From Bradyrhizobium erythrophlei (GTDB taxonomy: Bacteria > Pseudomonadota > Alphaproteobacteria > Rhizobiales > Xanthobacteraceae): a stretch of 64,000 bases of DNA. The stretch spans positions 5,782,501 to 5,846,500 of the forward strand of contig NZ_LT670849.1 in the NCBI RefSeq assembly GCF_900142985.1, in the 5' to 3' direction. A program made the translations under genes and the position numbers. A model generated the notes under the pieces. The model saw only the letters and a list, made by a program, of their open reading frames with translations. It did no database searches and was not told the origin of the DNA. Position 1 is the stretch's first letter. Every line of letters begins with the position of its first letter. This document shows, in pieces, positions 1 to 64,000 of this stretch.

Positions 1-66
1 ATAAAAATTCTCAATTTTCAAAAATGTAAGAAATGACCACCGCCCTATGACGACGGATAGGGTGGA

Positions 67-384
67 TTAGGCGGCCAGCAACGACGCTGCCAGCAGCTTT
101 ACGTATTCGGCGAAGTCGGCGGGCGTTACGTCACCACTGACAATCGAGTCGTTAAGAGTCCGGACTTTGGATTGGAAGGTCGGAGTCAGCGGCTCGTAGA
201 AGGGCTGAATCTGCGCCCAAAATCCGTCAAGGCTGTCGGACGTGGCAGTGAGAACCAAGGTGTGCAATGTCTGTGCGGCAGACAAGTTGGTGCCGCTCGC
301 GAAGAGAGTCGCGAAGCGCTCGTTCAACAGTGATTGGAGTGTAAAAAGACAATCTAATTTCAAGATAGTTTCCTTATCAGGCAC
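67..384 (-). CDS. Hypothetical protein, 105 aa
   Basis: Unrecognised soluble protein with a mixed, protein-like composition and no signal peptide or membrane segment. It sits alone at the window edge, on the opposite strand to an AT-rich leader. No family can be named and no function is inferred. It is kept because no other frame here gives a better reading. Confidence 0.5.
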   Translation of the reverse strand: MPDKETILKLDCLFTLQSLLNERFATLFASGTNLSAAQTLHTLVLTATSDSLDGFWAQIQPFYEPLTPTFQSKVRTLNDSIVSGDVTPADFAEYVKLLAASLLAA

Positions 385-441
385 GCGAAAATGCCGGGGC
401 GAGCTATCCGGTTTGGAGTTGTTCCAGAATTAAGTGGAAGC

Positions 442-609
442 CTAGCTATCCGTCTTCTTCGGATGCTCGCGGCCTACGTCGGTAGGAGTACGAAACGGTT
501 TGCCGGAAACCTTGAAGAAGACAATGATTTGCTTGCATGGCTCACAACGGAAAGTGTGGCCATCAGCTTTCATCGGTTCGTTGCAAGCCGGGCATCGCGG
601 CGTTGTCAT
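442..609 (-). CDS. Small zinc-ribbon protein, 55 aa
   Basis: A short frame beginning MTTPRCPACNEPM, with a CPAC pair near residue 6 and a second pair CEPC near residue 27. This spacing is typical of a treble-clef or zinc-ribbon knuckle. The tail is basic and hydrophilic. The reading is supported by a second copy of its first 12 codons and upstream DNA at 1651-1735. Several small zinc-ribbon proteins of this style occur in the window. The binding partner is unknown; metal binding is inferred from the cysteines. Confidence 0.6.
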   Translation of the reverse strand: MTTPRCPACNEPMKADGHTFRCEPCKQIIVFFKVSGKPFRTPTDVGREHPKKTDS

Positions 610-657
610 TAAGCCGATTCAACGCGAACGGCTGCTAGTGGTCCAATCACACTAAGG
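573..657. repeat. Repeat copy 1: 5' end of zinc-ribbon gene plus upstream DNA
   Basis: About 85 bp resembling 1651-1735. The first 35 bp, the start of the zinc-ribbon gene, are nearly identical. The upstream part is recognisable but diverged, sharing a TCAACGC-AACGGC core. Confidence 0.6.
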
Positions 658-773
658 TCAGGGCCGAGTCGTCCGGCTAGTTATGAGCGCCCGCAATTTG
701 CGGTGTGCGGTCGGGCGCGAAGCCGCTTGCTTGTCGGACGGTAAACAGATGTTTCTAGACATGAAGGGGATTG

Positions 774-929
774 TCACTCTCTCGCTTGCATTTCGGCGTT
801 CTGCGCAAGCTTGAGCCATTCGCCAGCAACGTGAAGCCATACTTCCTTATCAAGGGGATTTTTGAACTTCTCGGCTACCTGTCGGGCTTCCTCGGCCCGT
901 TCTCGGTATTGCGTCGCATCTTCAGACAT
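774..929 (-). CDS. Small helical hypothetical protein, 51 aa
   Basis: Begins MSEDATQYRERAEEARQVAE and is rich in Arg, Glu, Ala and Leu, so probably a short helical hairpin. It ends in a WLKLAQNAEM-type segment. Very similar small proteins are common and unassigned in Bradyrhizobium. The start at 929 is preferred over one 28 codons upstream because the upstream stretch is not protein-like. Function unknown. Confidence 0.6.
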   Translation of the reverse strand: MSEDATQYRERAEEARQVAEKFKNPLDKEVWLHVAGEWLKLAQNAEMQARE

Positions 930-1090
930 GTGGGTGGCCTTACTGGCTACCCCCCACCTAAGCGGCTTCCACTCAAGAAAAATACTAAATTCAAATTTGG
1001 AAACTAACTCCAAGATTTAAGGGAGCCCGTTTTGGACAGATGCTAGCTTAGGTTACCCGCTTCCATCGTTACCCCCAATGCCCTGCGGGC

Positions 1091-1130
1091 AACGGCTCCG
1101 ATCTAATAGACCGGGGCCGTTTTATTTTCG
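1091..1130 (+). terminator. Rho-independent terminator-like hairpin
   Basis: AACGGCTCCG pairs with CGGGGCCGTT (one G-T pair) across a short loop and is followed by TTTATTTTC. No plus-strand gene directly upstream was identified. Confidence 0.5.
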
Positions 1131-1245
1131 GGCGCTCGGGAAGGCGAACTATGACGGTGCTGTAGCGGACTCGAATAGAAAAATAATAGCCTCTTTGTTT
1201 TTGAGAAAAATCAAATCAGGCCACTCCGCGACGAAGGCGGTATTA

Positions 1246-1353
1246 CTACTTGATGCGGTTTCGTTCCCAAGCGTCCTTGATTTCACAGACGACGATTATC
1301 AATATGGTCAGCACCACGATAGGAGCGATCAACGTTGCCAACGTCGTAAGCAT
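1246..1353 (-). CDS. Single-span membrane micropeptide, 35 aa
   Basis: Starts MLTTLATLIAPIVVLTILII and ends with a charged tail (KDAWERNRIK). This gives one transmembrane helix of about 20 residues with a cytoplasmic basic end. A GGAGGG ribosome-binding site lies 9 nt before the ATG. It is too short for most gene callers. Function unknown; coding status is inferred from the SD, the hydrophobic block and the charge pattern. Confidence 0.55.
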   Translation of the reverse strand: MLTTLATLIAPIVVLTILIIVVCEIKDAWERNRIK

Positions 1354-1483
1354 TTTTTGCAGCCCTCCGAGCGACGATGCCCGAAACGTGCAGAGCGTGA
1401 GTGTGCTCCAAGGTCGCTGCGAATATTCGCAGGCTGGAAGTGGGCCACCATCCAGTTGCGGGTGGCGTTAGCTAAGGTCGTAA

Positions 1484-1636
1484 ATGAAAAAACCCGTCGT
1501 CAATCCACCAGAGCGCGACTGCCCGGAATGTATGGGTGGCGGCTATACGGTTGCGCCACACCCAACGCGGCCCGGAGTCAAGATTTATAGGGAATGCAAG
1601 GAGTGCCGTGGCAAAGGACGTGTTGCCGCTAGTTGA
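1484..1636 (+). CDS. Small zinc-finger protein, 50 aa
   Basis: Two cysteine pairs, CPEC near residue 13 and CKEC near residue 38. The second sits in a CRGKG context like the CxxCxGxG knuckles of DnaJ zinc domains. Hydrophilic, no signal. Related in style to the other Cys-pair proteins of this window, but on the opposite strand to the neighbouring copy. Metal binding is inferred; the function is not known. Confidence 0.55.
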   Translation: MKKPVVNPPERDCPECMGGGYTVAPHPTRPGVKIYRECKECRGKGRVAAS

Positions 1637-1650
1637 AGGCGACGGCCTTA

Positions 1651-1735
1651 ATGGTTCGTTGCAAGCCGGGCATCGCGGCGGTGTCATAGGGTCGAGTCAA
1701 CGCAAACGGCGGCTCGCGGTTCGATCACAAATCGG
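1651..1735. repeat. Repeat copy 2: zinc-ribbon start with replaced tail
   Basis: On the minus strand, codons from 1687 read MTPPRCPACNEPLRP, matching the start of the gene at 442-609. The frame then runs into unrelated sequence belonging to the opposite-strand zinc-finger gene. It is a truncated duplicate of the gene start and its upstream region. Confidence 0.6.
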
Positions 1736-1910
1736 AGCGTTCTCGCATGGGCAGCAAGGCGTGGTGAGGCAGCAAAGAAAACCCCAGCCGATGGGGTCGG
1801 CTGGGGAGGCTGTGAGACGTGGTCCCGCGTAAGCAGGGGGTGCGGTACGGGATCACGCCAAGAAAATGGTCTGGGCGTGGAGATAGTTCCTATTATTTTC
1901 GGTTTCGTAT

Positions 1911-2129
1911 TCACGCACCGGGCTGGCGCGCCAATTCCGGGATTTCGACGTAGCTCTGGTGCAGCGTTATGGGCTGTTTTCGTCCATCGAAAAGCACTCG
2001 GATGGTGGACGGTCCGTTCCTGCGCAAGATGACGCCGTTCCCATTTTTAAGTCTCGGGCAGCGCTCCTTTCCAAGAACGGAAAGACGCACCCTCATGCCG
2101 TGTCGAATTTCTATATCGTCGGTGTTCAT
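1911..2129 (-). CDS. Hypothetical protein, 72 aa
   Basis: A compact, beta-rich small protein (RHGMRVRLSVLGKERCPRL, then VILRR...IRVLFDGRK) that resembles a small SH3-like barrel by pattern only. No signal or membrane segment. Function unknown. A terminator-like hairpin at 2229 lies upstream on the other strand. Confidence 0.5.
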   Translation of the reverse strand: MNTDDIEIRHGMRVRLSVLGKERCPRLKNGNGVILRRNGPSTIRVLFDGRKQPITLHQSYVEIPELARQPGA

Positions 2130-2228
2130 CGGCCAGCCCCGCTGGATTCAACTTGAGCTGTCCCGTTCGCGCAAGAAATTTTTTAGGCAACCTAATGTCA
2201 TCGTTTCTTCACGGACCAAGGCTGATGG

Positions 2229-2255
2229 CCCCGGCTTTTATGCCGGGGTTTTTCG
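2229..2255 (+). terminator. Rho-independent terminator
   Basis: CCCCGGC and GCCGGGG form a perfect 7-bp stem around TTTTAT and are followed by TTTTTC. No upstream plus-strand gene was identified with confidence. Confidence 0.6.
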
Positions 2256-2290
2256 TTTTGGCTCGACGAGGGTGACTGCACACCGAAAGA

Positions 2291-2310
2291 GGCCGCCAAC
2301 TGAGGCGGCC
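2291..2310. repeat. GGCCGCC-AACTGA-GGCGGCC hairpin, copy 1
   Basis: Perfect 7-bp palindrome with loop AACTGA. Related copies occur at 2980-2999 (imperfect), 52848, 52928 and, inverted, 53358. Confidence 0.65.
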
Positions 2311-2313
2311 CTT

Positions 2314-2486
2314 CTAGTGTCGAGTTGGATAAACGGTGTTTATTTCGAAGCCGTCTGCGTCTCGCACGATAATCGTTTGCCCGGTCTGTTCGGCGAGCTT
2401 CTTGGCGGCCTGGCCTTTTCGACGCGGTCTATATCGAGCACGACTATTGTCCGTTGGTGCGTACGCGGAGGTGGCCGCTGCATCAT
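2314..2486 (-). pseudogene. Frameshifted small gene remnant
   Basis: Two protein-like halves lie in different frames. The first, starting near 2486, reads IVVLDIDRVEKA. The second, ending at the stop at 2314, reads AAKKLAEQTGQTIIVRDADG and then FEINTVYPTRH. Joining them needs one frame change near 2430. The combined product resembles a short (about 55 aa) orphan protein; its function is unknown. A sequencing error is an alternative. Confidence 0.4.
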
Positions 2487-2507
2487 CTAAAGCCCATTGA
2501 GGCGGTC

Positions 2508-2699
2508 TTACTCAGTTTCGCGGGATGTGGTCCTGCCTAGCTCACCGGCAAGCCAGCCTGTTGCATAAGGACTCGTGAGGGGATCGAGGCCTTCGCAATC
2601 GAAGCACTGAAACGTGCGTGGACCTTCGCCGCCAAGTGGCAACGCGAGCGTCAGATAAGCCCCACAGTGAGGGCAGGTTGGTTGTTTGCCCTTCCCCAT
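2508..2699 (-). CDS. Small zinc-ribbon protein, 63 aa
   Basis: Begins MGKGKQPTCPHCGAYLTL. CPHC near residue 9 and CFDC near residue 34 make a classical zinc ribbon. The tail is PYATGWLAGELGR. An in-frame start 12 codons upstream is hydrophobic and less likely. Partner and role unknown; probably nucleic-acid or protein binding, by analogy only. Confidence 0.6.
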   Translation of the reverse strand: MGKGKQPTCPHCGAYLTLALPLGGEGPRTFQCFDCEGLDPLTSPYATGWLAGELGRTTSRETE

Positions 2700-2740
2700 G
2701 GAACAAATTTTGACGATGTGAAAAATCAGAGTCAATTAAA

Positions 2741-2800
2741 ATTAGGCCACCATTGACTTCAAACTAGGCCACCAGGGGTCGAAACAGGCCGGTAACCCAC
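2741..2800. repeat. Diverged 60-bp repeat (TAGGCCACC motifs), copy 1
   Basis: Contains ATTAGGCCACC, ACTAGGCCACC and CAGGCCGGT, spaced about 24 bp. A related segment at 53191-53245 has the same layout with TAGGACAC. Such spaced motifs resemble the terminal multiple repeats of IS21-type elements, but no transposase is present, so the origin is inference. The gene-free stretch 2700-3047 otherwise holds the terminator at 2930 and an imperfect AACTGA hairpin at 2980-2999. Confidence 0.4.
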
Positions 2801-2929
2801 TGGGGGTGCTGTGCCAATTAGGACAGTGCTGTAGACGGTAGTTGTCCGGCTATCTCAGCCTGTGGAAAACTCTACGTTGGCCCTTGCCGGGGCTGAGATT
2901 TTCATCACGCACAAATTTTACCGGCCATT

Positions 2930-2956
2930 GGGGTCGCCGAGAGGTGACCCCTTTCG
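2930..2956 (+). terminator. Terminator-like hairpin with GAGA loop
   Basis: GGGGTCGCC pairs with GGTGACCCC (one G-T) around GAGA and is followed by TTTCG. The T-run is weak. Confidence 0.35.
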
Positions 2957-3047
2957 ATTCTAGCAGCCGGAATGAAAGAGGCCGCCAACTGAGACGGGCT
3001 TAAAAAAGTGTTAACAGGTTAAGTCGATTTTTACTTTCTGGTAGTAA

Positions 3048-3305
3048 TTAGGATTGAACAACCATCAGGTGATTCGGACGGCGAAGATTCGCAGCGAACA
3101 AGTTCAAAAGAGATTGCCCGGCCCAAGTTGAAGCGGCCTTAGCAAGAACCTCGAACGTGCCTTCTGCACAATCTTCCAGAACAACAAACAGACCTCCATC
3201 CCCACCGAGTTGGTCGAGTGCTTGGTCTTCAAATGTGACTCGCGAGATTTCCGTGAGCCACAGTGTTCTGTGATTGTCGATTGTGATGGAAAGGTCTTCG
3301 TCCAT
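3048..3305 (-). CDS. Hypothetical protein, 85 aa
   Basis: An acidic soluble protein (MDEDLSITIDNHRTLWLTEI). It is divergent from the plus-strand gene whose start codon overlaps it at 3304. It has natural-looking amphipathic segments but no recognised domain. Function unknown. Confidence 0.5.
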   Translation of the reverse strand: MDEDLSITIDNHRTLWLTEISRVTFEDQALDQLGGDGGLFVVLEDCAEGTFEVLAKAASTWAGQSLLNLFAANLRRPNHLMVVQS

Positions 3306-4089
3306 GTCCGTGGGTCCTGTTCTTCATCCGTCCGTGCGGGAGCGGCAAGAGCCGCGAATGTCGGCGGCAGCGTTGGCTGAGTTTTTGATTATGCGGCCTG
3401 ACGGGCAGCAGAACGTGCTGCACGACTCCAAATTTTCGCGACCTCCAATCGTAACGGCCAACGGCGATGCGATGAGGGCGCTACGCGCATACAACGTGGA
3501 CCCTCGACGCTCACCAGAGATTCTGATCCGGGTTAAAGAAGCGTTAACCATAAAAGCCGCTGATCGGACCATCAAGCCGAAAGCCCGCGAAGACGCGCTT
3601 CGCTGCGCTGAAATCATTGATCTTTTCGAGATTAGAGAAAATGCGCTGGGGATGCGCAGAATGGCTCTCAGTTCACCGCCGAAATTTGATGCCATTGACA
3701 TCGAAGGCGTCGAAGTTTCGATCCGGCCAGATTTTTTGGTTGGCGCGGGCAGGCGCGGCGATCGTATCGGCGCTGGCATCCTGAGAGTTGCAAAGGCTCC
3801 TGATCCAGAAGCCTGCAAGATGAAGACGACGAAGGAACGTCGTGGCGAACATCGACGCGAGATGGCGCGGTACCTTGTCGCCTTGATGCAGATGCTGCTG
3901 GAAGCGCAAGACGGCTCTCTAGGGACCGTAGACCGTGATCTGTGCTTCGTTGCCGATCTGCGGCTTGGGGAGAACATGGGTCCGGCCCCGGACCACACCG
4001 CGCGCCTGCGGTCTATTCGTGCCGCATGTCGCCAGGTCCGCGAACTTTGGCCGAGCATCCAAGCGAAACCGGCGCTGTATCGAAAGTAG
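3304..4089 (+). CDS. Conserved hypothetical protein, about 261 aa
   Basis: A basic, mostly helical protein with no signal peptide or membrane span. The C-terminal half has charged helices (KTTKERRGEHRREMARYL) and a segment VDRDLCFVADLRLG that looks like a beta-strand core. Nothing identifies a catalytic site. The start at 3304 is chosen; an in-frame start 10 codons upstream is possible. It is followed 24 bp later by a terminator hairpin, so it is probably monocistronic. Confidence 0.6.
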   Translation: MSVGPVLHPSVRERQEPRMSAAALAEFLIMRPDGQQNVLHDSKFSRPPIVTANGDAMRALRAYNVDPRRSPEILIRVKEALTIKAADRTIKPKAREDALRCAEIIDLFEIRENALGMRRMALSSPPKFDAIDIEGVEVSIRPDFLVGAGRRGDRIGAGILRVAKAPDPEACKMKTTKERRGEHRREMARYLVALMQMLLEAQDGSLGTVDRDLCFVADLRLGENMGPAPDHTARLRSIRAACRQVRELWPSIQAKPALYRK

Positions 4090-4112
4090 GACACTGTCGG
4101 ATTCACTGGCTG

Positions 4113-4133
4113 GCCGCCTAGCGGCGCTTTTTT
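4113..4133 (+). terminator. Terminator after the 3304-4089 gene
   Basis: GCCGC-CTA-GCGGC stem followed by GCTTTTTT, 24 bp past the stop codon. Confidence 0.6.
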
Positions 4134-4358
4134 GGTGGAGTTTCTGTTTCAGACCAGATTCCGAAGCTAACGATCTCAGTATGTTCTTGTCGGCTAGATT
4201 GAGTGAAGCACTCAACCGGCACCAGCACTCCCGTCATGGTTGGCCCCAGCGAGAACGGGATCGATAAAGCCGTCGCCGATTTTCGTTCCATTTTACGGCC
4301 TGAAAGGCTCAAATGCCGTTCCGGTCCTGTGTGTGGGATCGCGAGGGACAGGCGGGGC

Positions 4359-5054
4359 ATGTTTGCAATTCTGGGATTGGGTTTTCTGCTTGGCATGCAG
4401 CACGCGCTGGAGGCCGATCACGTCGCTGCCGTTTCCTCGATCGCCGCGCGCCGCGACAACGTCGGCGACATCGTCAAGCATGGCCTGACCTGGGGCCTCG
4501 GCCACACCCTGACGCTGTTTGCCTTTGCGGGCGCTGCGCTCGCGCTCGGCCAGGCCATCTCCGACGAGCTGTCCCGTCCGATCGAGACCGCGGTCGGCGT
4601 CATGCTGGTCGGCCTTGGCGCGCACGTGCTGTGGCGGCTGTGGCGCGACCGGATTCATTTCCACAAGCACCGCCATCAGGACGGGACGATGCACCTGCAT
4701 GCCCACAGCCACGCCGGCGAGACGATCGCCCATGAACGCGCCTCGCACAGCCACGAACACGGCTTTCGCTGGCGCACGCTGCTGGTGGGGCTGATGCATG
4801 GCATGGCCGGCTCGGCGGCGCTGCTGGTGCTCACCGCAACCCAGGCCCCGAATGTGGCGGTCGGGCTCGGCTATGTCGCGCTGTTCGGGGTCGGCTCGAT
4901 GATCGGGATGGGGGCGCTGTCGACCGTGATCGCGGTGCCGATTGCGCTGTCGGCGCGCTGGCTGACCTGGGCCAATCACGGCCTGCAAGGGGTGGTTGGG
5001 CTGGTCACGATCGCCATTGGGCTGCGAACGATTGCCGAAACCGCCTTTTCCTGA
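4359..5054 (+). CDS. NiCoT/UreH-type nickel-cobalt transporter
   Basis: A 231-aa polytopic membrane protein. Residues 15-21 read HALEADH, the HX4DH signature of the NiCoT nickel/cobalt permeases and their UreH-like relatives. It is followed by TWGLGHTLTLFAF in the next helix. A cytoplasmic or periplasmic loop around residues 95-135 is very rich in histidine (HFHKHRHQ, HLHAHSHAG, HSHEHG), a likely metal-binding loop. Helices follow up to the C-terminus. The start at 4359 is preferred because the N-terminal helix begins there and the longer frame upstream is not protein-like. Likely role: transport of Ni2+ or Co2+ across the inner membrane; direction is not shown. No urease or hydrogenase genes are adjacent. 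Confidence 0.8.
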   Translation: MFAILGLGFLLGMQHALEADHVAAVSSIAARRDNVGDIVKHGLTWGLGHTLTLFAFAGAALALGQAISDELSRPIETAVGVMLVGLGAHVLWRLWRDRIHFHKHRHQDGTMHLHAHSHAGETIAHERASHSHEHGFRWRTLLVGLMHGMAGSAALLVLTATQAPNVAVGLGYVALFGVGSMIGMGALSTVIAVPIALSARWLTWANHGLQGVVGLVTIAIGLRTIAETAFS

Positions 5055-5249
5055 CGGCGGAGGCGCCGCCCTCTATGCGGTCTTGATGCTGTCTTGGGTT
5101 AACGTTTTCGCCCGCTAGTACCCCGCAAATTGACGAAGCGTGAAGGCCTCCGCGTTAGGCTTACCGATAGTTTGGCCTGGCTTGGCCGTCCGCCTTAACC
5201 CTCGAAACCCGGGCTTCGACTAGGGTTGGGCTATCGGGATTTGGATGCG

Positions 5250-5822
5250 ATGCGTGCGTTCGTCACACTGGCAGTCTTGATCGGAACGGCGAGCATGGCC
5301 TGTGCCGAAAGCAACGGTCCTGTCATCGCCATTCCCGGCCGTCCCGGCGTGCCCGTCATCATCAACGGCGTCGATGCATCCTATGCGGTCGTCGAAGGTG
5401 ACTGGGGTCTCGACAAGGGCGTCCATTACCAGCCGACGGTCTATGGTGGCCACCCCATCGAGCCGATGCCGCCGGTCGGTCACTACTATCCGAGTTCGGG
5501 ACGTTTGCCGGGCTATGGCCGGCTCGAAATCGAAGGCCCCGACAAACCGAAGCCGGCGCCGAGTTTCCATGAATCCTGGTCAGCGGGATCCCGGCAGGCG
5601 GATCCGTTGATTCCATCCATCCAGAATTCGGTGCCGCAATATCCGCCGCCGGTAATCGTGGCACCGCAGATCAACGAACGTAATCGCGGGCGGCGCTTCG
5701 AGCAAAACTCTGCGATCCCGCAACAGAACGCGGCGCCACTGATCTCTGCGTCTCCTCAGCAGAACCCTCCGGTCCCTCAGCCGGAAGTCAGGGGCCAGGG
5801 AGGCCAGCAACGTCGTCCGTAA
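5250..5822 (+). CDS. Secreted proline-rich hypothetical protein, 190 aa
   Basis: MRAFVTLAVLIGTASMACAES is a clear Sec signal peptide with cleavage after ACA near residue 19. The mature part has a small ordered region (VIAIPGRPGVPVIINGVDAS, then GHPIEPMPPVGHYYP). It ends in a low-complexity Pro/Gln/Asn tail. Probably periplasmic or surface exposed. No catalytic motif was recognised. Proteins of this style are common in Bradyrhizobium and unassigned. The next gene, 40 bp downstream, is also secreted. Confidence 0.65.
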   Translation: MRAFVTLAVLIGTASMACAESNGPVIAIPGRPGVPVIINGVDASYAVVEGDWGLDKGVHYQPTVYGGHPIEPMPPVGHYYPSSGRLPGYGRLEIEGPDKPKPAPSFHESWSAGSRQADPLIPSIQNSVPQYPPPVIVAPQINERNRGRRFEQNSAIPQQNAAPLISASPQQNPPVPQPEVRGQGGQQRRP

Positions 5823-5862
5823 ACTTGGGTTCAAGAACGAAACTGCCCCACAGGAGAGTGTA

Positions 5863-6231
5863 ATGCGTAAGACGATTTTTGGATTGGGAGCGGCGTTTGC
5901 CGTGATCACTGCGGGTACTGCACCCGCTTTGGCCTGCGATAGTTGCTCGCCGTGCGGCTATGCCAGCCCGTGCGGGGGTTATGGGCAGCCCTATGCGCCC
6001 TATGAGCGGCTCCCCGATCCGGCCGTGCAGTATCACGCCGCGCCCATCGCGCAGCCGCAATATTACTACGTCGAGCAGGGCCCGACCTATACCGGTCCCG
6101 GCAACTTCGCGCCGCGCCGCTACTACGAGGAAATGGGCGTCGCCGGTTGGGGCTATCGCCACCACTACCGTCACCACTGGCATCACTACGGCTACCACTA
6201 TCACCCGCACGTGCTGCACAGCATGTACTGA
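5863..6231 (+). CDS. Secreted Tyr/His-rich protein, 122 aa
   Basis: Signal peptide MRKTIFGLGAAFAVITAGTA ending PALA. A cysteine cluster (CDSCSPCGYASPCGGYG) follows, then a Pro/Tyr/Gln region and a C-terminus packed with histidines (YRHHYRHHWHHYGYHYH). Two metal-binding-like segments suggest an exported metal-chelating or surface protein, but this is inference. A GGAGAG ribosome-binding site lies upstream of the ATG. A terminator at 6275 follows. Confidence 0.65.
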   Translation: MRKTIFGLGAAFAVITAGTAPALACDSCSPCGYASPCGGYGQPYAPYERLPDPAVQYHAAPIAQPQYYYVEQGPTYTGPGNFAPRRYYEEMGVAGWGYRHHYRHHWHHYGYHYHPHVLHSMY

Positions 6232-6274
6232 TCGGCCGGGCCCGCGGGCCGCATCGCGGCCGCAACGACATCGA

Positions 6275-6315
6275 CGCCTGCTAGCGGATCACGCAAGCGG
6301 GCGTTTTCTTTTTTA
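6275..6315 (+). terminator. Terminator after the 5863-6231 gene
   Basis: CGCCTGCT pairs with AGCGGGCG (one G-T) and is followed by TTTTCTTTTTT. Confidence 0.6.
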
Positions 6316-6320
6316 AAACA

Positions 6321-7151
6321 TCAGCCCATCAGACCGAGGCGGCTCGCGCCAACATAGAGCGCGAGCACCGCGGCATTCGAGACGTTGAGGCTTTTGATTT
6401 CGCCGGGCATGTCGAGCCGCGCGACGACGCTGCAGGTTTCGCGCGTCAATTGCCGCAAGCCTTTGCCTTCCGCGCCCAGCACCAGCGCTATGGGCTGGCG
6501 CAACTCGACCGCAGCGAGATTCTGATCGCCCGCGCTGTCGAGGCCGACGGTCATGAAGCCGCGCTCGTTCATCTCGGTGAGCGCACGGGCGAGGTTCTGC
6601 ACCATTACCAGCGGCACCAGTTCCAGCGCACCGGAAGCGGATTTTGCCAACACGCCGGTGGCCTCCGGGCTGTGGCGTGCGGTGGTGACGATCGCTTTCA
6701 CCGCAAAGGCCGCCGCCGAGCGCATGATCGCGCCGACATTGTGCGGGTCGGTGATCTGGTCGAGCACCAGCACGATGCCGTCCTGCGGCAGGGTGTCGAT
6801 GTCGGGCGAGTCGAGGGGATCGGCCTCGGCCAGCATGCCCTGATGCACGGCGTCGGGGCCGAGCCGCTGGTCGATCAGGGTAGGCCGCACGATCTCGGGC
6901 GGGATGCGGGTATCGATGTTTTCCTCAGTGAGCCGGCGCGCGGCGTTCTCGGTGAGCAGGAGCTTGCGAATCCGCCGGCCGGGATTGGCGAGCGCGGCCG
7001 TGACCGTGTGCCAGCCATAAAGGATCACGGTGTCATCGGCCGCGCCCTCGCGTCCACGCCAGGGAGGCTTATGGCCGTCACGGCGTGGCCCTGCGCGCTT
7101 GCCGGGGCCGTCGGGGCGGTGGAACTTGGGCTTTCGGTCGCGATCACGCAT
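6321..7151 (-). CDS. rlmB: 23S rRNA (guanosine(2251)-2'-O)-methyltransferase RlmB
   Basis: A SpoU-family (SPOUT, trefoil knot) RNA 2'-O-methyltransferase of 276 aa. A basic N-terminal tail of about 35 residues precedes the substrate-binding domain (ILYGWHTVTAALANPGRRIR). The catalytic domain shows motif 1 (LDQITDPHNVGAIMRSAAAF), motif 2 (LVLGAEGKGLRQL) and motif 3 (MPGEIKSLNVSNAAVLALY) in order. In E. coli RlmB methylates Gm2251 in the peptidyl-transferase region using S-adenosylmethionine. The gene lies divergent from tRNA-Tyr, a common arrangement for housekeeping translation genes. It is complete. Confidence 0.9.
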   Translation of the reverse strand: MRDRDRKPKFHRPDGPGKRAGPRRDGHKPPWRGREGAADDTVILYGWHTVTAALANPGRRIRKLLLTENAARRLTEENIDTRIPPEIVRPTLIDQRLGPDAVHQGMLAEADPLDSPDIDTLPQDGIVLVLDQITDPHNVGAIMRSAAAFAVKAIVTTARHSPEATGVLAKSASGALELVPLVMVQNLARALTEMNERGFMTVGLDSAGDQNLAAVELRQPIALVLGAEGKGLRQLTRETCSVVARLDMPGEIKSLNVSNAAVLALYVGASRLGLMG

Positions 7152-7373
7152 GGAAGGCTTGTCTCACGGGTTTCTGCCCAACGCAATTTGCAAGGCAATT
7201 TGACGAAGCCCTGAAAATGTTGGCATTTTTGGCAATGGCCTCGGTTGACTTTGCCGTCGTCCTTCGCCCATAAACGCGCCCGGCCGGTGCCTTTTGAGGT
7301 TCCGGTTTTCAGCGTCATCGACAGGCTGATGTCCGCACCTTCGGGGCGGGCAAGTCTGCGATGGATCTGAGAC

Positions 7374-7459
7374 GGGGAAGTGTCCCGAGTGGCAAAGGGA
7401 GCTGACTGTAAATCAGCCGCCTCATGGCTTCGAAGGTTCGAGTCCTTCCTTCCCCACCA
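7374..7459 (+). tRNA. tRNA-Tyr (GTA), with encoded CCA
   Basis: Acceptor GGGGAAG (7374-7380) pairs with CTTCCCC (7449-7455), followed by A and CCA. The anticodon loop CTGTAAA carries GTA. A long variable arm (class II) and T-loop GGTTCGAGTCC are present. Confidence 0.97.
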
Positions 7460-7662
7460 TCCCTTCCCCACCATCGCGCCGGATCGGCGAAGCGCCTTTT
7501 TCCTGCCGCCTTGAACGTCTCGTTCCTGATGCAGCAGCAGGAACCGCCGCAGCTGTACCGCCGTCTCAAGCGCGTGATGCTCGACGAGGGCGGAGAGCGA
7601 GGCGGCGTTCCGAACCCTTGCGCTTGCGAGGATCGCGCGATGCTCTTGCGGCAGAGCGTTGA

Positions 7663-7779
7663 ACTTCTTTCGACACCGGCCGTATCGTTTTGGCGGCGCC
7701 GACCGCCGAACTCGCCGTCAATCCGGATGTCCGTCAGGCCTGTCTTGGCATTGCCGCCACCGGACTTGCTGAAGCCTGA
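7663..7779 (+). pseudogene. LivF-like ATPase C-terminal remnant
   Basis: Directly after a stop codon the frame reads DTGRIVLAAPTAELAVNPDV, then RQACLGIAATGLAEA. This matches the usual C-terminal end of LivF-type branched-chain amino-acid ABC ATPases (a GRIVL...AELL..PDV...YLG pattern). No Walker motifs are present; only about 35 residues remain. The surrounding 7460-7796 holds nothing else recognisable. Confidence 0.4.
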
Positions 7780-7796
7780 GAAAAGAGGAGGATTTC

Positions 7797-8108
7797 ATGA
7801 TTACCGCTGTCGTTCTTTATAACCTGCCGGAATCGATCGGGCTTGAGGAATGCCGCGAGCATTTCACCAAGATCGCCCCCGACTTCCTCAAGGCCAAAGG
7901 TTTCCTGCGCAAACAGTTCATCTGCCGTAAGGAAGGCGATGTCGCCGGCGGTGTCTATATGTGGGAAACCCAGGCCGATGCCGAGGCATTCTATTCGGGG
8001 CCGTGGCGCGACGGCATCCGCGCGCGGTACGGCAACGACCCCAAGATCCAGTATTTCGAGACGGTCGCGCTCGCCGACAAGGCGTCGGGCAAGGCCGGTG
8101 CGGTTTGA
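7797..8108 (+). CDS. ABM-superfamily small monooxygenase-like protein
   Basis: A 103-aa single-domain ferredoxin-like fold protein of the antibiotic-biosynthesis-monooxygenase (YdhR-like) type. The pattern is VVLYNLPESIGLEECREHFT, then a helix ending FLKAKGFLRKQFICRKE, then GGVYMWETQADAEAFYSGPW. Such proteins are dimeric, cofactor-free and of mostly uncertain substrate. A strong AAGAGGAGG site lies 6 nt upstream of the ATG. Single gene; no catalytic assignment is made. Confidence 0.7.
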   Translation: MITAVVLYNLPESIGLEECREHFTKIAPDFLKAKGFLRKQFICRKEGDVAGGVYMWETQADAEAFYSGPWRDGIRARYGNDPKIQYFETVALADKASGKAGAV

Positions 8109-8158
8109 CCGCACAATTATTTGGCTGAGCCGTCGCGTCGGCTTCGCAATCGCGGCCG

Positions 8159-8427
8159 TCAGTTATCCCGCCGCCTGTCCGGCGATACCGTCAAGGTGAC
8201 GGCGTTCGGCGTCAGATAGGCTCTTTCGCAGGCATTGGGCTGGGTCTGCGGCAGTTCGAGCTTGGTCCAACTGCCGCTGTTCGTACAGGTCTGGGTCGCG
8301 GTCGGCGAAATGCAGAGCGTTCTCCCTCGGAATATTGCTTATCTGCATAGACGCAGACGGCCTCGGCCGAACCAAAGCCCGCTGTGCCCATCACCAGTGC
8401 TACGCCGGCAACTACGCGTTTCATCAT
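8159..8427 (-). pseudogene. Frameshifted secreted Cys-rich small protein
   Basis: The N-terminal half reads MKRVVAGVALVMGTAGFGSA (signal peptide) and continues VCVYADKQYSEGE. At about 8320 the frame is lost. The +1-shifted frame continues LCISPTATQTCTNSGSWTKL and ELPQTQPNACERAYL before the stop at 8159. One deleted base after the GAA codon explains this. The rejoined product of about 88 aa would have several cysteines in the exported part. It could be a real null mutation or a sequencing error. Confidence 0.6.
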
Positions 8428-8504
8428 AGCCCCCCAAAATCGCCCGACAGGCGACATACCGCTGATAGACGACGATCAGACGACAGGGAGGGTGTTACCC
8501 GCCA

Positions 8505-9524
8505 CTACCGCCACCCCATCGCGGGCGCGACGTGCTTCAGGATCGCCTCGATCACATGTGCGTTGTAGTCGACGCCCAACTGATTGGGCACGGTGAGGAG
8601 CAGCGTATCGGCTTCGGCGATTGCCTCGTCCTGCTTGAGCTGCTCGATCAGGGCAGGCGGCTCGGCCGCGTAGCTGCGGCCGAAGATCGCCCGCGTCTTG
8701 GGATCAATGAAGCCGATATGATCATCGCTCTGATCGCCGCCGAAATAGGCGCGGTCGCGATCGTCGACCAGTGCAAAGATGCTGCGGCTGACCGATACCC
8801 GCGGCGTGCGGCTGTGGCCGGCCTCCTTCCAGGCCTCGCGGTAGGCGCGGATCTGCTTGGCCTGCTGGAGGTGAAACGGTTCGCCGGTCTCATCGTTCTT
8901 GAGCGTCGAGCTTTGCAGGTTCATGCCGAGTTTTGCGGCCCAGACTGCGGTTGCGTTCGAACCCGCGCCCCACCAGATGCGCTCACGCAGGCCTTCGGAA
9001 ATCGGCTCGACACGTAATAGGCCGGGTGGATTGGGAAACATCGGGCGCGGGTTCGGCTGCGCGAAGCCTTCGCCGCCGAGCAGGTCGAGAAACACTTCGG
9101 CATGCCGCCGTCCCATCGCGGCATCGTCCTGGCCTTCGCCAGGCTGATAGCCGAAATAGCGCCAGCCATCGATGACCTGCTCGGGCGAGCCGCGGCTGAT
9201 CCCAAGCTGCAAGCGTCCGCGCGAGATCAGGTCGGCGCTGCCGGCGTCCTCGATCATGTAGAGCGGGTTTTCGTAGCGCATATCGATCACGGCGGTGCCG
9301 ATCTCGATCCGGCTCGTTTTCGAGCCAACGGCTGCGAGCAGCGGGAAGGGCGAGGCGAGCTGGCGCGCGAAGTGATGGACGCGAAAGTAGGCGCCGTCCG
9401 CGCCTAATTCTTCGGCAGCGACCGCAAGGTCGATGGATTGCAGCAGCACGTCCGAGGCCGAGCGGGCCTGCGATTGCGGGGAGGGCGTCCAGTGTCCGAA
9501 CGAAAGAAAGCCGATCTTTTTCAT
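8505..9524 (-). CDS. Luciferase-like (LLM class) flavin-dependent oxidoreductase
   Basis: A 339-aa TIM-barrel protein of the bacterial luciferase-like family. Key blocks are IGFLSFGHWTP at the N-terminus, AAEELGADGAYFRVHHFARQ, GSKTSRIEIGTAVIDMRYEN, RGRLQLGISRGSPEQVIDGW and WWGAGSNATAVWAAKLGMNL. These enzymes use reduced FMN (or F420) to oxygenate diverse substrates; the substrate here is unknown. The gene lies 50 bp downstream of the MHS transporter on the same strand and may share its transcript. That links it to the LacI-controlled cluster. Confidence 0.8.
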   Translation of the reverse strand: MKKIGFLSFGHWTPSPQSQARSASDVLLQSIDLAVAAEELGADGAYFRVHHFARQLASPFPLLAAVGSKTSRIEIGTAVIDMRYENPLYMIEDAGSADLISRGRLQLGISRGSPEQVIDGWRYFGYQPGEGQDDAAMGRRHAEVFLDLLGGEGFAQPNPRPMFPNPPGLLRVEPISEGLRERIWWGAGSNATAVWAAKLGMNLQSSTLKNDETGEPFHLQQAKQIRAYREAWKEAGHSRTPRVSVSRSIFALVDDRDRAYFGGDQSDDHIGFIDPKTRAIFGRSYAAEPPALIEQLKQDEAIAEADTLLLTVPNQLGVDYNAHVIEAILKHVAPAMGWR

Positions 9525-9574
9525 GCGGGCAATCTAGTGATCCCCCGCATGATTTGCCACCGCCGCTCGCCTGC

Positions 9575-10924
9575 TCAGGCGCGCAGCGGCATTACCGCCG
9601 GAAGCTCGTCGTGCCGATCAGGCTCGGCTGCGGTGATGTCTTCCTTGTACGTTTCCGGGCCGATCCAGATCGCCACGACCGTACACAGCGACAGGAAGAT
9701 CGCGTAGCAGGCGACGGGCCACCAGGTGCCGTAGGCTGCGACCAGCGCGGTGGCGACGAAAGGCGCCGGGCCGCCGGACAGCAGCGATCCCAGTTCGCGC
9801 GCGAAAGCAAATCCGGCAAAGCGCCGTTGCGGAGGGAACAGTTCGGCGAAGTAGGCCGCTTGCGGCCCGAACATCGCCGCGATCACCACGGCTCGTGCCA
9901 GGATGAAGGCAAGCGCGATCAGGATCCATTGCTTGGTGCCGACCATCCAGAAGAAGGGGAAAGCCAACGCCACGCCGGCGAGCGCGCCGAACATGTAGAC
10001 CGGCCGTCGGCCGACCCGGTCGGACAACGCGGCAAAGCCGAGGATGGCGAAAAGCTCGACGACAAAGGCCAGCATCAGGGCGCTGAGTGCTTCCGAATTG
10101 GGAACGCCCAGCGTCTTGATGACGTAGCTGAGCCCGAACACCGGGAAGAAGTAGCCAAGGCCATTCTCTGCCATGCGCGCGCCGAGCACGACCAGGAAGT
10201 TGCGCGGATGATTGCGCAGCGCTTCCATCGCCGGGTTCTTCTCGATGATGCCGCGCGCCACGACGGCGTCGGTAAAGACGGGCGTCTCGGCGATGCGCAT
10301 GCGCACGTAGATGCCGACGAGGATGAGGACAAAACTCGCCAAAAACGGCAGTCGCCATCCCCAGTCCATCAACTGGTCGCGCGGCAGCATCGACACCAAA
10401 GCGAAGGCCGCGGCGGCGAGCAGATTGCCGACGGAAACGCCGAGCGGGGCAAAGCCGCCCCAGAACCCGCGATGGTTGGCCGGTGCGTTCTCGACCAGAT
10501 AGATCACCGCCCCGCCATATTCGGCGCCGGCGCCGAGCCCTTGTACGACCCGCATCGCCACCAGCAGGATCGGAGCCCAAACGCCGATTTGCGAGTAGGT
10601 CGGCAGGAAGCCGATCAAAGTGGTGCCGAGACCGATCATCAGGAGTGTTGCGACCAGCACCGGCTTGCGGCCGTAACGGTCGCCGAGGATGCCGAAGATG
10701 ATGCCGCCGATGGGACGAACGGCAAAACCGACACCGAAGGTCAGGAACGACAGGAGCGTGCCGACGACCGGATCGCTCTTCGGAAAGAACAATTCGCCGA
10801 ACACCAGCGCCGCCGCCGTGCCGTAGAGGAAGAAGTCGTACCATTCGAGCGCCGAGCCGATGCTTGCGGCCAGCACAACACGTAGGCGCGAATTGCCGGC
10901 GCCATCGGCTCCCGTCTTGGTCAT
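9575..10924 (-). CDS. MHS-family MFS metabolite:H+ symporter
   Basis: A 449-aa permease of the major facilitator superfamily, metabolite-H+ symporter (ProP/KgtP/ShiA-like) branch. Hallmarks are SALEWYDFFLYGTAAALVFG in TM1, GGIIFGILGDRYGRKPVLV (the loop 2-3 motif) and RVVQGLGAGAEYGGAVIYLV. ALSDRVGRRPVYMFG repeats the motif in the second half. It imports an organic acid or similar solute with protons. The start at 10924 is preceded by a GGGG site; the longer upstream frame crosses a terminator hairpin. It lies downstream of the dioxygenase-like gene in the same direction. Confidence 0.85.
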   Translation of the reverse strand: MTKTGADGAGNSRLRVVLAASIGSALEWYDFFLYGTAAALVFGELFFPKSDPVVGTLLSFLTFGVGFAVRPIGGIIFGILGDRYGRKPVLVATLLMIGLGTTLIGFLPTYSQIGVWAPILLVAMRVVQGLGAGAEYGGAVIYLVENAPANHRGFWGGFAPLGVSVGNLLAAAAFALVSMLPRDQLMDWGWRLPFLASFVLILVGIYVRMRIAETPVFTDAVVARGIIEKNPAMEALRNHPRNFLVVLGARMAENGLGYFFPVFGLSYVIKTLGVPNSEALSALMLAFVVELFAILGFAALSDRVGRRPVYMFGALAGVALAFPFFWMVGTKQWILIALAFILARAVVIAAMFGPQAAYFAELFPPQRRFAGFAFARELGSLLSGGPAPFVATALVAAYGTWWPVACYAIFLSLCTVVAIWIGPETYKEDITAAEPDRHDELPAVMPLRA

Positions 10925-10965
10925 GCGTTTCCCCGTACGTTTTGTTTTGATGTGTTCTTGAAGCA

Positions 10966-10996
10966 AAATGCCCGCGGGCAAAGCCTGCGGGCATTT
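10966..10996 (-). terminator. Terminator between dioxygenase and MHS genes
   Basis: AAATGCCCGC...GCGGGCATTT long stem around AAA, then a T-rich stretch on the minus strand. It lies just past the dioxygenase stop and may partly uncouple the two genes. Confidence 0.6.
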
Positions 10997-11006
10997 GTTG
11001 GTGTCA

Positions 11007-11879
11007 CTACGCTGCGCGTGTGAAGTAGGTTTTCTTGGACGCCGATTGCGTCTCGTAGATTGAGCCCTGTCGTTTCGGTGGGGGGAGCGGCATCCGCACC
11101 GGCACGTCCGTCATCCGAGGCGCGATCACCGGCGGTCCCGCCAGCAGGCGGCTGTTGAACTCGTCGAAATCCTTGACGCCCGCCAAAGGCCAGGCATCGC
11201 TCGCGGCAACTTCGTAGAGCAGGAGATTGCGCGGGCGGTTGGAGGTGTTCATCGCCGATCCGTGCAGCGCACGGACGTGATGGAACGACATGCTGCCGGC
11301 CTTGCCCATGCAGGGGACCGCGCGCTTGATCTCATCCTGGACCAGGTCGGGATCGATCAGGCCTGCGAAGCAGCCATCCTCGCCGTGATGATTCCACATC
11401 GAGTCGCCGCTATGCGTACCGGGGGCGACCAACATCGGACCGTTTTCGAGGTCGCAGTCGTCGAGCAACACGCCGATGGCGAGGATGTCGTCATTGGTGT
11501 GCGGGTAGAACGCCCAGTCCTGATGCCATTCGACCGGCGAGCCATACTGCGCGGACTTCATGTTCAGCTTGGATCCGTGCAGCCGCAGGCCCGGTCCGAT
11601 GAGCTGGGTGAGGATTTCGATCACGGGCTGGCTGCGCACGATCTCGTCGAAGATCGGATGGACCTTGTGCGGCGTCTTGATGCGGCGGACGCGGGGCGTT
11701 TCGGGCGTATGGCCCGGCTCGAGGTCATAGACGTCCGTGTGCTCGGTCACGGTGGCGGCGCCGGCCACGAGCTCGGCGATCACGCCGCGCAGGCGCTGCA
11801 GCGTATCGGCGCCGAGCACCTCTGGCACGACCACCACGCCATCGCGCCGGTACGCCTCAACCATCTCCTCAGGAATCAT
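11007..11879 (-). CDS. Phytanoyl-CoA dioxygenase (PhyH) family protein
   Basis: A 290-aa Fe(II)/2-oxoglutarate-dependent dioxygenase of the PhyH family. The double-stranded beta-helix core carries the proximal pair in WHQDW (about His119 and Asp121), the distal His in HVRALHGSAMN (about His206) and an Arg in SNRPRNLL (about 215) for 2-oxoglutarate. ENGPMLVAPGTHSGDSMWNH is the typical mid-domain block. It hydroxylates an unknown substrate. The start at 11879 is preferred: starts further upstream would overlap the LacI operator at 11903-11918. Divergent from lacI, so probably repressed by it. Confidence 0.8.
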   Translation of the reverse strand: MIPEEMVEAYRRDGVVVVPEVLGADTLQRLRGVIAELVAGAATVTEHTDVYDLEPGHTPETPRVRRIKTPHKVHPIFDEIVRSQPVIEILTQLIGPGLRLHGSKLNMKSAQYGSPVEWHQDWAFYPHTNDDILAIGVLLDDCDLENGPMLVAPGTHSGDSMWNHHGEDGCFAGLIDPDLVQDEIKRAVPCMGKAGSMSFHHVRALHGSAMNTSNRPRNLLLYEVAASDAWPLAGVKDFDEFNSRLLAGPPVIAPRMTDVPVRMPLPPPKRQGSIYETQSASKKTYFTRAA

Positions 11880-11902
11880 TGGTCTCGCTCTCATTTTTAG
11901 CC

Positions 11903-11918
11903 ATGTTAGCGCTAACAT
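11903..11918. promoter_or_regulatory. LacI-family operator, perfect palindrome
   Basis: ATGTTAGCGCTAACAT is a perfect 16-bp palindrome with the central GC step typical of LacI/GalR operators. It lies between the divergent dioxygenase and lacI genes. Confidence 0.8.
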
Positions 11919-11925
11919 TAATAAA

Positions 11926-11939
11926 TGGTAGCGCTGTCA
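11926..11939. promoter_or_regulatory. Second LacI-type operator half-match
   Basis: TGGTAGCGCTGTCA shares the TAGCGCT core with the first operator. Centres are 22 bp apart, two helical turns, which would favour cooperative binding on one DNA face. Confidence 0.65.
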
Positions 11940-11976
11940 TGATAGATGAGCAAGTGAAATTCGTGCATGGACGGCC

Positions 11977-13014
11977 ATGACCAAGGAATCGACCCAGGAA
12001 TTGGCTCAGGGATCGCCGCCTGAGATCGGAGAAAACCCCGCAGGACTTCCCCCGACCTTGTCGGCGGTGGCGAAGCTCGCGGGCGTTTCCGCGATCACCG
12101 TCAGCCGGGTGGTGCGGCTGCCTGAACAGGTGGCGCCGGAGACGCGTGCCAGGGTCGAGCGCGCGATGCGCGAACTCGGTTACGTCCCCAATCTCGTGGC
12201 TGGCGCGCTTGCGAGCGCGCGCACCAATTCGGTGGGCGTGCTGGTGCCGACCATCGCCAATTCGATCTTTGCCGACACCGTTCAGGGCCTGTCCGACACA
12301 CTTGAGCCGGCGGGCTTTTCGGTGATCCTCGCCCAGTCGCGCTACGACGACGGGCGCGAGGACCGCATGCTGGCGGCGCTTCTGTCGCGGCGGCCGGAAG
12401 CGATCATCATGGTTGGATCGCCGGCGACGGAGGACGGCGCGCGGTTATTGCGCAACGCGCGGATTCCCGTTGTCGAGACCTGGGACCTGCCGGCAAATCC
12501 GATCGACGCGGTCGCGGGCTTCGACAACTTCAAGGCCGGCGTTGCGGTCGCCAGGCACCTGATCGCGCAGGGACGTAAGCATCTCGCTTTCATCGGCGGT
12601 GACGATCCGCGCGGCGGGCGCCGTTGGCTTGGCTTTCGCGAGGAGGCGCTGGCGCATGGATTGGCCGAGCCGCAGAGGCTAATCCTCGATCGCAATGCGC
12701 CCGGCAGCGTCGCCGCCAATGTGCATTTGCCGGATGTCGATGCCGTGTTCGCCGCCAACGACGCCTATGCGATCGGCTTCATGGCTGGTCTGCGCAAAGC
12801 CGGCCGACTGCGTCAGGCCGCCGCATCGGAGCAGCCCGTCGCGGTCATTGGACTCGGCAATCTCGAGATGGGCCAATTGATTTCGCCTGCCTTGAGCACG
12901 ATCAGCGTGCACGGACACGATATCGGCCGCACGGCAGCGACGCTGACGCTGGAACGCGGTGGCGAGCGGCGCATCGATCTCGGATTCGAACTCGTGCTGC
13001 GCGATAGCGGCTAG
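11977..13014 (+). CDS. LacI-family transcriptional regulator
   Basis: 345 aa. The N-terminal DNA-binding domain (residues 28-70) holds the helix-turn-helix LSAVAKLAGVSAITVSRVVR and the hinge helix region GYVPNLVAGALASARTNSVG. The rest is a periplasmic-binding-like sugar/acid sensor domain (VGVLVPTIANSIFADTVQGL; HLIAQGRKHLAFIGG; VDAVFAANDAYAIGFMAGLR). Closest in style to GntR-like members of LacI. The divergent PhyH/MHS genes and the downstream Rid protein and binding protein probably form its regulon. Effector unknown. Confidence 0.88.
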   Translation: MTKESTQELAQGSPPEIGENPAGLPPTLSAVAKLAGVSAITVSRVVRLPEQVAPETRARVERAMRELGYVPNLVAGALASARTNSVGVLVPTIANSIFADTVQGLSDTLEPAGFSVILAQSRYDDGREDRMLAALLSRRPEAIIMVGSPATEDGARLLRNARIPVVETWDLPANPIDAVAGFDNFKAGVAVARHLIAQGRKHLAFIGGDDPRGGRRWLGFREEALAHGLAEPQRLILDRNAPGSVAANVHLPDVDAVFAANDAYAIGFMAGLRKAGRLRQAAASEQPVAVIGLGNLEMGQLISPALSTISVHGHDIGRTAATLTLERGGERRIDLGFELVLRDSG

Positions 13015-13037
13015 TGGTCCGATTCCAAGGGACCACT
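13013..13037. repeat. AGTGGTCC inverted repeat after lacI
   Basis: AGTGGTCC and GGACCACT form an 8-bp hairpin overlapping the lacI stop codon. It has no T-run and may be a weak terminator or a repeated palindrome. Confidence 0.45.
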
Positions 13038-13104
13038 GGACAATCCCCGGGATGGCCGCTGGAATGGGTTTTGCAGCGACCAACAAAAACAAGGGGAAAA
13101 AAGA

Positions 13105-13518
13105 ATGCCGCAATCCCACCGCGCCAGGCGCCAGGAATTCAGGATCGAAGAACTTGCCGCGCCCCTCAGCCACTACACGGATGCGGTGCGGTTTGGCGAC
13201 ATTCTCTTCGTCTCCGGACTGACCGCGCATAACGGCGAAGGAAAGCTCGTCGGCGGCGCGGACGCTGCCGCGCAGACCCGCCAGATCCTCGCCAATCTCA
13301 AACTCGTGCTCGATGTGGCCGGCGCCACCATGGCCGACGTGCTCAAGGTGACGGTGTTCCTGACCGACATCAACGATCGCGCCGCCATCAATCCCGTGCG
13401 GCAGGAGTTCTTCGGGGCTGCGAAGCCGGCGAGCACGCTGATCGAAGTGAGCAAGCTCGCGCTGCCCGAAATGAAGGTCGAGATCGAGGCTGTCGTTGGC
13501 TTGCCGGCCGCCCAATGA
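13105..13518 (+). CDS. Rid (YjgF/YER057c/UK114) family protein
   Basis: 137 aa with the trimeric RidA-like core: VRFGDILFVSGLTAHNGEGK, QTRQILANLKLVLDVAGATM, LKVTVFLTDINDRAAINPVR and ALPEMKVEIEAVVGLPA. The usual catalytic arginine of the PAR(S/T) motif is replaced: here it reads KPASTLIEV. It may therefore lack the canonical imine/enamine deaminase activity and belong to an Rid subfamily of unknown reaction. A GGGGAAAAAAGA site precedes the ATG. Cotranscription with lacI and the binding protein is likely. Confidence 0.8.
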   Translation: MPQSHRARRQEFRIEELAAPLSHYTDAVRFGDILFVSGLTAHNGEGKLVGGADAAAQTRQILANLKLVLDVAGATMADVLKVTVFLTDINDRAAINPVRQEFFGAAKPASTLIEVSKLALPEMKVEIEAVVGLPAAQ

Positions 13519-13552
13519 TTTGAAGTACGGATGTTAGATGAGAAGGTGTTCG

Positions 13553-14773
13553 ATGAAAAATCAGAAGAAGCAGATCAAGGCTCTGGTCGTCTTAACATGC
13601 GCCGTTTTGTTCGGCGCGGTCGCGAGCCAGGCGCAGGCGCTCGACCGGCCGATCAAGATCGGCGTGCTCAGCGATATGTCGGGACCCTACGCGGACCAGG
13701 CCGGCCTGGGCTCGGTCGAGGCGGCGAAAATGGCGATCGAAGACGCCGGCGGCAAGATCGACGGCCAGCCCATCGAACTCGTATCTGCCGATCATCAGCA
13801 CAAGACCGACGTTGCGACATCGATTGTCCGGCACTGGATTGACGTCGACGGCGTCGACGTGATCGCCGACATGCCGAATTCGGGAGTGGCGCTCGCGATC
13901 CAGGCGCTGGTGAAGGAAAAGAACAAGATCGCGCTCTTCGCGACCGCTGCGACGACGGAACTGACCGGCAAGCAGTGCTCGCCGAACGGCATTCAGTGGG
14001 TCTACGACGCCTATTCGAACGCCGCAGGTCTTGCGAAAGCGCTGGTCGCGAAGGGCGACAAGAGTTGGTACTTCCTCACGGTCGACTATGCGCTTGGCAT
14101 TTCATTACAGAACGAGGCCGTGAAAGCCATCACGGCGCTTGGCGGCACCGTGGTCGGCAGCGTCCGTCATCCCCTGAACAATCCGGATTTCAGCTCTTTC
14201 CTGCTGCAAGCCCAGGCGTCGAATGCCAAGGTGATCGCGCTCGCCAACGCCGGCTCGGACACCATCAATTCGGTGAAGCAGGCCGGCGAGTTCGGCCTGA
14301 CCAAGGACCACGTGATCGTGGCGCCGCTGGTTTATATCTCCGACATCCACAGCATGGGCCTGCCCATGGCCCATGGGCTGACCTACATCGAAGGTTTCTA
14401 CTGGGATCTGAACGACGACACGCGCGCCTGGTCGAAGCGGTTTTTCGAGCGGCGCAAGGCGATGCCGACCATGACACACGCCGGCGTCTATTCCGAGGTG
14501 GCGCACTATCTGAAGGCGGTGAAAGCTGCGGGCACCGCCGACAGCCAGGCGGTTCTCGCTAAAATGCGCGAGATGCCGGTCGACGATTTCTTCTCGCGGG
14601 GCGGGACCATCCGCAAGGACGGCCGCATGGCGCACGACATGCTGCTGGTGCAGGTCAAGTCGCCGGAAGAATCGAAATATCCCTGGGACTATTACAAGGT
14701 GCTGGCGACGCTGCCGGCGGATCAGGCCTTCCGTCCGCTATCGGAAAGCGAGTGTCCGCTCGTGAAGCAGTGA
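13553..14773 (+). CDS. Branched-chain-type ABC substrate-binding protein
   Basis: 406 aa. Signal peptide MKNQKKQIKALVVLTCAVLF ending SQAQA, then a LivK-like type I binding-protein fold (Peripla_BP_6): IKIGVLSDMSGPYADQAGLG, GGKIDGQPIELVSADHQHKT and GEFGLTKDHVIVAPLVYISD. Such proteins bind amino acids, aromatic acids or amides in the periplasm for a Liv-type ABC transporter. No permease or ATPase genes follow, so the protein is an orphan here or works with a distant transporter. The start at 13553 follows a GAGAAGG site. Confidence 0.85.
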   Translation: MKNQKKQIKALVVLTCAVLFGAVASQAQALDRPIKIGVLSDMSGPYADQAGLGSVEAAKMAIEDAGGKIDGQPIELVSADHQHKTDVATSIVRHWIDVDGVDVIADMPNSGVALAIQALVKEKNKIALFATAATTELTGKQCSPNGIQWVYDAYSNAAGLAKALVAKGDKSWYFLTVDYALGISLQNEAVKAITALGGTVVGSVRHPLNNPDFSSFLLQAQASNAKVIALANAGSDTINSVKQAGEFGLTKDHVIVAPLVYISDIHSMGLPMAHGLTYIEGFYWDLNDDTRAWSKRFFERRKAMPTMTHAGVYSEVAHYLKAVKAAGTADSQAVLAKMREMPVDDFFSRGGTIRKDGRMAHDMLLVQVKSPEESKYPWDYYKVLATLPADQAFRPLSESECPLVKQ

Positions 14774-14804
14774 GGTTGGTTCTCAACATCAGGGACGGTT
14801 GACC

Positions 14805-14875
14805 AGAGCTCCGATTCCGAAGTTCGTCAGTTGTTACCGCCCACTCGGCGCGAACTTCGGAATCGAAAGAGCTCT
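14805..14875. repeat. Long palindrome 1 between convergent genes
   Basis: AGAGCTCCGATTCCGAAGTTCG and its inverted counterpart form a 22-bp imperfect stem with a 24-nt loop. It may act as a bidirectional terminator after the binding-protein gene. Confidence 0.65.
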
Positions 14876-14889
14876 AGTAAATATAGTCT

Positions 14890-14967
14890 CTAGTGCGGCT
14901 TTGATTTTGAAGTTCCTATGACGAATTCGCCGCGATATTGATAGGAACTTCAAAATCGCCGCACTAG
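14890..14967. repeat. Long palindrome 2, overlapping the end of the AlgX-like gene
   Basis: CTAGTGCGGC...GAAGTTCCTAT on the left is mirrored by ATAGGAACTT...GCCGCACTAG on the right, about 27 paired bases. The right arm encodes the last codons (ALVRRF, stop) of the minus-strand gene. It shares the GAAGTTC core with palindrome 1. Confidence 0.7.
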
Positions 14968-16140
14968 CGCGCGCAGCGGATCGATATAGCCGGCTTTGTC
15001 GACGAAGGACTCGTTCTCTTCGAGGATCATGACTTTGGCGTCGCGCAGCGGCGTCAGGTCGCTGTCGACGAGATTGCGCTGCAATTCGTGGATCGGCGTG
15101 CCGCCGAAGCGGCCGAGGATCAGGTAGTAGTAGAAGCGAAACCGCGCGAGACAGTTGCCCTCGATCATGATGCGCGCGGGCAGGTGGCCAAAACTCGAAC
15201 CGACCATCGCCACGTCGAGGTTTCGTGCCGGACTCTCCGCGCAAGGCACGGATGGCTGGAAACTTGCCTGCGGCGTTTGGTATCCGAGGTGCGGGAAGAA
15301 CACGTTGAGGAGATCGGCGAGTTCGCGATCGGCGCCTTTCTCCGGCGTCGCCAGTGTGTAGGTGAACGTGAAGGGCGGGATGAGTTCGCGCCCCGCCTGC
15401 TGGTTGATCGCCTCGACGATGGCCAAAACCGCCCGTGCACCGCCGACATCGTTCCAGTGCACGCCGCCTTGCGGGAACAGGTCGAAGGGGTACGTGCCCT
15501 TCAGCGAATGGATCAGGCTTGCGGTGTCAACGACATGGATGCCGCCTTGCCGGAGCGCGCCGACATAGTCAGGCACCAATTGCTTGCGTGCCTCCGGCGT
15601 ACTGGGGCAGGGGACGCTGTTGATAAAATATTCCGGCAGATGCGCGACCTTGGACGGCGAGACGACGTAGATGAAAATGCCGCCGCGGTTTTCGTAGTAG
15701 TTCTGGATGTCGCGCAGCTTCGGCAGGATATCGGCAGCGAGCTTCAAACCCATGCCTTCGGTACGCGAACAATAATCGTTGAGATACACCCGCTCGATCA
15801 ACTGGCCTTTGACGCCCCTGACCACGTTGGGTGCGGTCAGCTCGCCGAACAGCTGATAGCGAATTTCATTGTTGACACGAATGAGCAGTGGGCGGATCGC
15901 CATCGCGTCGGTAACGCGGCTCGTCACGGCTTTCTGAAAACTCCCGTCACGAACGGTCGCCCATGACAGGATCACGGGCTTGTCGTAGGTGACGCCGTCG
16001 AGCTTGGGGCCGATTCTGATCGTGTGCGAAGGGAAGTACTGCAGGGCGAGAAGGTTCCAGGCGGTACCAAGCGGCAATAGCGCGAGGAAGGCGCAGAAGG
16101 CGGCGCGGACGATAGGGCGGGAGAGGGCGACGTTACGCAC
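14950..16140 (-). CDS. AlgX/AlgJ-like SGNH hydrolase, O-acetylation partner
   Basis: 396 aa. One N-terminal signal-anchor (IVRAAFCAFLALLPLGTAWN) and a periplasmic AlgX/AlgJ-type SGNH domain: GVKGQLIERVYLNDYCSRTE near residue 110, IYVVSPSKVAHLPEYF near 160, and FPQGGVHWNDVGGARAVLAI near 225 (the D..HWN pair). The serine motif is VAMVGSSFGHLPARIM near 310. With the neighbouring MBOAT gene 3 bp upstream it should transfer acetyl groups to a cell-surface polysaccharide. No alginate-synthesis genes are nearby, so the polymer is unknown. The last codons lie inside a long palindrome. Confidence 0.75.
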   Translation of the reverse strand: MRNVALSRPIVRAAFCAFLALLPLGTAWNLLALQYFPSHTIRIGPKLDGVTYDKPVILSWATVRDGSFQKAVTSRVTDAMAIRPLLIRVNNEIRYQLFGELTAPNVVRGVKGQLIERVYLNDYCSRTEGMGLKLAADILPKLRDIQNYYENRGGIFIYVVSPSKVAHLPEYFINSVPCPSTPEARKQLVPDYVGALRQGGIHVVDTASLIHSLKGTYPFDLFPQGGVHWNDVGGARAVLAIVEAINQQAGRELIPPFTFTYTLATPEKGADRELADLLNVFFPHLGYQTPQASFQPSVPCAESPARNLDVAMVGSSFGHLPARIMIEGNCLARFRFYYYLILGRFGGTPIHELQRNLVDSDLTPLRDAKVMILEENESFVDKAGYIDPLRALVRRF

Positions 16141-16143
16141 TGG

Positions 16144-17556
16144 TCAGAACCTGAAATAGATGAAGGGCTGGAACGGCGCGGTCACCGCCCGCGCGATCGC
16201 AAGCACGTAAACAACGACAAGGGCTGCGATTGTGATCGCGCGGAGCGAGCGGCTTGCCTCATAACGGCGAACGAGCACTGGGTAGAAGGCGGTTGCCGGC
16301 AACAGCGAGACGATGGCGCCGAGTGCCAGCGCGAACGGCAGCTCGGCCGGAACTTCCAGGGCGTCGTTGGCGGACGTCATGCCGAACAGCGCCGAAAGAA
16401 AGGTCGTCAGGTGCGCGGGTGAATCGGAGCGGAAAATCGCCCAGCCGATCATCACAATGAACAGCGTAACGATGGTGGCGATGACCGCGCCGCATCGTTC
16501 GAGTACATCGCGCAGGAAGACGCGATCGAGCGTGAGAAACAGGCCGTTGTAGGCGCCCCACAGCACGAAATTCCAGCTCGCGCCGTGCCAGAGGCCGGAC
16601 AGCAGGAAGCAGATCCAGAGATTGCGGTAGGTGCGCACATCGCCGTCGCGGTTTCCTCCGAGCGGCTTGTAAAGATAGTCGCGGATCCAGGTCGTCAGCG
16701 ACATATGCCAGCGCCGCCAGAATTCCGTGATCGAGCGCGACGCATAGGGCGCGTTGAAGTTTTCGCGAAGGCCAAAGCCGAGCATGCGCGCAAGCCCGAT
16801 CGCCATGTCGGAATAGCCGGCAAAATCGAAATAGATTTGCAACGTGAAACTTCCAAGCGCGAGCCAGGCGTGGCTTGCGCCAAGGCTCGCAGGATCGGCG
16901 GCAAAGACGGTATTGACGAAGCTGCCGAGCGGATCGGCGATCAGCAGTTTGCGCCCGATGCCGCGCGAGAAACGCAGGAAGCCTGTGCCGAAATCGCTCC
17001 ACTCGACGGACCGCGGCTTGGCGATCTGGTCCTGCATTTCGTGATATTTGAGAATGGGGCCGGCAAGAAGTTTCGGGAAGAACAGCGCGAACAGGCAATA
17101 ATCGCGGAATGTCGCCGCCGGCTTCGAGGTGCCGCGATAGGTGTCGACGAGATAGGTGATCTTCTCGAACACCACGAAGGATACGCCGATCGGAAGCGCA
17201 AGGTGCAACAGCGGCAGCCGATGCGCGCCGAAGGGCGAAAGCGCGGCGTTGAGATTGTCGGCGAGGAAATCGGCGTACTTGTAGACGACGAGCATCGCGA
17301 GATTGCCGGCCACGCCGGCTGCAAGCGCGAGCCGCCGGGTTGGAGGCGGGGTTGGTTCGTTCAGCTGGAACGACAGCGCGTAATCGAATGCGGTCGAACC
17401 GAACAGGATCAGAACGAAGACCGGCTCGCCCCAGAAATAAAACAGCGCGCTCGCGATGAGTAGCAGCCATTTCCTGGCCGAGACGCCGCCGGTGAGCAGA
17501 TAGACGGCGTAAAAAGCGGGGAAGATCGTGATGAACAGCGGTTCGTAAAACAGCAT
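16144..17556 (-). CDS. MBOAT O-acyltransferase, AlgI-like
   Basis: 470 aa, about 11 membrane spans, of the membrane-bound O-acyltransferase family. Conserved features are the N-terminal MLFYEPLFITIFPAFYAVYL, the RFFxGSxxYLxDIWRG-like segment NAPYASRSITEFWRRWHMSL, TWIRDYLYKPLGGNRDGDVR, and the catalytic His in LLSGLWHGASWNFVLWGAYN. It moves acetyl groups from acetyl-CoA across the inner membrane to its SGNH partner (14950-16140). The two genes are 3 bp apart and form an operon. The start at 17556 gives the typical N-terminus; the longer frame upstream is not protein-like. Confidence 0.85.
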   Translation of the reverse strand: MLFYEPLFITIFPAFYAVYLLTGGVSARKWLLLIASALFYFWGEPVFVLILFGSTAFDYALSFQLNEPTPPPTRRLALAAGVAGNLAMLVVYKYADFLADNLNAALSPFGAHRLPLLHLALPIGVSFVVFEKITYLVDTYRGTSKPAATFRDYCLFALFFPKLLAGPILKYHEMQDQIAKPRSVEWSDFGTGFLRFSRGIGRKLLIADPLGSFVNTVFAADPASLGASHAWLALGSFTLQIYFDFAGYSDMAIGLARMLGFGLRENFNAPYASRSITEFWRRWHMSLTTWIRDYLYKPLGGNRDGDVRTYRNLWICFLLSGLWHGASWNFVLWGAYNGLFLTLDRVFLRDVLERCGAVIATIVTLFIVMIGWAIFRSDSPAHLTTFLSALFGMTSANDALEVPAELPFALALGAIVSLLPATAFYPVLVRRYEASRSLRAITIAALVVVYVLAIARAVTAPFQPFIYFRF

Positions 17557-17680
17557 GTGCGAGCCGGCGTTGTTTCCTGAACCGTGGCCTCGGCGACCGG
17601 TAAAGCACGGCCTCAAGGGCCGACGCAACGGGCGGGGTTATCCGGGGAACACCGGACGTGGGGAAAACGAGCTGGGTTAC

Positions 17681-17714
17681 AAAAAAGGACGCGGCGGAAG
17701 TGATCCGCCGCGCC
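17681..17714 (-). terminator. Terminator of the rreB transcript
   Basis: On the minus strand CGCGGCGGA pairs with TCCGCCGCG around 5 nt and is followed by six or more Ts. It ends a predicted transcript of about 166 nt starting near 17846. Confidence 0.8.
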
Positions 17715-17773
17715 CCGTTCTTGAAACTCGCTGGTCCAGGCGCTGAGAAACGCCCTTGGCCAAGCAGACGTGC

Positions 17774-17818
17774 TTAGCGGGCGATCCCAGCGAGGTGACA
17801 GCGCTTGGTATAAGACAC
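17774..17818 (-). CDS. rreB: rreB: 14-aa peptide in a small ribosome-bound mRNA
   Basis: A 15-codon frame with GTG start encodes MSYTKRCHLAGIAR. Its ribosome-binding site is a 17-nt perfect match to the complement of the 16S 3' end. The predicted transcript runs from about 17846 to the terminator at 17681, about 166 nt. This agrees with the published rreB gene of Bradyrhizobiaceae (165-nt mRNA, 14 aa, 17-nt SD, GTG start; Hahn et al. 2017). There the mRNA sits on 30S subunits and is poorly translated, because the oversized SD and the GTG slow initiation. The assignment is from architecture and recollection of that paper; sequences were not compared. Confidence 0.9.
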   Translation of the reverse strand: MSYTKRCHLAGIAR

Positions 17819-17834
17819 TGGATCACCTCCTTTC
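17818..17834 (-). promoter_or_regulatory. Extended 17-nt Shine-Dalgarno of rreB
   Basis: GAAAGGAGGTGATCCAG is the full complement of the 16S 3' end CTGGATCACCTCCTTTC, far longer than a normal 4-6 nt SD. Its last base overlaps the GTG start codon. Confidence 0.9.
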
Positions 17835-17852
17835 GTTGTTGATGGAGACATT

Positions 17853-17881
17853 AATATAGGCCGTTGAATCCGGCCTGTTAA
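17853..17881 (-). promoter_or_regulatory. rreB sigma-70-type promoter
   Basis: On the minus strand: TTAACA (17881-17876), a 17-bp spacer and TATATT (17858-17853). Transcription would start near 17846. Confidence 0.65.
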
Positions 17882-17937
17882 GGGTGCGTTGGTGGTTGAG
17901 ACCGGGCCCGGAGCGTGTTAGGGGATCGGTCCAAAGC

Positions 17938-18011
17938 GCGGGTGTAGCTCAATGGTAGAGCAGCAGCCTTCCAAGCTGAATACGAGGGTTCGATTCCCTT
18001 CACCCGCTCCA
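17938..18011 (+). tRNA. tRNA-Gly (TCC), with encoded CCA
   Basis: Acceptor GCGGGTG pairs with CACCCGC; anticodon loop CTTCCAA (TCC); T-arm GGGTTCGATTCCC; CCA encoded at 18009-18011. A tyrosine-recombinase remnant lies 70 bp downstream, so the 3' end is a plausible integration site. Confidence 0.97.
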
Positions 18012-18083
18012 ATCTTTTTAAGGACTTGAGCTGTCAAGAAGTTTCCATTCTGACAAGCCGCGCGTTCTCATTCTGACAAATGT

Positions 18084-18626
18084 TCACTTTATCTTCGCCT
18101 GCTTGGCTTGCCTTGCGCGGCGCTTGATACGTTTCATTTGCGCCTCCTGCTTGGCCTCGTCATCGTCATGGAGATAATGCGCCATGGCCGCCGTCGACGA
18201 CCACTGGCCCTTCTGCATCAACTGAGTCTCAGTCAATCCGGATGCGCTCGCTTCAGTTGTGCCGCCGTGGCGACCGAACGAGGTGAAGGTCAGTTCGGGC
18301 CGCAAACCCGCGGCCAAGATTATCTTCTTCGAAATCCGCTGGACCTGCGTCAGGATCTCGCCCTTGCCAAACCAGGGCAGGCTGCTGCCGTCCCGTCGCA
18401 ACATCAGGCCGCCGGTTGGACGAAGCTTCTTGATGGCGTCGAGTTCGGCCATCAATAGCGGGTAGAGCGCCTTGCCCTGGGCGTTGAACAGCGGTTCCCA
18501 AGACCCGGTGCTCGTTTTGTAGTTGATAACGTAGACATGGTTTGGCCGGTTCGGCGGGCGATAGTGCTCGGCGACAAAGCGGATGAAGATGTGCGCCTCG
18601 CGCTGCAACCACTCCCAACCGATCAA
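18084..18626 (-). pseudogene. Tyrosine recombinase (phage integrase), 5'-truncated
   Basis: 180 codons covering only the catalytic half. Visible blocks: NYKTSTGSWEPL, ALYPLLMAELDAIKKLRP, TFTSFGRHGGTTEASASGLT (the Arg-His box) and GQWSSTAAMAHYLHDDDEA with the nucleophile Tyr. The N-terminal SAM-like and arm-binding domains are missing: the frame starts abruptly at a TTG next to an unrelated ABC-protein remnant. It points toward tRNA-Gly and is probably the relic of an island that inserted there. Unlikely to be active. Confidence 0.7.
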
Positions 18627-18657
18627 CGCCCCAGTTGAGAGTGACGGATATCAGCAA

Positions 18658-18822
18658 TGCGGCGCCTACGTCGGAAAAATACTGAGGGGGGCAAAGCCGT
18701 CCGACCTACCGATATTGCAGCCGTCAAAATACGAACTTGTTATCAACGTTAAGACCGCCAAGACGCTCGGCTTAACTATGCCGCCCACTTTGCAGACGCT
18801 GGCTGACGAACTGATCGAATAG
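18658..18822 (+). pseudogene. ABC substrate-binding protein C-terminal remnant
   Basis: The last 54 codons read ...GKILRGAKPSDLPILQPSKY then ELVINVKTAKTLGLTMPPTL and LADELIE, stop. This is the characteristic end of the ABC_sub_bind (PF04392-type) family, common in Bradyrhizobium. The rest of the gene is missing. It abuts the truncated integrase, marking a recombination joint near 18640. Confidence 0.65.
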
Positions 18823-18856
18823 CGGCTCGCTGAGGTGCAAGAGTCCGCTTCTGGCA

Positions 18857-19074
18857 GATAGTGTTGCAAAAGTCGAAAGTTGCAGCGGTCCAAATTTTTG
18901 GCGAAAACCTGAAGCGCAAAGAGGTCGATGATTCGCATAGTCTCAGTCGCGCTGCCGAAGTCGCCGACGAATTTGTCGCAAGGCGACGAGGTCCCTCAGA
19001 TCATTACACGAATAACGCGCCAGCGGCCCTGAGAAATTTTGCATTTCCTGCAAAACGACTTTTGCAACACTATC
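18857..19074. mobile_element. 218-bp inverted-repeat element, IS6-like ends
   Basis: GATAGTGTTGCAAAAGTCG (18857-18875) is perfectly inverted at 19056-19074. The TGTTGCAAA core resembles the terminal repeats of IS6/IS26-family elements. There is no transposase inside, only a non-coding interior, so it looks like a MITE or deletion derivative. No clear 8-bp target duplication is visible. The flanks 18823-18856 and 19075-19196 hold no gene. Confidence 0.55.
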
Positions 19075-19196
19075 GGCACTTAGCAGACATGTTCGAGAAG
19101 CTCGGGGATGTCTGCTCTCGGGATCGAAGCGGACATGCGTGCGGCGCTCGCTGATTTCTGCAAATGATCCGAAGCGGTCGGTGACGAAAAAGACTT

Positions 19197-20183
19197 TCAG
19201 TTGACCACGAGCCCAAGCGTTTTGATCACCGCCTGCCATTTTTTTTCTTCGCGCTGGATATTCCGCGCGTATTCCGCCGGCGTGCTGGGGATCGGATCGC
19301 CGCCCGCATCAATTAAGCGCTTCTTCACGTCTTCCGACGTCAAGATCTTGCGTAGCTCTGTGTTCAACCGCTCGATGATCGGCTGCGGCGTGGTGGCCGG
19401 AGCGACCAGTCCGTAGTACTGGACGATCTCGAGGTCCGGCAGGCCGGACTCGGCAAGGGTCGGAACATCGGGGATCGCGGCCACGCGTGAGGGCGACCCA
19501 ACGGCAATCGCGCGCAGCGCGCCGGACTGGATATTGCCGATCGCCGGCGGCAGCGTGTTGAAGGCGAGCATCACATGGCCGCCCACGAGATCGTTGGTTA
19601 GCGGTCCGGTCCCCTTGTAGGTGACGATCGTTATGTCCGTGCCTGTCATGGCCTTGAATTGCTCGGCGCCGAAGTAATTCAACGTCGGTGACGGTGGCGT
19701 GCCGACCGTAAGCTTCGCACCTTCTCGCTTCGCAAGCGCGATGACCTCGGCCAATGACTTTGCCGGGACCGATGGATTGGACATGATTACGACCGGAACC
19801 AAGGCGATCAAACTGATCGCCTCGAAGTCCTTTTCAATGTCGTAGCCCGGATTGGCCGCAAGGGCGGCCCCAGTGACCATGAGAAGCAGCGTGTAGCCAT
19901 CAGGCCGCGCCCTCGCGACATCGCGCGTGCCGATCACCGAGCCACCGCCCGGACGATTGACGACCACCACCTGCTGACCAAGCGCCTCGGTGAGCTTCTG
20001 CGCGATTACCCGACCGACGGTGTCAACGCCACCCCCGGCGGGATACGCGACCACCAGCGAGACGGTCCGCGAAGGGTACTCTTCCGCTAGCGCATCGCGC
20101 CCTGCTGGAGCTGTCACCAGAACGGATAAGATGATAATCATAGCCGCGCGCCTTAGCGGTGCAGCGAGGAGCGCCTCTATCAT
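19197..20183 (-). CDS. Bug/TctC-family tripartite tricarboxylate receptor
   Basis: 328 aa. Signal peptide up to about residue 30 (IIILSVLVTAPAGRDALAEE), then YPSRTVSLVVAYPAGGGVDT, the Bug signature, followed by VVVNRPGGGSVIGTRDVARA and LKREGAKLTVGTPPSP-like blocks. It binds a carboxylated metabolite in the periplasm for TctAB-type or signalling systems. No tctA/tctB genes are adjacent; orphan Bug proteins are common in this lineage. The start at 20183 is preferred because the long upstream frame runs through a dispersed repeat (20338-20455). Confidence 0.85.
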   Translation of the reverse strand: MIEALLAAPLRRAAMIIILSVLVTAPAGRDALAEEYPSRTVSLVVAYPAGGGVDTVGRVIAQKLTEALGQQVVVVNRPGGGSVIGTRDVARARPDGYTLLLMVTGAALAANPGYDIEKDFEAISLIALVPVVIMSNPSVPAKSLAEVIALAKREGAKLTVGTPPSPTLNYFGAEQFKAMTGTDITIVTYKGTGPLTNDLVGGHVMLAFNTLPPAIGNIQSGALRAIAVGSPSRVAAIPDVPTLAESGLPDLEIVQYYGLVAPATTPQPIIERLNTELRKILTSEDVKKRLIDAGGDPIPSTPAEYARNIQREEKKWQAVIKTLGLVVN

Positions 20184-20337
20184 GGCCGGTCCTTCGTTCG
20201 TCCAGCTGTTGAACGCGATCCCATTATTGCACGATAGTTTGGTTTGGGACATGAGGGTTAGCGCTGATAGCGCACGCGGTTTCAGGTGTAGTCCCGAGCA
20301 ATAGAAAATTCGGGCGACCATCGAGGACGCCCGCGCT

Positions 20338-20455
20338 ATGTCGCTCGGTGACGTCCGTTGTTCGCACGAAACGGACCAGCCGGTTTCCTGTAGCGATGTC
20401 CATTGGGGTGAAGCGGAAGTAGCGGTCGGCGCGTTAAACCAACGCGATTGCCCCA
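20338..20455. repeat. Dispersed intergenic repeat, copy A
   Basis: Shares GCACGAAACGGACCAGCCGG, then GATGTCC-TTGGGG, GCGGAAGT and an AACGCGATTG end with copy B (24396-24490) in the same order and spacing. Confidence 0.6.
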
Positions 20456-20564
20456 TCTGAGACGTTGGCCGTACTCAATGGCGGGGTCTCGATGCGGGTT
20501 TCCGCTGCTAACACAGTCATGGCTTAAACTGTTAAGATGTCGTCTCCTGGGCTTGGAGTCGGGC

Positions 20565-21320
20565 ATGAAGCGACGCGAGTTCATCGCGCTCCTCGGCAGC
20601 GCGGCGGCAATCCGACCGCTCTGCGCGCGTGCAGAGCGCCCGCTAGAGCGGATGCTCTATTTCACGTACTCGGCCGGCTACCGGCATGACGTTATACCGC
20701 TTTCCAAGGCAATCCTGACCCAGCTTGGAAGTAATTCCGGTGTATTTGAAGTCACTGCAACTGAAGACACGTCTGAATTTTCGACCGAAAACCTCGAGCG
20801 CTATGCCGCGGTGATGTTCTACACAACCGGAGAACTTCCGATGAGCGGCGCTCAAAAGAAAGCTCTTCTCAACTTTGTGCGCTCGGGCCGTGGGTTCCTC
20901 GGTGTTCATTCGGCTGCCGACACTTTCTACACATGGCCGGACTATCTTGATCTGGTCGGCGGCTACTTCAACGGTCATCCTTGGCGTCAGGCCGTGACTA
21001 TCGAGGTGGTTGATCCTGGCGATCCACTGGTGGCGTTTCTCGGGAATTTGTTGCAAATCGAGGATGAAATCTACCAGATTAGCGACTTCGATTATCGGGG
21101 ATCACACGTGCTCTTGCGCCTTGACCATAGCTCGGTGGAGCTTAGCAAGACCGGTGTGCATCAACGGTTCTATGGTTGGCCTCTCACCTGGACCCGATCT
21201 TACGGCCAGGGGCGGGTATTCTATACGGCGCTCGGCCACGAAGCGTCGGTCTGGCAGGACCCCCGCTACCAGCGACTCCTCTCGAACGCTATCCTCTGGT
21301 CTATGCGAAGGTTGCCCTAG
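20565..21320 (+). CDS. ThuA-like domain protein with Tat-type leader
   Basis: 251 aa. The leader MKRREFIALLGSAAAIRPLC begins with MKRR-FIALL, similar to the twin-arginine leaders of Bradyrhizobium proteins. The body is a ThuA-like glutamine-amidotransferase-related fold: ERMLYFTYSAGYRHDVIPLS, AVMFYTTGELPMSGAQKKAL, RGFLGVHSAADTFYTWPDYL, GGYFNGHPWRQ, and the C-terminal GRVFYTALGHEASVWQDPRY. ThuA relatives act in trehalose or other sugar catabolism; the exact reaction is unsettled. Possibly a periplasmic enzyme. Lies downstream of repeat A. Confidence 0.8.
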   Translation: MKRREFIALLGSAAAIRPLCARAERPLERMLYFTYSAGYRHDVIPLSKAILTQLGSNSGVFEVTATEDTSEFSTENLERYAAVMFYTTGELPMSGAQKKALLNFVRSGRGFLGVHSAADTFYTWPDYLDLVGGYFNGHPWRQAVTIEVVDPGDPLVAFLGNLLQIEDEIYQISDFDYRGSHVLLRLDHSSVELSKTGVHQRFYGWPLTWTRSYGQGRVFYTALGHEASVWQDPRYQRLLSNAILWSMRRLP

Positions 21321-21548
21321 GGGTCGAAAAACCTCGCCCTGCGACTCTCGCCCCCGCGTGATCGAATAAACAACGCTGCTTCCCAGATTGGCACTCTGGC
21401 GACGTGCCCAATCCAGCTGACGATGTCGGTTCGTGGGAGTAAAGCGGACTCACAGCGGACCTCGCGGAAACGACGCGAATGACCCATTGCAGACATATGG
21501 CCACGGACGGCGGGCTAGTACGACCGCTAAAAACCCAGGTCGGCTCTC

Positions 21549-22796
21549 TCACAGCTTTGCGAAGCCGCTGGCAAGTTCGTACGTTCGAAAGAATAGGATG
21601 TATTCGTCGCGCTCGAACGCGATATCGTAGTTGGTGCCCTGCTCCATAAGCGTTTCACTGATCTGCTGGCCGTTAATCCGATTTGCGTATCGATATTGGT
21701 TAGGCCACTTTGGCACGCCGCCGATTGAGATTACTGAGGTGTCACAGAAAGCGAAGCCTCGCAGCCCCGGTTGAATCTCAACTGCGGAGTAGTCCAACCT
21801 TTCCTTCGCTTTCATTTCCGCTGAGAGTTCGCCACTGGGCTCTAATCGGTTGATCGAGAGATCGGATCGGGCAGGATAAACATCACCCTCGACGTTGCGA
21901 TTGAAAAAGATTTCCGCGCCGGGTTCGCGGCGAGCCAATCCATTATCTCCGCCAAAGACAGCATAGTAGTCTTTGAAGCGATTTCCCTCAAAAAGGAGAG
22001 GGTTTTGATTTTTTTTGTCATAAGCCATACTCCATAGCGCGCTGCGCATGGGCGAACTCGGAAACCAATAGGATGGTTTGTCATCAGGCCAGAACTGGCG
22101 GGCTAGTTCGCGTACAGGCTCGGGGACCCTCACTCTGGACGCGCTACGACACTGAGAGGCCATCACTCGATAACCCGGCTTCCACTTTGGGAAATCCCAC
22201 ATGTTTCTTGGGTTGATGCCCAATAGCGCGTAAGTGATGAAATTCTTCTTCGCCCCGGTCTCACGCCAAGCTTGCCATTCCTCGCTCGTCGCTCGGTTAA
22301 TTGTGGCACCGAGGAATTTCAACTCGGAACGCGGGCTATCGTACGCATCCTCCGATGCATATGCGACGCCAGACCAAGGCTCGTCGGCAGTTTGGTAGGT
22401 GACCACGAGCGGTAGCAATGTTTTGGGAACTCTGCCGTTCTGCGTGGTCTCGCCGTGACAGGCCTGAGGCAAGTGTACCGCCACACCGTGATCATCTTTT
22501 GTCTTGAGCCCGAAGATCGTTGGCACGAGGACGACCTCGACGGTTCGGTCGTTATCCTTGTAGGTCGTGACGCTGACATTGCAGCCGACCACGATGTCGA
22601 AATCGAGCGGCTCGCCTTTGTAAATATAGCTGGCCTTAAATCGGTAATAATAGCCGCCATCCTGTCCGGCCTTCTTCACCTCGACCGATTTTGTGAAACT
22701 CCAAGGGGCGCCGAAGACAAATTTCAGGGCGTCTTGTTGGACAAAAGCGAACAACAAGAAGGGCAGCGCGATGCCAATCAACCATCGAGGGTGCAT
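21549..22796 (-). CDS. Membrane-anchored hypothetical protein, 415 aa
   Basis: One N-terminal hydrophobic segment (MHPRWLIGIALPFLLFAFVQ) acts as signal or anchor. The rest is a soluble, probably periplasmic domain with cysteines (VVGCNVSV, LPQACHGE, FAFCDTS), fitting disulfides after export. Typical blocks are YYRFKASYIYKGEPLDFDIV and WPNQYRYANRINGQQISE. No catalytic motif was recognised. Monocistronic, flanked by a degenerate repeat and the IS110 region. Confidence 0.65.
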   Translation of the reverse strand: MHPRWLIGIALPFLLFAFVQQDALKFVFGAPWSFTKSVEVKKAGQDGGYYYRFKASYIYKGEPLDFDIVVGCNVSVTTYKDNDRTVEVVLVPTIFGLKTKDDHGVAVHLPQACHGETTQNGRVPKTLLPLVVTYQTADEPWSGVAYASEDAYDSPRSELKFLGATINRATSEEWQAWRETGAKKNFITYALLGINPRNMWDFPKWKPGYRVMASQCRSASRVRVPEPVRELARQFWPDDKPSYWFPSSPMRSALWSMAYDKKNQNPLLFEGNRFKDYYAVFGGDNGLARREPGAEIFFNRNVEGDVYPARSDLSINRLEPSGELSAEMKAKERLDYSAVEIQPGLRGFAFCDTSVISIGGVPKWPNQYRYANRINGQQISETLMEQGTNYDIAFERDEYILFFRTYELASGFAKL

Positions 22797-23242
22797 CTAC
22801 TCCACCTACCTTCAATATGATTCCTATAAGTTGTATTGCTGAAAAGCGCCTCCTAGAGCGTTAACAGATCCGTCCACACTATCTCCGAGTCGCGGCGCTA
22901 GGTAATTGAATCGTAAATGTTCGGGGCAAACTCTGAGTAGAATAACGCTGATGTCCGAATTCTCTAATCGGCCGTTAGGGGTCAAGCACTTTCAGACTAT
23001 CCATGTTTGCGGTGTTGGTGTCGCCCACGGGCTCGTGCTTCTCTTCGGAATCGGCACCAAGGCCCTTCCAGTATGGGATTCGAAGACGAGGCGGAACAAT
23101 CTTTGGGGCGGCCTTGCCGTCTTACAGACAGTGGGTCCAAGCGGACACACGAACTCACCTCATCCATCGTCCCGTGAGGGACATCATTCCACCGCTCGGT
23201 GGAACTCGAGTGTCCTCCTATCGCGTTTAATCCTGCTAGTCC
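22797..23242. other. Intergenic region, no gene seen
   Basis: 446 bp between the 415-aa gene and the IS110 transposase. Short hairpins occur near its right end (GTCCC-GTGA-GGGAC; CCACCG-CT-CGGTGG). The last part probably includes the right end of the IS110 element, which has no obvious inverted repeat. Confidence 0.4.
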
Positions 23243-24274
23243 TCACGCCGCTGTAACTTCCCGGCTCCATCGGAACTCGGTACCGTCAACCCAGATGCGG
23301 TGCATGATCACCGCCAACCGGCGCGCCAGCGCCACGATCGCCTTCTTCATCCCGCGGTGCCTGGCGATCTTCATGGCCCAGGCCTTGAGCCAGGACCACT
23401 TCGCCAAACGCACCAGCATGATATGAGCCGCTTCGTAGAGCATTGCCCGCATCATCTCGTCGCCGCACCTTGATATGGCGCCGGGTCGGTCAATCTCGCC
23501 TGATTGATACCTGGAAGGCGTGAGCCCAAACACCGCCCCCACCGCCTTGGAGTTTCGGAAGCGGGCGGGCACGTCGACAGTCGCGCGATAGGTCAGCGCC
23601 ACAACGGGACCAACACCCGGGATGGTCATCAGGCGCCGGCACACATCATCATTCCGAACGATAGCCAGCAAGCGACGATGAAGAATGCCGATCTGCTCAC
23701 GAAGCGTCCGCCGGACAATCAGCAGCGGTTCGACTAACTCAGCAAGATCCGGGAAGCTTTCGACAAGCTCCTTGATGCGCGCCTCGAACTTCACCGTTCC
23801 TACCACGCCCACCTTGAGGCCGAAGTTGCGCAAAGTCCCTCGCAGGTCGTTATCGACGGCGATGGCCTTGGACTGCAGCAGTTTGCGATGGGTCAACAGC
23901 ATTCGCAGTTTCTGACTGCGTAGCGTCTTCACATGCACCGGGCGATAAAGCCCCGCCCGCATCATCTGGGCCATACCGCGCGCATCGTTGCGATCCGTCT
24001 TGTTGATCTGCGCCTTCAGAACCGCCCGCATGTGCCGCGTCTCGACACAGATGACAGGCAAGCCTGCTTCGGCAAGCGCACCGAAAAGCCATTGCGACAG
24101 CGGCCCAGCCTCCAATCCGATCCGCTTGAAACGGTAGGCCGGGTTCCCCAGAACCCGCAGCAGAGCGTCTGGCTCGCTTGCTACCCTTAATTCCTTCGCG
24201 ATCCTGCCTGTGTCATCCACAATGCAGACACTTGTCTCCTTGACCGATACGTCCAATCCAGCAAAATGGTCCAT
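23243..24274 (-). CDS. IS110-family transposase
   Basis: 343 aa. The N-terminal DEDD_Tnp_IS110 domain carries the catalytic acids in HFAGLDVSVKETSV (Asp8), KRIGLEAGPLSQW (Glu near 55) and INKTDRNDARGMAQMM (Asp near 95-98). The C-terminal transposase_20 domain holds LMTIPGVGPVVALTYRATVD and AVFGLTPSRYQSGEIDRPG with the active Ser. IS110 enzymes are RNA-guided DEDD/Ser recombinases that use a bridge RNA from the element's non-coding end. The frame is intact, so the element may be active. It sits between a 415-aa gene and a copy of the dispersed repeat. Confidence 0.9.
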   Translation of the reverse strand: MDHFAGLDVSVKETSVCIVDDTGRIAKELRVASEPDALLRVLGNPAYRFKRIGLEAGPLSQWLFGALAEAGLPVICVETRHMRAVLKAQINKTDRNDARGMAQMMRAGLYRPVHVKTLRSQKLRMLLTHRKLLQSKAIAVDNDLRGTLRNFGLKVGVVGTVKFEARIKELVESFPDLAELVEPLLIVRRTLREQIGILHRRLLAIVRNDDVCRRLMTIPGVGPVVALTYRATVDVPARFRNSKAVGAVFGLTPSRYQSGEIDRPGAISRCGDEMMRAMLYEAAHIMLVRLAKWSWLKAWAMKIARHRGMKKAIVALARRLAVIMHRIWVDGTEFRWSREVTAA

Positions 24275-24395
24275 GCTGCGCTTCTCCTTCTGATGCTTGA
24301 GGCCGTTACCACGGACCTCGTTTCACCATCAGCCTGAAGCGCAGCACCCAAAATCTTCAGCTATCCACAAGCTGGGCCGGCCGATTACCCCATCT
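24275..24395 (-). ncRNA. Possible IS110 bridge-RNA region
   Basis: 121 bp upstream of the transposase start, with no gene. In IS110-group elements the left-end non-coding region encodes the bridge (seeker) RNA. The stretch is bounded by dispersed repeat B. It was called by position only; structure and guide loops were not resolved by eye. Confidence 0.25.
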
Positions 24396-24490
24396 TTGGG
24401 CACGAAACGGACCAGCCGGGTTGTTGCGTCGAAGTCCGTTGATCGGGGTAGACCGGAAGTGGCAAGCCCAACGTCAAAATGACGCGATAG
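24396..24490. repeat. Dispersed intergenic repeat, copy B
   Basis: GGCACGAAACGGACCAGCCGG, AAGTCCGTTGATCGGGG and GACCGGAAGTGGC, then TGACGCGATAG. Strong match to copy A and to the shared core of copies C, D and G. Confidence 0.6.
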
Positions 24491-24582
24491 ATCCTAGGCG
24501 GACATCGCGTCGCTCCTTCTCACTGGAGCCGCCTTGCGCTAAAGTTGGCGGACCAGTTGCCCCCGGAGCATTGGAGGGCGTG

Positions 24583-25881
24583 ATGGTCGTGCCGATAACG
24601 CGCTACGCCAAGAGTGGGAACGTCCACATCGCCTACCAGGTCTTTGGAAGTGGACCCAACGACCTGGTCTTCGTGCCCGGCTTCATATCCCACCTCGAGA
24701 ATTACTGGGAGCATCCTGATCTGGCGCGATGGCTGCTTCGGCTGGGAAGCTTCGCGCGTGTGATCATGTTCGACAAGCGCGGGACGGGCCTTTCGGATCC
24801 AGTCGCGGCGGTGCCGTCGCTGGATCTGCGCATGGACGATGTCCGTGCCGTCATGGACGCGGCGGGCAGTGAACGTGCGGCCGTTCTGGGCGTGTCGGAG
24901 GGCGGCGCGCTGGCGGCCCTGTTTGCCGCGACCTATCCCCAGCGCTGCCAACAGGCTGTGCTCTACGGCGCCTGGGCGCGCTTCCCTGTCCCCGCCGAGG
25001 TTCTCGAGCCACTCTTCAAGTATATCGATCGGGCCTGGGGGAACGGCCTTAGCTTGGCGGCATTTGCCCCATCGCGCCAGACCGATCCAGCCATGCTGCA
25101 TTGGTGGGGCCGTTTCGAGCGCCTGGGCGCGAGCCCGGCAGGCGTGACGGCGGTGCTGCGGATGTGCGCCGAAACGGACGTCAGTGATATCGTTTCGTCG
25201 ATACGCGTACCGACCTTGGTGATTCACTGCAAGGATGACGCGCTCATCCCCCTGGAGACTGGACGTTTCCTCGCACAAAGCATTCCAGGTGCTCGGTTGG
25301 TCGAGTTACCCGGACAGGATCATCTGTTTTTCCTTCACGAGCAGATCGGCGATTACGTCGAGGAGTTCCTCACGGGATCGGTCTCGGCGCCGGAGAGCGA
25401 GCGCGTGCTGGCAACCGTTCTGTTCACAGACATTGTGGGGTCGACCGCGCGCGCCGAGCAGATCGGCGACCGGCGCTGGCGCGATTTGCTCGATGCCCAT
25501 CACGCGAGCGTACGGCGGGAACTCGCACGATACCGTGGCAGCGAGGTCAAGTCGCTCGGCGATGGATTTCTGGCCACGTTCGACGGCCCTGCACGCGCCA
25601 TCCGTTGCGCCCGTGCGATTACCGAGGCTATCCGTCCACTGGAGATTCAAATTCGTTGCGGCCTTCACACCGGTGAGATCGAGATAACGGGCAACGACGT
25701 TCAAGGCATTGCCGTCCACATTGCTTCACGCGTCTCCGCGCTCGCAGGCGCGGGCGAGACCTTGGTATCGCGCACCGTGAAGGACCTTGTCGCAGGCTCC
25801 GGTCTTCACTTCGAAGAGCGGGGAAGACACGCACTCAAGGGGCTCCTTGAACCAATGGAGCTATACGCAGCTTCGCCCTGA
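24583..25881 (+). CDS. Alpha/beta hydrolase fused to class III adenylate/guanylate cyclase
   Basis: 432 aa with two domains. Residues about 1-265 are an alpha/beta hydrolase: nucleophile elbow GVSEGG (Ser near 105), acid near Asp218 (IHCKDDALIP) and His near 247 (GQDHLFF). Residues about 274-432 are a class III nucleotide cyclase: VLFTDIVGSTARAEQIG with metal Asp near 283, and SLGDGFLATFDGP with the second Asp near 327. The cyclase makes cAMP or cGMP; the hydrolase domain may sense a ligand. Such fusions are known in Bradyrhizobium and mycobacteria. The start at 24583 follows GGAGGG; the longer frame upstream runs through repeat B. Confidence 0.88.
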   Translation: MVVPITRYAKSGNVHIAYQVFGSGPNDLVFVPGFISHLENYWEHPDLARWLLRLGSFARVIMFDKRGTGLSDPVAAVPSLDLRMDDVRAVMDAAGSERAAVLGVSEGGALAALFAATYPQRCQQAVLYGAWARFPVPAEVLEPLFKYIDRAWGNGLSLAAFAPSRQTDPAMLHWWGRFERLGASPAGVTAVLRMCAETDVSDIVSSIRVPTLVIHCKDDALIPLETGRFLAQSIPGARLVELPGQDHLFFLHEQIGDYVEEFLTGSVSAPESERVLATVLFTDIVGSTARAEQIGDRRWRDLLDAHHASVRRELARYRGSEVKSLGDGFLATFDGPARAIRCARAITEAIRPLEIQIRCGLHTGEIEITGNDVQGIAVHIASRVSALAGAGETLVSRTVKDLVAGSGLHFEERGRHALKGLLEPMELYAASP

Positions 25882-25951
25882 AAGCTTGGTTTCTGCGGCG
25901 GCTTAAACGAGGCCGACGAATGTCGCCTTGTGGCACTTTTGAGACACTACA

Positions 25952-26401
25952 TTGAGCAATTTGTGTGATTTGAATGGAAACTCTGTGACAAATAATTCGC
26001 CACCTACAGTCAACTCCTATTCCGTTCACGAAGACGAATTGAAATGGTTCGACGTTCCCCTCGTAGCGGGAGGGAAGGCGGCGTTGCTACTCCGCGATCC
26101 TACCAAAGCCGGGACGGTGGTTTTGCGATTCAAGTTTCCACCAAACCGACAGACGCCGCCGCACAGGCACCCTTATGCGGAATACACTACGATCCTGAGC
26201 GGTAAGGTATACTACGGCGAGGGCGAAAAATTTGACGCCTCTAATCCCGAAATTGGAAAGGTCGGCACATTCGCTATCGTACCCGCCGGCCAAGCGCATT
26301 TCGTATGGACGTTGGATGATGAAGCCATCGTTCAACTTCAATTTGAGGGACCTTCGAAGACAATTTTTGTCGATCCCGCGGATGAGCCGCTACAGAAGTA
26401 A
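25952..26401 (+). CDS. Cupin-domain protein, 149 aa
   Basis: A single conserved barrel with motif 1 PPHRHPYAEYTTILSGKVYY (His71, His73, Glu77) and motif 2 VPAGQAHFVWT (His116), so all four metal ligands of a typical cupin are present. Likely metal-dependent (Mn or Fe); reaction unknown. Starts with TTG. It follows the cyclase gene by 70 bp on the same strand and may share its transcript. Confidence 0.75.
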   Translation: MSNLCDLNGNSVTNNSPPTVNSYSVHEDELKWFDVPLVAGGKAALLLRDPTKAGTVVLRFKFPPNRQTPPHRHPYAEYTTILSGKVYYGEGEKFDASNPEIGKVGTFAIVPAGQAHFVWTLDDEAIVQLQFEGPSKTIFVDPADEPLQK

Positions 26402-26411
26402 TGTTACCGAC

Positions 26412-26524
26412 GATGTCGCTTGTTGGCACCTTCGAGACATGCCGACCGGTGCTGTCGATGTCTGTTCATAGGAGGGGCAGACTGGAAGTGGCTGGCCCAT
26501 GGTCAAGACGACGCGAATGACCCA
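26412..26524. repeat. Dispersed intergenic repeat, copy C
   Basis: GATGTCGCTTGTTGGCACCT, then GATGTCTGTT, ACTGGAAGTGGCTGGCCCAT and GACGCGAATGACCCAT. Shares the GGAAGTGGC block with copies A, B, D and G. The gene-free stretch 26402-26871 otherwise shows nothing. Confidence 0.55.
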
Positions 26525-26871
26525 TGGGCGACCTAAGCGTTCGCGCAAGCTCGCAAGTCCCGCTCAAGGCGTCCGGTTGAAGGCAAGACGGGGCTGTTTG
26601 TCTCAAGACGTGGTTCCGGGCGTTCAAGAGCCAACGCACTTCCGTTGAGTGGTACCTTCAACGCCCTTCCTTCTCTCACTTCGAGAATATCAGCGACGCG
26701 CATTCTTTCGCGCTGGTGTTAAACCGGTTCCTAAGTTCCCTCTTCCGTGCGGTCTCACACTCTCCATCGTGCGGCCATGTTTTGGTCAAAACTGCATTCA
26801 GTGTTTGGTTCATCGACGTTGGAAATCCGGCCGTCCCACATCGGGCGACATTCGACGGGAAGGGAGCGCCA

Positions 26872-27663
26872 ATGAATTCTACGCCGAACCTCAAAGAAGC
26901 TGAAGCCAATGATGTCTTGATCGCGCGCGCGGATGCACGGCTCGCGCACGCGTATGAACAGATCGCGCAGGCGGATGAGCAGCTTGCGCGTGTAACTGAA
27001 CAGCTTTCAAGGATGGAGCAGGCTGCCCCGCGCCATCCTTCGGCTGTGCCGGGCCGGACGGCGTCGCGCGGCAGCTCGGCGCTACGTGGTCTCATCGGCT
27101 TGCTGTTGGCGGCGTGCATCGGTGGTGCTGCCTTCGTTTCCCAGTCGTCTTATGGCGATGCGGCCAAACCGATCATTTCACGGTGGGCGCCGTATCTCAC
27201 GTCAACTCAGCTGGAAAATTCGGGGCTTCCAGCGCAGCCGAGGCCCTCTACAGTTCAGCTGGCCGCGGCGGAGGCAGCACCTTCGCAAGTGGTACCCTCG
27301 GCACCGGTCACCGCGCAAGACAGCGCGCCGGCGCTTGCCCCGACGTCTTCCGAGCTGGCACAGTTGTTCAAGGAGATGACGCGCATTCTCACGAATGTGG
27401 AGCAAGGGGTCGAGCAGCTCAAGGCGGGCCAGGAACAAATGGCCAGCAACAATGCAAAGGTCGTTGAGCAACTTAGGGCGGGCCAGGAGCAAATGACACG
27501 CCTCATTTCCAACACTTCCGAACGGAGCGTGGCACCAAAAACATCAGTGCCTCCGCCGCGGCCGACCGCTAGCCAGACGCCCAAGCCAGTACCAACGCAT
27601 CCGTCGCCGCAAGCCCGAGTGCAGCCGCGGACCCCAGGGCAGTTGGCACCCCAAGCACAATAG
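26872..27663 (+). CDS. Membrane-anchored coiled-coil hypothetical protein, 263 aa
   Basis: The N-terminal 50 residues are a heptad-rich coiled coil (ADARLAHAYEQIAQADEQLA). One transmembrane segment at about 71-90 (LRGLIGLLLAACIGGAAFV) follows. The second coiled coil contains a near-repeat (EQLKAGQEQM, then EQLRAGQEQM). It ends in a Pro-rich tail (PPPRPTASQTPKPVPTHP). Similar proteins are frequent and unassigned in Bradyrhizobium. The start at 26872 follows AAGGGAGCG. The membrane-anchoring role is inferred from layout only. Confidence 0.65.
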   Translation: MNSTPNLKEAEANDVLIARADARLAHAYEQIAQADEQLARVTEQLSRMEQAAPRHPSAVPGRTASRGSSALRGLIGLLLAACIGGAAFVSQSSYGDAAKPIISRWAPYLTSTQLENSGLPAQPRPSTVQLAAAEAAPSQVVPSAPVTAQDSAPALAPTSSELAQLFKEMTRILTNVEQGVEQLKAGQEQMASNNAKVVEQLRAGQEQMTRLISNTSERSVAPKTSVPPPRPTASQTPKPVPTHPSPQARVQPRTPGQLAPQAQ

Positions 27664-27780
27664 TTCAGGCACAATGGTTGTTGTTGGCGCGCGGCAGCTG
27701 AAGGCGTGCCGCCGACGCGACCGGAAGCTTTGAAAAATTCGATCGGCACGTCGAGGTCAGGTTCTGGTACTTTTCCGCGT

Positions 27781-27838
27781 GCCGAATGACCATGAGAACG
27801 TCCGCTAATTGGGTGAGACCGGAAGTGAGTGGCGCGGA
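27781..27838. repeat. Dispersed intergenic repeat, copy G
   Basis: CGAATGACC, ACGTCCGCTAATTGGGTGAG and ACCGGAAGTGAGTGG, a shorter copy of the family. The gene-free stretch 27664-27993 has nothing else recognisable. Confidence 0.5.
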
Positions 27839-27993
27839 CCGGCGCACAGCAAACGCCGCGGGGGGTGCTATGTCGCGGCCCAATTCGAGCACTTGATCTT
27901 CAAATTAAGATAAAACTACGATTTCCGATTAAGCGCTTCGTTCGCGATTTCCGATACCGTCCGGCCTACGTGTGCAGAGTGGAGTTCTGCTCG

Positions 27994-28233
27994 ATGGGCG
28001 TGATAACAGAAAAGGAAGTAGATAGGTTCTTTGCCGAAGATTCCATGGGCCGCCGTTATACTGTCGTTCAAAAGCAGGACATGATTGTCTTCCGGCCATC
28101 AAGGGGCTCGGTGGTGAGAATTCCCGGCAAGATTCGCTACAGCCTAGTCACAGGCGAGCAGCTCGATGATCGCTTTGATGGCAGCCTCGTAATCATGAAC
28201 GACGCTACTGTTCTCCATAAGGTCGAGACCTGA
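27994..28233 (+). CDS. Hypothetical protein, 79 aa
   Basis: Begins MGVITEKEVDRFFAEDSMGR and continues RYTVVQKQDMIVFRPSRGSV. A small soluble, beta-rich protein without recognised motifs. The start at 27994 is chosen because the frame upstream is not protein-like. Function unknown. Confidence 0.5.
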   Translation: MGVITEKEVDRFFAEDSMGRRYTVVQKQDMIVFRPSRGSVVRIPGKIRYSLVTGEQLDDRFDGSLVIMNDATVLHKVET

Positions 28234-28320
28234 CACCTTACGGTGCGGACAGATGCGGGTCGCGCTAAGCGCCGCCGGTGGCCGGTTTTTATTTGGAGCT
28301 ACCCGCGCCCGCAATTTCCG

Positions 28321-28392
28321 GTTTTGGCACAAAACCGACAATCCAGTGCAGTCGCCTAATGTCTGTTGCTGGGGGAAAACCGGAAGTGGTGC
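28321..28392. repeat. Dispersed intergenic repeat, copy D
   Basis: TTTTGGCACAAAACCGACAA, TGCAGTCGCCTAATGTCTGT and ACCGGAAGTGG. Nearest to copy E, which shares TGCAGTCGCC. The stretch 28234-28577 otherwise has no gene. Confidence 0.55.
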
Positions 28393-28577
28393 TTCAATGC
28401 CGTCACTTCCGAGTTTGAGGCATAAACGGGCTTAGCTGTGAGACGCCGGTGCGCGAAGTTTCGCGCGGGCAGGGTGGTCTACCTTTGCACCTTGCTACAG
28501 GTTTGATCGAATGCGCATGGCACCGATCCGCCCCCACAGTGGAATAATTTCATCGTGTTCGCGCGATCAATCTGGCG

Positions 28578-28895
28578 TCAATCGGCCTGATCACGAGACC
28601 GCTGCTTGGCCTTCTTTGCGGACTTGCCGCGCGCAAGAAACTCGACGCCAATCTGGTTACCGTCAACGCGCACCAATTGGCAGCGGCGATACGCGAGGCC
28701 TGTCGAGGACAGAAGCAGAAAAAATTCCTTGAGGTCCAGTCCTTCGAGAGAACTTTCGACGAGTAAGCGTGCGCCTGTCTGGGACACGTCGATCATCAGG
28801 CAGTCCCTGCGCCACGTCCCGTCAATTCCCATCATGAAGACAGGAATGCCCCGTTCGAAATCGACCCGGTCACTCTTTCGGGCACCATAGGTCAT
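28578..28895 (-). CDS. PilZ-domain protein (c-di-GMP receptor type), 105 aa
   Basis: A stand-alone PilZ domain with both binding motifs: RKSDR (RxxxR, residues 6-10) and IDVSQTGARL (DxSxxG). The barrel continues through LKEFFLLLSSTGLAYRRCQL and IGVEFLARG, and the C-terminal tail is basic. It should bind cyclic di-GMP; the effector partner is unknown. A second, degenerate PilZ-like gene lies at 29856. Confidence 0.8.
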   Translation of the reverse strand: MTYGARKSDRVDFERGIPVFMMGIDGTWRRDCLMIDVSQTGARLLVESSLEGLDLKEFFLLLSSTGLAYRRCQLVRVDGNQIGVEFLARGKSAKKAKQRSRDQAD

Positions 28896-29020
28896 TGTGC
28901 AATGCCATCCCGGTTAGGATGAAATCGTATTCGTCGCTTCAAAGGTTGCAGCGGGTGCAACATCAAGAATACCGAGAGAATTGTTAAGAAATCGAAGCCC
29001 ATCGTTGGGCGGCTAATGCG

Positions 29021-29416
29021 CTAGGCCGGGACTATCGGCGTGCCGCTGTTGAGCAAATTTGCGAGGGCAGTGACAAGTTGAGCCGTGGCGAACGGCTTCT
29101 CCAGCATGACGCTGTTGGGAACGCCCTTGGAGGACCATTCTGCTGCGTTAGCGCCGCTCATGTAGATGATAGGAAATTCGGGGTCGATCTCTCGGGCTTT
29201 CTGCGCGACTTCCCAACCGTTAATTTTGCCTCGTAAACGGATGTCGGTCACCAGCGCACGATATGCACCCTGCATCCCCGTTAGGAGTGTGACGGCCTCT
29301 TCTCCTGATGCGGCGACAGCGGGTTCAAATCCGCCCTCGCTAAGGGCATCTTCAACCACAACTTGAATAGCGTCATCGTCCTCAATTACGAGGATCACCG
29401 GAACGTTCTGGTTCAA
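29021..29416 (-). CDS. Stand-alone receiver domain (response regulator)
   Basis: 131 aa. Acidic pocket VIEDDDAIQ (residues 10-18), phospho-acceptor Asp in ALVTDIRLRGKING near 58, switch Ser in IIYMSGANAAEW and Lys in VMLEKPFAT. No output domain follows, so it is a single-domain (CheY/DivK-like) regulator. The start is probably TTG at 29416, preceded by a GGGGAATAGG site. The cognate kinase is not in the window. Confidence 0.85.
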   Translation of the reverse strand: MNQNVPVILVIEDDDAIQVVVEDALSEGGFEPAVAASGEEAVTLLTGMQGAYRALVTDIRLRGKINGWEVAQKAREIDPEFPIIYMSGANAAEWSSKGVPNSVMLEKPFATAQLVTALANLLNSGTPIVPA

Positions 29417-29560
29417 CCTATTCCCCTATCGAAACCCAACCGGGCATAAGTTCAAAAGTAGGCATTTGGTTCCCGGCTCGCTCTCGAAATTTTCGGGTTG
29501 AACCTCGGGGGTTTATTCAGAATTGTGGCGTCATCGTAACCGGGGAAAGTCTGTCCCACG

Positions 29561-29776
29561 ATGCCAAGCTCTGATATGGCCGCCGTCGAACATCCGCCTT
29601 GCCCGACCTGCCACGAACCGATGAGCCTATTGCGGTCAACGCCAAACAGTTTTGGCTTTGAGGTGCAGACGTTCGAATGCGAGACGTGCGGGCAAGCCAA
29701 GATCGTAGAGGTTATGGACCCGTTGGACGAAGCAAAGGGCTGGCTTACGGCACGTGGCCTACAGCCGCCGGAGTAA
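29561..29776 (+). CDS. Small zinc-ribbon protein, 71 aa
   Basis: Cys pairs CPTCHEPM near residue 14 and CETCGQAK near 40, followed by a charged tail. The same CP.C.EPM style occurs in the gene at 442-609. Binding of one Zn(2+) is likely; role unknown. Confidence 0.6.
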   Translation: MPSSDMAAVEHPPCPTCHEPMSLLRSTPNSFGFEVQTFECETCGQAKIVEVMDPLDEAKGWLTARGLQPPE

Positions 29777-29855
29777 CCTCGCCGGGCGTTGGCTCACCGA
29801 GCGCGACATGCAACCGCCAGCGTGATTTCTTGTTCGGGCGTTCTGTACGGGCATG

Positions 29856-30191
29856 TTAGATGAACTCGCGCGACGTTAGTTTTGGAAGCTCCTTCTCAGA
29901 GTTAATCCCGATGCTGGTCCCTTTGAATTTCACTCCAATTTGGGTCCCGTGTGTCCAGCTTCTCTCACAACGGCGGAATACAGGATTGCCGAAGCCAGTC
30001 AGCAAGAGAAAAAATTCGCTACTTTCGAAAGCGCGACCCGTAAGCTCGATCAGAGCTTCGTAGTCGGAAATGTGGATCAAGTGGCCCTTTTCACACCCCG
30101 TCCCGTCGATGCTCGTCACCGTGATATTGAGCGGCCGCTCGAATTTGACGCGGGGCTCGTCTTTTTCCTCGATTATCATTGCAGCGGGCAT
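29856..30191 (-). CDS. Degenerate PilZ-like protein, 111 aa
   Basis: The fold resembles PilZ (PRVKFERPLNITVTSIDGTG, GHLIHISDYEALIELTGRAF, FFLLLTGFGNPVFRRCERSW, TQIGVKFKG), matching the 28578 gene in layout. The RxxxR and DxSxxG motifs are not conserved (ISDYEA replaces DVSxxG), so c-di-GMP binding is doubtful. Four bases after the stop of the 117-aa upstream gene, so an operon. Confidence 0.6.
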   Translation of the reverse strand: MPAAMIIEEKDEPRVKFERPLNITVTSIDGTGCEKGHLIHISDYEALIELTGRAFESSEFFLLLTGFGNPVFRRCERSWTHGTQIGVKFKGTSIGINSEKELPKLTSREFI

Positions 30192-30194
30192 TTA

Positions 30195-30548
30195 TTACGC
30201 GGCAATTTCCAGCGCATCGCACCGCGCTAATGCTGTCGCCATCAGCATCGGCAATGCTTCCATGTAGGCTCTAATGTAGCCGACCTCATACGCTACCGAG
30301 CTATACTCAGTCCCCGAGGCTTCGGTGCTAGCTTCCTCACCACCCTCGCATGCAATCTCGTCGGCGTCCTTTTCACACGCAGCCAACAGGTGCTCGAACC
30401 TCTCGCGTGCGGCAGGGTCCAGAATTGCGGCCTTGTGCGTTATGATCAGATCGCCCCGTGCCTTGGCCTTCACATGGTCCCGCACGGATTGGCGCTTCCG
30501 ATCCTGTCCCTCGGAAGTGCTGCGTTCCTCTTTAGCTTCGGTCAGCAT
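30195..30548 (-). CDS. Hypothetical protein, 117 aa
   Basis: A charged N-terminal half (LTEAKEERSTSEGQDRKRQS) precedes a helical C-terminal half (AYEVGYIRAYMEALPMLMAT). No signal. Transcribed just ahead of the degenerate PilZ gene with a 3-bp gap. Function unknown. The gene-free stretch upstream, 30549-30907, shows nothing recognisable. Confidence 0.5.
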   Translation of the reverse strand: MLTEAKEERSTSEGQDRKRQSVRDHVKAKARGDLIITHKAAILDPAARERFEHLLAACEKDADEIACEGGEEASTEASGTEYSSVAYEVGYIRAYMEALPMLMATALARCDALEIAA

Positions 30549-30907
30549 CGTTGTTCCTTTTTATTTTTTGGCGTTGAGCATTTAGAAACGCAGATTTCTG
30601 TTATTAATGAATGTGCGGTTTGGCTGCACTATTTTTAATTTGTACTTTTCTGGAACCGGACCCACAGCGCCGCGCCGTCGCCGCCGGACAACGGCAGGTG
30701 ATAGTCTGGGCGATGACATAGAAGGCTGGCTAAAGGGCTAACTTCGCCGCAGAAAAGTCAGACGGATTTGTTTGTCAGTTAGCAGCGCGTCTCCGCGAGA
30801 TGCGGGACCGAACGCCAATCGATCTCCGGATCGGGAAGCCACGAAAGGCCATCGTCAATCACCTGGCATTCGGAAATAGGTCTTGCTCATGAGCGTCAGC
30901 GGCGCGT

Positions 30908-31342
30908 TTAGCGTCCACGCATGTTGCGAAGCGTGCAGGCTTCGTGTCTCGCAGCATGTGGGGAAGTTAAACCTGGCACGTAGCCACGGACCTGTTCCTT
31001 GTAGCCGCCGCGCGTCAGGTCCCGCACGCATACGGCTGTCCAGCCTAGCTCAGCTATCAGTTTCGCTAGACGGCGGAACGTGCCTGCTGTGCGGTTACGC
31101 TGGGGTACCTCAAGCATATCTAACAGCGACTGGCTGCTGACACGCTCGAAGCCATCAAACTCGACCTTGCCGTGGACACGGTGCAACGGTGCCAGCCAAG
31201 GATCGCTGGGACAGTTAATTGCCAAACTCTCTGCTCGTAGTTTCCCCAACACGGACATCGGTGCTGCTCCCTCAAGTTCTCGCCGTCCGTGCAACGCGTC
31301 GCTGGTGATCGGCTTCCTGCCGCTGAAGCTCTTAGTACTCAT
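30908..31342 (-). CDS. Hypothetical protein, 144 aa
   Basis: Contains the block LLDMLEVPQRNRTAGTFRRL, then AKLIAELGWTAVCVRDLTRG, which looks like a small conserved phage/plasmid-associated domain seen in Rhizobiales. Its start overlaps the stop of the 31339-31617 gene (ATGA), so the two are translationally coupled. Function unknown. Confidence 0.55.
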   Translation of the reverse strand: MSTKSFSGRKPITSDALHGRRELEGAAPMSVLGKLRAESLAINCPSDPWLAPLHRVHGKVEFDGFERVSSQSLLDMLEVPQRNRTAGTFRRLAKLIAELGWTAVCVRDLTRGGYKEQVRGYVPGLTSPHAARHEACTLRNMRGR

Positions 31343-31617
31343 CGGGTGTTGCCCAGAAGCCGCTCCCCGTCATGCCGGCGGGTGGCGAAGTGGCTGTCTG
31401 AAATAGCGGCGAAATAACAAATCGAGCGGGGGCCATAGTGGGCAAGGAACTTATTCAACCGATCGACCCGGTGTCGGCGAAAGGCGATTTCAGACGCAGC
31501 GCAGTTTGGCGGCAAGATGATCGACGCCGGAACGGCGGTCGGTCGCAGCGCCGCGTATTCCGTCGCGGCGTCCCAATAGTCCCAGTCAGCCAGTTGCTGC
31601 GCCACGAACCCGGCCAT
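31339..31617 (-). CDS. Hypothetical protein, 92 aa
   Basis: Helical N-terminus MAGFVAQQLADWDYWDAATE and a mixed body with two possible Cys. First gene of a two-gene minus-strand operon with the 144-aa protein. No family recognised. Confidence 0.5.
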   Translation of the reverse strand: MAGFVAQQLADWDYWDAATEYAALRPTAVPASIILPPNCAASEIAFRRHRVDRLNKFLAHYGPRSICYFAAISDSHFATRRHDGERLLGNTR

Positions 31618-31739
31618 TGGTGGGCGCTCCCGGACACCACATGTTGTCCATCATTTTAGGATAGAACCGTTCGGTTCGTTGATAGGCTGAGATTGCCCGC
31701 CTCCTCCATTATATCTCGCAAGACCAACTTCGCGGGCAG

Positions 31740-31783
31740 ACGGTCCCGGGCCGACCCAATAACCGGGACCGTTCTCTTTTGGG
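31740..31783 (+). terminator. Terminator-like hairpin
   Basis: ACGGTCCCGG pairs perfectly with CCGGGACCGT and is followed by TCTCTTTTG. It precedes the lipoprotein gene at 31816. Confidence 0.55.
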
Positions 31784-31815
31784 CACGATCTCAAAGCGGT
31801 TGGGGGATCACGCAA

Positions 31816-31929
31816 ATGCGCCTCATAGCAATGCTGTTTCTCGTGCTGTCGCTGGCCGGCTGCAATGGCGACCGCATCAAGGACAGCATGAATGTGCCCC
31901 AGGTGCGGCCGCAGACGGTGCTGAGCTAA
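31816..31929 (+). CDS. Small lipoprotein, 37 aa
   Basis: MRLIAMLFLVLSLAGCNGD: a signal peptide of type II with lipobox LAGC (Cys at residue 16), then 21 residues of hydrophilic tail. A short lipid-anchored outer-membrane or periplasmic peptide, entericidin-like in size only. It lies just downstream of a hairpin. Confidence 0.55.
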   Translation: MRLIAMLFLVLSLAGCNGDRIKDSMNVPQVRPQTVLS

Positions 31930-32372
31930 AGGCTTATGCCGCCAGCCCGCGCCGCTGGCCGCGTCCTTTGCTCGCGCCAATTTCGGCCGTGGCTTAAAGA
32001 CGATGGGTGAACGTCAGCGCTGCCTTGCGCGCCTAGTCGAGATTGGGCCGAGGAGGAAGAAGTGAAGGCGTCGGCTCCACTTGTGGCGACGGGGATCCAT
32101 TGCTGGTGTCGCAGCAGGATCGCGGTCCTAAGAAGTCGAAGATGCATCAAATTTCGACTGCTCAACATCTCGCGATTTCGCGTGTTCGAAGGAATGTTAA
32201 GGCTCGAGGACCGGTCAGTCAGATAGCAGCGTTCGCGAGTAACGCTGAGACCGGAGACCGACAATGAGCAAATTTGCACTTCTGACCACGACGACCATCC
32301 GAATGTTGCCAACGCTGGCGTAGCGCACGCTGGTCAAGCGATTTCACAAGAACTTTATGGAGGATGCGACCA
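31930..32372. other. Intergenic region, no gene seen
   Basis: 443 bp. The short frames present are not protein-like. A ribosome-binding site GGAGG at 32359 serves the next gene. Nothing else recognised. Confidence 0.35.
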
Positions 32373-32822
32373 ATGTCACGAGTCAAGCAAGCTTCGAAGC
32401 AGAAACGCACAACCAAAGCCGCCGCCGTGCTGGGTGCCGCCGGACTGAGTTTTTCGCTAGCGAATAGTGCATCCGCATCCACGATGCCCACTTTCGCTAC
32501 CCCGCACTCTGACAATACCTCGCCCAATCAGCGCTTCGTTCTTAGCGAAGAGGAAATGGCCGACATTAGTCTCGCCACGTTCTATCTCTTCGATAAGGAA
32601 AACGTTGGCACCGGCGTGCAGCTAGCCCGCGGAGGTGGTTGCGGTGGCGGTGGCTGCCGAGGTGGCGGGGGGTGCGGAGGTGGCGGGGGATGCGGAGGTG
32701 GCCGAGGTTGCGGCGGTGGCCGAGGTTGCGGCGGCTACGGCTGTGGTTACGGGTTCGGTGGCTATTGGTACGGTGGCTACGGCGGTTGCTGCGGATCCTG
32801 GGGGGCGTGCCGTTATTGCTAA
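32373..32822 (+). CDS. Exported Gly/Cys-rich protein with RiPP-like tail, 149 aa
   Basis: Three parts. A leader with a Sec-like signal (residues 1-36: SRVKQASKQKRTTKAAAVLG...ASAS) precedes a conserved-looking middle (RFVLSEEEMADISLATFYLF, then DKENVGTGVQLAR). A C-terminal tail of about 65 residues is built almost only of Gly and Cys with some Arg, Tyr and Trp (11 Cys; units such as GGGCGGGGCRGG). The layout of an acidic-leader block, a break and a simple Gly/Cys core looks like a peptide that is modified or cross-linked, but no modifying enzyme is adjacent. It could also be a structural surface protein. GGAGG at 32359 and ATG at 32373. Confidence 0.5.
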   Translation: MSRVKQASKQKRTTKAAAVLGAAGLSFSLANSASASTMPTFATPHSDNTSPNQRFVLSEEEMADISLATFYLFDKENVGTGVQLARGGGCGGGGCRGGGGCGGGGGCGGGRGCGGGRGCGGYGCGYGFGGYWYGGYGGCCGSWGACRYC

Positions 32823-32982
32823 GTCCCACGAAAAGCGCGGTTGTGACGGTCGGCGGATCACTTCTGGTCTCGCTTGCGATCATTGCAACCAGTTCGCTAA
32901 TTAGCCTTCCGAAGAGTGCGGCCTTTCATTCGGGCCGCAGGAGGGACCTCGCATTCGTGAACGATTGAGGCGGGGATGATGA

Positions 32983-33291
32983 TTACGTCTGGGAAACCGG
33001 CTCCCCTCTGGGCCGGTATCGCGGCGAGCCGATCGAACTCGTCGACGGCCGCAAAGCCGTCCGAAGTGTCGTACCGACAGGCGGCGAGACCGGCCAAGTG
33101 CCCGTATTGGCGAAGGCCCGCCCACCCCTGACACCGAACAAGATCTGATCGTCGCTCCATGGCGGCTTTTGTCCGGCCTCATAGCGGAACTGTGCGAGGC
33201 CAAGCTGGAGTAGCTTTTGATCATCGTTGAGATCAATCACGGTGTCGGAGGAGAAGCGACGCTGATTAGGCTGCTTCCGCGTTCCGCTCAC
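32983..33291 (-). CDS. Hypothetical protein, about 102 aa, start within the 527-bp repeat
   Basis: Begins MSGTRKQPNQRRFSSDTVID and continues LNDDQKLLQLGLAQFRYEAG, a plausible small protein. Its first 13 codons lie inside the left copy of the direct repeat. In the right copy (38856) the frame runs into unrelated sequence, so the left copy is the ancestral context. Function unknown. Confidence 0.45.
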   Translation of the reverse strand: MSGTRKQPNQRRFSSDTVIDLNDDQKLLQLGLAQFRYEAGQKPPWSDDQILFGVRGGRAFANTGTWPVSPPVGTTLRTALRPSTSSIGSPRYRPRGEPVSQT

Positions 33292-33779
33292 GATCGATGA
33301 ATATGTTTCACTGGACGATAAATGGCCCGAACACGGATAGGTGACCTCGGAATAGAGTTGCCGGCGCGCAAGTCTCTATCATTAGGAACTTCGCAACGAG
33401 AACCTGGAGCAAACGGGCATGACTGAACCTTCTGATGGGTCCGTCCTCGACGCGACCTTCGAAAGTGAAAGCTTCGACCGTATAAGCATTGCTCTCCATT
33501 GGATCGCAGCACTCCTCATTGTCATGATGTTTGTTACCGCATGGTCGCGCGAAGCCGTCGACCACGACACACGCCTTGTTTCATCATTGATGACCGCTTA
33601 CCGAACGACGGGCGTTGTGACATGGATCGTGGGGTGGGTGCGTCTCGTCTGGCGGTACAATTTCGCCTATCTACCGCCAATTCCTGAGAACATGTCGAAC
33701 CTGCAACAATGGGTCGCAAAGGCCAATGGTCTCGGCAATGTCCTGTTTCGCGGCCGCTCTTTTTCATCGTTCATTTGGG
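33253..33779. repeat. 527-bp direct repeat, left copy
   Basis: Identical to 38856-39382 except one visible C/T difference (giving Pro versus Leu in the b561 frame). Offset 5603 bp. The two copies flank the ABC/AllA segment. Confidence 0.9.
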
Positions 33780-33823
33780 GAATGCCAGATTCAGCGCGCT
33801 GGACTGCCGTACGCCAACGCTAA
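33419..33823 (+). pseudogene. Cytochrome b561-like protein, C-truncated (left copy)
   Basis: 134 codons. Begins DRISIALHWIAALLIVMMFV (TM1 with haem-ligand His near residue 27), then a second membrane helix VVTWIVGWVRLVWR, ending RGRSFSSFIWG and then unrelated residues. The family needs about 180 residues and four helices, so helices 3-4 are missing. Both copies of the 527-bp repeat break at the same point. Probably non-functional. GGAG site upstream. Confidence 0.65.
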
Positions 33824-34010
33824 TATGCAATACGTCCCGCTCTGGTTCCAACATGAGCATCTTCTTCAACTGCGATGGTGAAGACGCAAGCTCGCATCGT
33901 GAGAAACATTTGCAGAGGCTGCTAGTCTGGAAGAGTTTCACGATCTGGTCGCCCTTTTCGGCGACTCACGAAAGCCGACATTTTGCCGAACCATTTAAAC
34001 GAGCTTTTCT

Positions 34011-34334
34011 ATGACCATTCTCACGGGCGGCGAACTCGAAGTCCTCATGGGCTTACGTTTGAACTGGGGAAGGCTTTATTCGAACGAGATCACGCGGCTC
34101 CAGAACGAGGATGGCTCAGCCGACTACGGCGCGGACCTTGCACACGGACCTGCGAACCAGGTGGAAGGCGTGTTTGGTGTTCTCCATGAGATGCCAACGG
34201 ACGGCGACCTGGTTGGCAGGGGAGTGTCTAGGCCGACGCATCCGGACCATGATCGATGGATCTCGGCTCACAGTCAGTTGACGGCGAACGTCCTTCGATT
34301 TGCGAGGGCCGATGATAGAAGAGTTATTCTATAA
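34011..34334 (+). CDS. Hypothetical protein, 107 aa
   Basis: Begins MTILTGGELEVLMGLRLNWG. Soluble, charged, natural-looking; no recognised family. It lies between the truncated b561 and the ABC importer genes on the opposite strand. Nothing is known of its function. Confidence 0.4.
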   Translation: MTILTGGELEVLMGLRLNWGRLYSNEITRLQNEDGSADYGADLAHGPANQVEGVFGVLHEMPTDGDLVGRGVSRPTHPDHDRWISAHSQLTANVLRFARADDRRVIL

Positions 34335-34480
34335 TCGGTCGCGCCCCACGAAGCGCCGGCCGACGATCGGAATGACCTGCGTAGAAATACCTGAAGACTC
34401 ACTTCGAGCGGCACCGGCGGCGCGATCGCGATAGTCACAGCTCGCTCCAGATTGCCTTGAATATCCGCTTCAATTTGCGT

Positions 34481-35314
34481 CTATGAGCGTCTTACCTCAC
34501 GTTGGAACACGTTCAGGCAGTGTGCCTTTGTGCGCACAAATTCCGGTTCGGAAAGCGTCGATAGGCCGCGTGGCCGCGGGGCGGCGACGGGCGTGAAGTC
34601 GGCTACCCGCGCCGGATATCGTGAGAGTAGCAGCACCCGATCGGCGAGATAGACCGCTTCCTCGAGGTCGTGCGACACCAGGACCATCGTTGTGCCGCTT
34701 TCCATGAAAAGGCGCTGCAGTTGCTCGCGCATGAACAACGTCATTTCATAATCTAGCGCGGAGAACGGCTCGTCCAAAAAGAGGATTTCCGGTTCAACCA
34801 CAAGCGCCCGCATAATCGAAACGAGCTGCTGTTGTCCACCGGACATCTGATAAGGGAAAAGACCGAGGTTTAACTTTATTCCAAGTCGCGCGACGAGTTT
34901 CTCCGTTCGGGCACGCCGCTCGTCGTTGGGTACCTTCATCATCTTCAGTGGATAACAGATATTGTCGAGAGCGGTCAGCCAGGGAAATAGCGCTTCCCGG
35001 TAATTCTGGAACACATATCCGAATTTGATCTCTTTGAGCAGCATACCGTCGAATAAGACCTGGCCGGCGTCGGCCGGAATTAGCCCGGCTATAATGTTGA
35101 TCAACGTACTCTTTCCGCAGCCATTCGGCCCGAATATCGAGATTAGCTCACCGCGTGGAATGTCGAGATCAAACTTGTCGTAGATGACTGTGTTATCGAA
35201 ACGCTTGCTCAACCCGCGGATGGTGACGTGCGGCCGTCGATCAGCGGCGAGTGGCAGACGTTCCACTCGCTGGCTGACGTGCTCAAAGCTTAGGCCATCC
35301 TGCAACGGTGTCAC
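34481..35314 (-). CDS. ABC ATPase of NrtD/SsuB/TauB type
   Basis: 277 aa. Walker A GPNGCGKST, signature MSGGQQQLV, Walker B EILFLDEP and H-loop VSHDLEEAV, all in order. This is the energy unit of an NMT1/nitrate/sulfonate-type importer together with the permease (36053) and binding protein (36885). The start is placed at GTG 35314 after a GGAGAGA site; the longer frame upstream overlaps the divergent AllA-like gene and looks unnatural. The substrate is not fixed by sequence. Confidence 0.8.
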   Translation of the reverse strand: MTPLQDGLSFEHVSQRVERLPLAADRRPHVTIRGLSKRFDNTVIYDKFDLDIPRGELISIFGPNGCGKSTLINIIAGLIPADAGQVLFDGMLLKEIKFGYVFQNYREALFPWLTALDNICYPLKMMKVPNDERRARTEKLVARLGIKLNLGLFPYQMSGGQQQLVSIMRALVVEPEILFLDEPFSALDYEMTLFMREQLQRLFMESGTTMVLVSHDLEEAVYLADRVLLLSRYPARVADFTPVAAPRPRGLSTLSEPEFVRTKAHCLNVFQREVRRS

Positions 35315-35504
35315 GACTGTACTCTCTCCGGCTCGGCTATTAGTGCTTGACGGAGCAAGACTCGTGCCCTCGCGGAGCAAAATCGGGGTCGGTAACAAAG
35401 GACTGTCGACATTATCCCTTGGTCGTTGTCGATTGAGCTCGGACCAAGCAGGCCTTTGTTGTCTTGCCTCGAATAGCCATTTTTGATCTTCTTGGAAGAC
35501 CAAG

Positions 35505-36035
35505 TTGGAGAACACTGTCGTGAATGTCCGTCCCGCGTTCAAAATTCAGGTTCAAGCTCTCGAAACGGCCGCGTTCGCGCCGTTCGGAGAGATTATCGAG
35601 GCCCGTCGAACCGCCGGACAGTTCGAGAATAACCCTTATGATCCAGAGACTAGTCCGGAAGAACCCAAGCTGACATTGACGAACGGGACACCTAGATTGT
35701 GGATCATGCACCTTAGAAAAAACGGGGTTGTATTCACGAGTTTGGCTCGGCATCGCCGCACGAGCCAATGCCTTGGCTCCCTACACGGGAAGGAGTGGTT
35801 TATCGGCGTTGCCCCACCAAACGACTTTGCCGATGGAACGAAGCCGGAGCTGAATCGCGTTTCAGCCTTCCGCATTCCCGGAGACTGCGTGATCAAGCTC
35901 CATGTCGGTACCTGGCACGCTGGCCCGCACTTCGTTCACGACGAGTGCCTATTTTTTAATCTCGAGAACCTGGACACAAATAAAAGGGATTTCGACAGGG
36001 CCGAGCTGCCGGGCGAATTTGAGATGGTTTCCTGA
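35505..36035 (+). CDS. Ureidoglycolate lyase (AllA-like)
   Basis: 176 aa of the AllA/ureidoglycolate hydrolase family. Recognisable blocks: LETAAFAPFGEIIEARRTAG at the N-terminus, HLRKNGVVFTSLARHRRTSQ, GSLHGKEWFIGVAPPNDFAD, and GDCVIKLHVGTWHAGPHF with the metal/active-site HVGTWHAGP motif. In purine degradation AllA splits ureidoglycolate to glyoxylate and urea. It lies on the plus strand between the permease and ATPase genes of an ABC importer and splits their operon. That suggests the imported compound feeds an ureide or purine route, which is inference. Starts with TTG 35505 or GTG 35520. Confidence 0.8.
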   Translation: MENTVVNVRPAFKIQVQALETAAFAPFGEIIEARRTAGQFENNPYDPETSPEEPKLTLTNGTPRLWIMHLRKNGVVFTSLARHRRTSQCLGSLHGKEWFIGVAPPNDFADGTKPELNRVSAFRIPGDCVIKLHVGTWHAGPHFVHDECLFFNLENLDTNKRDFDRAELPGEFEMVS

Positions 36036-36052
36036 GCAAGGGATTTACGACG

Positions 36053-36817
36053 TTATTTGCCGCCCCAATGGACGAATTTCTTTTCGATCGAGAGAAATAT
36101 CCAATTCAGACTGTAGCCGAGCGCGCCTGCGGCGAAAATGGTCGCGTACATGGACGGCATATCAAAACTCATTTGCGAGTCGATCAGTCGGCGCCCAAGG
36201 CCGTCGCTTGAACCGATGAACATTTCCGCGACGATGACAATGACCAGCGATACCGACACACCATTGCGCATTCCGACGAAAATCTGAGGAAGCGACTCCC
36301 AGGCGTACACATCGAAGAGGACACGCACTTTCGACGCACCCATTACCCTCGCGGCGAGCACACGCGTTTTGCGCGAATTCATGACCCCGTAAGCGACGTT
36401 GAAAAGGATGACGAGACTCGCGCCAAATGCAGCGACCGCGATCTTGGTCTTGTCGCCGACGCCGAACAGCACCAGAAACAGCGGGAACATCGCCGAGGTG
36501 GGCGTGGAGCGGAAGAAGTCGACCACGAATTCGAGCGAACGATAGATATCCTCATTCGAGCCAAGAATAATACCGAGCGGAATGGCGATAAGGCACCCGA
36601 TCGCAAGCGACGCCGTCGTACGCCAGATCGTTACCTCAAAGTCATAAAGTAAGTTCTGATTGGCAAATCCGTCGATCAGAGCCAAAAGAGCTTTCCATGG
36701 CGACGGCAACAGCACCGGATCAAACAGCTGTGAGGCAGCGAGACCCCACCAGGCGCCCAGGAGCGCAATCACGCCCAGGAAGGGCCGTGCGGCGCGCAAA
36801 ATACGTCTGAGCTTCAT
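36053..36817 (-). CDS. ABC permease of NrtB/SsuC type
   Basis: 254 aa with five or six spans and the inner-membrane EAA-like loop (GASKVRVLFDVYAWESLPQI). Also ALIDGFANQNLLYDFEVTIW and a C-terminal LNWIFLSIEKKFVHWGGK. It forms the pore of the importer with the binding protein 67 bp upstream. Confidence 0.85.
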   Translation of the reverse strand: MKLRRILRAARPFLGVIALLGAWWGLAASQLFDPVLLPSPWKALLALIDGFANQNLLYDFEVTIWRTTASLAIGCLIAIPLGIILGSNEDIYRSLEFVVDFFRSTPTSAMFPLFLVLFGVGDKTKIAVAAFGASLVILFNVAYGVMNSRKTRVLAARVMGASKVRVLFDVYAWESLPQIFVGMRNGVSVSLVIVIVAEMFIGSSDGLGRRLIDSQMSFDMPSMYATIFAAGALGYSLNWIFLSIEKKFVHWGGK

Positions 36818-36884
36818 GAGAGCCTTTCGTAGCGCCTTGGAATGCCCGGATAAGGTGGCATCGGCACACTTGCCATCAGAGCCA

Positions 36885-37883
36885 TTACTTGTCGAGCGTC
36901 ACCAAATATTTTGTGACATCCACCTGCCCCCTGACGATGCCCTGAGTGGTCGCGAAGTCCATGTATTTCTGGAAGTCCGCAATATTCTGGGCGGTTACCT
37001 GATCGGCCATGGTGAATTTAGGCACTCCGACCTTCATCACCAGGTCGGGCGGCACTGAGGTATTGACTTTGAGAGCCTCGCGCGCACTCGGATCCCTGTC
37101 GATGGTTTCGATCGCCTTGCGCCAGGCAATGGCATAGCGGCGCGCAACGTCGGGTCTCTCGGTGGCGAACTTGGTCGTGATGGCTCCGCCCGCGGCAAAC
37201 GCCATCGCGTCCTTGCGGCCGAGAATGTGGGTTGCGACCACACCACCTTCCAGCTCGACGGCGCCGCCACTCGCCTTCAGCATGGTTCCGGCCGGTTCAA
37301 GCGTGTAGCCGGCATCGAACGTGCCCGCCGTCATCGCGCTGACATGCAGGTTCACGGGCAGGTCGGTCATGGTGTAGTCTTTGCCCTCTTCCAGCCCGTT
37401 GGCCTTCAGCACGGCTTTGGCAAAGGTCACGTTAGCCGGCCCGGAAGCTGACATGATCTTCGTCGCTTTACCCTTAAGATCCCTGATCGAGCTCACGTCG
37501 AGCCCCTTGCGAACGACAAAGATCTCTTGCCGGTTCTGATCGTTCTGACCGTTGATGGAAAGATAAAGAATAGTGTTTTTCGTGATCAGGTTGACGTTGA
37601 AGGCCTCAGTGGTGACGATGGTAGGTGCAGCCTCCAGATCGCCCGAAAGAAAGCTCTGAATGATCAGAGTACTTGAAGCCATTCGGGTCGGAACCGGTTC
37701 GATTCCCTGTTCGGCAAAATAGCCGCGCTCAACAGCAACGAAAAATGGGAGCGCCGACGATACCGGGAAGACTCCGACCTTTACCTGGTCGGCAGCCTTC
37801 GCATCCGTCGCAAGCAGGAACAATACAGCCGTTAGGATTGAAGTGAAGACGCTGCCGAAACCTGGTTTGAAATGGCGAGGCAT
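36885..37883 (-). CDS. ABC substrate-binding protein, NrtA/SsuA/NMT1 type
   Basis: 332 aa. Signal peptide SILTAVLFLLATDAKAA, then DQVKVGVFPVSSALPFFVAV, ERGYFAEQGIEPVPTR, SFLSGDLEAAPTIVTTEAFN and a C-terminal domain with ITTKFATERPDVARRYAIAW. It belongs to the large class that binds nitrate, sulfonates, taurine or pyrimidine precursors. Substrate unknown; the adjacent AllA-like gene would fit an ureide or purine-related ligand. The start at 37883 follows a GGGAAATT stretch. First gene of the importer operon. Confidence 0.82.
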   Translation of the reverse strand: MPRHFKPGFGSVFTSILTAVLFLLATDAKAADQVKVGVFPVSSALPFFVAVERGYFAEQGIEPVPTRMASSTLIIQSFLSGDLEAAPTIVTTEAFNVNLITKNTILYLSINGQNDQNRQEIFVVRKGLDVSSIRDLKGKATKIMSASGPANVTFAKAVLKANGLEEGKDYTMTDLPVNLHVSAMTAGTFDAGYTLEPAGTMLKASGGAVELEGGVVATHILGRKDAMAFAAGGAITTKFATERPDVARRYAIAWRKAIETIDRDPSAREALKVNTSVPPDLVMKVGVPKFTMADQVTAQNIADFQKYMDFATTQGIVRGQVDVTKYLVTLDK

Positions 37884-37986
37884 AATTTCCCTTTGATCGA
37901 GGTGAAACATGAAGAAGGGCAGTCGTCGGCGACTAACGCGTCTTTAGTGAGCGGAGTTCAACATAAAATAAGGAAACCGCAAAGCA

Positions 37987-38255
37987 TCAGACGGAGGCAG
38001 TGTGGGAGATTTTTTGGCCAATTTTCTTGGGGAGTGATGGTTTGCCGCGGGCCCGGAGGGTAGCGCCGCGCGCGAGTCGTAAAAGCCGCCTATCCTTGTC
38101 CTGAGAAGAGGCGATCCATTTGATCGAATTAGGATCGGCGAACGGCGAGACTTTGAAATCGAGCCCGCACTTCTGCGCTTCCGATAAGAGCCAGTAGAGC
38201 GGGACGAAGGCAACGGCATCGTCCGGATATAGGCTCTCAATATCTGTCCGTGGCC
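37987..38255 (-). pseudogene. DUF2235-like hydrolase remnant, frameshifted
   Basis: In one frame: DIESLYPDDAVAFVPLYWLL, then SEAQKCGLDFKVSPFADPNS and IKWIASSQDKD. In the neighbouring frame: GGFYDSRAALPSGP. This resembles the C-terminal DUF2235 (alpha/beta-hydrolase) region with a YDSR motif. One frameshift near 38095 is needed and no N-terminal half is visible. Family call is moderate; the gene is dead. Confidence 0.4.
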
Positions 38256-38436
38256 TTCGCGGGGCGCGGGAAGCTTCCGTGTCAAGCTAAGTAATCTATC
38301 GTCTTATAATTCATGCTGAAACCAATTCGGGCCGACGGTTCGATCGCGGTCAATCGAGTGAGGTTCTCCACCGCATGACCCCACGGCCGGTTCGATCTCG
38401 GCGAGAAATTGTCCGCCTGCTTGGGTCGAGAGCCGC

Positions 38437-38583
38437 TCAAGTTGTCATCAACGATCCAATGACCAAGACTGGTAACAAACCCAATACGATTGCCCAAACG
38501 ACGAAGGCAGTGACCATTAAGACGTCTTGTCTCCACAAGGCCGAGCGACCAATCGGATACTTGGAGGAATGAATCATGTTCAT
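38437..38583 (-). CDS. Single-span membrane protein, 48 aa
   Basis: MNMIHSSKYPIGRSALWRQD, then VLMVTAFVVWAIVLGLLPVL and a short polar tail: one transmembrane helix of about 22 residues after a 19-residue polar leader. AGAGGAG lies upstream of the start codon. Too short for standard callers; function unknown. Confidence 0.55.
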   Translation of the reverse strand: MNMIHSSKYPIGRSALWRQDVLMVTAFVVWAIVLGLLPVLVIGSLMTT

Positions 38584-38855
38584 TGTACGCCTTGCTCCTC
38601 TTGCGGATACAACTAAGCAAAAAGATTCAAGCGCGGTCGCAGATCGCGTTTGGAGCCGCGATTGCCGTTGATAGAGTTACCGACACGAAAAAAAGCAAAC
38701 GCTTAGCCATTGAATGTGTCTCCGTCTGATTCTCATTTGCGCGTCGGCGCCTCTGATCACCAGACTCCCAGTGAATTCGGGATATTCCTGAATCCCCGAG
38801 TGTTGAGATTTCTTTCAAGCCATCGTGAAAAATAACAGTCGTGCGTTCTCGCGTG

Positions 38856-39382
38856 GAAGCGACGCTGATTAGGCTGCTTCCGCGTTCCGCTCACGATCGA
38901 TGAATATGTTTCACTGGACGATAAATGGCCCGAACACGGATAGGTGACCTCGGAATAGAGTTGCCGGCGCGCAAGTCTCTATCATTAGGAACTTCGCAAC
39001 GAGAACCTGGAGCAAACGGGCATGACTGAACCTTCTGATGGGTCCGTCCTCGACGCGACCTTCGAAAGTGAAAGCTTCGACCGTATAAGCATTGCTCTCC
39101 ATTGGATCGCAGCACTCCTCATTGTCATGATGTTTGTTACCGCATGGTCGCGCGAAGCCGTCGACCACGACACACGCCTTGTTTCATCATTGATGACCGC
39201 TTACCGAACGACGGGCGTTGTGACATGGATCGTGGGGTGGGTGCGTCTCGTCTGGCGGTACAATTTCGCCTATCTACCGCCAATTCTTGAGAACATGTCG
39301 AACCTGCAACAATGGGTCGCAAAGGCCAATGGTCTCGGCAATGTCCTGTTTCGCGGCCGCTCTTTTTCATCGTTCATTTGGG
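38856..39382. repeat. 527-bp direct repeat, right copy
   Basis: Near-identical to 33253-33779. It carries the same b561 start and upstream DNA but different flanks on both sides. Confidence 0.9.
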
Positions 39383-39400
39383 AAACACGATCTGTCCATC
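39022..39400 (+). pseudogene. Cytochrome b561-like protein, C-truncated (right copy)
   Basis: Same first 119 codons as the left copy, with Leu in place of Pro in PPI(L)ENMSN. The frame leaves the repeat after SFIW and continues into unrelated Arg/Pro-rich sequence, so the protein is not a working b561. Both copies end at the same codon, so the truncation predates or accompanied the duplication. Confidence 0.65.
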
Positions 39401-39594
39401 ATCATCTGATCAGACGTGACCACCAATCGGCGAGGAATCTGCGAAGGTTCGCCTTGCGCCGTCCTACCGCGGGATCGCGCTACCCAGAAGGCCCCGCACC
39501 GCACCCCATCACGGTGACAGGGCCCGCCGCGGCCCCGCTGCCACCTGCCTGCCTTGCGCTGTGGTGGTGGGGCCCCCGAGGGAGGAAGAACACA

Positions 39595-39972
39595 ATGCCG
39601 TTTCGAACCGTCGTCTTGATTGCCGCCTCAGTTATCCTTGGCATCTCGAAGAAGGTCGCAGTCATTCTTGAGGCACTCGATTTCCCCAAGATCGATCCTG
39701 TGGCGCGCAGCACCTTGCAGCGCTGGGTCTATCGCGCTGATAAATATTTCGGCGGAGACCGCGGCGACATCCTGCTCACACTGCGAGCGATCGTCGAATC
39801 CGAAGGAAACGGTCCCGATGCGCTTCTCGATCCGATATTGCGTGCAGTCCATTCCGTATGCCGGCCTGAGTGGACGAACCGAGGCATCGATTGGATTGCA
39901 GCCTTCGACCGGATCGATTTACGCGCGCTCCATCAACAAATGCGCGATCTCAAAATGCTTCACTCGGTCTGA
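39595..39972 (+). CDS. Hypothetical protein, 125 aa, possibly frameshifted
   Basis: GGGAGGAAG site 8 nt before ATG. An N-terminal hydrophobic segment (VVLIAASVILGI) precedes a helical soluble domain (LQRWVYRADKYFGGDRGDIL; RIDLRALHQQMRDLKMLHSV). Directly after the stop the next frame continues with natural sequence (SDLGTYFAAAIRSRLREISA through 40177), so one base may have been lost. Function unknown; the extended product would be about 190 aa. Confidence 0.45.
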   Translation: MPFRTVVLIAASVILGISKKVAVILEALDFPKIDPVARSTLQRWVYRADKYFGGDRGDILLTLRAIVESEGNGPDALLDPILRAVHSVCRPEWTNRGIDWIAAFDRIDLRALHQQMRDLKMLHSV

Positions 39973-40200
39973 TCTGGGCACCTATTTCGCCGCCGCCATC
40001 AGGAGCCGGCTCCGGGAGATCTCGGCCCCGACGTCGTGCAACCGCCGGTTCGGCGATCAACGGTTTCGACCCAAGGATGTCACCGAGCGAACTTGGAATG
40101 ACGTCCTAGCTCTTCGCAAACAAAGCAAGAAGAAACCGGCGCGGCGGGCCCCGCATTATGTGTGTTTGTTTCCTTGAGGAAGGCGCGGGTGACGGCGGAG

Positions 40201-40467
40201 TTAACGCAACCTCCCCCTTTGAAATTCTAATGTTTCATAGCAACGCTTGACGTAGCCGACCAAGCCGCCTTCCGACACGTGTCCTAATTGCGTGATTGCG
40301 GTCCCAAATCCGGCTTCGTAGGCCTCCGCTCTCAATCGCTCTGCCCGCGGAGCGTGAAAGTGTTCGATTTCGTCGAAGCCATTTTCAAAATGGCTAAGGT
40401 TTTTGGTGCACCAAGTTTCAAGAAAATTCTCGAAGTCGCTCACTTTGGTGGGCTCGTTGACATGCAA
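40201..40467 (-). CDS. Hypothetical protein, 88 aa
   Basis: A helical, charged protein (FENFLETWCTKNLSHFENGF; DEIEHFHAPRAERLRAEAYE). The start is TTG at 40467 with a poor ribosome site, so the N-terminus is uncertain. Function unknown. Confidence 0.5.
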   Translation of the reverse strand: MHVNEPTKVSDFENFLETWCTKNLSHFENGFDEIEHFHAPRAERLRAEAYEAGFGTAITQLGHVSEGGLVGYVKRCYETLEFQRGRLR

Positions 40468-41039
40468 AAGAGACGGCCCCGGTCGTTGAACCGGACCGTC
40501 TGCCCGCTAGGCTTGGGGCGGGGTCGATCGCGCGAGCAAACCCAGCCTAGCAACAACCAAACGGTTCTATCCACGCATGTTGGACAACATCCTGTGTTAG
40601 GCCCTAAGCTTCGTTTGGGTCCTGACCTGGGATGATCCGATGGTGCTGTCTAGGACACTCGGGAAGGCAGATTAGAGCCCGCGCCAGTTCCCAGTACGGA
40701 ACACCGGGCTTCCCCGGAAGCCTCGTACCTTACGGAAAACTATAGGATGTCTCTTGCCGGAGGAGAAATTTTATCACCGGCAATTGTCGACCCGTTAGTA
40801 GGAGGAGCGTGATGACAAAGCGCGGCCCATCGTTGAGAACATCGCCACAGAGAGAGCCAACCTGTGCAGCAAATCGCCAATCTGGAAGCAAAGTTGGATC
40901 TTCTCAATTATCGCGGGCGCTTACCCGGACCTTGCGTCGACGCCACGCGCGTAAATTCAGCCAAAGGAGAACCAGGCCTGCAACGATGAAAAAGATCGTT
41001 AGCGCGTCCAATAAAACGGACGGCATGATCGCCTAAAAA
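40468..41039. other. Intergenic region, 572 bp
   Basis: A GACGG...CCGTC hairpin near 40472-40500 has no T-run. A segment (40731-40792) resembles 2861-2927: GGAAAACT, CTTGCCGG, GAAATTTTATCACCGGC. A 75-codon frame at 40809-41036 is Arg/Ser-rich and not convincing. Confidence 0.3.
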
Positions 41040-41252
41040 TCAGTCGGCGCCAGCGTCCCGCTGCGACGGCAATAACGCTTCCAGAAGACTGCCGGGTATT
41101 CCGAATGTACGTGGTGGCCCGCGCAGGGAGTGATTCAATCTAGCGTCGTAGCGCACGGCCAGATCCAGCAGTCGTCGCTTGATGAACGGGTCAGCCCTCT
41201 CGGCTAGGAATCGGCAATGTGCCGCACGCTGCTCTAAAAATTTACTGTCCAT
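41040..41252 (-). CDS. Small hypothetical protein, 70 aa
   Basis: MDSKFLEQRAAHCRFLAERA, then DPFIKRRLLDLAVRYDARLN. Highly helical, a recurrent orphan type in Bradyrhizobium. GGGGTGGG site precedes the start. Function unknown. Confidence 0.6.
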   Translation of the reverse strand: MDSKFLEQRAAHCRFLAERADPFIKRRLLDLAVRYDARLNHSLRGPPRTFGIPGSLLEALLPSQRDAGAD

Positions 41253-41312
41253 CACACCCACCCCTGGACGCAACAAAACACCAGCCATCTCACACCTGTC
41301 GCCGCGGTTGAG

Positions 41313-41555
41313 TCAATGGCCGCGACGGCTGCCGGGGAAGTTGGTGTGATTTCTCATGTGCAAAAACATGGCTTTCACGTCGGAAAGCCCAAGCGCTTGC
41401 TCGCGCGGTCCTTGGTGTTCTCTAAGGGCGTGAAGCTGTCGCAGCGCAATCTCATCCCGCTTGTGCCGGTCTTCTTCAGCGAAGTACGCCTTCATGTCCT
41501 TAATGAAGGCGTGGGCAACGGCGGGCGGAAGATCAAGAGGCTTGCGGATCACCAT
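41313..41555 (-). CDS. Small hypothetical protein, 80 aa
   Basis: MVIRKPLDLPPAVAHAFIKD, then MKAYFAEEDRHKRDEIALRQ and ALGLSDVKAMFLHMRNH. A very regular helical orphan, with an AGAGGCC site before the start. Overlaps the end of the 124-aa gene (41533) by 23 bp, so coupled. Widespread, unassigned. Confidence 0.6.
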   Translation of the reverse strand: MVIRKPLDLPPAVAHAFIKDMKAYFAEEDRHKRDEIALRQLHALREHQGPREQALGLSDVKAMFLHMRNHTNFPGSRRGH

Positions 41556-41907
41556 TGCCAGGCCTCTGCTCAGGATCATTGGTCGGCTCGCCGCTGTCTG
41601 GAGGTTCGTCCAAACGCTTGGCACCGGTCAGCATGACGATACTCACATCGTGAAAAAACAGGGCACTATGAGCATTCGTTTCATATGTGGCTTTTTCCGC
41701 CGCGCGTGCCATGCGCAGCCTGATTGCGGGCGGCAGTTCTGCCCCATAAGGCCCTTCTCTGGTTACTTCGTCCCAATGGGCCTGTACCCAAGCGCGGCAG
41801 ATTTCGTCAGCGTCAGCCTGCCACTTCGCCCGTAAAACCAATGTTGGTTTTCCGTCGATATCGAGGGTGAACGTTGACAGCGAAAAGCTCACAGCCTCCT
41901 CGTACAA
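41533..41907 (-). CDS. Hypothetical protein, 124 aa
   Basis: Begins SFSLSTFTLDIDGKPTLVLR and continues AKWQADADEICRAWVQAHWD. Mixed alpha/beta with a hydrophilic tail. Start TTG at 41907 or GTG 41892. Upstream partner of the 80-aa gene. Function unknown. Confidence 0.5.
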   Translation of the reverse strand: MYEEAVSFSLSTFTLDIDGKPTLVLRAKWQADADEICRAWVQAHWDEVTREGPYGAELPPAIRLRMARAAEKATYETNAHSALFFHDVSIVMLTGAKRLDEPPDSGEPTNDPEQRPGNGDPQAS

Positions 41908-41940
41908 CAGATTCCGCAGTGCTGGCCCGTTTGCCCCTCA

Positions 41941-42108
41941 TTACGCGAACATATCCGCGCCAGTTTGCGTAAATCTGAGATAGGTCCCGCTTTCGTGCAG
42001 TACAATCCAGCCGCGCTCTATGGCGCGCTTGGAGGGCCGGCCAGGTACTGCGTTGGCCTGTCTTTGATCTCGAACAGGATTCCGCGGATCGGATCCGGAG
42101 AGAAGCCG
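41941..42108 (-). pseudogene. Frame without a start codon, conserved-looking C-terminus
   Basis: Ends with KRAIERGWIVLHESGTYLRF, then TQTGADMFA, stop. This is very natural sequence, but no ATG, GTG or TTG precedes it in frame. Probably the end of a frameshifted gene. Function unknown. Confidence 0.35.
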
Positions 42109-42192
42109 CTAGGGGTTGGGGCATGACGGCTTGACCTTACTAGAAGCCGCGAATCACATAATTTGTCCCCGCGGCACCTCGGGAGGAAGCCC

Positions 42193-42453
42193 TTGGCGGA
42201 CACCCTTGATCAAGATGTACGCGTGCTCCGAAATTGGCTGAGGAGCGCATGGCGCCAGCTTGCGGGCTCCTCAATGACGCGCTTTGAGCGGCAAGAGCTC
42301 CGGAATGATATGAGAGAGGCGGAGGTCGCCCTCCGGCTCACACTAAAGAGATTGGCAGCCCGAGACAGGGTTCGCGCCGAGGCGTATGCCAACTATTCGC
42401 AGCTCAAGCTTCCTGATTTTCGCGTCTTAAGAGTCGTAAGTCCCGACCGCTAG
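42193..42453 (+). CDS. Hypothetical protein, 86 aa
   Basis: TTG start with a strong GGGAGGA site 6 nt upstream. LADTLDQDVRVLRNWLRSAW and RQELRNDMREAEVALRLTLK suggest a helical bundle. No signal. Function unknown. Confidence 0.6.
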   Translation: MADTLDQDVRVLRNWLRSAWRQLAGSSMTRFERQELRNDMREAEVALRLTLKRLAARDRVRAEAYANYSQLKLPDFRVLRVVSPDR

Positions 42454-42491
42454 GTCGCGCAGCAACGCCATTTTCTTTACCCCCGCGAGGA

Positions 42492-42523
42492 GCCGCCGCT
42501 GATCATACCCAGCGGCGGCTTTT
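42492..42523 (+). terminator. Terminator upstream of the csp gene
   Basis: GCCGCCGCT and AGCGGCGGC form a 9-bp stem with a short loop, followed by TTTTG. Confidence 0.7.
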
Positions 42524-42588
42524 GCTTGTGAGTCCGTGCCGGATGGCCCTAAGCTGCCTCTCGTGGTTGTGAAAATGGGAGTGCGGAC

Positions 42589-42792
42589 GTGGCGACAGGG
42601 ACGGTGAAGTGGTTTAATCCGACCAAAGGTTTTGGATTCATTCAGCCCGACAGCGGCGGCAAGGATGTGTTCGTGCACATTTCGGCCGTCGAAAAAGCCG
42701 GCCTGAGCACCCTCAATGAAGGTGCCAAGGTGAGCTATGAAGAGAAGGAAAACCGCGGAAAAACATCCGCGGAAAATCTAAGGGTTGGCTAG
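42589..42792 (+). CDS. Cold-shock protein (CspA family)
   Basis: 67 aa with both RNA-binding motifs: [11 protein letters not shown] (RNP1, residues 8-18) and [13 protein letters not shown] (RNP2). A single CSD domain that binds single-stranded nucleic acid and can act as an RNA chaperone. GTG start. Flanked by terminators at 42492 and 42806, so a monocistronic unit. Confidence 0.92.
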
Positions 42793-42805
42793 GTAATGGC
42801 TCAAG

Positions 42806-42831
42806 CCCGCCGGCTCGCCCCGGCGGGTTTC
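42806..42831 (+). terminator. Terminator after csp
   Basis: CCCGCCGG and CCGGCGGG form an 8-bp stem with loop CTCGCC, then TTTCG. Confidence 0.65.
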
Positions 42832-42853
42832 GCTTGTGCAAGGCGGGCGCAGT

Positions 42854-43127
42854 TCAGTTAAGGCCCAAACGTTCGTCCTCGATAAGGATCTGGTACAGCA
42901 TGTCGTCGATCATGCCGCCTACTTGGCGCTGGGTCTGCGAAACATGATGTGACAGGGGCGCGAATCTTAGCGGCCTCGAATTTCTCTATAGGCACGTTGG
43001 CGACGCGAATTGCTTGCTTCTGTTGATCAGCGGAGATGCCAGCATTCGCGGCGACCCTCTCGCCGCGTTCGTTCAGGAGCAAAAAGAGGGGCGCCCCCCT
43101 TTTCTGTTTGATCTCCACCACGACCAT
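42854..43127 (-). pseudogene. Frameshifted hypothetical protein, about 90 aa
   Basis: The first part reads MVVVEIKQKRGAPLFLLLNE, then GERVAANAGISADQQKQAI and VANVPIEKFEAAK. The other frame then continues SHHVSQTQRQVGGMIDDMLY and QILIEDERLGLN to a stop at 42854. A single +1 shift near 42965 joins them. Possible sequencing error. Function unknown. Confidence 0.5.
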
Positions 43128-43210
43128 CGAACCGCTTCAGCAACTCACCCATCCTACGAGCGCTTGGATGCGGTCGGCGAGTAAACGTGCTGGCATATCA
43201 AACCAAGCGT

Positions 43211-43290
43211 ACGATGTCGCTTCATGGCACGAAACCGACATTTCGATGCAGTCGCCGCATGTCGGCTGTTGGGGGATCAACGGACCTTGG
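43211..43290. repeat. Dispersed intergenic repeat, copy E
   Basis: ATGTCGCTTCATGGCACGAA, then TTTCGATGCAGTCGCC and GTCGGCTGTTGGGGG. Very similar to copy D, weaker to A-C. The region 43128-43373 otherwise has no gene. Confidence 0.55.
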
Positions 43291-43373
43291 CTGGGACGCG
43301 GCTCGAAAGCTGATAATGACCCGTTGCGGCGCAGCGCACTTGCGTGAGTGCTGCCTGATTCCCCTCTAAACGG

Positions 43374-43529
43374 TTAGTCGCGTTCGAAGATCTTGGCGCC
43401 CGGGTAGATCCGGCGGGCGTATGCAACGACCAGCCCGCGGTCCTGCGTTTCCAAGAACGGACTGCGGATCTGACACGACCCGACGATGAGGTGCCACATG
43501 CCGTTAAACTTCTGGATGATAACGTTCAT
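43374..43529 (-). CDS. Small hypothetical protein, 51 aa
   Basis: MNVIIQKFNGMWHLIVGSCQ, then IRSPFLETQDRGLVVAYARR. Its start overlaps the stop of the 43526-43723 gene (ATGA), so coupled. Beta-rich. Too short for usual callers. Function unknown. Confidence 0.5.
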   Translation of the reverse strand: MNVIIQKFNGMWHLIVGSCQIRSPFLETQDRGLVVAYARRIYPGAKIFERD

Positions 43530-43723
43530 GGGAGTGCTTCCTCCCATTCGCGAGAAACTGACCGAGCCGATGCCTTGGCCGCATCGGCGTGTGCAGCTTT
43601 CTCAGCTCGCCGCTCATAGTTCTCAGCGAGCGCCTTAAGCTGACCCGCAACACGTTGGTCCGTCATCGTTTGGGCCGCCCGGAGTATGGTCCGTGCCGTG
43701 TCCAAGTATGCTTTGCTCAGCAT
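43526..43723 (-). CDS. Small helical hypothetical protein, 65 aa
   Basis: MLSKAYLDTARTILRAAQTM, then TDQRVAGQLKALAENYERRA. Helix-rich, a common orphan type. GGAGG site 6 nt upstream. First gene of a two-gene unit with the 51-aa protein. Confidence 0.6.
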   Translation of the reverse strand: MLSKAYLDTARTILRAAQTMTDQRVAGQLKALAENYERRAEKAAHADAAKASARSVSREWEEALP

Positions 43724-44000
43724 TTTCGCCTCCACAATCCCAGTTCGAACGGCATAACGCCGTCGACTACAACCAATCACAGAGAGACCGACCGGACCAT
43801 TGCACGAGCGTTTATCAGTGCGTTACATTCGTTTGAGACTAAGGATACTTAGGTTTACGGTCGACCACCTGCGCGCCTCGCTCGTGGGCGTATCTTGCGT
43901 AGGGTAGAATTGATGTTCGGCTGCCGTCGCAACTTTGGAGCCGCGCCGTCGATCAGCCTGTGGCAGAAAACTGGCCACCCCGGCTTTATGTCGCATGTTC

Positions 44001-44234
44001 TCAGTGTGTGTAGGTGCGAACCACTTCAAGCGCTGAGCTGCAGTACTGTGCGTCATCGACGTCGAGATCGTTTGAGCGAACCCAGATTCGGACACCGTCT
44101 TCACCCTCCACCGGCACCCAGCCCATCGCCATCGCCGTCACTTCGGCCGCTATTTCATCCTTGATCGCTACAGTCACAAGATATAGCGACAGCACATCAT
44201 CGGAAGTTTCTCGCACGCGACTGTTACCTTTCAT
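44001..44234 (-). CDS. Small hypothetical protein, 77 aa
   Basis: MKGNSRVRETSDDVLSLYLV, then TVAIKDEIAAEVTAMAMGWV and WVRSNDLDVDDAQYC. A helical N-terminus with an acidic C-terminus. Weak ribosome site. Function unknown. Confidence 0.45.
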   Translation of the reverse strand: MKGNSRVRETSDDVLSLYLVTVAIKDEIAAEVTAMAMGWVPVEGEDGVRIWVRSNDLDVDDAQYCSSALEVVRTYTH

Positions 44235-44741
44235 GTGCTTTTCTTAATGTTCTGGTCGCAGGTCACTTGCTTGATAGTAAGTGCGCCAGTCTCTTCGCGA
44301 GCGCAGGGGGCGTGCCGGCGCTAGAGCAGCTCGAACAAGGGCGCAACCGAGCGTGGGCAGCGATACCATCAATTGTGCTGAGGGTTTTGCCCGTCGGGGC
44401 TCAAGGCCGCCGCCGCGGTGTGTTAGCGATATCGGTGCCGGTCTCCTTGTCCAAGCCGGCAACACCTATTGCGCCCAAGACTTCGCCGTTCACGCGTATA
44501 AGGAAGTCGTCTTAGCGTGGGACAGCTCAGTCGATCGTTTTTAAGCGACAAGCTTGTCAGGGCGCATGCGGACAAAGAACGGGTGACGGAAATTGACCGT
44601 CCGGCATGAAAGAGATCGCCGTGCTAACGATCTCGGCCCACACGAAAGAGAGCGAACCAATGCTTCCGGGCCGTGCAGCACGGATGCAAGACGACGAGTC
44701 TAATGCTTGCCGCCGTCCGACACTCAGCGCCGTCTGGCCAT
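44235..44741. other. Intergenic region, 507 bp
   Basis: No convincing gene. Frames present are Arg/Ala/Gly-rich and overlap each other. A short segment near 44410-44545 (GAGLLVQAGNTYC) could be a gene remnant. Confidence 0.3.
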
Positions 44742-45104
44742 CTATCGCCGCGGCGCCATCGATTGCGTCCCGGTCTCCTCTTTCGGCACCGATTTCAAAT
44801 CTTCGGCAATTTGCAGGCAGCTGAGGAGATCGAAATAGTCCAGGGTACCCAACGAGCGAGCATCAGCCTGACATCGGTTCCGTATGGAGACCGAGGTTGA
44901 TGCCCAGAGGGCACCAAGCTGCCGTCTTGCAGCTTCCTCATCACGCACACAATCCTGGTCGCTCTGGTCAAGGGGTATCTGCAAGTCTTTCGCGTCGGCC
45001 GATCTGGTGTTGCATACCGCCTTCACGTTTATCTCCGGCTCCCCGGCAAATGCGGACGGCGTGGCAAGGAGCAGTAACACTGCTAACGACATAGCGGTAC
45101 GCAT
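44742..45104 (-). CDS. Exported Cys-containing hypothetical protein, 120 aa
   Basis: Signal peptide MRTAMSLAVLLLLATPSAFA, then mature EPEINVKAVCNTRSADAKDL, with four cysteines (AVC, QDC, NRC, LSC) that may form disulfides in the periplasm. Related unassigned proteins with this pattern are common in Bradyrhizobium. Start 45104 or 45107. Confidence 0.65.
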   Translation of the reverse strand: MRTAMSLAVLLLLATPSAFAGEPEINVKAVCNTRSADAKDLQIPLDQSDQDCVRDEEAARRQLGALWASTSVSIRNRCQADARSLGTLDYFDLLSCLQIAEDLKSVPKEETGTQSMAPRR

Positions 45105-45219
45105 CATTTCGGACTCCTCATGCAATGAAGCGCGGGTGAGAAAACGTATGGAAGGGATGCAACTACGGACCGACTGAGGGCATGCGCGTCGGCGGCCGCG
45201 TTACTTCCGCTTGTGGCGC

Positions 45220-45399
45220 CTAGTAACAGGGGTGGACGACTAGTTTTTCTTCGGTCAGAAACTGTAGCGTGCCGTACCCCTCCGTATCGACGGCGTATCG
45301 AAAATTGCCGTCGTCCGTCGAGAAGACGGCAATAACGACGCCGCTTTCATGATCGTCGGTCGCTCTATCGACCTTATCGCCAATCGCAAACTTTGACAT
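45220..45399 (-). CDS. Small beta-barrel-like protein, 59 aa
   Basis: MSKFAIGDKVDRATDDHESG, then VVIAVFSTDDGNFRYAVDTE and LQFLTEEKLVVH. Alternating hydrophobic pattern like a small SH3/OB barrel. GGAG upstream. Function unknown. Confidence 0.6.
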   Translation of the reverse strand: MSKFAIGDKVDRATDDHESGVVIAVFSTDDGNFRYAVDTEGYGTLQFLTEEKLVVHPCY

Positions 45400-45940
45400 C
45401 GAGAACTCCAACTCCTTCAGGAAGATATATCGCAGGTTGCGTGCGAGCCCGGTTAGCGATTGTGTGCCGGAGGCCTCGGCTACGAATCGAGAGGTAGGGG
45501 TGAGTTCGGCGAGCCGCCATTGAACAGAAGTTTAGTCGAGCTAGATTTAGGTTTTGATTTGCAGGATCGCGCGCGTGGATTCGCAGCACATAAACTGTAT
45601 GCGCATCAGCTTGGCCGCCGTTCCTGTCGGCACGACATAGACCAACCCGTCCTCCAATTATGAGAGCGTGACTGCCGTCCTGCTCGTTGGCCGATCACGC
45701 CTGCTTGAAATTTGTAACATGCAATTTAATGGCGGCAGCGAAACGCTTTCCGATCGGAGTAACAGCACGCTAGCGTATGCCGCAACACCGTCATCGCCGC
45801 CACTGCGGTCGCGTCTCTCGTAGAATTTCCAACAAACGTACATCGATCGCGGAAACACCTTTAACTGAATCTCAAGGCAACTCATCCGGTGAAGCGACCG
45901 TACTGCTTGATGCTGCGATACAAGAGAATGAAGCGGACCG
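45400..45940. other. Intergenic region, 541 bp
   Basis: A short natural-looking C-terminal fragment is readable on the minus strand near 45546-45656 (DGLVYVVPTGTAAKLMRIQF), with only a poor TTG start. Nothing else. Confidence 0.3.
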
Positions 45941-46330
45941 TTACTTTTCGACTTCAACGAGGTACCTTCGTATCACCTTGGACGCCTTGTCGCGCTGGGG
46001 TGCAAGGTCCGCCCAGGCTTTCGACTTGTAGAATGCGACGGCCTCATCCACGCTGCCCCACTCGGTAATCCCCACACTCTTGGGGGCTGGCCCTCCATCT
46101 ATCTGAACCACTCGTCCGGCCGTGGTGTGCAAACTGTGACCGTTGGCTGCTTCGATCACCTTGCGGGCGGCGGGCAGCGAAGCGGCTTGGGCTGAAGCAT
46201 CGAGGGGTTCAAACTCAGCGATAGCGTAAGCCTTCAGTTTGGCGCCTTGAGCGTGGAGGCCCTGAACCGCGATAGCGCCGATTGCGACGCCAGCCAGCAA
46301 TACCATTGCGATTTTATGATTGGATCTCAT
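45941..46330 (-). CDS. DUF1330-family exported protein, 129 aa
   Basis: Signal peptide MRSNHKIAMVLLAGVAIGAI, cleavage near HAQ. The DUF1330 domain follows: KLKAYAIAEFEPLDASAQA, GRVVQIDGGPAPKSVGITEW and SVDEAVAFYKSKAWADLAPQ. A ferredoxin-like fold of unknown reaction. The start at 46330 gives the natural leader. Confidence 0.75.
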   Translation of the reverse strand: MRSNHKIAMVLLAGVAIGAIAVQGLHAQGAKLKAYAIAEFEPLDASAQAASLPAARKVIEAANGHSLHTTAGRVVQIDGGPAPKSVGITEWGSVDEAVAFYKSKAWADLAPQRDKASKVIRRYLVEVEK

Positions 46331-46371
46331 GGCATTCCCTCCGATTGTGCGAATAGGACGGATGCTCACCA

Positions 46372-46593
46372 TCATTTGGGCGCAACTCGCCCTAGACGTG
46401 AGTAGCGGCGGTCAACTGAAGGTTCAAGCAATTCGTCTACTTTCGGCTTCGCGGGCGCGACGTGAAGCTTTAGCGCCTTTGGGAGGCCGCTAGACTTGGG
46501 GCAACGAATGGCGGCGAGATACAGCGAGTCGTGGGTGCGTTCAGCATCGACAGGCACTCCGGCACGTCCGATACCGCTGAATGAGGAGCCCAA
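46372..46593 (-). CDS. Weakly supported hypothetical protein, 73 aa
   Basis: The C-terminal part (RYSRLGRVAPK) and middle (LYLAAIRCPKSSGLPKALKL) read like protein, but there is no ribosome site. The region 46331-46753 otherwise holds only the promoter of the next gene. Confidence 0.3.
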   Translation of the reverse strand: MGSSFSGIGRAGVPVDAERTHDSLYLAAIRCPKSSGLPKALKLHVAPAKPKVDELLEPSVDRRYSRLGRVAPK

Positions 46594-46753
46594 TATTTGG
46601 GCCGAAAAAGACGCTGACCAAAAAACTTGCTCGCCGCTTTGTGATTGCTAGCGCAGTAATAATCCTCATCGTCAAGCGACACATCCTTATCAGAAGACGC
46701 ACAAAGCGAACTGCATTTTGCCTTCGCTAAGGCGTCTCATCAAGGAGACGTCC

Positions 46754-46978
46754 ATGCACACGACATTTTTCAAAGTTCTTGGCGCAACACTGATTGCCGC
46801 GACAACGGTTCAGATGGCAGGCGCCGCCGAGCACCACGCACGCAAGGCACACGCAACGGCGATCCAGCAATTCCGCAACAGCAATGCTTACGCCGCACCC
46901 CGTTATACTGCAGCGCAGTCGCCGTACTCGTCGAACCTAGCCGAGAGCGCGATGACGTCTGGCCTCGCCGGTCATTGA
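46754..46978 (+). CDS. Small exported hypothetical protein, 74 aa
   Basis: Signal peptide MHTTFFKVLGATLIAATTVQ ending AGAAE, then a His/Ala/Tyr/Ser-rich hydrophilic mature part of about 50 residues. AAGGAG site upstream. A terminator at 47001 follows. Function unknown. Confidence 0.65.
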   Translation: MHTTFFKVLGATLIAATTVQMAGAAEHHARKAHATAIQQFRNSNAYAAPRYTAAQSPYSSNLAESAMTSGLAGH

Positions 46979-47000
46979 TCCGCGAGGTATTACAGAGGAG

Positions 47001-47022
47001 CCCCGGGAAATGCCGGGGTTTT
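47001..47022 (+). terminator. Terminator after the 46754 gene
   Basis: CCCCGG-GAAATG-CCGGGG stem then TTTTC. Confidence 0.7.
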
Positions 47023-47094
47023 CTGTTGGTCGGCGTTGAACACGCGCTCGACGTGTCGGCATACGCTATTGAGGCGCGGCAGCAACCCGCGATT

Positions 47095-47316
47095 TTAGTC
47101 GCGGGAGTCCAACTCGAATGGCTGCAAGTCAAATGAACCAAGACTGTATTCGTTGTTCGCACCGACCTGCTGCACGAGCGTGAACGCTGCGTTCGGAAAA
47201 AGCTCCCAGATTGCGAGGTCAGCCGGTGTGATCGTCACCCAACCAAAAGTGTACATGTACCTGCCAGGTTCTTTGACCTCTCCAACTTTCTTCCATGTGA
47301 CCTTATTGACAGGCAT
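47095..47316 (-). CDS. Small hypothetical protein, 73 aa
   Basis: MPVNKVTWKKVGEVKEPGRY, then MYTFGWVTITPADLAIWELF and AAFTLVQQVG. GAGGGG site. One of three tandem minus-strand small genes (47787, 47554, 47316). Function unknown. Confidence 0.6.
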   Translation of the reverse strand: MPVNKVTWKKVGEVKEPGRYMYTFGWVTITPADLAIWELFPNAAFTLVQQVGANNEYSLGSFDLQPFELDSRD

Positions 47317-47332
47317 GGTCCCCTCATCGGTC

Positions 47333-47554
47333 CTAGCTTAATCCGACCCGACCATAGACTAGGTACAACATGCCCTGGAGGATAAGGGCGGCGAAGAAAT
47401 ACTTCATGCTATCGCCGCGCGGCTCGTCGAGTTCTCGATTGAGGTCCAGTTGCAAAGCATTGCGAACACTTGGCGAGGCTGCCAGCCGCCGTCGTCGGCT
47501 CCACGCTCTGCGCAATAGGCGCCTGATCTCATTTTCCTTGGGCGGCCTGTTCAC
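47333..47554 (-). CDS. Membrane-tailed small protein, 73 aa
   Basis: GTG start with a GAAGGGAAA site. A basic N-terminus (RLLRRAWSRRRRLAASPS) and a C-terminal transmembrane segment (MKYFFAALILQGMLYLVYGR). C-tail-anchored by layout. Shares its GGCGAAGGGAAA leader with the 47787 gene. Confidence 0.5.
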   Translation of the reverse strand: MNRPPKENEIRRLLRRAWSRRRRLAASPSVRNALQLDLNRELDEPRGDSMKYFFAALILQGMLYLVYGRVGLS

Positions 47555-47592
47555 TTTCCCTTCGCCTTCATTAGTTCGACCAACCGGTAGCC

Positions 47593-47787
47593 TCAGCTAC
47601 TTGCCGCGCGACCGGCTATCCACGTAGCGCCGCCGACCGCTGCAAAGAACACAGCTGCCATCCAAGCCTGCGGGTCCGTCAGCTTGTTTGCAGCAATTGC
47701 TAGCACAATCGTTAGCGCCGCTATCCCGCACACTGAAGCTATCACCATGCAGCACAGGACAAGCACCTCGCGGAGAAAGGTTTTCAT
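47593..47787 (-). CDS. Two-span membrane protein, 64 aa
   Basis: VLVLCCMVIASVCGIAALTI and AWMAAVFFAAVGGATWIAGR are two hydrophobic helices. GGCGAAGGGAAATG leader. First gene of the 47.8-47.1 kb minus-strand series. Function unknown. Confidence 0.6.
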   Translation of the reverse strand: MKTFLREVLVLCCMVIASVCGIAALTIVLAIAANKLTDPQAWMAAVFFAAVGGATWIAGRAASS

Positions 47788-48471
47788 TTCCCTTCGCCTT
47801 CAGCCCGCTAGATCAGGCAGTCAATAATACTGCTCCTGCAAAACCATCCAAATGACCCCGTGAAGGAAGACACGGTGAAGCAGGCGGAGACAAAATTTAA
47901 TCCAAAGGATTTTCATCCGGAGAAGTTGCCGAAAGGCAAGTTTCGCTAGTCGAATTTCGAACGCATCTCCGGCCGCGGCTGCGTTTTGCGCTTCGGTGCC
48001 TTTAGTGCGGCGCGACGAATATGGGCGCGAGTCGGCTCTTCGCCGGATTCAAATTAAACCATCAGGGGCCCAGCGTACGTTTCCGGGAGGTCGTGCGCGC
48101 TGGGCCCCATCTGCTACTCGCCGGACGCAGCGAGGCAAGCATTGGACTTGCAAACAGTGTGCCGAAGCTCGCGAAAAGGCCGGACACGCGGCGGCGGTCC
48201 GGCCAGTCACACCAGCGCGTACTGGCGGAATATTGCTTCTATGCCCGGGACGGGGGTCGAACGGGCACGATCAGCATACCCAAGCTTTATGACAACTCGG
48301 GCGGGCGGGACCGACGGCACGGCGCGTTAGGGCAATAAGGGGGACCATGCCCTCGTCGCGGCCCGCCCCAGAAATAAGCCGGCGGGAGGGGGCGGTGTTC
48401 CGCGGATTTTTATTCCGGCGCGGGCGTGGGCTTAGGGCGGATCTATCAAGTGCCTTCGGCGTTATGACGCC
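47788..48471. other. Intergenic region, 684 bp
   Basis: One micro-frame, 47860-47949 (GTG start, 29 aa, basic, ending EKLPKGKFR), is possible. Frames at 48000-48340 are compositionally odd. A tRNA-like antisense patch near 48240-48300 was rejected. Confidence 0.3.
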
Positions 48472-48573
48472 ATGGACCCGCAGACGAAGCATGAACTCTG
48501 GCTTTTGGTGATCGGCACGGCCCTCCTTGAGGTGCCGGCCGTCGTGATCGCCCTTACGGTTTTGACCCACTAG
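48472..48573 (+). CDS. Single-span membrane micropeptide, 33 aa
   Basis: MDPQTKHELWLLVIGTALLE, then VPAVVIALTVLTH: one transmembrane helix with a short charged N-terminus. No strong ribosome site, so tentative. Function unknown. Confidence 0.4.
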   Translation: MDPQTKHELWLLVIGTALLEVPAVVIALTVLTH

Positions 48574-49351
48574 AGCGGGCCGCAACAATCTCCGGGGCGG
48601 CGTCGCGGACAAAGGCGAGACTCCCAACCAGCTCGCAAAGATTTGCTGACGTTGCCCACAGCCGGCAAACTTCGGACTCACCAACGGGCCTTCGCGGCGG
48701 GGCAGCCGCGACGAGATAGTTGGAGACTGTTGCAGCCGCGCTATTTCCACCAGGCCGCATTGTTGCCATGATTGGTTTCAGCCGGTCGGTATCGGCTAGC
48801 GCACTGGCATGGCTAGGCTCGGCACACCTTCGGCGGGGGTTGTGTGCCGAGCCGCCGGCAGTGTAGTTCGCGGTTCGTCGCCTATCTGGCGCGGGGCTTC
48901 GGTCCCGCGCTCTTCTATACGAAGCAGCAACAGACCACCGCGAGAAAAAAGTCATATGCCAAATCTGGAGATATCGCCGCCAAAACCATCCCGGCGCTAA
49001 GAGTGAGGGCAATCAATTTCAGAGTAATCATGTTTCAGATCCTCCTTTGATGCGCGACTGCACGATAGGAGGCATCGGTTTCCGGGTGATTTCGCCGGGC
49101 CCGAATTTGGTTTCAGGATTGTATCGTGGGAGCTTCGGTCCCGCACGCTAACGGCCCGTCAACTTGATTGCCGTTACGTTTCTGGTGTCGCACGCTTAGC
49201 GATGCCTTTTGGAATGAAACTCACAGAACCCGCCGACTCAACTCGGCGGGTTTTCCATTATAGGCATTAACTTGAAATTCATTGCGTTAGCCGGTGGCTT
49301 GCAACTATTGACTGCGGCTTTGGTTGCCATCCAACCAAAAGGAACAAAACA
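48574..49351. other. Intergenic region with hairpins, 778 bp
   Basis: GGCTCGGCACAC...GTGTGCCGAGCC (48816-48853) is a perfect 12-bp stem. GCGCGGG-CTTCGG-CCCGCGC near 48889 is a second. AACCCGCCGA-CTCAAC-TCGGCGGGTT TTCC (49227-49256) is a clear terminator. A weak frame 48554-48769 (minus, 71 aa) may be real but has no SD. Confidence 0.4.
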
Positions 49352-49561
49352 ATGATGGAAAACGGCGCGCGATTACTCTCATGTTTCAACGAACGCTGTC
49401 GCATTTTGAGCGCCGCAGCGCATGTCGTTCGTCAAAGCGCAACCCGAAACGGCGACGACTTTGACGGATGGCGCCTATCACGCCTCATGCGCGAGGCTGA
49501 GACGGATGCGCAAGTCAATTTTGCCGAGCGAAAATACAACGATTGGCGACAAATCAATTAG
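49352..49561 (+). CDS. Small hypothetical protein, 69 aa
   Basis: MMENGARLLSCFNERCRILS, then DDFDGWRLSRLMREAETDAQ. AAAGGAAC upstream of the start. Helical and charged. Function unknown. Confidence 0.5.
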   Translation: MMENGARLLSCFNERCRILSAAAHVVRQSATRNGDDFDGWRLSRLMREAETDAQVNFAERKYNDWRQIN

Positions 49562-49616
49562 GGGGCGGATCAGCTGCCGTACTCGCTCCGCGCTTCAAGG
49601 TCTCGCCGGCTGGGCG

Positions 49617-49703
49617 CTAATGGGTCAGGTAAGCCTCGACCGCATGCACCAGAAAAATGCTGGCACTGATCGCTGCAGCGACCGCAATGACAATTTCGAA
49701 CAT
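49617..49703 (-). CDS. Single-span membrane micropeptide, 28 aa
   Basis: MFEIVIAVAAAISASIFLVH, then AVEAYLTH: a 20-residue transmembrane segment and a short polar tail. KdpF-like in size but there are no kdp genes nearby. GGGATCC upstream is a weak site. Function unknown. Confidence 0.45.
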   Translation of the reverse strand: MFEIVIAVAAAISASIFLVHAVEAYLTH

Positions 49704-49750
49704 TGGACCGGATCCCAAAAACAAGTGCGCTAATCATTGCCTGAGGTTTC

Positions 49751-49825
49751 TCAGGCCAAGCTGCGGAACTGCGTCACGCAGGAGCGGAAATAGGCTCGAT
49801 ACAGAATGTTGAGTATGTACGACAT
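49751..49825 (-). CDS. Possible micropeptide, 24 aa
   Basis: MSYILNILYRAYFRSCVTQF, then RSLA. GGAG site 8 nt upstream; amphipathic basic. Low confidence. The wider gap 49704-50329 has no other recognised gene; a CCGCC...GGCGG hairpin lies near 49990-50012. Confidence 0.3.
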   Translation of the reverse strand: MSYILNILYRAYFRSCVTQFRSLA

Positions 49826-50329
49826 GATCTGACTCCATTGTCTGATCTACGCGCGGTGAGGCTGCTCCTTGGTCTGTTTCAGGAGTATGTTGTCGAGTGG
49901 TAAATCGTGTTTCGTGGCCTGGTGTCCCTAGCCGGCCGTAAAGGGCGCGGTTTCGGTCCCGCGCTCACACCGCCGGTGAATGCCCCAAGCCCGCCGGCTC
50001 AGCGCGGCGGATTTCTCTTTTGGTGTTGTCGGGCGTGGCGAGTCGCTGCTGCCCTTCAAGGCGGTGCTGCTTTCGGAGTGCGCGCGCGGCCGAAAATCTG
50101 GCAGCCCAGCGCTGTTCGCACCGTCTTTCGATGTCCAAGGGGATATTGCTCATACCTGAAAAGCTCCGGGTTTTGCGGTCGCCCCCGGTCTAAAGCGTCA
50201 ACGCGCGCGGGCCTCTAAAGGTCCCGCGGGGAATCAGTGGCGCATTTAGGCCTTCAAGTTTTGATGGTCGGTTGATTATGGCAGGATTGTTCACTGGTAA
50301 GCGGACAGGCCGAAGCGCATCTTTGGAAC

Positions 50330-50545
50330 ATGTCCGAATCAGGTCATCGATCCTGTAGATGCGGCGCGGTTTATAACCGCAGCGAGCACATTGCAGAGGC
50401 TCGCGAGATCAGCAGCTTTGAATGCGCGGTGTGCGGCAAGACCATCGAGAATTGGAACTCCGCTTGGGTGCCTCGATATCGGTTCATCGCCTGTCCAGCT
50501 ACGGAGAGAGTGCTGTCTGACGAATTAGGGAACTCGCCCTGTTAA
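50330..50545 (+). CDS. Small zinc-ribbon protein, 71 aa
   Basis: Cys pair in SCRCGAVY near residue 9 and CAVCGKTI near 33: a two-knuckle ribbon. A hydrophilic tail ends with one more Cys. Zinc binding inferred. Function unknown. Confidence 0.55.
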   Translation: MSESGHRSCRCGAVYNRSEHIAEAREISSFECAVCGKTIENWNSAWVPRYRFIACPATERVLSDELGNSPC

Positions 50546-50599
50546 CCTTGCTTGTTCTTGCTTGTTCTCGGGGTCGCTGACGTTCGCTCGTCGCGACCT

Positions 50600-50644
50600 G
50601 CACGGTCGGTCGGCCGAGTCTTCCCCCAGCCAGGCCGGCCGTGC
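50600..50644. repeat. Hairpin element CTGCACGG..., copy 1
   Basis: GCACGGTCGG...GGCCGGCCGTGC: an imperfect stem preceded by CGCGACCT. A matching element follows at 50835. The stretch 50546-50887 has no gene. Confidence 0.5.
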
Positions 50645-50834
50645 CCCTCTGAAGCAAACGAGGGTGTTGTGATTCCGCGGCGCCGATCGGCCTGCACGTC
50701 CAGCCCGCAAACCAAACACTCACCAGCGGCCTTCCTAGAGTCACCTAGGGCAGCCCGCCAGTGGCTGGATTGGAACCTAGCCTCGAAAGCCCGATTGGTT
50801 TTTGGGCCGCTGGTGTCCGCCGATGCCGCGACCT

Positions 50835-50877
50835 GCACGGCCGGCCGCGAGCTCCCCCTTAATAGCGCCGGCCGTGC
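50835..50877. repeat. Hairpin element, copy 2
   Basis: GCACGGCCGGC and GCCGGCCGTGC: a perfect 11-bp stem, also preceded by CGCGACCT. Confidence 0.6.
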
Positions 50878-50887
50878 TTGCGCGAAC

Positions 50888-51082
50888 CTAAGCTAACGCA
50901 GCCTTTTCGGGTATCTTCCCGGTCCCACCGCATGAAGGGCAGCGATGGAATAGGATCTTCCGGCCCGGCTGGACGCTGCACATCCGCAGCTCGTTGCCGG
51001 TCCCAAAACACTCTTCACAGTCTTTGGTTCGATCACTCAAATGTAGTCGCCTGCGTTTCGCAAAGTCTGTTCCGAATCTCAT
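50888..51082 (-). CDS. Small DnaJ-like zinc-finger protein, 64 aa
   Basis: MRFGTDFAKRRRLHLSDRTK, then CEECFGTGNELRMC and CPSCGGTGKIPEK: two CxxCxGTG-type knuckles in one short chain, as in a halved DnaJ zinc domain. The longer frame upstream is less natural. Likely zinc binding; partner unknown. Confidence 0.6.
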   Translation of the reverse strand: MRFGTDFAKRRRLHLSDRTKDCEECFGTGNELRMCSVQPGRKILFHRCPSCGGTGKIPEKAALA

Positions 51083-51109
51083 CGCAATTGCGCTGAGCGC
51101 GGTTCCTTT

Positions 51110-51221
51110 CGCGCGTGGCACGGGCGAGAAGCTCATAGCGGCGCTACAGAAGGCCGGCACTGAGTTCATCCCGGAGAACGGGGGCGGGGCAGTGGTGAGG
51201 CTAAAGAAACGGAAGCGGTAG
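51110..51221 (+). pseudogene. XRE-type repressor C-terminal remnant
   Basis: ARGTGEKLIAALQKAGTEFI, then PENGGGAVVRLKKRKR. This is the usual end of small phage-like XRE/HipB helix-turn-helix proteins, but no HTH is upstream in frame. Overlaps the minus-strand zinc gene's upstream part. The stretch 51222-51597 has no gene. Confidence 0.5.
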
Positions 51222-51597
51222 TACGAGCAATGCCAAAGCCCCATACGGGCAGCCAGCAGTGCTCGCGAGCGGGACCCAGTGCCGTTGCTGAGCTTGAACG
51301 CTGATCATGATCGAAGGGCGCTCAATTGAAAGCTTGCTTTTGCCATTTCATCGATGGGACAGCACCGCTGGCTTGATAAGGGCCGTCACCAGTGACAACT
51401 ATTCTGCATCGGGCTACGTTGGACCCGACACGCCGGCAACGCATCGAACGCCTCATTCAATGAAGGCATTTGCGGCCGGTGGCTAGGCTCAGGCTACGTC
51501 CGAGCACCGCTCGGCGCGGCTAACTCTAGGCAAGCGAAACGCAACGACATAAGCCGTCGAGGGAAGCCTTGGCGGCTTTTGCGTAGGGAATCATGCT

Positions 51598-51702
51598 CTA
51601 GTCTTCATCCGGCTCGCGCACGACCGCCGGTTCGTCGTCGTGTTCCTCTTCTTTTTCTTCTTCGTCGTCCTCGTCGTCTTCATCAGGATCTCGGGGCGGC
51701 AT
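51598..51702 (-). CDS. Very acidic 34-aa protein
   Basis: MPPRDPDEDDEDDEEEKEEE, then HDDEPAVVREPDED. A low-complexity but clean frame of about 60% Asp/Glu. Similar tiny acidic proteins recur in Bradyrhizobium. Possibly a nucleic-acid-mimic or metal-binding peptide; this is guesswork. Confidence 0.5.
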   Translation of the reverse strand: MPPRDPDEDDEDDEEEKEEEHDDEPAVVREPDED

Positions 51703-51794
51703 AGCGTTGCCGATGATCAAGACGGGACTTTCGTCGATCAAACTGGTGCAAAACTCCTCGGGGACGCTTCGGATCATATTGCTTCTCCGATAGC

Positions 51795-52007
51795 TCAGGC
51801 AGCGGTAGCCAATTTCTCAAATGCCGAACTTTTCAGACGGTTGAGGTCGCGCTCGCCGGAAGCGGCTTGCTTGAGGATATGCTCCGCTACCTCTAGCGGC
51901 GTGACGGATTGGCGGACCAAGAAACGCCGATCCGCGACAACTTCGTTCATAGCCTGCCGCATAATGGCAACGGTCGAGGCATCAAATTTTCGCATCGAAT
52001 CATCCAT
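51795..52007 (-). CDS. Small helical hypothetical protein, 70 aa
   Basis: MDDSMRKFDASTVAIMRQAM, then NEVVADRRFLVRQSVTPLEV and AEHILKQAASGERD. Helix-rich orphan. Function unknown. Confidence 0.6.
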   Translation of the reverse strand: MDDSMRKFDASTVAIMRQAMNEVVADRRFLVRQSVTPLEVAEHILKQAASGERDLNRLKSSAFEKLATAA

Positions 52008-52213
52008 CGCTCACAAATCGTTGGGCGCGTCTTAGAGTTCTTTTGTGTGGAGATGATGAACTGAGCGAGGCCCAGGCAAGGCAGATGCGCACAGAAACGA
52101 CCCCGGCTCGGGCGGCGTACCGAGTTTCGAAGCTGACCAAGCAGCTGCTTTTTAGATTGCCCTCTTCCGGAATTGGAATAGCCTGCTGAAAGCAGTTTTC
52201 GGAGGGCGCGCAC

Positions 52214-52348
52214 GTGAACTCCACCCTTAAAATTCGGACATCAGAGCCAACCCTGATCGAAAAGATCAAGGCTGAACTCAAAAAGCGTGCCGAGGCAAAG
52301 GCCAAGCGGATGTGGCTGAGAAAGCCCAAAACGCTGGCGAGACGTTAA
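52214..52348 (+). CDS. Small basic protein, 44 aa
   Basis: GTG start with GGAGGG upstream. MNSTLKIRTSEPTLIEKIKA, then ELKKRAEAKAKRMWLRKPKT: a basic helix. Convergent with the 95-aa gene (stop 52353). Function unknown. Confidence 0.5.
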   Translation: MNSTLKIRTSEPTLIEKIKAELKKRAEAKAKRMWLRKPKTLARR

Positions 52349-52352
52349 GGGG

Positions 52353-52640
52353 CTAGTGGATCAGCTCATCAGTATCGACAGTCTCTTTGAAAAGCGTCCT
52401 CAGCAACCGCCATAGCTCGCGGTGCCCAGCAGTTTGGCCGCCCTGCTTGAGGTAATCTGCAATATCCATCGTCGCCGTTTGGATCTCAATCGCGCCCGCA
52501 ACGGTCACGTCTAAATGTGCCATTTCGCGCTCGACATATAAATTCTTCGCGTCCGTATCGAAAACTAGCGTGCAACAATCCAGATTGGTGATCTCAGGGC
52601 CTGTTACCTGACGATGCAGTTCTCGTCTTAAGAGAGCCAT
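52353..52640 (-). CDS. Hypothetical protein, 95 aa
   Basis: MALLRRELHRQVTGPEITNL, then DCCTLVFDTDAKNLYVEREM and a helix LWRLLRTLFKETVDTDELIH. AGGAG site. Unassigned conserved-looking orphan. Confidence 0.6.
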   Translation of the reverse strand: MALLRRELHRQVTGPEITNLDCCTLVFDTDAKNLYVEREMAHLDVTVAGAIEIQTATMDIADYLKQGGQTAGHRELWRLLRTLFKETVDTDELIH

Positions 52641-52847
52641 TTGATGCTCCTGTCAGAAGTGCTGACTTAATCACTATCAATCATACCACGCGGCAGCGTT
52701 CTGCCATCCTCGATCAACTTTCCTCGCGCATACGAATCCTACCGTGCTCGCGCTCTCTGATGGCGCCCGCTCAAGGGAGTCACCTAGGGGGACAGCCCTT
52801 GAAGAAGCGGAAGCGCTGAACGGCGCGGCGGCGGCAAATTAAAAAGA

Positions 52848-52867
52848 GGCCGCCAACTGAGGCGGCG
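52848..52867. repeat. GGCCGCC-AACTGA hairpin, copy 3
   Basis: GGCCGCC AACTGA GGCGGCGG; same element as 2291. Near-repeats GGAGAACTACGG at 52877 and 52915 lie between this copy and the next. The stretch 52641-52947 has no gene. Confidence 0.6.
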
Positions 52868-52927
52868 GTTCACGGTAGGAGAACTACGGGGGACGGAGCT
52901 TTGTTCTCCGGCCGGAGAACTACGGAG

Positions 52928-52947
52928 GGCCGCCAACTGAGGCGGCC
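52928..52947. repeat. GGCCGCC-AACTGA hairpin, copy 4
   Basis: A perfect copy ending exactly at the stop codon of the minus-strand gene at 52948, so it could terminate that gene. An inverted imperfect copy is at 53358-53375. Confidence 0.65.
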
Positions 52948-53112
52948 TTACTTTTTGGTACTTGGCGATGCGCCAGGTCGAAGGGGGACGGTTCCTATCC
53001 CCGGCAAAATTACTGACCGCCGGTGACGATGGTGAACGATTGATCTCACACCGTAACCAACGGCAAAGCCTGCACCGAAGATACCGACCAAGACGAGCAG
53101 CGCTTCAAACAT
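52948..53112 (-). CDS. Single-span membrane protein, 54 aa
   Basis: MFEALLVLVGIFGAGFAVGY then GVRSIVHHRHRRSVILPGIG: one transmembrane helix at the N-terminus, a basic His/Arg cluster, and a short tail ending STKK. Same style as the other small membrane proteins here. Function unknown. Confidence 0.55.
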   Translation of the reverse strand: MFEALLVLVGIFGAGFAVGYGVRSIVHHRHRRSVILPGIGTVPLRPGASPSTKK

Positions 53113-53190
53113 GACCGCACCCACAGCACTTTGCGTGGCGTGCTGCACAACAAGGGACGGGTATGGGTTTAGCTCCTATTTTAGAAATCA

Positions 53191-53245
53191 AATTAGGACA
53201 CTAACTTTAAACTAGGACACCGGGGGGTCAAATACGGACAGTACC
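53191..53245. repeat. Diverged 60-bp repeat (TAGGACAC motifs), copy 2
   Basis: AATTAGGACACT, ACTAGGACACC and TACGGACAGTACCC, matching 2741-2800 in order and spacing but with A for C inside each motif. The stretch 53113-53526 otherwise has no gene. Confidence 0.45.
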
Positions 53246-53526
53246 CGCCGAACTACCAGCAGGCTTCATATTCCATCCAAGCGCGCATTGTCTTGGCATT
53301 GCAATCTTCGGCGCGCTGTGTTCGCCGTCATGACGAGCATTTACTTCCTGATGTGAGGCCGCTTCAGTTGGCGGCAAATCACAGCGCCAGGCGATGGGAT
53401 GATCTTGGGGCTCTGAGTTATCGGCGGAAATGCCGTGAATAACGGGGATAAGCCTCCAATTACACTTAAACACCCGGGCGCTGTCACCAAAATGAAGCAG
53501 ACCGTCCGAACCGGAGGTAACGGCGC

Positions 53527-53739
53527 ATGCCCGCTAAACCCCGCGACGTGGCTGATCGTATTTCGTCAGCGAAGTCACCTGAGGTTTTCGTGCTGTCCTT
53601 AGAGGAAGCACGAACCAAAGCTCGCGATATAATTAGTGGAGCTTCGGACAGCCGGTTCGTGCCGATTGTCGAAAATTGGCGTCAGCTTTCAGATGGGCGT
53701 ATCCAGTTCTCGGTCCGCGCCCTTCGTTTTTCCGAATGA
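53527..53739 (+). CDS. Small hypothetical protein, 70 aa
   Basis: MPAKPRDVADRISSAKSPEV, then FVLSLEEARTKARDIISGAS and LSDGRIQFSVRALRFSE. Strong GGAGG site. Mixed alpha/beta orphan. Confidence 0.6.
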   Translation: MPAKPRDVADRISSAKSPEVFVLSLEEARTKARDIISGASDSRFVPIVENWRQLSDGRIQFSVRALRFSE

Positions 53740-53980
53740 AAAGCGAGCGTCAAACCGGGCAACAGCAACGTAACTCTTTGCGACCGAGGGTCTGTGTCAC
53801 GACAGTGATCTCCGTTGGCACTTGGATCCCGCTGCGGGTAGGGATCTTCGCCACGAGGTTCCGATCCAGCAGCAATCCTTAGGCGCACAAGTGCACAATC
53901 TGGGAAGAAGTGGCCCCCAACCCTTTGGGAACAGTTTGCGGTTTTGCGTTCTTTATCTGTTTTAGCGATCGGAGGCTGCA

Positions 53981-54262
53981 ATGCCGCGGTTTCATTTCAA
54001 TTCCCTAACTGGCGACATGTTTTTGCCTGACCCTGAGGGAGAAGAGCTTCCGAACCTTGACGCAGCTCGCGACGTTGCCGAGCAATCGGCGAGGGAGGCG
54101 TTGATCGAAGCGGTCAAGACCGGCGACACGGCGCCCGATTGCATTCTAGTCGCGGACGACGAAGGGAACGAGGTCGCGACCGTTTTTCTCAAGGACTTGC
54201 TCGATGCTGACGTTCGCTTTCTATCACCGACCGCTCGACGATCGCGCAACCAGCATCGATAG
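53981..54262 (+). CDS. DUF6894-like small protein, 93 aa
   Basis: MPRFHFNSLTGDMFLPDPEG, then EELPNLDAARDVAEQSAREA and CILVADDEGNEVATVFLKD. It matches the common rhizobial pattern MPRYFFD...EG.EL.DL.AAR, but the C-terminus is unusual, running into the convergent gene. GGAGG site. Confidence 0.6.
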   Translation: MPRFHFNSLTGDMFLPDPEGEELPNLDAARDVAEQSAREALIEAVKTGDTAPDCILVADDEGNEVATVFLKDLLDADVRFLSPTARRSRNQHR

Positions 54263-54449
54263 CCAGCTTGAACACGGCCTTCAGCTGCCCGTCTGCGAGC
54301 ACCTCTTCCGCAGCATTGAAATCGGGGTCAAGGCGCCAATCTAGGCCTGCGCCAGCCGAAGGAAGGTTCGCCTGGCTGAAGGCATAGGCAACGCGTCCCA
54401 AACGCTTGCCGTTAGGCCATCGCTCGATAAATTTTTGGAGGCGGTTCAT
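54189..54449 (-). CDS. Hypothetical protein, 86 aa
   Basis: MNRLQKFIERWPNGKRLGRV, then AYAFSQANLPSAGAGLDWRL and FNAAEEVLADGQLKAVFKLA. Overlaps the end of the 53981 gene tail to tail by 74 bp. Start uncertain (a TTG at 54542 is an alternative). Function unknown. Confidence 0.5.
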   Translation of the reverse strand: MNRLQKFIERWPNGKRLGRVAYAFSQANLPSAGAGLDWRLDPDFNAAEEVLADGQLKAVFKLAIDAGCAIVERSVIESERQHRASP

Positions 54450-54659
54450 TTGTTGCCCGACCTTCGCATCGTAAACGCAACAAGGGTAATCTGCAATGTC
54501 GGCGAATTGACTGCTATTTCCCACGTTTCGTTCGTTTAGCAAGCCTTACCCCAGCTCCGTCGACGCCGGCTTTCAAGCAGGCGAGTTGTCTCGTACCTCT
54601 CCGAGGGCTTGCCGAGGACGGCGTACAGCCTCAATCTGGCTGTCTAGGGGAGGTGGCCC

Positions 54660-54803
54660 ATGCCAGATTTCCGAATTATCGATGGCGGTGGTCCCGACAA
54701 GGAAGATCGCGAGCTACAGCAAGCGCGCGAACGGGCCAAAAGCGATGTCGAGCGCACGGTTTGCGAGCCCCGTAACCGCGCAGATCGGTTAGCACGACGG
54801 TGA
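54660..54803 (+). CDS. Small hypothetical protein, 47 aa
   Basis: MPDFRIIDGGGPDKEDRELQ, then QARERAKSDVERTVCEPRNR. Strong AGGGGAGG site before the ATG. Probably the shortened form of a common Bradyrhizobium orphan. Function unknown. Confidence 0.55.
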   Translation: MPDFRIIDGGGPDKEDRELQQARERAKSDVERTVCEPRNRADRLARR

Positions 54804-54933
54804 AGAGTTCGCGCGAGGCCCGCATTGCCGCGGGATCAAAGCTGGCACAGGGCAAAGTCGTAAATGCTCGCGACGCCACCGCAGTGGTGGGGTTCATTGA
54901 AGGTCGATCTGCTCTTCCGAGAATAGCAGAGGT

Positions 54934-55410
54934 CCATTTAACGAAGTGCTGGATCAGCCTGACACCAACTACTGGACGGCGACTGGCTACCGTGTGCCCG
55001 ATACGCCGCATAACACCGTCAAGCTCGACGAGGCCGGCTTCAAATTGGTGCCTGTGACCCGCAATGCTCCACGATCGTTCATCACCAACATTCACGACGG
55101 CGCCAGTATGTCGGCGGGAGTGCCGACAACGGCGCGCGGCATCGCCTTCGGCGGCGACTGCGGTGTCGCGCGCGTCGGCCTATCGATCGATGATGGCAAG
55201 AGCTGGCAGCCGACCCAGCTTGGTGCCGATAAGGGCAAATACGGCTTTCGGCTATGGCAGGCGCAGTTCACGTTGCCGGCGCGTGGCCCCCACACGTTGA
55301 TGGTTCGTTGCACCAACACGAAGAACGAAGCGCAGCCCGATTTCCGTGTCTGGAATCCAGCCGGCTACATGTTCAATACGGTCGAAGCCACTCGCGTAGT
55401 CGCGACCTGA
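54934..55410 (+). pseudogene. sorA: SorA-type sulfite oxidoreductase, 5'-truncated
   Basis: Only the C-terminal dimerisation domain of a sulfite-oxidase-type molybdenum protein is left: LDQPDTNYWTATGYRVPDTP, RGIAFGGDCGVARVGLSIDD, GFRLWQAQFTLPARGPHTLM and DFRVWNPAGYMFNTVEATRV. The Mo-binding domain with its cysteine is missing, so it cannot oxidise sulfite. It directly precedes the intact SorB-like cytochrome. Confidence 0.7.
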
Positions 55411-55421
55411 AGAGGCCAAGG

Positions 55422-55754
55422 ATGTTGCGTCCAATTCTGCCGATGATCGCCGCTTTGGGCGTGGCCCTTTCACTCTATCCAGTCGAGGCGGCGAGCGTCA
55501 CCGCGTTGAGGTCGCTCAAGCTGGACGTCCCGACCAGCGACGCCATGTTTCCGCCAGGTCCGGGATCGGATGCCATCAACAACAATTGTCTTGCCTGCCA
55601 TTCCGCCGATCACGTGCTGAATCAGCCCTCGCTTTCCAGAGAGGCCTGGCAGGAAGTGGTGAACAAGATGATCACGGCGTACAAAGCTCCTGTGAGCCCT
55701 GAAGACGCCAAAGCGATTGTCGACTATCTGGCCCGCACTAAAGGGACCCCGTAA
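55422..55754 (+). CDS. sorB: SorB-type c-type cytochrome
   Basis: 110 aa. Signal peptide ending YPVEA, one haem motif CLACH (Cys56, Cys59, His60) and a Met candidate in KMITAYKAPVSPEDAKAIVD. In SorAB it accepts electrons from sulfite oxidation. Its SorA partner here is truncated, so it has probably lost its role. AGAGGCCAAGG upstream. Confidence 0.75.
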   Translation: MLRPILPMIAALGVALSLYPVEAASVTALRSLKLDVPTSDAMFPPGPGSDAINNNCLACHSADHVLNQPSLSREAWQEVVNKMITAYKAPVSPEDAKAIVDYLARTKGTP

Positions 55755-56107
55755 GTCTGCAAACCGGTCCGCAAGCATTCCACTGGGCTGAGGCTGGTAA
55801 TGAACCGGTAGGCTTGTCCGACGGTCGCAATGACAGTCGATTCGCCGTGCAGTTCGATCTTGAACGACGCTCTCAATAGAGTGTGAGAATCTGATGCGCG
55901 AGTCATACGAGCATTGCTCGGCAATACCCCGGTGGAGTACGCCACGTCCAGCCTTTCCTTGAAAAAGCCGACGCGAAGTGCATATCTTCGCTCTCTCGAG
56001 CGGTCAGCCAATATGCGAGCGAAATATCCGTCGATTAGGTTTCGTGCGGCAACTGATAAGGTTTTGTGTCTTTCCTTATCAGTGGCCAATTGGTCCGGCA
56101 AGGTCAT
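55724..56107 (-). CDS. Orphan protein coupled to ABC permease, 127 aa
   Basis: MTLPDQLATDKERHKTLSVA, then ARNLIDGYFARILADRSRER and KIELHGESTVIATVGQAYRF. Its ATG overlaps the stop of the permease (ATGA), the last gene of a translationally coupled operon. Soluble, mixed fold, unrecognised. Its 3' end overlaps sorB tail to tail by 31 bp. Its position suggests a role in the same uptake/hydroxylation pathway. Confidence 0.55.
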   Translation of the reverse strand: MTLPDQLATDKERHKTLSVAARNLIDGYFARILADRSRERRYALRVGFFKERLDVAYSTGVLPSNARMTRASDSHTLLRASFKIELHGESTVIATVGQAYRFITSLSPVECLRTGLQTYGVPLVRAR

Positions 56108-56874
56108 GTGCGCATCGCCCATCCAGCGAAGCGCCATTCTAGCACAGCCGCAGCTGCGTACATGATAATGCCCATGCCGGCGATAACGAGCAGCGCCGCG
56201 AAGACCAGGGGAACGCGAAAAGTCGCGCTAGCGCTCATCATCAGGTAACCGATGCCAACATTTGATGCCACGGTTTCCGAAATGACTGATCCGACAAATG
56301 CAAGCGTGATGGCAATTTTAAGCGACGCAAAAAAATAGGGCATGGAGCAGGGTAGGCCGACCCGGAATAAGATGTCGGTTCGGCTGGCTCCCAGCGAGCG
56401 CAGGACGTCGCGCAACTCCGGCTGCATCGTCACGATCCCGGTCGCAACGTTCACGGTGATCGGAAAGAAAGCGACGAGAAACGCAGTCAATACTGCCGGT
56501 ACGAAGCCGATTCCAAACCACAACACCAGGATCGGTACGACGGCGACCTTGGGAATCGAATTAAATCCGATCAAGAGTGGATTGAGCGCGCGATACAATA
56601 GGGGCGAGCCGCCAACGATCACGCCGAGGCCCGCGCCAAAGACCACTGCCAGGGCGAAGCCAAGCAGCGTGGTGACCAGCGTGTGGGAGGCGTTAAGCCA
56701 GATGCCGTCCCGATATTCGAGCAACGACCCGATCGCGGCACTGGGAGTGGGAAGAATGAAGGGCGGCACGTTTAGGAGCCGGCAGCCGAGTTCCCAACTC
56801 AGGAAGAAGCCGATCGTTGCAATCCAGGGGCTGGCGCTGTAAGCGGCGCGCCGTATCGTACGTTTGTATTTCAT
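56104..56874 (-). CDS. ABC permease of NMT1/SsuC type
   Basis: 256 aa, about six spans. The EAA-like cytoplasmic loop is LRDVLRSLGASRTDILFRVG, with IWLNASHTLVTTLLGFALAV near the N-terminus. ATGA overlap with the ATPase gene upstream and with the 127-aa orphan downstream. Forms the pore of the importer. Confidence 0.88.
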   Translation of the reverse strand: MKYKRTIRRAAYSASPWIATIGFFLSWELGCRLLNVPPFILPTPSAAIGSLLEYRDGIWLNASHTLVTTLLGFALAVVFGAGLGVIVGGSPLLYRALNPLLIGFNSIPKVAVVPILVLWFGIGFVPAVLTAFLVAFFPITVNVATGIVTMQPELRDVLRSLGASRTDILFRVGLPCSMPYFFASLKIAITLAFVGSVISETVASNVGIGYLMMSASATFRVPLVFAALLVIAGMGIIMYAAAAVLEWRFAGWAMRT

Positions 56875-57707
56875 GTGCCTTGCCTCGCGCGGCTGACGTG
56901 CGCGCGCAAATCATGAACGTATTCGACGAAACGTGGCGTGAAGATCGCGTCTTGCTGCCGTGGTCGGGATAGATCGATGTCGGTCGTGTAGATGACGCGG
57001 CCCGGCCGGCTGGAGAGCACATGGACCCGGCTGGCAAGAAAGACAGCCTCCGGCAGATCGTGCGTCACCAGAAGAATGGTGAAGCCGCGTTCGATCCACA
57101 GCGTCTGCAGCACGTCCCATAACTCCTCGCGTGTGAAGGCATCGAGTGCGCCGAATGGTTCATCGAGCAACAGGATTTCCGGCTCGTGAATGAGAGCGCG
57201 GCACAACGACACGCGTTGCTGCATTCCGCCCGATAGCTGCCATCCGAAGCGATCTTCGGTCCCCGTGAGCCCTACCTTTGCGAGGAGCGCTTTAGCGCGT
57301 GCAACGAAGGGCGCGCGGTCTTGCCGGAACGCGGTTCGGTGCGGCCGCACCACCTGGATCGGCAGCAATACGTTCTCCAGCACCGTTCGCCAGGGCAGCA
57401 GCGCGGGATTCTGAAAGGCCATGCCAACCGTCTTCAACGGCCTGACGACGTCGACCCCGTCAACCGTGACATGTCCGGAGCTGCGCGGTGTGAGCCCGGA
57501 GATCAGCTTCATCAAGGTCGACTTTCCGCATCCCGAAGGGCCGACGACCGCTACGAATTCGCCGCGTGCTATCTCGAGGTCGAAGCCCTGCAGGGCCAAT
57601 GAGCCGCTCTCGTCTTCTTCGCCATAATGCAGGCTTGCGTTTGTAATACGCACGAACGGTGCCTTCATCCCGGCGCCAGGGCCCATTGCCGCAGCATTCG
57701 TCGTCAT
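56871..57707 (-). CDS. ABC ATPase of NrtD/SsuB type
   Basis: 278 aa. Walker A VGPSGCGKSTL, signature LSGGMQQRVSLCR, Walker B EILLLDEPFGAL and H-loop THDLPEAV. The start at 57707 follows GGGAG; an earlier GTG at 57737 is possible. Overlaps the permease by 4 nt. Energises the importer with the NMT1-like binding protein 36 bp upstream. Confidence 0.9.
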   Translation of the reverse strand: MTTNAAAMGPGAGMKAPFVRITNASLHYGEEDESGSLALQGFDLEIARGEFVAVVGPSGCGKSTLMKLISGLTPRSSGHVTVDGVDVVRPLKTVGMAFQNPALLPWRTVLENVLLPIQVVRPHRTAFRQDRAPFVARAKALLAKVGLTGTEDRFGWQLSGGMQQRVSLCRALIHEPEILLLDEPFGALDAFTREELWDVLQTLWIERGFTILLVTHDLPEAVFLASRVHVLSSRPGRVIYTTDIDLSRPRQQDAIFTPRFVEYVHDLRAHVSRARQGT

Positions 57708-57743
57708 TTGCGCACTCCCGTGCAGGCCCGCACGCACAGATCG

Positions 57744-58772
57744 TTATTGAATAATCCTTAGTTCACTCCGCGGCGGCAGATACTGATCGGTATACACTTC
57801 CGACGCCGGCGGAACCTTGTTGATGCCGAAAGCTTCGGCGACGTCCTTGACTGAGCCTTCCAGCCGCGCCGGCTCGACATTGCTTGCCCCGTTCTTCAAG
57901 ACATTTTCCGTGATCATCCGATAGTCGAGCGACATCTTGATGCGGTCCTTCTCGACGTCCGCGCTAACCAAAGGATCCCGTTTCTTAATCGAAGCGACCG
58001 CATCGGCAGGGTCCTTTATCATTGCATTGAAGCCATGAACGGATCCGCGAATAAAGTTGCGAATGGCTTCCGCGTTGCGCGCGGCAAACTCCGGCTTCAC
58101 GACCACAGCATGGCCAAGCAGGTTCACGCCGAAGTCGATGTACGCCATGGTTCGGATATCCGATGGCTGCGCACCGATATTCTGCAGGTTCAGCATTACG
58201 GTGGTCAGATGGCCCGTGATCGCGTCGGCCTCGCCACGAACCAGCAGCGGCTCGCGGAGCTCCGGTGACACATTGATCCACTTGATTGACTTCTCGTCGA
58301 GCTTATTAGCTGCTGCGAACAGCGGGAAAAGCTGACGGGTGGCATCACCCACGGGAGAAGCCAATGTTTTTCCGGTCAGGTCTTGCGGTGTCTTGATCGG
58401 GCTCGAGGCCTTCATCTCGATCGCAAGCGCCGACTTGTCATCGACCATCATCACGGCAATGAGTTTGTGATCGGGATTCTGGTCGTTGAAGCGGATCATG
58501 GAATAAATGTCGGCAAAACCCAGATCGTACGCTCCGCTCGCGACCTTCGCGACCGTATCGCCGGAGCCGCCGCCACGATCGACAGTGACATTCAAGCCCA
58601 GTTTTGTGTACGTGCCATCGTCGACCGGCATGGTGAACATTGCATGCTGGCCCTGGAACGACCAATCCAGGATGAAGCGAATGTTTGTTTGCGCATGCGC
58701 CGGCGATACAAAAACGACGCCCATCGATAGCAGTCCGATCAATGCAACAGTGATACGCCGGCAGATGATCAT
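57744..58772 (-). CDS. NMT1/THI5-like substrate-binding protein
   Basis: 342 aa. Signal peptide (MIICRRITVALIGLLSMGVV...AHAQ), then NIRFILDWSFQGQHAMFTMP, GSGDT-VAKVASGAYDLGFAD and GLTGKTL-like ASPVGDATRQLFPLF. Fold of the thiamine-precursor/nitrate class. Its ATG overlaps the stop of the 2Fe-2S gene, so uptake and oxidation are coupled. Ligand unknown, possibly a heterocycle. Confidence 0.85.
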   Translation of the reverse strand: MIICRRITVALIGLLSMGVVFVSPAHAQTNIRFILDWSFQGQHAMFTMPVDDGTYTKLGLNVTVDRGGGSGDTVAKVASGAYDLGFADIYSMIRFNDQNPDHKLIAVMMVDDKSALAIEMKASSPIKTPQDLTGKTLASPVGDATRQLFPLFAAANKLDEKSIKWINVSPELREPLLVRGEADAITGHLTTVMLNLQNIGAQPSDIRTMAYIDFGVNLLGHAVVVKPEFAARNAEAIRNFIRGSVHGFNAMIKDPADAVASIKKRDPLVSADVEKDRIKMSLDYRMITENVLKNGASNVEPARLEGSVKDVAEAFGINKVPPASEVYTDQYLPPRSELRIIQ

Positions 58773-59311
58773 GTCGAATCTCCTTTGCCCTGGAATTGCT
58801 GGCTGCCCGAACTCTTCGCCGCTCCCTTGCGAAGTAGTGCCGCTCCGGCCTCGACGGCATCGACAATCGCATGATAACCCGTGCAGCGACAGTAGTTGCC
58901 TGACAGGGCATCCCTGATTTGCTGGCGTGTCGGCGACGGCTCGCGTTCCAACAGTTCCGCGGCTTGCAAAATCATCCCGGGGGTACAGAATCCGCATTGC
59001 AACGCGGCGCGCTCGTAGAATGCGGCTTGCAACGTTCGAACCGCTGCCGTCGGCTGACTCGTCTCGATGGTGACAATTTTTGCGCCGTTCGTCTGCACAG
59101 CAAGCATTAAGCATCCTCGCACGACGCGGCCGTCAACGACAATATGGCAAGCGCCGCAGACGCCGTGATCGCAGCCCACGTGGCTGCCGGTCAGACCAAT
59201 CTCGTGTCGGACGAAATCGACGAGCGACTGCCGGACCGACACGCGCGCTTCGACCGCATCTCCATTGATGGTGCAGGAAATCTCGGCGCTGGGCTCGTCA
59301 TAAGCATTCAT
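58769..59311 (-). CDS. 2Fe-2S subunit of molybdenum hydroxylase (CoxS/XdhC-like)
   Basis: 180 aa with both clusters: plant-type CDHGVCGACHIVVDGRVVRG-C and second CGFCTPGMIL...CRCTGYHAI. Passes electrons from the Mo centre to FAD. Overlaps the binding-protein gene (4 nt) and the FAD gene (14 nt). Confidence 0.92.
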   Translation of the reverse strand: MNAYDEPSAEISCTINGDAVEARVSVRQSLVDFVRHEIGLTGSHVGCDHGVCGACHIVVDGRVVRGCLMLAVQTNGAKIVTIETSQPTAAVRTLQAAFYERAALQCGFCTPGMILQAAELLEREPSPTRQQIRDALSGNYCRCTGYHAIVDAVEAGAALLRKGAAKSSGSQQFQGKGDST

Positions 59312-60191
59312 GACTGAGGCTCCGTGCCATATCAGGATGGGCGAGATCGCGCACGACCCGGGCCAGGAGTTCGCGCACGACGTGCAAACGATAGGCCGGC
59401 GACAATTCTCCCCCGGTCAGAGGCTCGATGACGTCCGCGACCGCGGCTTTGGCGCGCTGGATGTTTTCTTCGTCAGCGACGTTCGCGCCGATGAAGATCT
59501 CTTCCAGCTCCGGAATCCGGCGGGGTGATTCCTCGACCCCGGCGAACACGATGCGGCATTCGGTGACTTTGGCTTCGTCACATCTTGCCGCGAACGCCAG
59601 CCCCGCGATCGCGAAATCGCCTTGCCGCCGCGCGATTTCATCGAACCGAAAGCGCCAAAAGGAGTCTTCAATCGGAAAGTCGATCCGCGTGATGATCTCA
59701 TCCTCCTCCAGCGCCGTACTGTAGATCCTCTTGAAGAAATCCGACGCGGTAATTTTCCTCTCGCCGCGGTTGGATCGGACGACGATTTCAGCGTCCAGGC
59801 ACACCGTGCAGGCCGGGAGTTCGGCGGCCGGATCGGCGAGGGCCAAACTACCCCCCAACGTACCGCGATTACGAATGGCTTCGTGCGCAACGTGCTCGAG
59901 CGCTTGCGCAAGCAGCGGCAGGTGCAAGCGCACGTGCGGCGATCTTAAAACGTCGTTGTGCCTCGCGCGAGCCCCGATCGATATCTGGCGACCGTTACTC
60001 GATATGGTATCGAGATCGGGAATGCGATTGATGTCGATGACGATGGCCGGCTTCGCCATGCGGAGATTCAGGATCGGTACCAAGCTTTGACCGCCTGCGA
60101 GCACGGCGGCGTTGGATTTGTGTTCGTCCAGGAGATCCAGCGCCTCTGTCAGCGACTGCGGGCAAGCGTATTCGAAACGCGGCGGCTTCAT
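59298..60191 (-). CDS. FAD subunit of molybdenum hydroxylase (CoxM-like)
   Basis: 297 aa. FAD-binding loops VLAGGQSLVPILNLRMAKP and RNRGTLGGSLALADPAAELP, then the C-terminal CO_deh_flav domain (FRFDEIARRQGDFAIAGLAF). The ATG overlaps the end of the large-subunit gene (ATGA). The longer upstream frame is an artefact. Confidence 0.9.
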   Translation of the reverse strand: MKPPRFEYACPQSLTEALDLLDEHKSNAAVLAGGQSLVPILNLRMAKPAIVIDINRIPDLDTISSNGRQISIGARARHNDVLRSPHVRLHLPLLAQALEHVAHEAIRNRGTLGGSLALADPAAELPACTVCLDAEIVVRSNRGERKITASDFFKRIYSTALEEDEIITRIDFPIEDSFWRFRFDEIARRQGDFAIAGLAFAARCDEAKVTECRIVFAGVEESPRRIPELEEIFIGANVADEENIQRAKAAVADVIEPLTGGELSPAYRLHVVRELLARVVRDLAHPDMARSLSHECL

Positions 60192-62575
60192 TGTGTGTCG
60201 TCCGGCGGGAGCGAGCCGATTGCACGAAGTACGGCTGCGGGTGAAATCGGCAAGGCATTGATGCAACCGCCAAACGGCGCGAGGGCGTCGTTGACCGCGT
60301 TCAGGACGGCGGCCGGCGCGGCGCAGGTCCCGGCTTCCCCCGCACCTTTCGCGCCAAGCAGTGTGCCGGAATACGGCGTTTCCACGTGGCTGATCGTGAT
60401 ATCCGGCAGATCGGCCGCCATCGGCAGTAAATAATCCGCGAGTGTTCCGCTGCCGAACTGGCCGTCTTCGGTATATCGGCACGCTTCGTACAAAGCTTCA
60501 CCGATACCTTGAACGACGCCGCCGCGAATCTGCTCGTCGACCAGCAGTGGATTGATAATCCGGCCACAGTCTTCGACCACCCAGTGTCTTAGAGGACGGA
60601 CTAACCCGCTCGCTTTATCGACCTCAACCAGCGAAGCTTGAATTCCGTTTGTCGGCAAGAACGGATCGCTATCTCGACCCCAAGTATGAGATGCCGTCAG
60701 TTGCGGCTGCGTTTCGGGAGGCAAATCGAATGGACGAAAGACCGCCGTATGCGCCACGTCGCCAACGCTCAGGCGGTCGATTCCGCTGTCACGATTAACG
60801 ACGCGGCCTGCCCGCACGTCGAGGGCCTCGGGATCGGCCTGCAACATCTTCGCAGCGACCGCGAGGATCTGCTGCTGCAGCTTCCGGCCCGCACGCCACG
60901 CTGCCTCACCGGCAATGGCAGCGCCGCGAGACGACCAGGCGCCGCCACCGTAAGGCGCCGACGCCGTATCTCCCAGTCCGACACGCACCCGATCTGTGGA
61001 AATCCCCACAGCATCGGCGATAATCTGCGCGAGACCTTGCTGTATGCCCTGGCCGATTTCAGAGGCCGATGCCTGAGCCCGCACATGCCCGGTTGGATCG
61101 AGCGTCAGCACCACAGTGTCAACCGAAGCGACCGGGACGCCCGCGCGGCCATAGGCCTCAGCTCCCGTGGCCGTGAACTCGACGAAGCTCGCCAGGCCCA
61201 GGCCTACGATGCGGCCCTGGCTGCGCCAGGTCTCGATCCTGTCGCGCATCTCGTCGTGCCCGATGAGGGCGAGCAGGCGATCGAGGCAGGCGTGATGCGA
61301 CAGGTCGATCATACGCGCACCCGCGGGACTGATCCACGGCATCATCGTGCGGTCGAGAAAATTGCGCCGCCGAAACGCGATCGAACTTTCCCCCCGTACG
61401 CGCGCCGCTTCCTCGACTAGGCATTCGGTGATGGCGGTGGCGATGGGATGGCCCACTGAGCGGTACTGTCCCGTCATCACCTTGTTCTGCAGGACGGAGC
61501 GCAGCCTGGCCGAATAGTGATCGAACCGATAAGGACCGCCAACGGCACGCAATGTGCTCATGGCTTCGGCGGTACTCGACCTTGGATACACGGAATATGC
61601 GCCCAAACCCTGAATATCGTCGACTTCAATGGCCGTGATAATGCCCATCTCGTCGATTGCCATGCGGCCTTCGATGATGTGCTCGCGTGCGTGTACGTCC
61701 GACAGCATGCTTTCGATGCGATCTGCCACGAACTTGACCGGACGGCCGAGCAGTTTGCTGGCGGCGCAAACCGCGATCTCTTCGGGATAAACATGCATCT
61801 TGATGCCGAAGCCGCCACCGACATCCGAGCAAACGACGCGTACGTCAGGCAGCGACATTCCGAGCAATTCGGACACGTGAAGCTGGAATTGGTACGGCAT
61901 CTGATGCGAGATGTGCACCAGCATTGCATTGGCGGCAGCGTCGTAACTCGCCAGGATTCCACGTGTCTCGAGCGGAACGCCGGTTTTGCGGGCGAAGTCC
62001 AGGCGCTTTCGGACGACATGCCCGGCCTTGGCGAAGGCGCTCTCCGGATCGCCTGCGCCCTGCTGGAAGGTCCAGCAGAGGTTATTCTCGAGATGGGGAT
62101 GGGTTCGAACGCCTGGATCCGATGCAGCGGTCTCCAGCGATGTCACGGCCGGCAATTCAGACCAATCGACCGAGATGAGTTCGAGCGCGTCCTCCGCGAT
62201 GGCGCGCGAACGGGCGATCACCATCGCGACCGGCTCGCCTTGAAACGCTGTCCGGTCACGCGCGAGAGCGCGTTGCTCGGGCGACACCATATCGGGGGCA
62301 TTACGCAACACGCACTTCCACGATGAACACACTTCATCAATGTCGTCGGCCGTTAGAACCCGAACGACCCCTGAATGAGCGGTGGCCGCGGCAATATCCG
62401 TGACGGCGAATGATGCGTGGGGATACGGGCTACGCAAGAAGGCGGCGTAATATTCGCCCTTCATGCTGATGTCGTCGAGATAGCGGCCTCGGCCGGCAAC
62501 CAGCCGCTTGGTCGCCGCGCGCGGCATCGGCTGTCCGACGGCGGTGCCCCGTGTTGCGATAGGTGAAGGCTGCAT
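60188..62575 (-). CDS. Molybdopterin subunit of xanthine-dehydrogenase-family hydroxylase
   Basis: 795 aa, form II/CoxL-like. Visible blocks: GRGRYLDDISMKGEYYAAFL at the N-terminus, DVGGGFGIKMHVYPEEIAVC (Mo-cofactor loop) near residue 255, and active-site Glu in GAKGAGEAGTCAAPAAVLNA near 750. The AYxCSFR signature of true CO dehydrogenase is absent; QYRSVGHPIATAITECLVEE sits there instead. It hydroxylates an aromatic N-heterocycle or similar substrate; identity unknown. MFS gene 95 bp upstream; ABC importer downstream. Confidence 0.9.
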   Translation of the reverse strand: MQPSPIATRGTAVGQPMPRAATKRLVAGRGRYLDDISMKGEYYAAFLRSPYPHASFAVTDIAAATAHSGVVRVLTADDIDEVCSSWKCVLRNAPDMVSPEQRALARDRTAFQGEPVAMVIARSRAIAEDALELISVDWSELPAVTSLETAASDPGVRTHPHLENNLCWTFQQGAGDPESAFAKAGHVVRKRLDFARKTGVPLETRGILASYDAAANAMLVHISHQMPYQFQLHVSELLGMSLPDVRVVCSDVGGGFGIKMHVYPEEIAVCAASKLLGRPVKFVADRIESMLSDVHAREHIIEGRMAIDEMGIITAIEVDDIQGLGAYSVYPRSSTAEAMSTLRAVGGPYRFDHYSARLRSVLQNKVMTGQYRSVGHPIATAITECLVEEAARVRGESSIAFRRRNFLDRTMMPWISPAGARMIDLSHHACLDRLLALIGHDEMRDRIETWRSQGRIVGLGLASFVEFTATGAEAYGRAGVPVASVDTVVLTLDPTGHVRAQASASEIGQGIQQGLAQIIADAVGISTDRVRVGLGDTASAPYGGGAWSSRGAAIAGEAAWRAGRKLQQQILAVAAKMLQADPEALDVRAGRVVNRDSGIDRLSVGDVAHTAVFRPFDLPPETQPQLTASHTWGRDSDPFLPTNGIQASLVEVDKASGLVRPLRHWVVEDCGRIINPLLVDEQIRGGVVQGIGEALYEACRYTEDGQFGSGTLADYLLPMAADLPDITISHVETPYSGTLLGAKGAGEAGTCAAPAAVLNAVNDALAPFGGCINALPISPAAVLRAIGSLPPDDTQ

Positions 62576-62670
62576 AACCTGGGTGATCTGAGCTTAACCG
62601 GTTCTCGAATGTACTGGTCCGCGGAGCGCGAAACTGCCCGCGCTCGGCGGACCCAAAAGTCGTCGGCTGG

Positions 62671-63951
62671 TCAGTTCCTCAGCGCAACGCCCCGCGTCTC
62701 ACGCAGGATCAGCAACGCGGTGAGGAACACGATGCCGTACGAGATCAACGCGAAGATGCTGATCGCATTCGACAACGTCGTCATCGCAGTCATCGCACCG
62801 ACGGCATACGGGAAAAGGCCGCCGACCGCTCGCCCCGCATTGTAGGTGAAGCCGACGCCGGCGCCACGCGTACGCGTGGAAAACATCTCGTTCAAGCAAG
62901 CCATCAGCGCCGAATAATAACCGACAGCGAAGTAGCCGAGCGGGAAGCTGAGCATCAGCACTTGAGGATCGGAAAGAGGCACGTGCGTATACACGTAGAC
63001 CGCAGCGGCGGCCGCCGCGGAGAAGAACAGGAAAACTGGTCGTCGTCCGAAACGGTCGGAAAGCCAGCCGCCGGAGACGTATCCGACCCAACAGCTGAAA
63101 ATGAGAGCCATCAGGTAGGGCGTGGACGCCAGGATCGTGATCTTTCGCTCAGAACGCAGGAATTGGGGGACCCATGTCATCAGCGCGTAAAAGCCGCCTT
63201 GGGCGCCAATCGTGAGCAGTGATCCCGTGACCGTGGCGCGAATATTGGAAGGTGAGAACACCTCGATAAAGGATGCCGTCTCTTTCTCGCGCGCCTCACG
63301 AGAGATTGCGGGTTCCTCCACGTTGCGGCGAATAAAAAAGATCAACAGCGCAGGTAGTGCGCCGACGCCGAACATCACGCGCCACGACATGTCCAGCGAG
63401 AACAGGGTAACGGCGAGCGCCTGCACCAGAAGGGCAAGCCCCCAGCCGACAGCATAGCTCGACTGGTAAAAGCCCATGGCGCGGCCGCGGTATTTGGCCG
63501 CAACGACTTCCGACAGGACCACGGCCGCGACTGCCGCTTCGCCGCCGAATCCAACGCCGAGAACCATCCGCGCAAGGGTGAGCTGCGTCACGTCTTGTGC
63601 AAAGGCCGACAGCAGGCTGCCGAGAGAAAACAGCAGGATGGTGATTTGCATGGTGCGAACGCGCCCGATGCGGTCCGACAGGTAGCCGCTGAGCCAGCCA
63701 CCCACGGCGCTGCACAGAACGGTCACCGAGACGATGCCGCCCATTGTCTTCATGTCGCTGTGCAGAGCGGTCGCCAACGTTCCGATCGCCAGCGGAAACA
63801 ACATGAAATCCATGCCGTCGAGGGTCCAGCCTCCCGCCGCGGCCCAAAAGGTCCGACGTCCCTTGACGTTCATCGTTCGATAGAAATCCAGCAGCGAAGT
63901 GTCCGGCGCATCCGCCGCGACCATCCCCTTAACCTCAGTCGCGTCACTCAT
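62671..63951 (-). CDS. MFS transporter (AAHS/sugar-acid type)
   Basis: 426 aa, 12 spans. TM1 WTLDGMDFMLFPLAIGTLAT, loop 2-3 motif GYLSDRIGRVRTMQITI and second-half motif GGWLSDRFGRRPVFLFF. The DGMDFMLFPL start and FYQSSYAVGWGLALL block are typical of aromatic-acid or organic-anion symporters. Probably takes up or exports the substrate or product of the hydroxylase. First gene of the minus-strand cluster; 49 bp remain to the window edge. Confidence 0.85.
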   Translation of the reverse strand: MSDATEVKGMVAADAPDTSLLDFYRTMNVKGRRTFWAAAGGWTLDGMDFMLFPLAIGTLATALHSDMKTMGGIVSVTVLCSAVGGWLSGYLSDRIGRVRTMQITILLFSLGSLLSAFAQDVTQLTLARMVLGVGFGGEAAVAAVVLSEVVAAKYRGRAMGFYQSSYAVGWGLALLVQALAVTLFSLDMSWRVMFGVGALPALLIFFIRRNVEEPAISREAREKETASFIEVFSPSNIRATVTGSLLTIGAQGGFYALMTWVPQFLRSERKITILASTPYLMALIFSCWVGYVSGGWLSDRFGRRPVFLFFSAAAAAAVYVYTHVPLSDPQVLMLSFPLGYFAVGYYSALMACLNEMFSTRTRGAGVGFTYNAGRAVGGLFPYAVGAMTAMTTLSNAISIFALISYGIVFLTALLILRETRGVALRN

Positions 63952-64000
63952 GGCCGGCGATCTCCCCCGATCGTTATTGAGCGTTGCAGTCGCCAGGGCG

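Follow-up and report, generated by a model that had tools for sequence, protein, structure and literature searches.

What does selection maintain at the rreB-like locus of Bradyrhizobium erythrophlei: the 14-residue peptide that it encodes, or the RNA itself and its contact with the ribosome? The locus lies on the minus strand of the window, by which we mean the whole stretch of 64,000 nucleotides (nt) that was analyzed. Its 17-nt Shine-Dalgarno (SD) stretch, GAAAGGAGGTGATCCAG (17834-17818), is a perfect complement of the 3′ end of 16S rRNA, and this bears out the full complementarity claimed in the initial annotation. The last G of the 17-mer is at the same time the first base of a GTG start codon, from which a 14-codon open reading frame (ORF; 17818-17774) reads VSYTKRCHLAGIAR and then TAA, so that the GTG start and the short peptide proposed for this locus held as well, both by translation and by comparison with relatives.

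The signals expected of a small transcription unit were found on both sides of the ORF. Upstream, a promoter-like TTAACA-17-TATATT (17881-17853, minus strand) scores 10/12, where shuffles are expected to give 0.2, and its strict sigma-70-like form, TTRACR-16/18-TAYAYT, occurs in 44 of 67 distinct Bradyrhizobium-type relatives. Downstream, the terminator scan revealed a single terminator-like site (17716-17686) with 13 pairs followed by Ts; together with the T tract this putative intrinsic terminator spans 17716-17681 on the minus strand and marks the end of the predicted transcript. Taken alone the scan is within chance, because one site stands against 0.8 expected. A terminator was called in about 73 of 75 related loci, the exceptions (L013 and L126) being one sequence, and its stem carries both-sided changes among relatives. 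With a start placed 6-7 nt past the −10 box, our arithmetic on these predicted sites yields an RNA of approximately 166 nt, in agreement with the promoter, terminator and length that had been proposed. The predicted RNA folds at −82.1 kcal/mol, compared with −54.9 ± 3.9 kcal/mol for shuffles (z = −6.9).

An SD of this kind might have arisen trivially. Within the window, no second match to GAAAGGAGGTGATCCAG occurs even when 3 mismatches are allowed (chance mean, 0.09), and the only other exact copy in the 7.5-Mb genome lies antisense to the 3′ end of a 16S gene (L001), with four more sites genome-wide resembling it at 2 mismatches. As its 17 bases are identical to the antisense of the 16S end, the stretch could be a chance match or a copied piece of 16S antisense without function. 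However, the similarity stops at these 17 bases, and the promoter, the ORF, and the folds recur in relatives; this conservation already contradicts such an origin, to which we attach practically no credence.

The manner in which the SD varies points to maintained contact with 16S rRNA. Variants were found in 16 of the 67 distinct Bradyrhizobium-type sequences, 15 of them with only A>G or C>T, and these changes retain the 16S pairing via wobble. Class-wide, pairing is retained by wobble in 14 of 17 substitutions in the SD core against a random expectation of 7/45, a count in which sites inside one family are not independent; when we grouped the changes into family-level events, 10 retained the pairing and 3 broke it. 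The pairing-breaking core changes in the class are three C>G, all at the last base. Most natural SD changes, as far as such comparisons can tell, are thus changes that preserve 16S pairing. The 17-bp SD-16S duplex has a computed energy of −32.2 kcal/mol (−10.7 kcal/mol for a short SD), whereas the computed cost of opening the SD is 8.1 kcal/mol.

Conservation of the ORF could mean that rreB encodes a functional 14-residue peptide, with the SD and the structure merely tuning its output. The 14 codons, whose conservation in related genomes the initial annotation had named as a check, are indeed kept over 75 loci, with a different ORF length in L047 and L057, and the segment KRCHLAG is mostly constant in the Bradyrhizobium type. 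Furthermore, ORFs remain open in frame across families, and an NTG start is retained at 67 of 68 class SD sites, a figure partly forced by the search pattern; the kept starts and open frames imply that translation matters and thereby argue against the explanation that we favor below. Selection for the peptide was then sought in the ORF variation of 66 sequences (the 75 loci comprise 67 distinct sequences, of which L057, altered in codons 2, 7, and 8, was excluded), and no excess of synonymous change was found by either of two counts. Of the alternative codon types, 26 were nonsynonymous, including one stop, and 1 was synonymous, while random single changes would give 83:30 (p = 0.009); a hand count of shortest-path codon steps gave about 23:4, which is indistinguishable from random (p = 0.32). 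In codons 6-9 every base is invariant in 66 of 66 sequences, and the invariance of the ORF is partly built in because 13 of the 66 came from an ORF-fixing pattern and the others were picked as best matches. Moreover, the peptides of other families vary widely in both sequence and length. We therefore consider a functional peptide rather unlikely, and the emphasis that had been placed on it is weakened, as the ORF is conserved as nucleotides with no sign of amino acid selection. This pattern suggests that evolution preserves the shape of the RNA more than the 14-amino-acid peptide.

Two helices give this shape a candidate form in the Bradyrhizobium type, for which a consensus was built from 52 of the 66 eligible sequences. 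In the consensus, a predicted hairpin, GAGGUGA (17829-17823)/UCACCUC (17798-17792), lies partly inside the ORF and would mask the SD. The support for this hairpin consists of energy and invariance only: compensatory changes in it were absent from the 52 sequences, in which only A-U to G-U changes were seen (13 sequences), and three pairs of the hairpin are disrupted in the divergent member L057. The consensus also contains a long-range helix, CUCGCUGG (17794-17787)/CCAGCGAG (17734-17727), likewise on the minus strand. In the helix GCUGG/CCAGC, one pair is G-C in 39 sequences, A-U in 8, G-U in 2, and broken in 3 (n = 52). Three bases (CUC) are common to the SD hairpin and the lengthened long-range helix, which would thus compete with each other. 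Predicted openness of the SD is 0.114 over the 75 Bradyrhizobium-type loci, compared with a family mean of 0.385 elsewhere. The terminator loop, GGATCACTTCC, was also considered as a mimic of the 16S tail that pairs with the SD; this candidate was dropped, as the loop varies among relatives.

Beyond the window's family, a 26-nt segment beginning at the start codon complements a stretch flush against the terminator, and both sides covary. The test covered 72 of 94 loci from 33 families, with the own family, ORFs of >45 amino acids (aa), loci in which no terminator was called, and two atypical loci excluded. The mean energy of own pairs was −17.93 kcal/mol, compared with −13.60 ± 0.55 kcal/mol for partner exchanges between families, and own-pair energy was reached by 0 of 1,000 exchanges in each of 50 draws. 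A control with neighboring windows gave no covariation signal (−12.88 versus −12.74 kcal/mol), and an earlier set (57 loci, 29 families) agreed with the result. The helix is not evident in every family and is weak, for example, in f18 and f21.

A leader or attenuator of a downstream gene would likewise contain a short ORF, alternative helices, and a terminator, and in the window an MBOAT gene follows on the same strand. Nevertheless, MBOAT is present in only 6 of the 75 loci (own included; one is a 71-residue stretch only, and roughly one locus in four has short flanks), no conserved regulated gene lies directly downstream, and the long-range helix abuts the terminator rather than competing with it. 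Attenuation of a downstream operon was set aside on these grounds, and we regard a leader or attenuator as very improbable; since the downstream gene of the window recurs so rarely, the unit looks stand-alone. The downstream region itself (14950-17628, minus strand) encodes an MBOAT acyltransferase (PF03062) and an ALGX-like protein (PF16822, barely above the cut-off), a pair resembling the alginate-acetylation pair.

On the opposite side, outside the RNA, the divergent neighbor tRNA-Gly(TCC) (17938-18011, plus strand) adjoins 30 of the 30 closest loci (own included) and 20 of 21 loci in named records, the exception having only 207 nt upstream. In other genera, where flanks were short, it was seen beside 2 of 20 loci, and it adjoins none of 14 additional loci. 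Bradyrhizobium-type rreB together with tRNA-Gly was also seen in MAG contigs labeled Tepidisphaeraceae and Sphingomonas palustris (L121 and L122), which are probably misbinned. Beside the tRNA, an ORF at 18084-18626 (minus strand) resembles by eye the end of a tyrosine recombinase; a Pfam search of this ORF gave no match at E values up to 5. Elsewhere in the window, an identical 300-nt direct repeat occurs at 33253-33552 and 38856-39155, 5.6 kb apart.

A search with the family matched 282 of 391 genomes at an E value of ≤0.001. Among the matches listed, 106 of 106 genomes of the same genus matched, and the 89 genomes with no match lie outside that list; for many of the weak matches outside the genus, the SD and start are probably all that is shared. 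An exact-core scan yielded 21 named records, 18 of them Bradyrhizobium, and USDA 110 is absent from these 21. The 24-nt SD-plus-start pattern (≤3 mismatches) gave 68 sites in 66 of 387 class genomes, while the reversed-pattern control gave zero among the matches listed for the same 387. In the phylum sample, in which group sizes were counted by hand and pattern hits inspected in part, the extended SD plus start, AAGGAGGTGATCCNNTG, was found in 79 of the 156 alphaproteobacterial genomes, compared with 2 of the 231 from outside the class. The two SD-plus-NTG hits outside the class (G828:C50:51745-51761 and G866:C27:2509-2525) belong to one genus, and three genomes (G400, G739, and G746) carry two family sites each. 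Five loci of families f44 and f91 (L089, L090, L093, L170, and L171) place the same extended SD before an ORF of 55-58 aa whose hydrophobic start and cysteine resemble those of a small exported protein; the extended SD is therefore not exclusive to such RNAs.

Under Rfam's own thresholds, a search over the window returned nothing but two tRNAs. With an E-value threshold, RF01867 (CC2171) matched over positions 1-159 (E value of 2.2 × 10−7, 39.7 bits), and because this score is below the cut-off of 75 bits, the RNA of the window is a relative and not a filed member of that family. Most of the match comes from the first 33 nt, and the remainder aligns poorly. At E values of ≤0.001, RF01867 matches 94 of the 387 class genomes, 14 of them above the cut-off, and in 14 control genomes a match was obtained only in Caulobacter vibrioides. 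Among the matches listed, 61 of the 68 class SD sites coincide with RF01867 matches, an overlap that is not independent because the SD forms part of the model. Within the window's GTDB family itself there are two ORF types, the Bradyrhizobium type and a CC2171-like type starting GTGTCTCATTGTC. CC2171, filed as a noncoding sRNA, and the published small mRNA appear to be relatives with representatives in many alphaproteobacterial families.

According to PMC11701678, RF01867 gains one covarying pair in Rfam 15, and PMC5596092 lists a CC2171-annotated 215-nt transcript, MH_s33, of Mesorhizobium huakuii. In Caulobacter, two earlier predicted noncoding RNAs, of which CC2171 may be one, were found to be translated (PMC4117421). 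Literature searches that covered rreB in combination with other terms returned at most PMC7298713, which cites the rreB paper (Hahn et al., 2017, RNA Biol 14:1353). We do not claim the link between rreB and CC2171 as unpublished, as the 2017 paper may name CC2171. What is new beyond the initial annotation is the sub-threshold relation to RF01867 and the helices.

The sRNA label that Rfam gives to the related CC2171, together with a predicted transcript that is stand-alone, terminated, and structured, would suit a base-pairing regulatory sRNA that acts on other mRNAs, a dual-function RNA in which the SD-like stretch and the ORF are secondary. Yet the anti-16S stretch running into the start codon is the most conserved part, and the 16S pairing survives the SD changes. 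We judge a regulator of this type to be quite unlikely.

The explanation that we prefer, with about an even chance of being right, is that rreB acts as a 30S-capturing mini-mRNA, structured and stand-alone, the selected product being the RNA and its ribosome contact and not the peptide. The 17-nt SD would pair over its full length with the 16S tail, and the short ORF at the edge of this duplex would sit in a closed fold held by the long-range helix. In most alphaproteobacterial families examined, this helix would pair the first codons with the segment immediately preceding the terminator; its counterpart in the Bradyrhizobium type would begin further downstream, and there a second hairpin would mask the SD. 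A binding 30S would have to open the fold, would be held by the over-strong SD, and would translate the ORF poorly, so that ribosome occupancy would set the fold and lifetime of the RNA. In the abstract by Hahn and colleagues, rreB is said to cosediment with 30S, to be weakly translated, and to change in stability upon mutation of the start codon. Together with the duplex energy, the reported cosedimentation and weak translation favor 30S capture with rare clearance. Collectively, sequence comparison supports the SD pairing, the long-range helix, the nucleotide-level constraint, and the stand-alone position, while we infer the 30S capture, the clearance, and any role of the RNA in sensing or taking up free 30S.

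A wider proposal, offered tentatively and with somewhat more doubt than confidence, is that rreB, rreR, and CC2171 belong to a single alphaproteobacterial family of RNAs that the ribosome operates, with the 3′ end of 16S rRNA as their ligand. Binding of 30S to the complete anti-16S strand would switch the conserved long-range fold, so that the RNA would sense free 30S or reversibly sequester it, the peptide being irrelevant, and the ORF-internal SD-masking hairpin would be an extra gate of Bradyrhizobium. An isolated curiosity would thereby become a testable class, with a covarying helix open to simple compensatory mutations. If the RNA does sense or store free 30S, it would be an unusual ribosome-level regulator.

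Among known systems, rreB of Bradyrhizobium japonicum USDA 110, as Hahn and colleagues reportedly described it in 2017, has a 17-nt SD, a GTG start, 14 codons, and a length of about 165 nt. The identification of our locus with rreB is supported at the level of these reported features (17-nt SD, GTG, 14 codons, a predicted length of about 166 nt, the genus Bradyrhizobium), with no known difference. The same abstract is said to describe rreR of Rhodobacter/Roseobacter, with 18 codons, which reportedly shares the extended SD and the short ORF. In our family f13, which we take to be the Rhodobacter/Roseobacter lineage, an 18-codon ORF starting MSHGS is present in five of the six loci; this rreR-like family differs from the window's rreB in its ATG start, its peptide, and its helix, CAUGGU/ACCAUG. 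Judged by such comparisons, the window's rreB is a branch of an alphaproteobacterial group. With the Caulobacter sRNA CC2171 (RF01867), the window's RNA shares the 5′ block CAAC..CGAAAGGAGGUGAUCCAGUGUCU.AU and the 3′ terminator, and in the RF01867 model, too, the region after the start pairs with the stretch before the terminator. However, the long-range helix of CC2171 has another sequence and place than that of the window's RNA, and Rfam types CC2171 as an sRNA without an ORF, whereas the window has an ORF of 14 codons.
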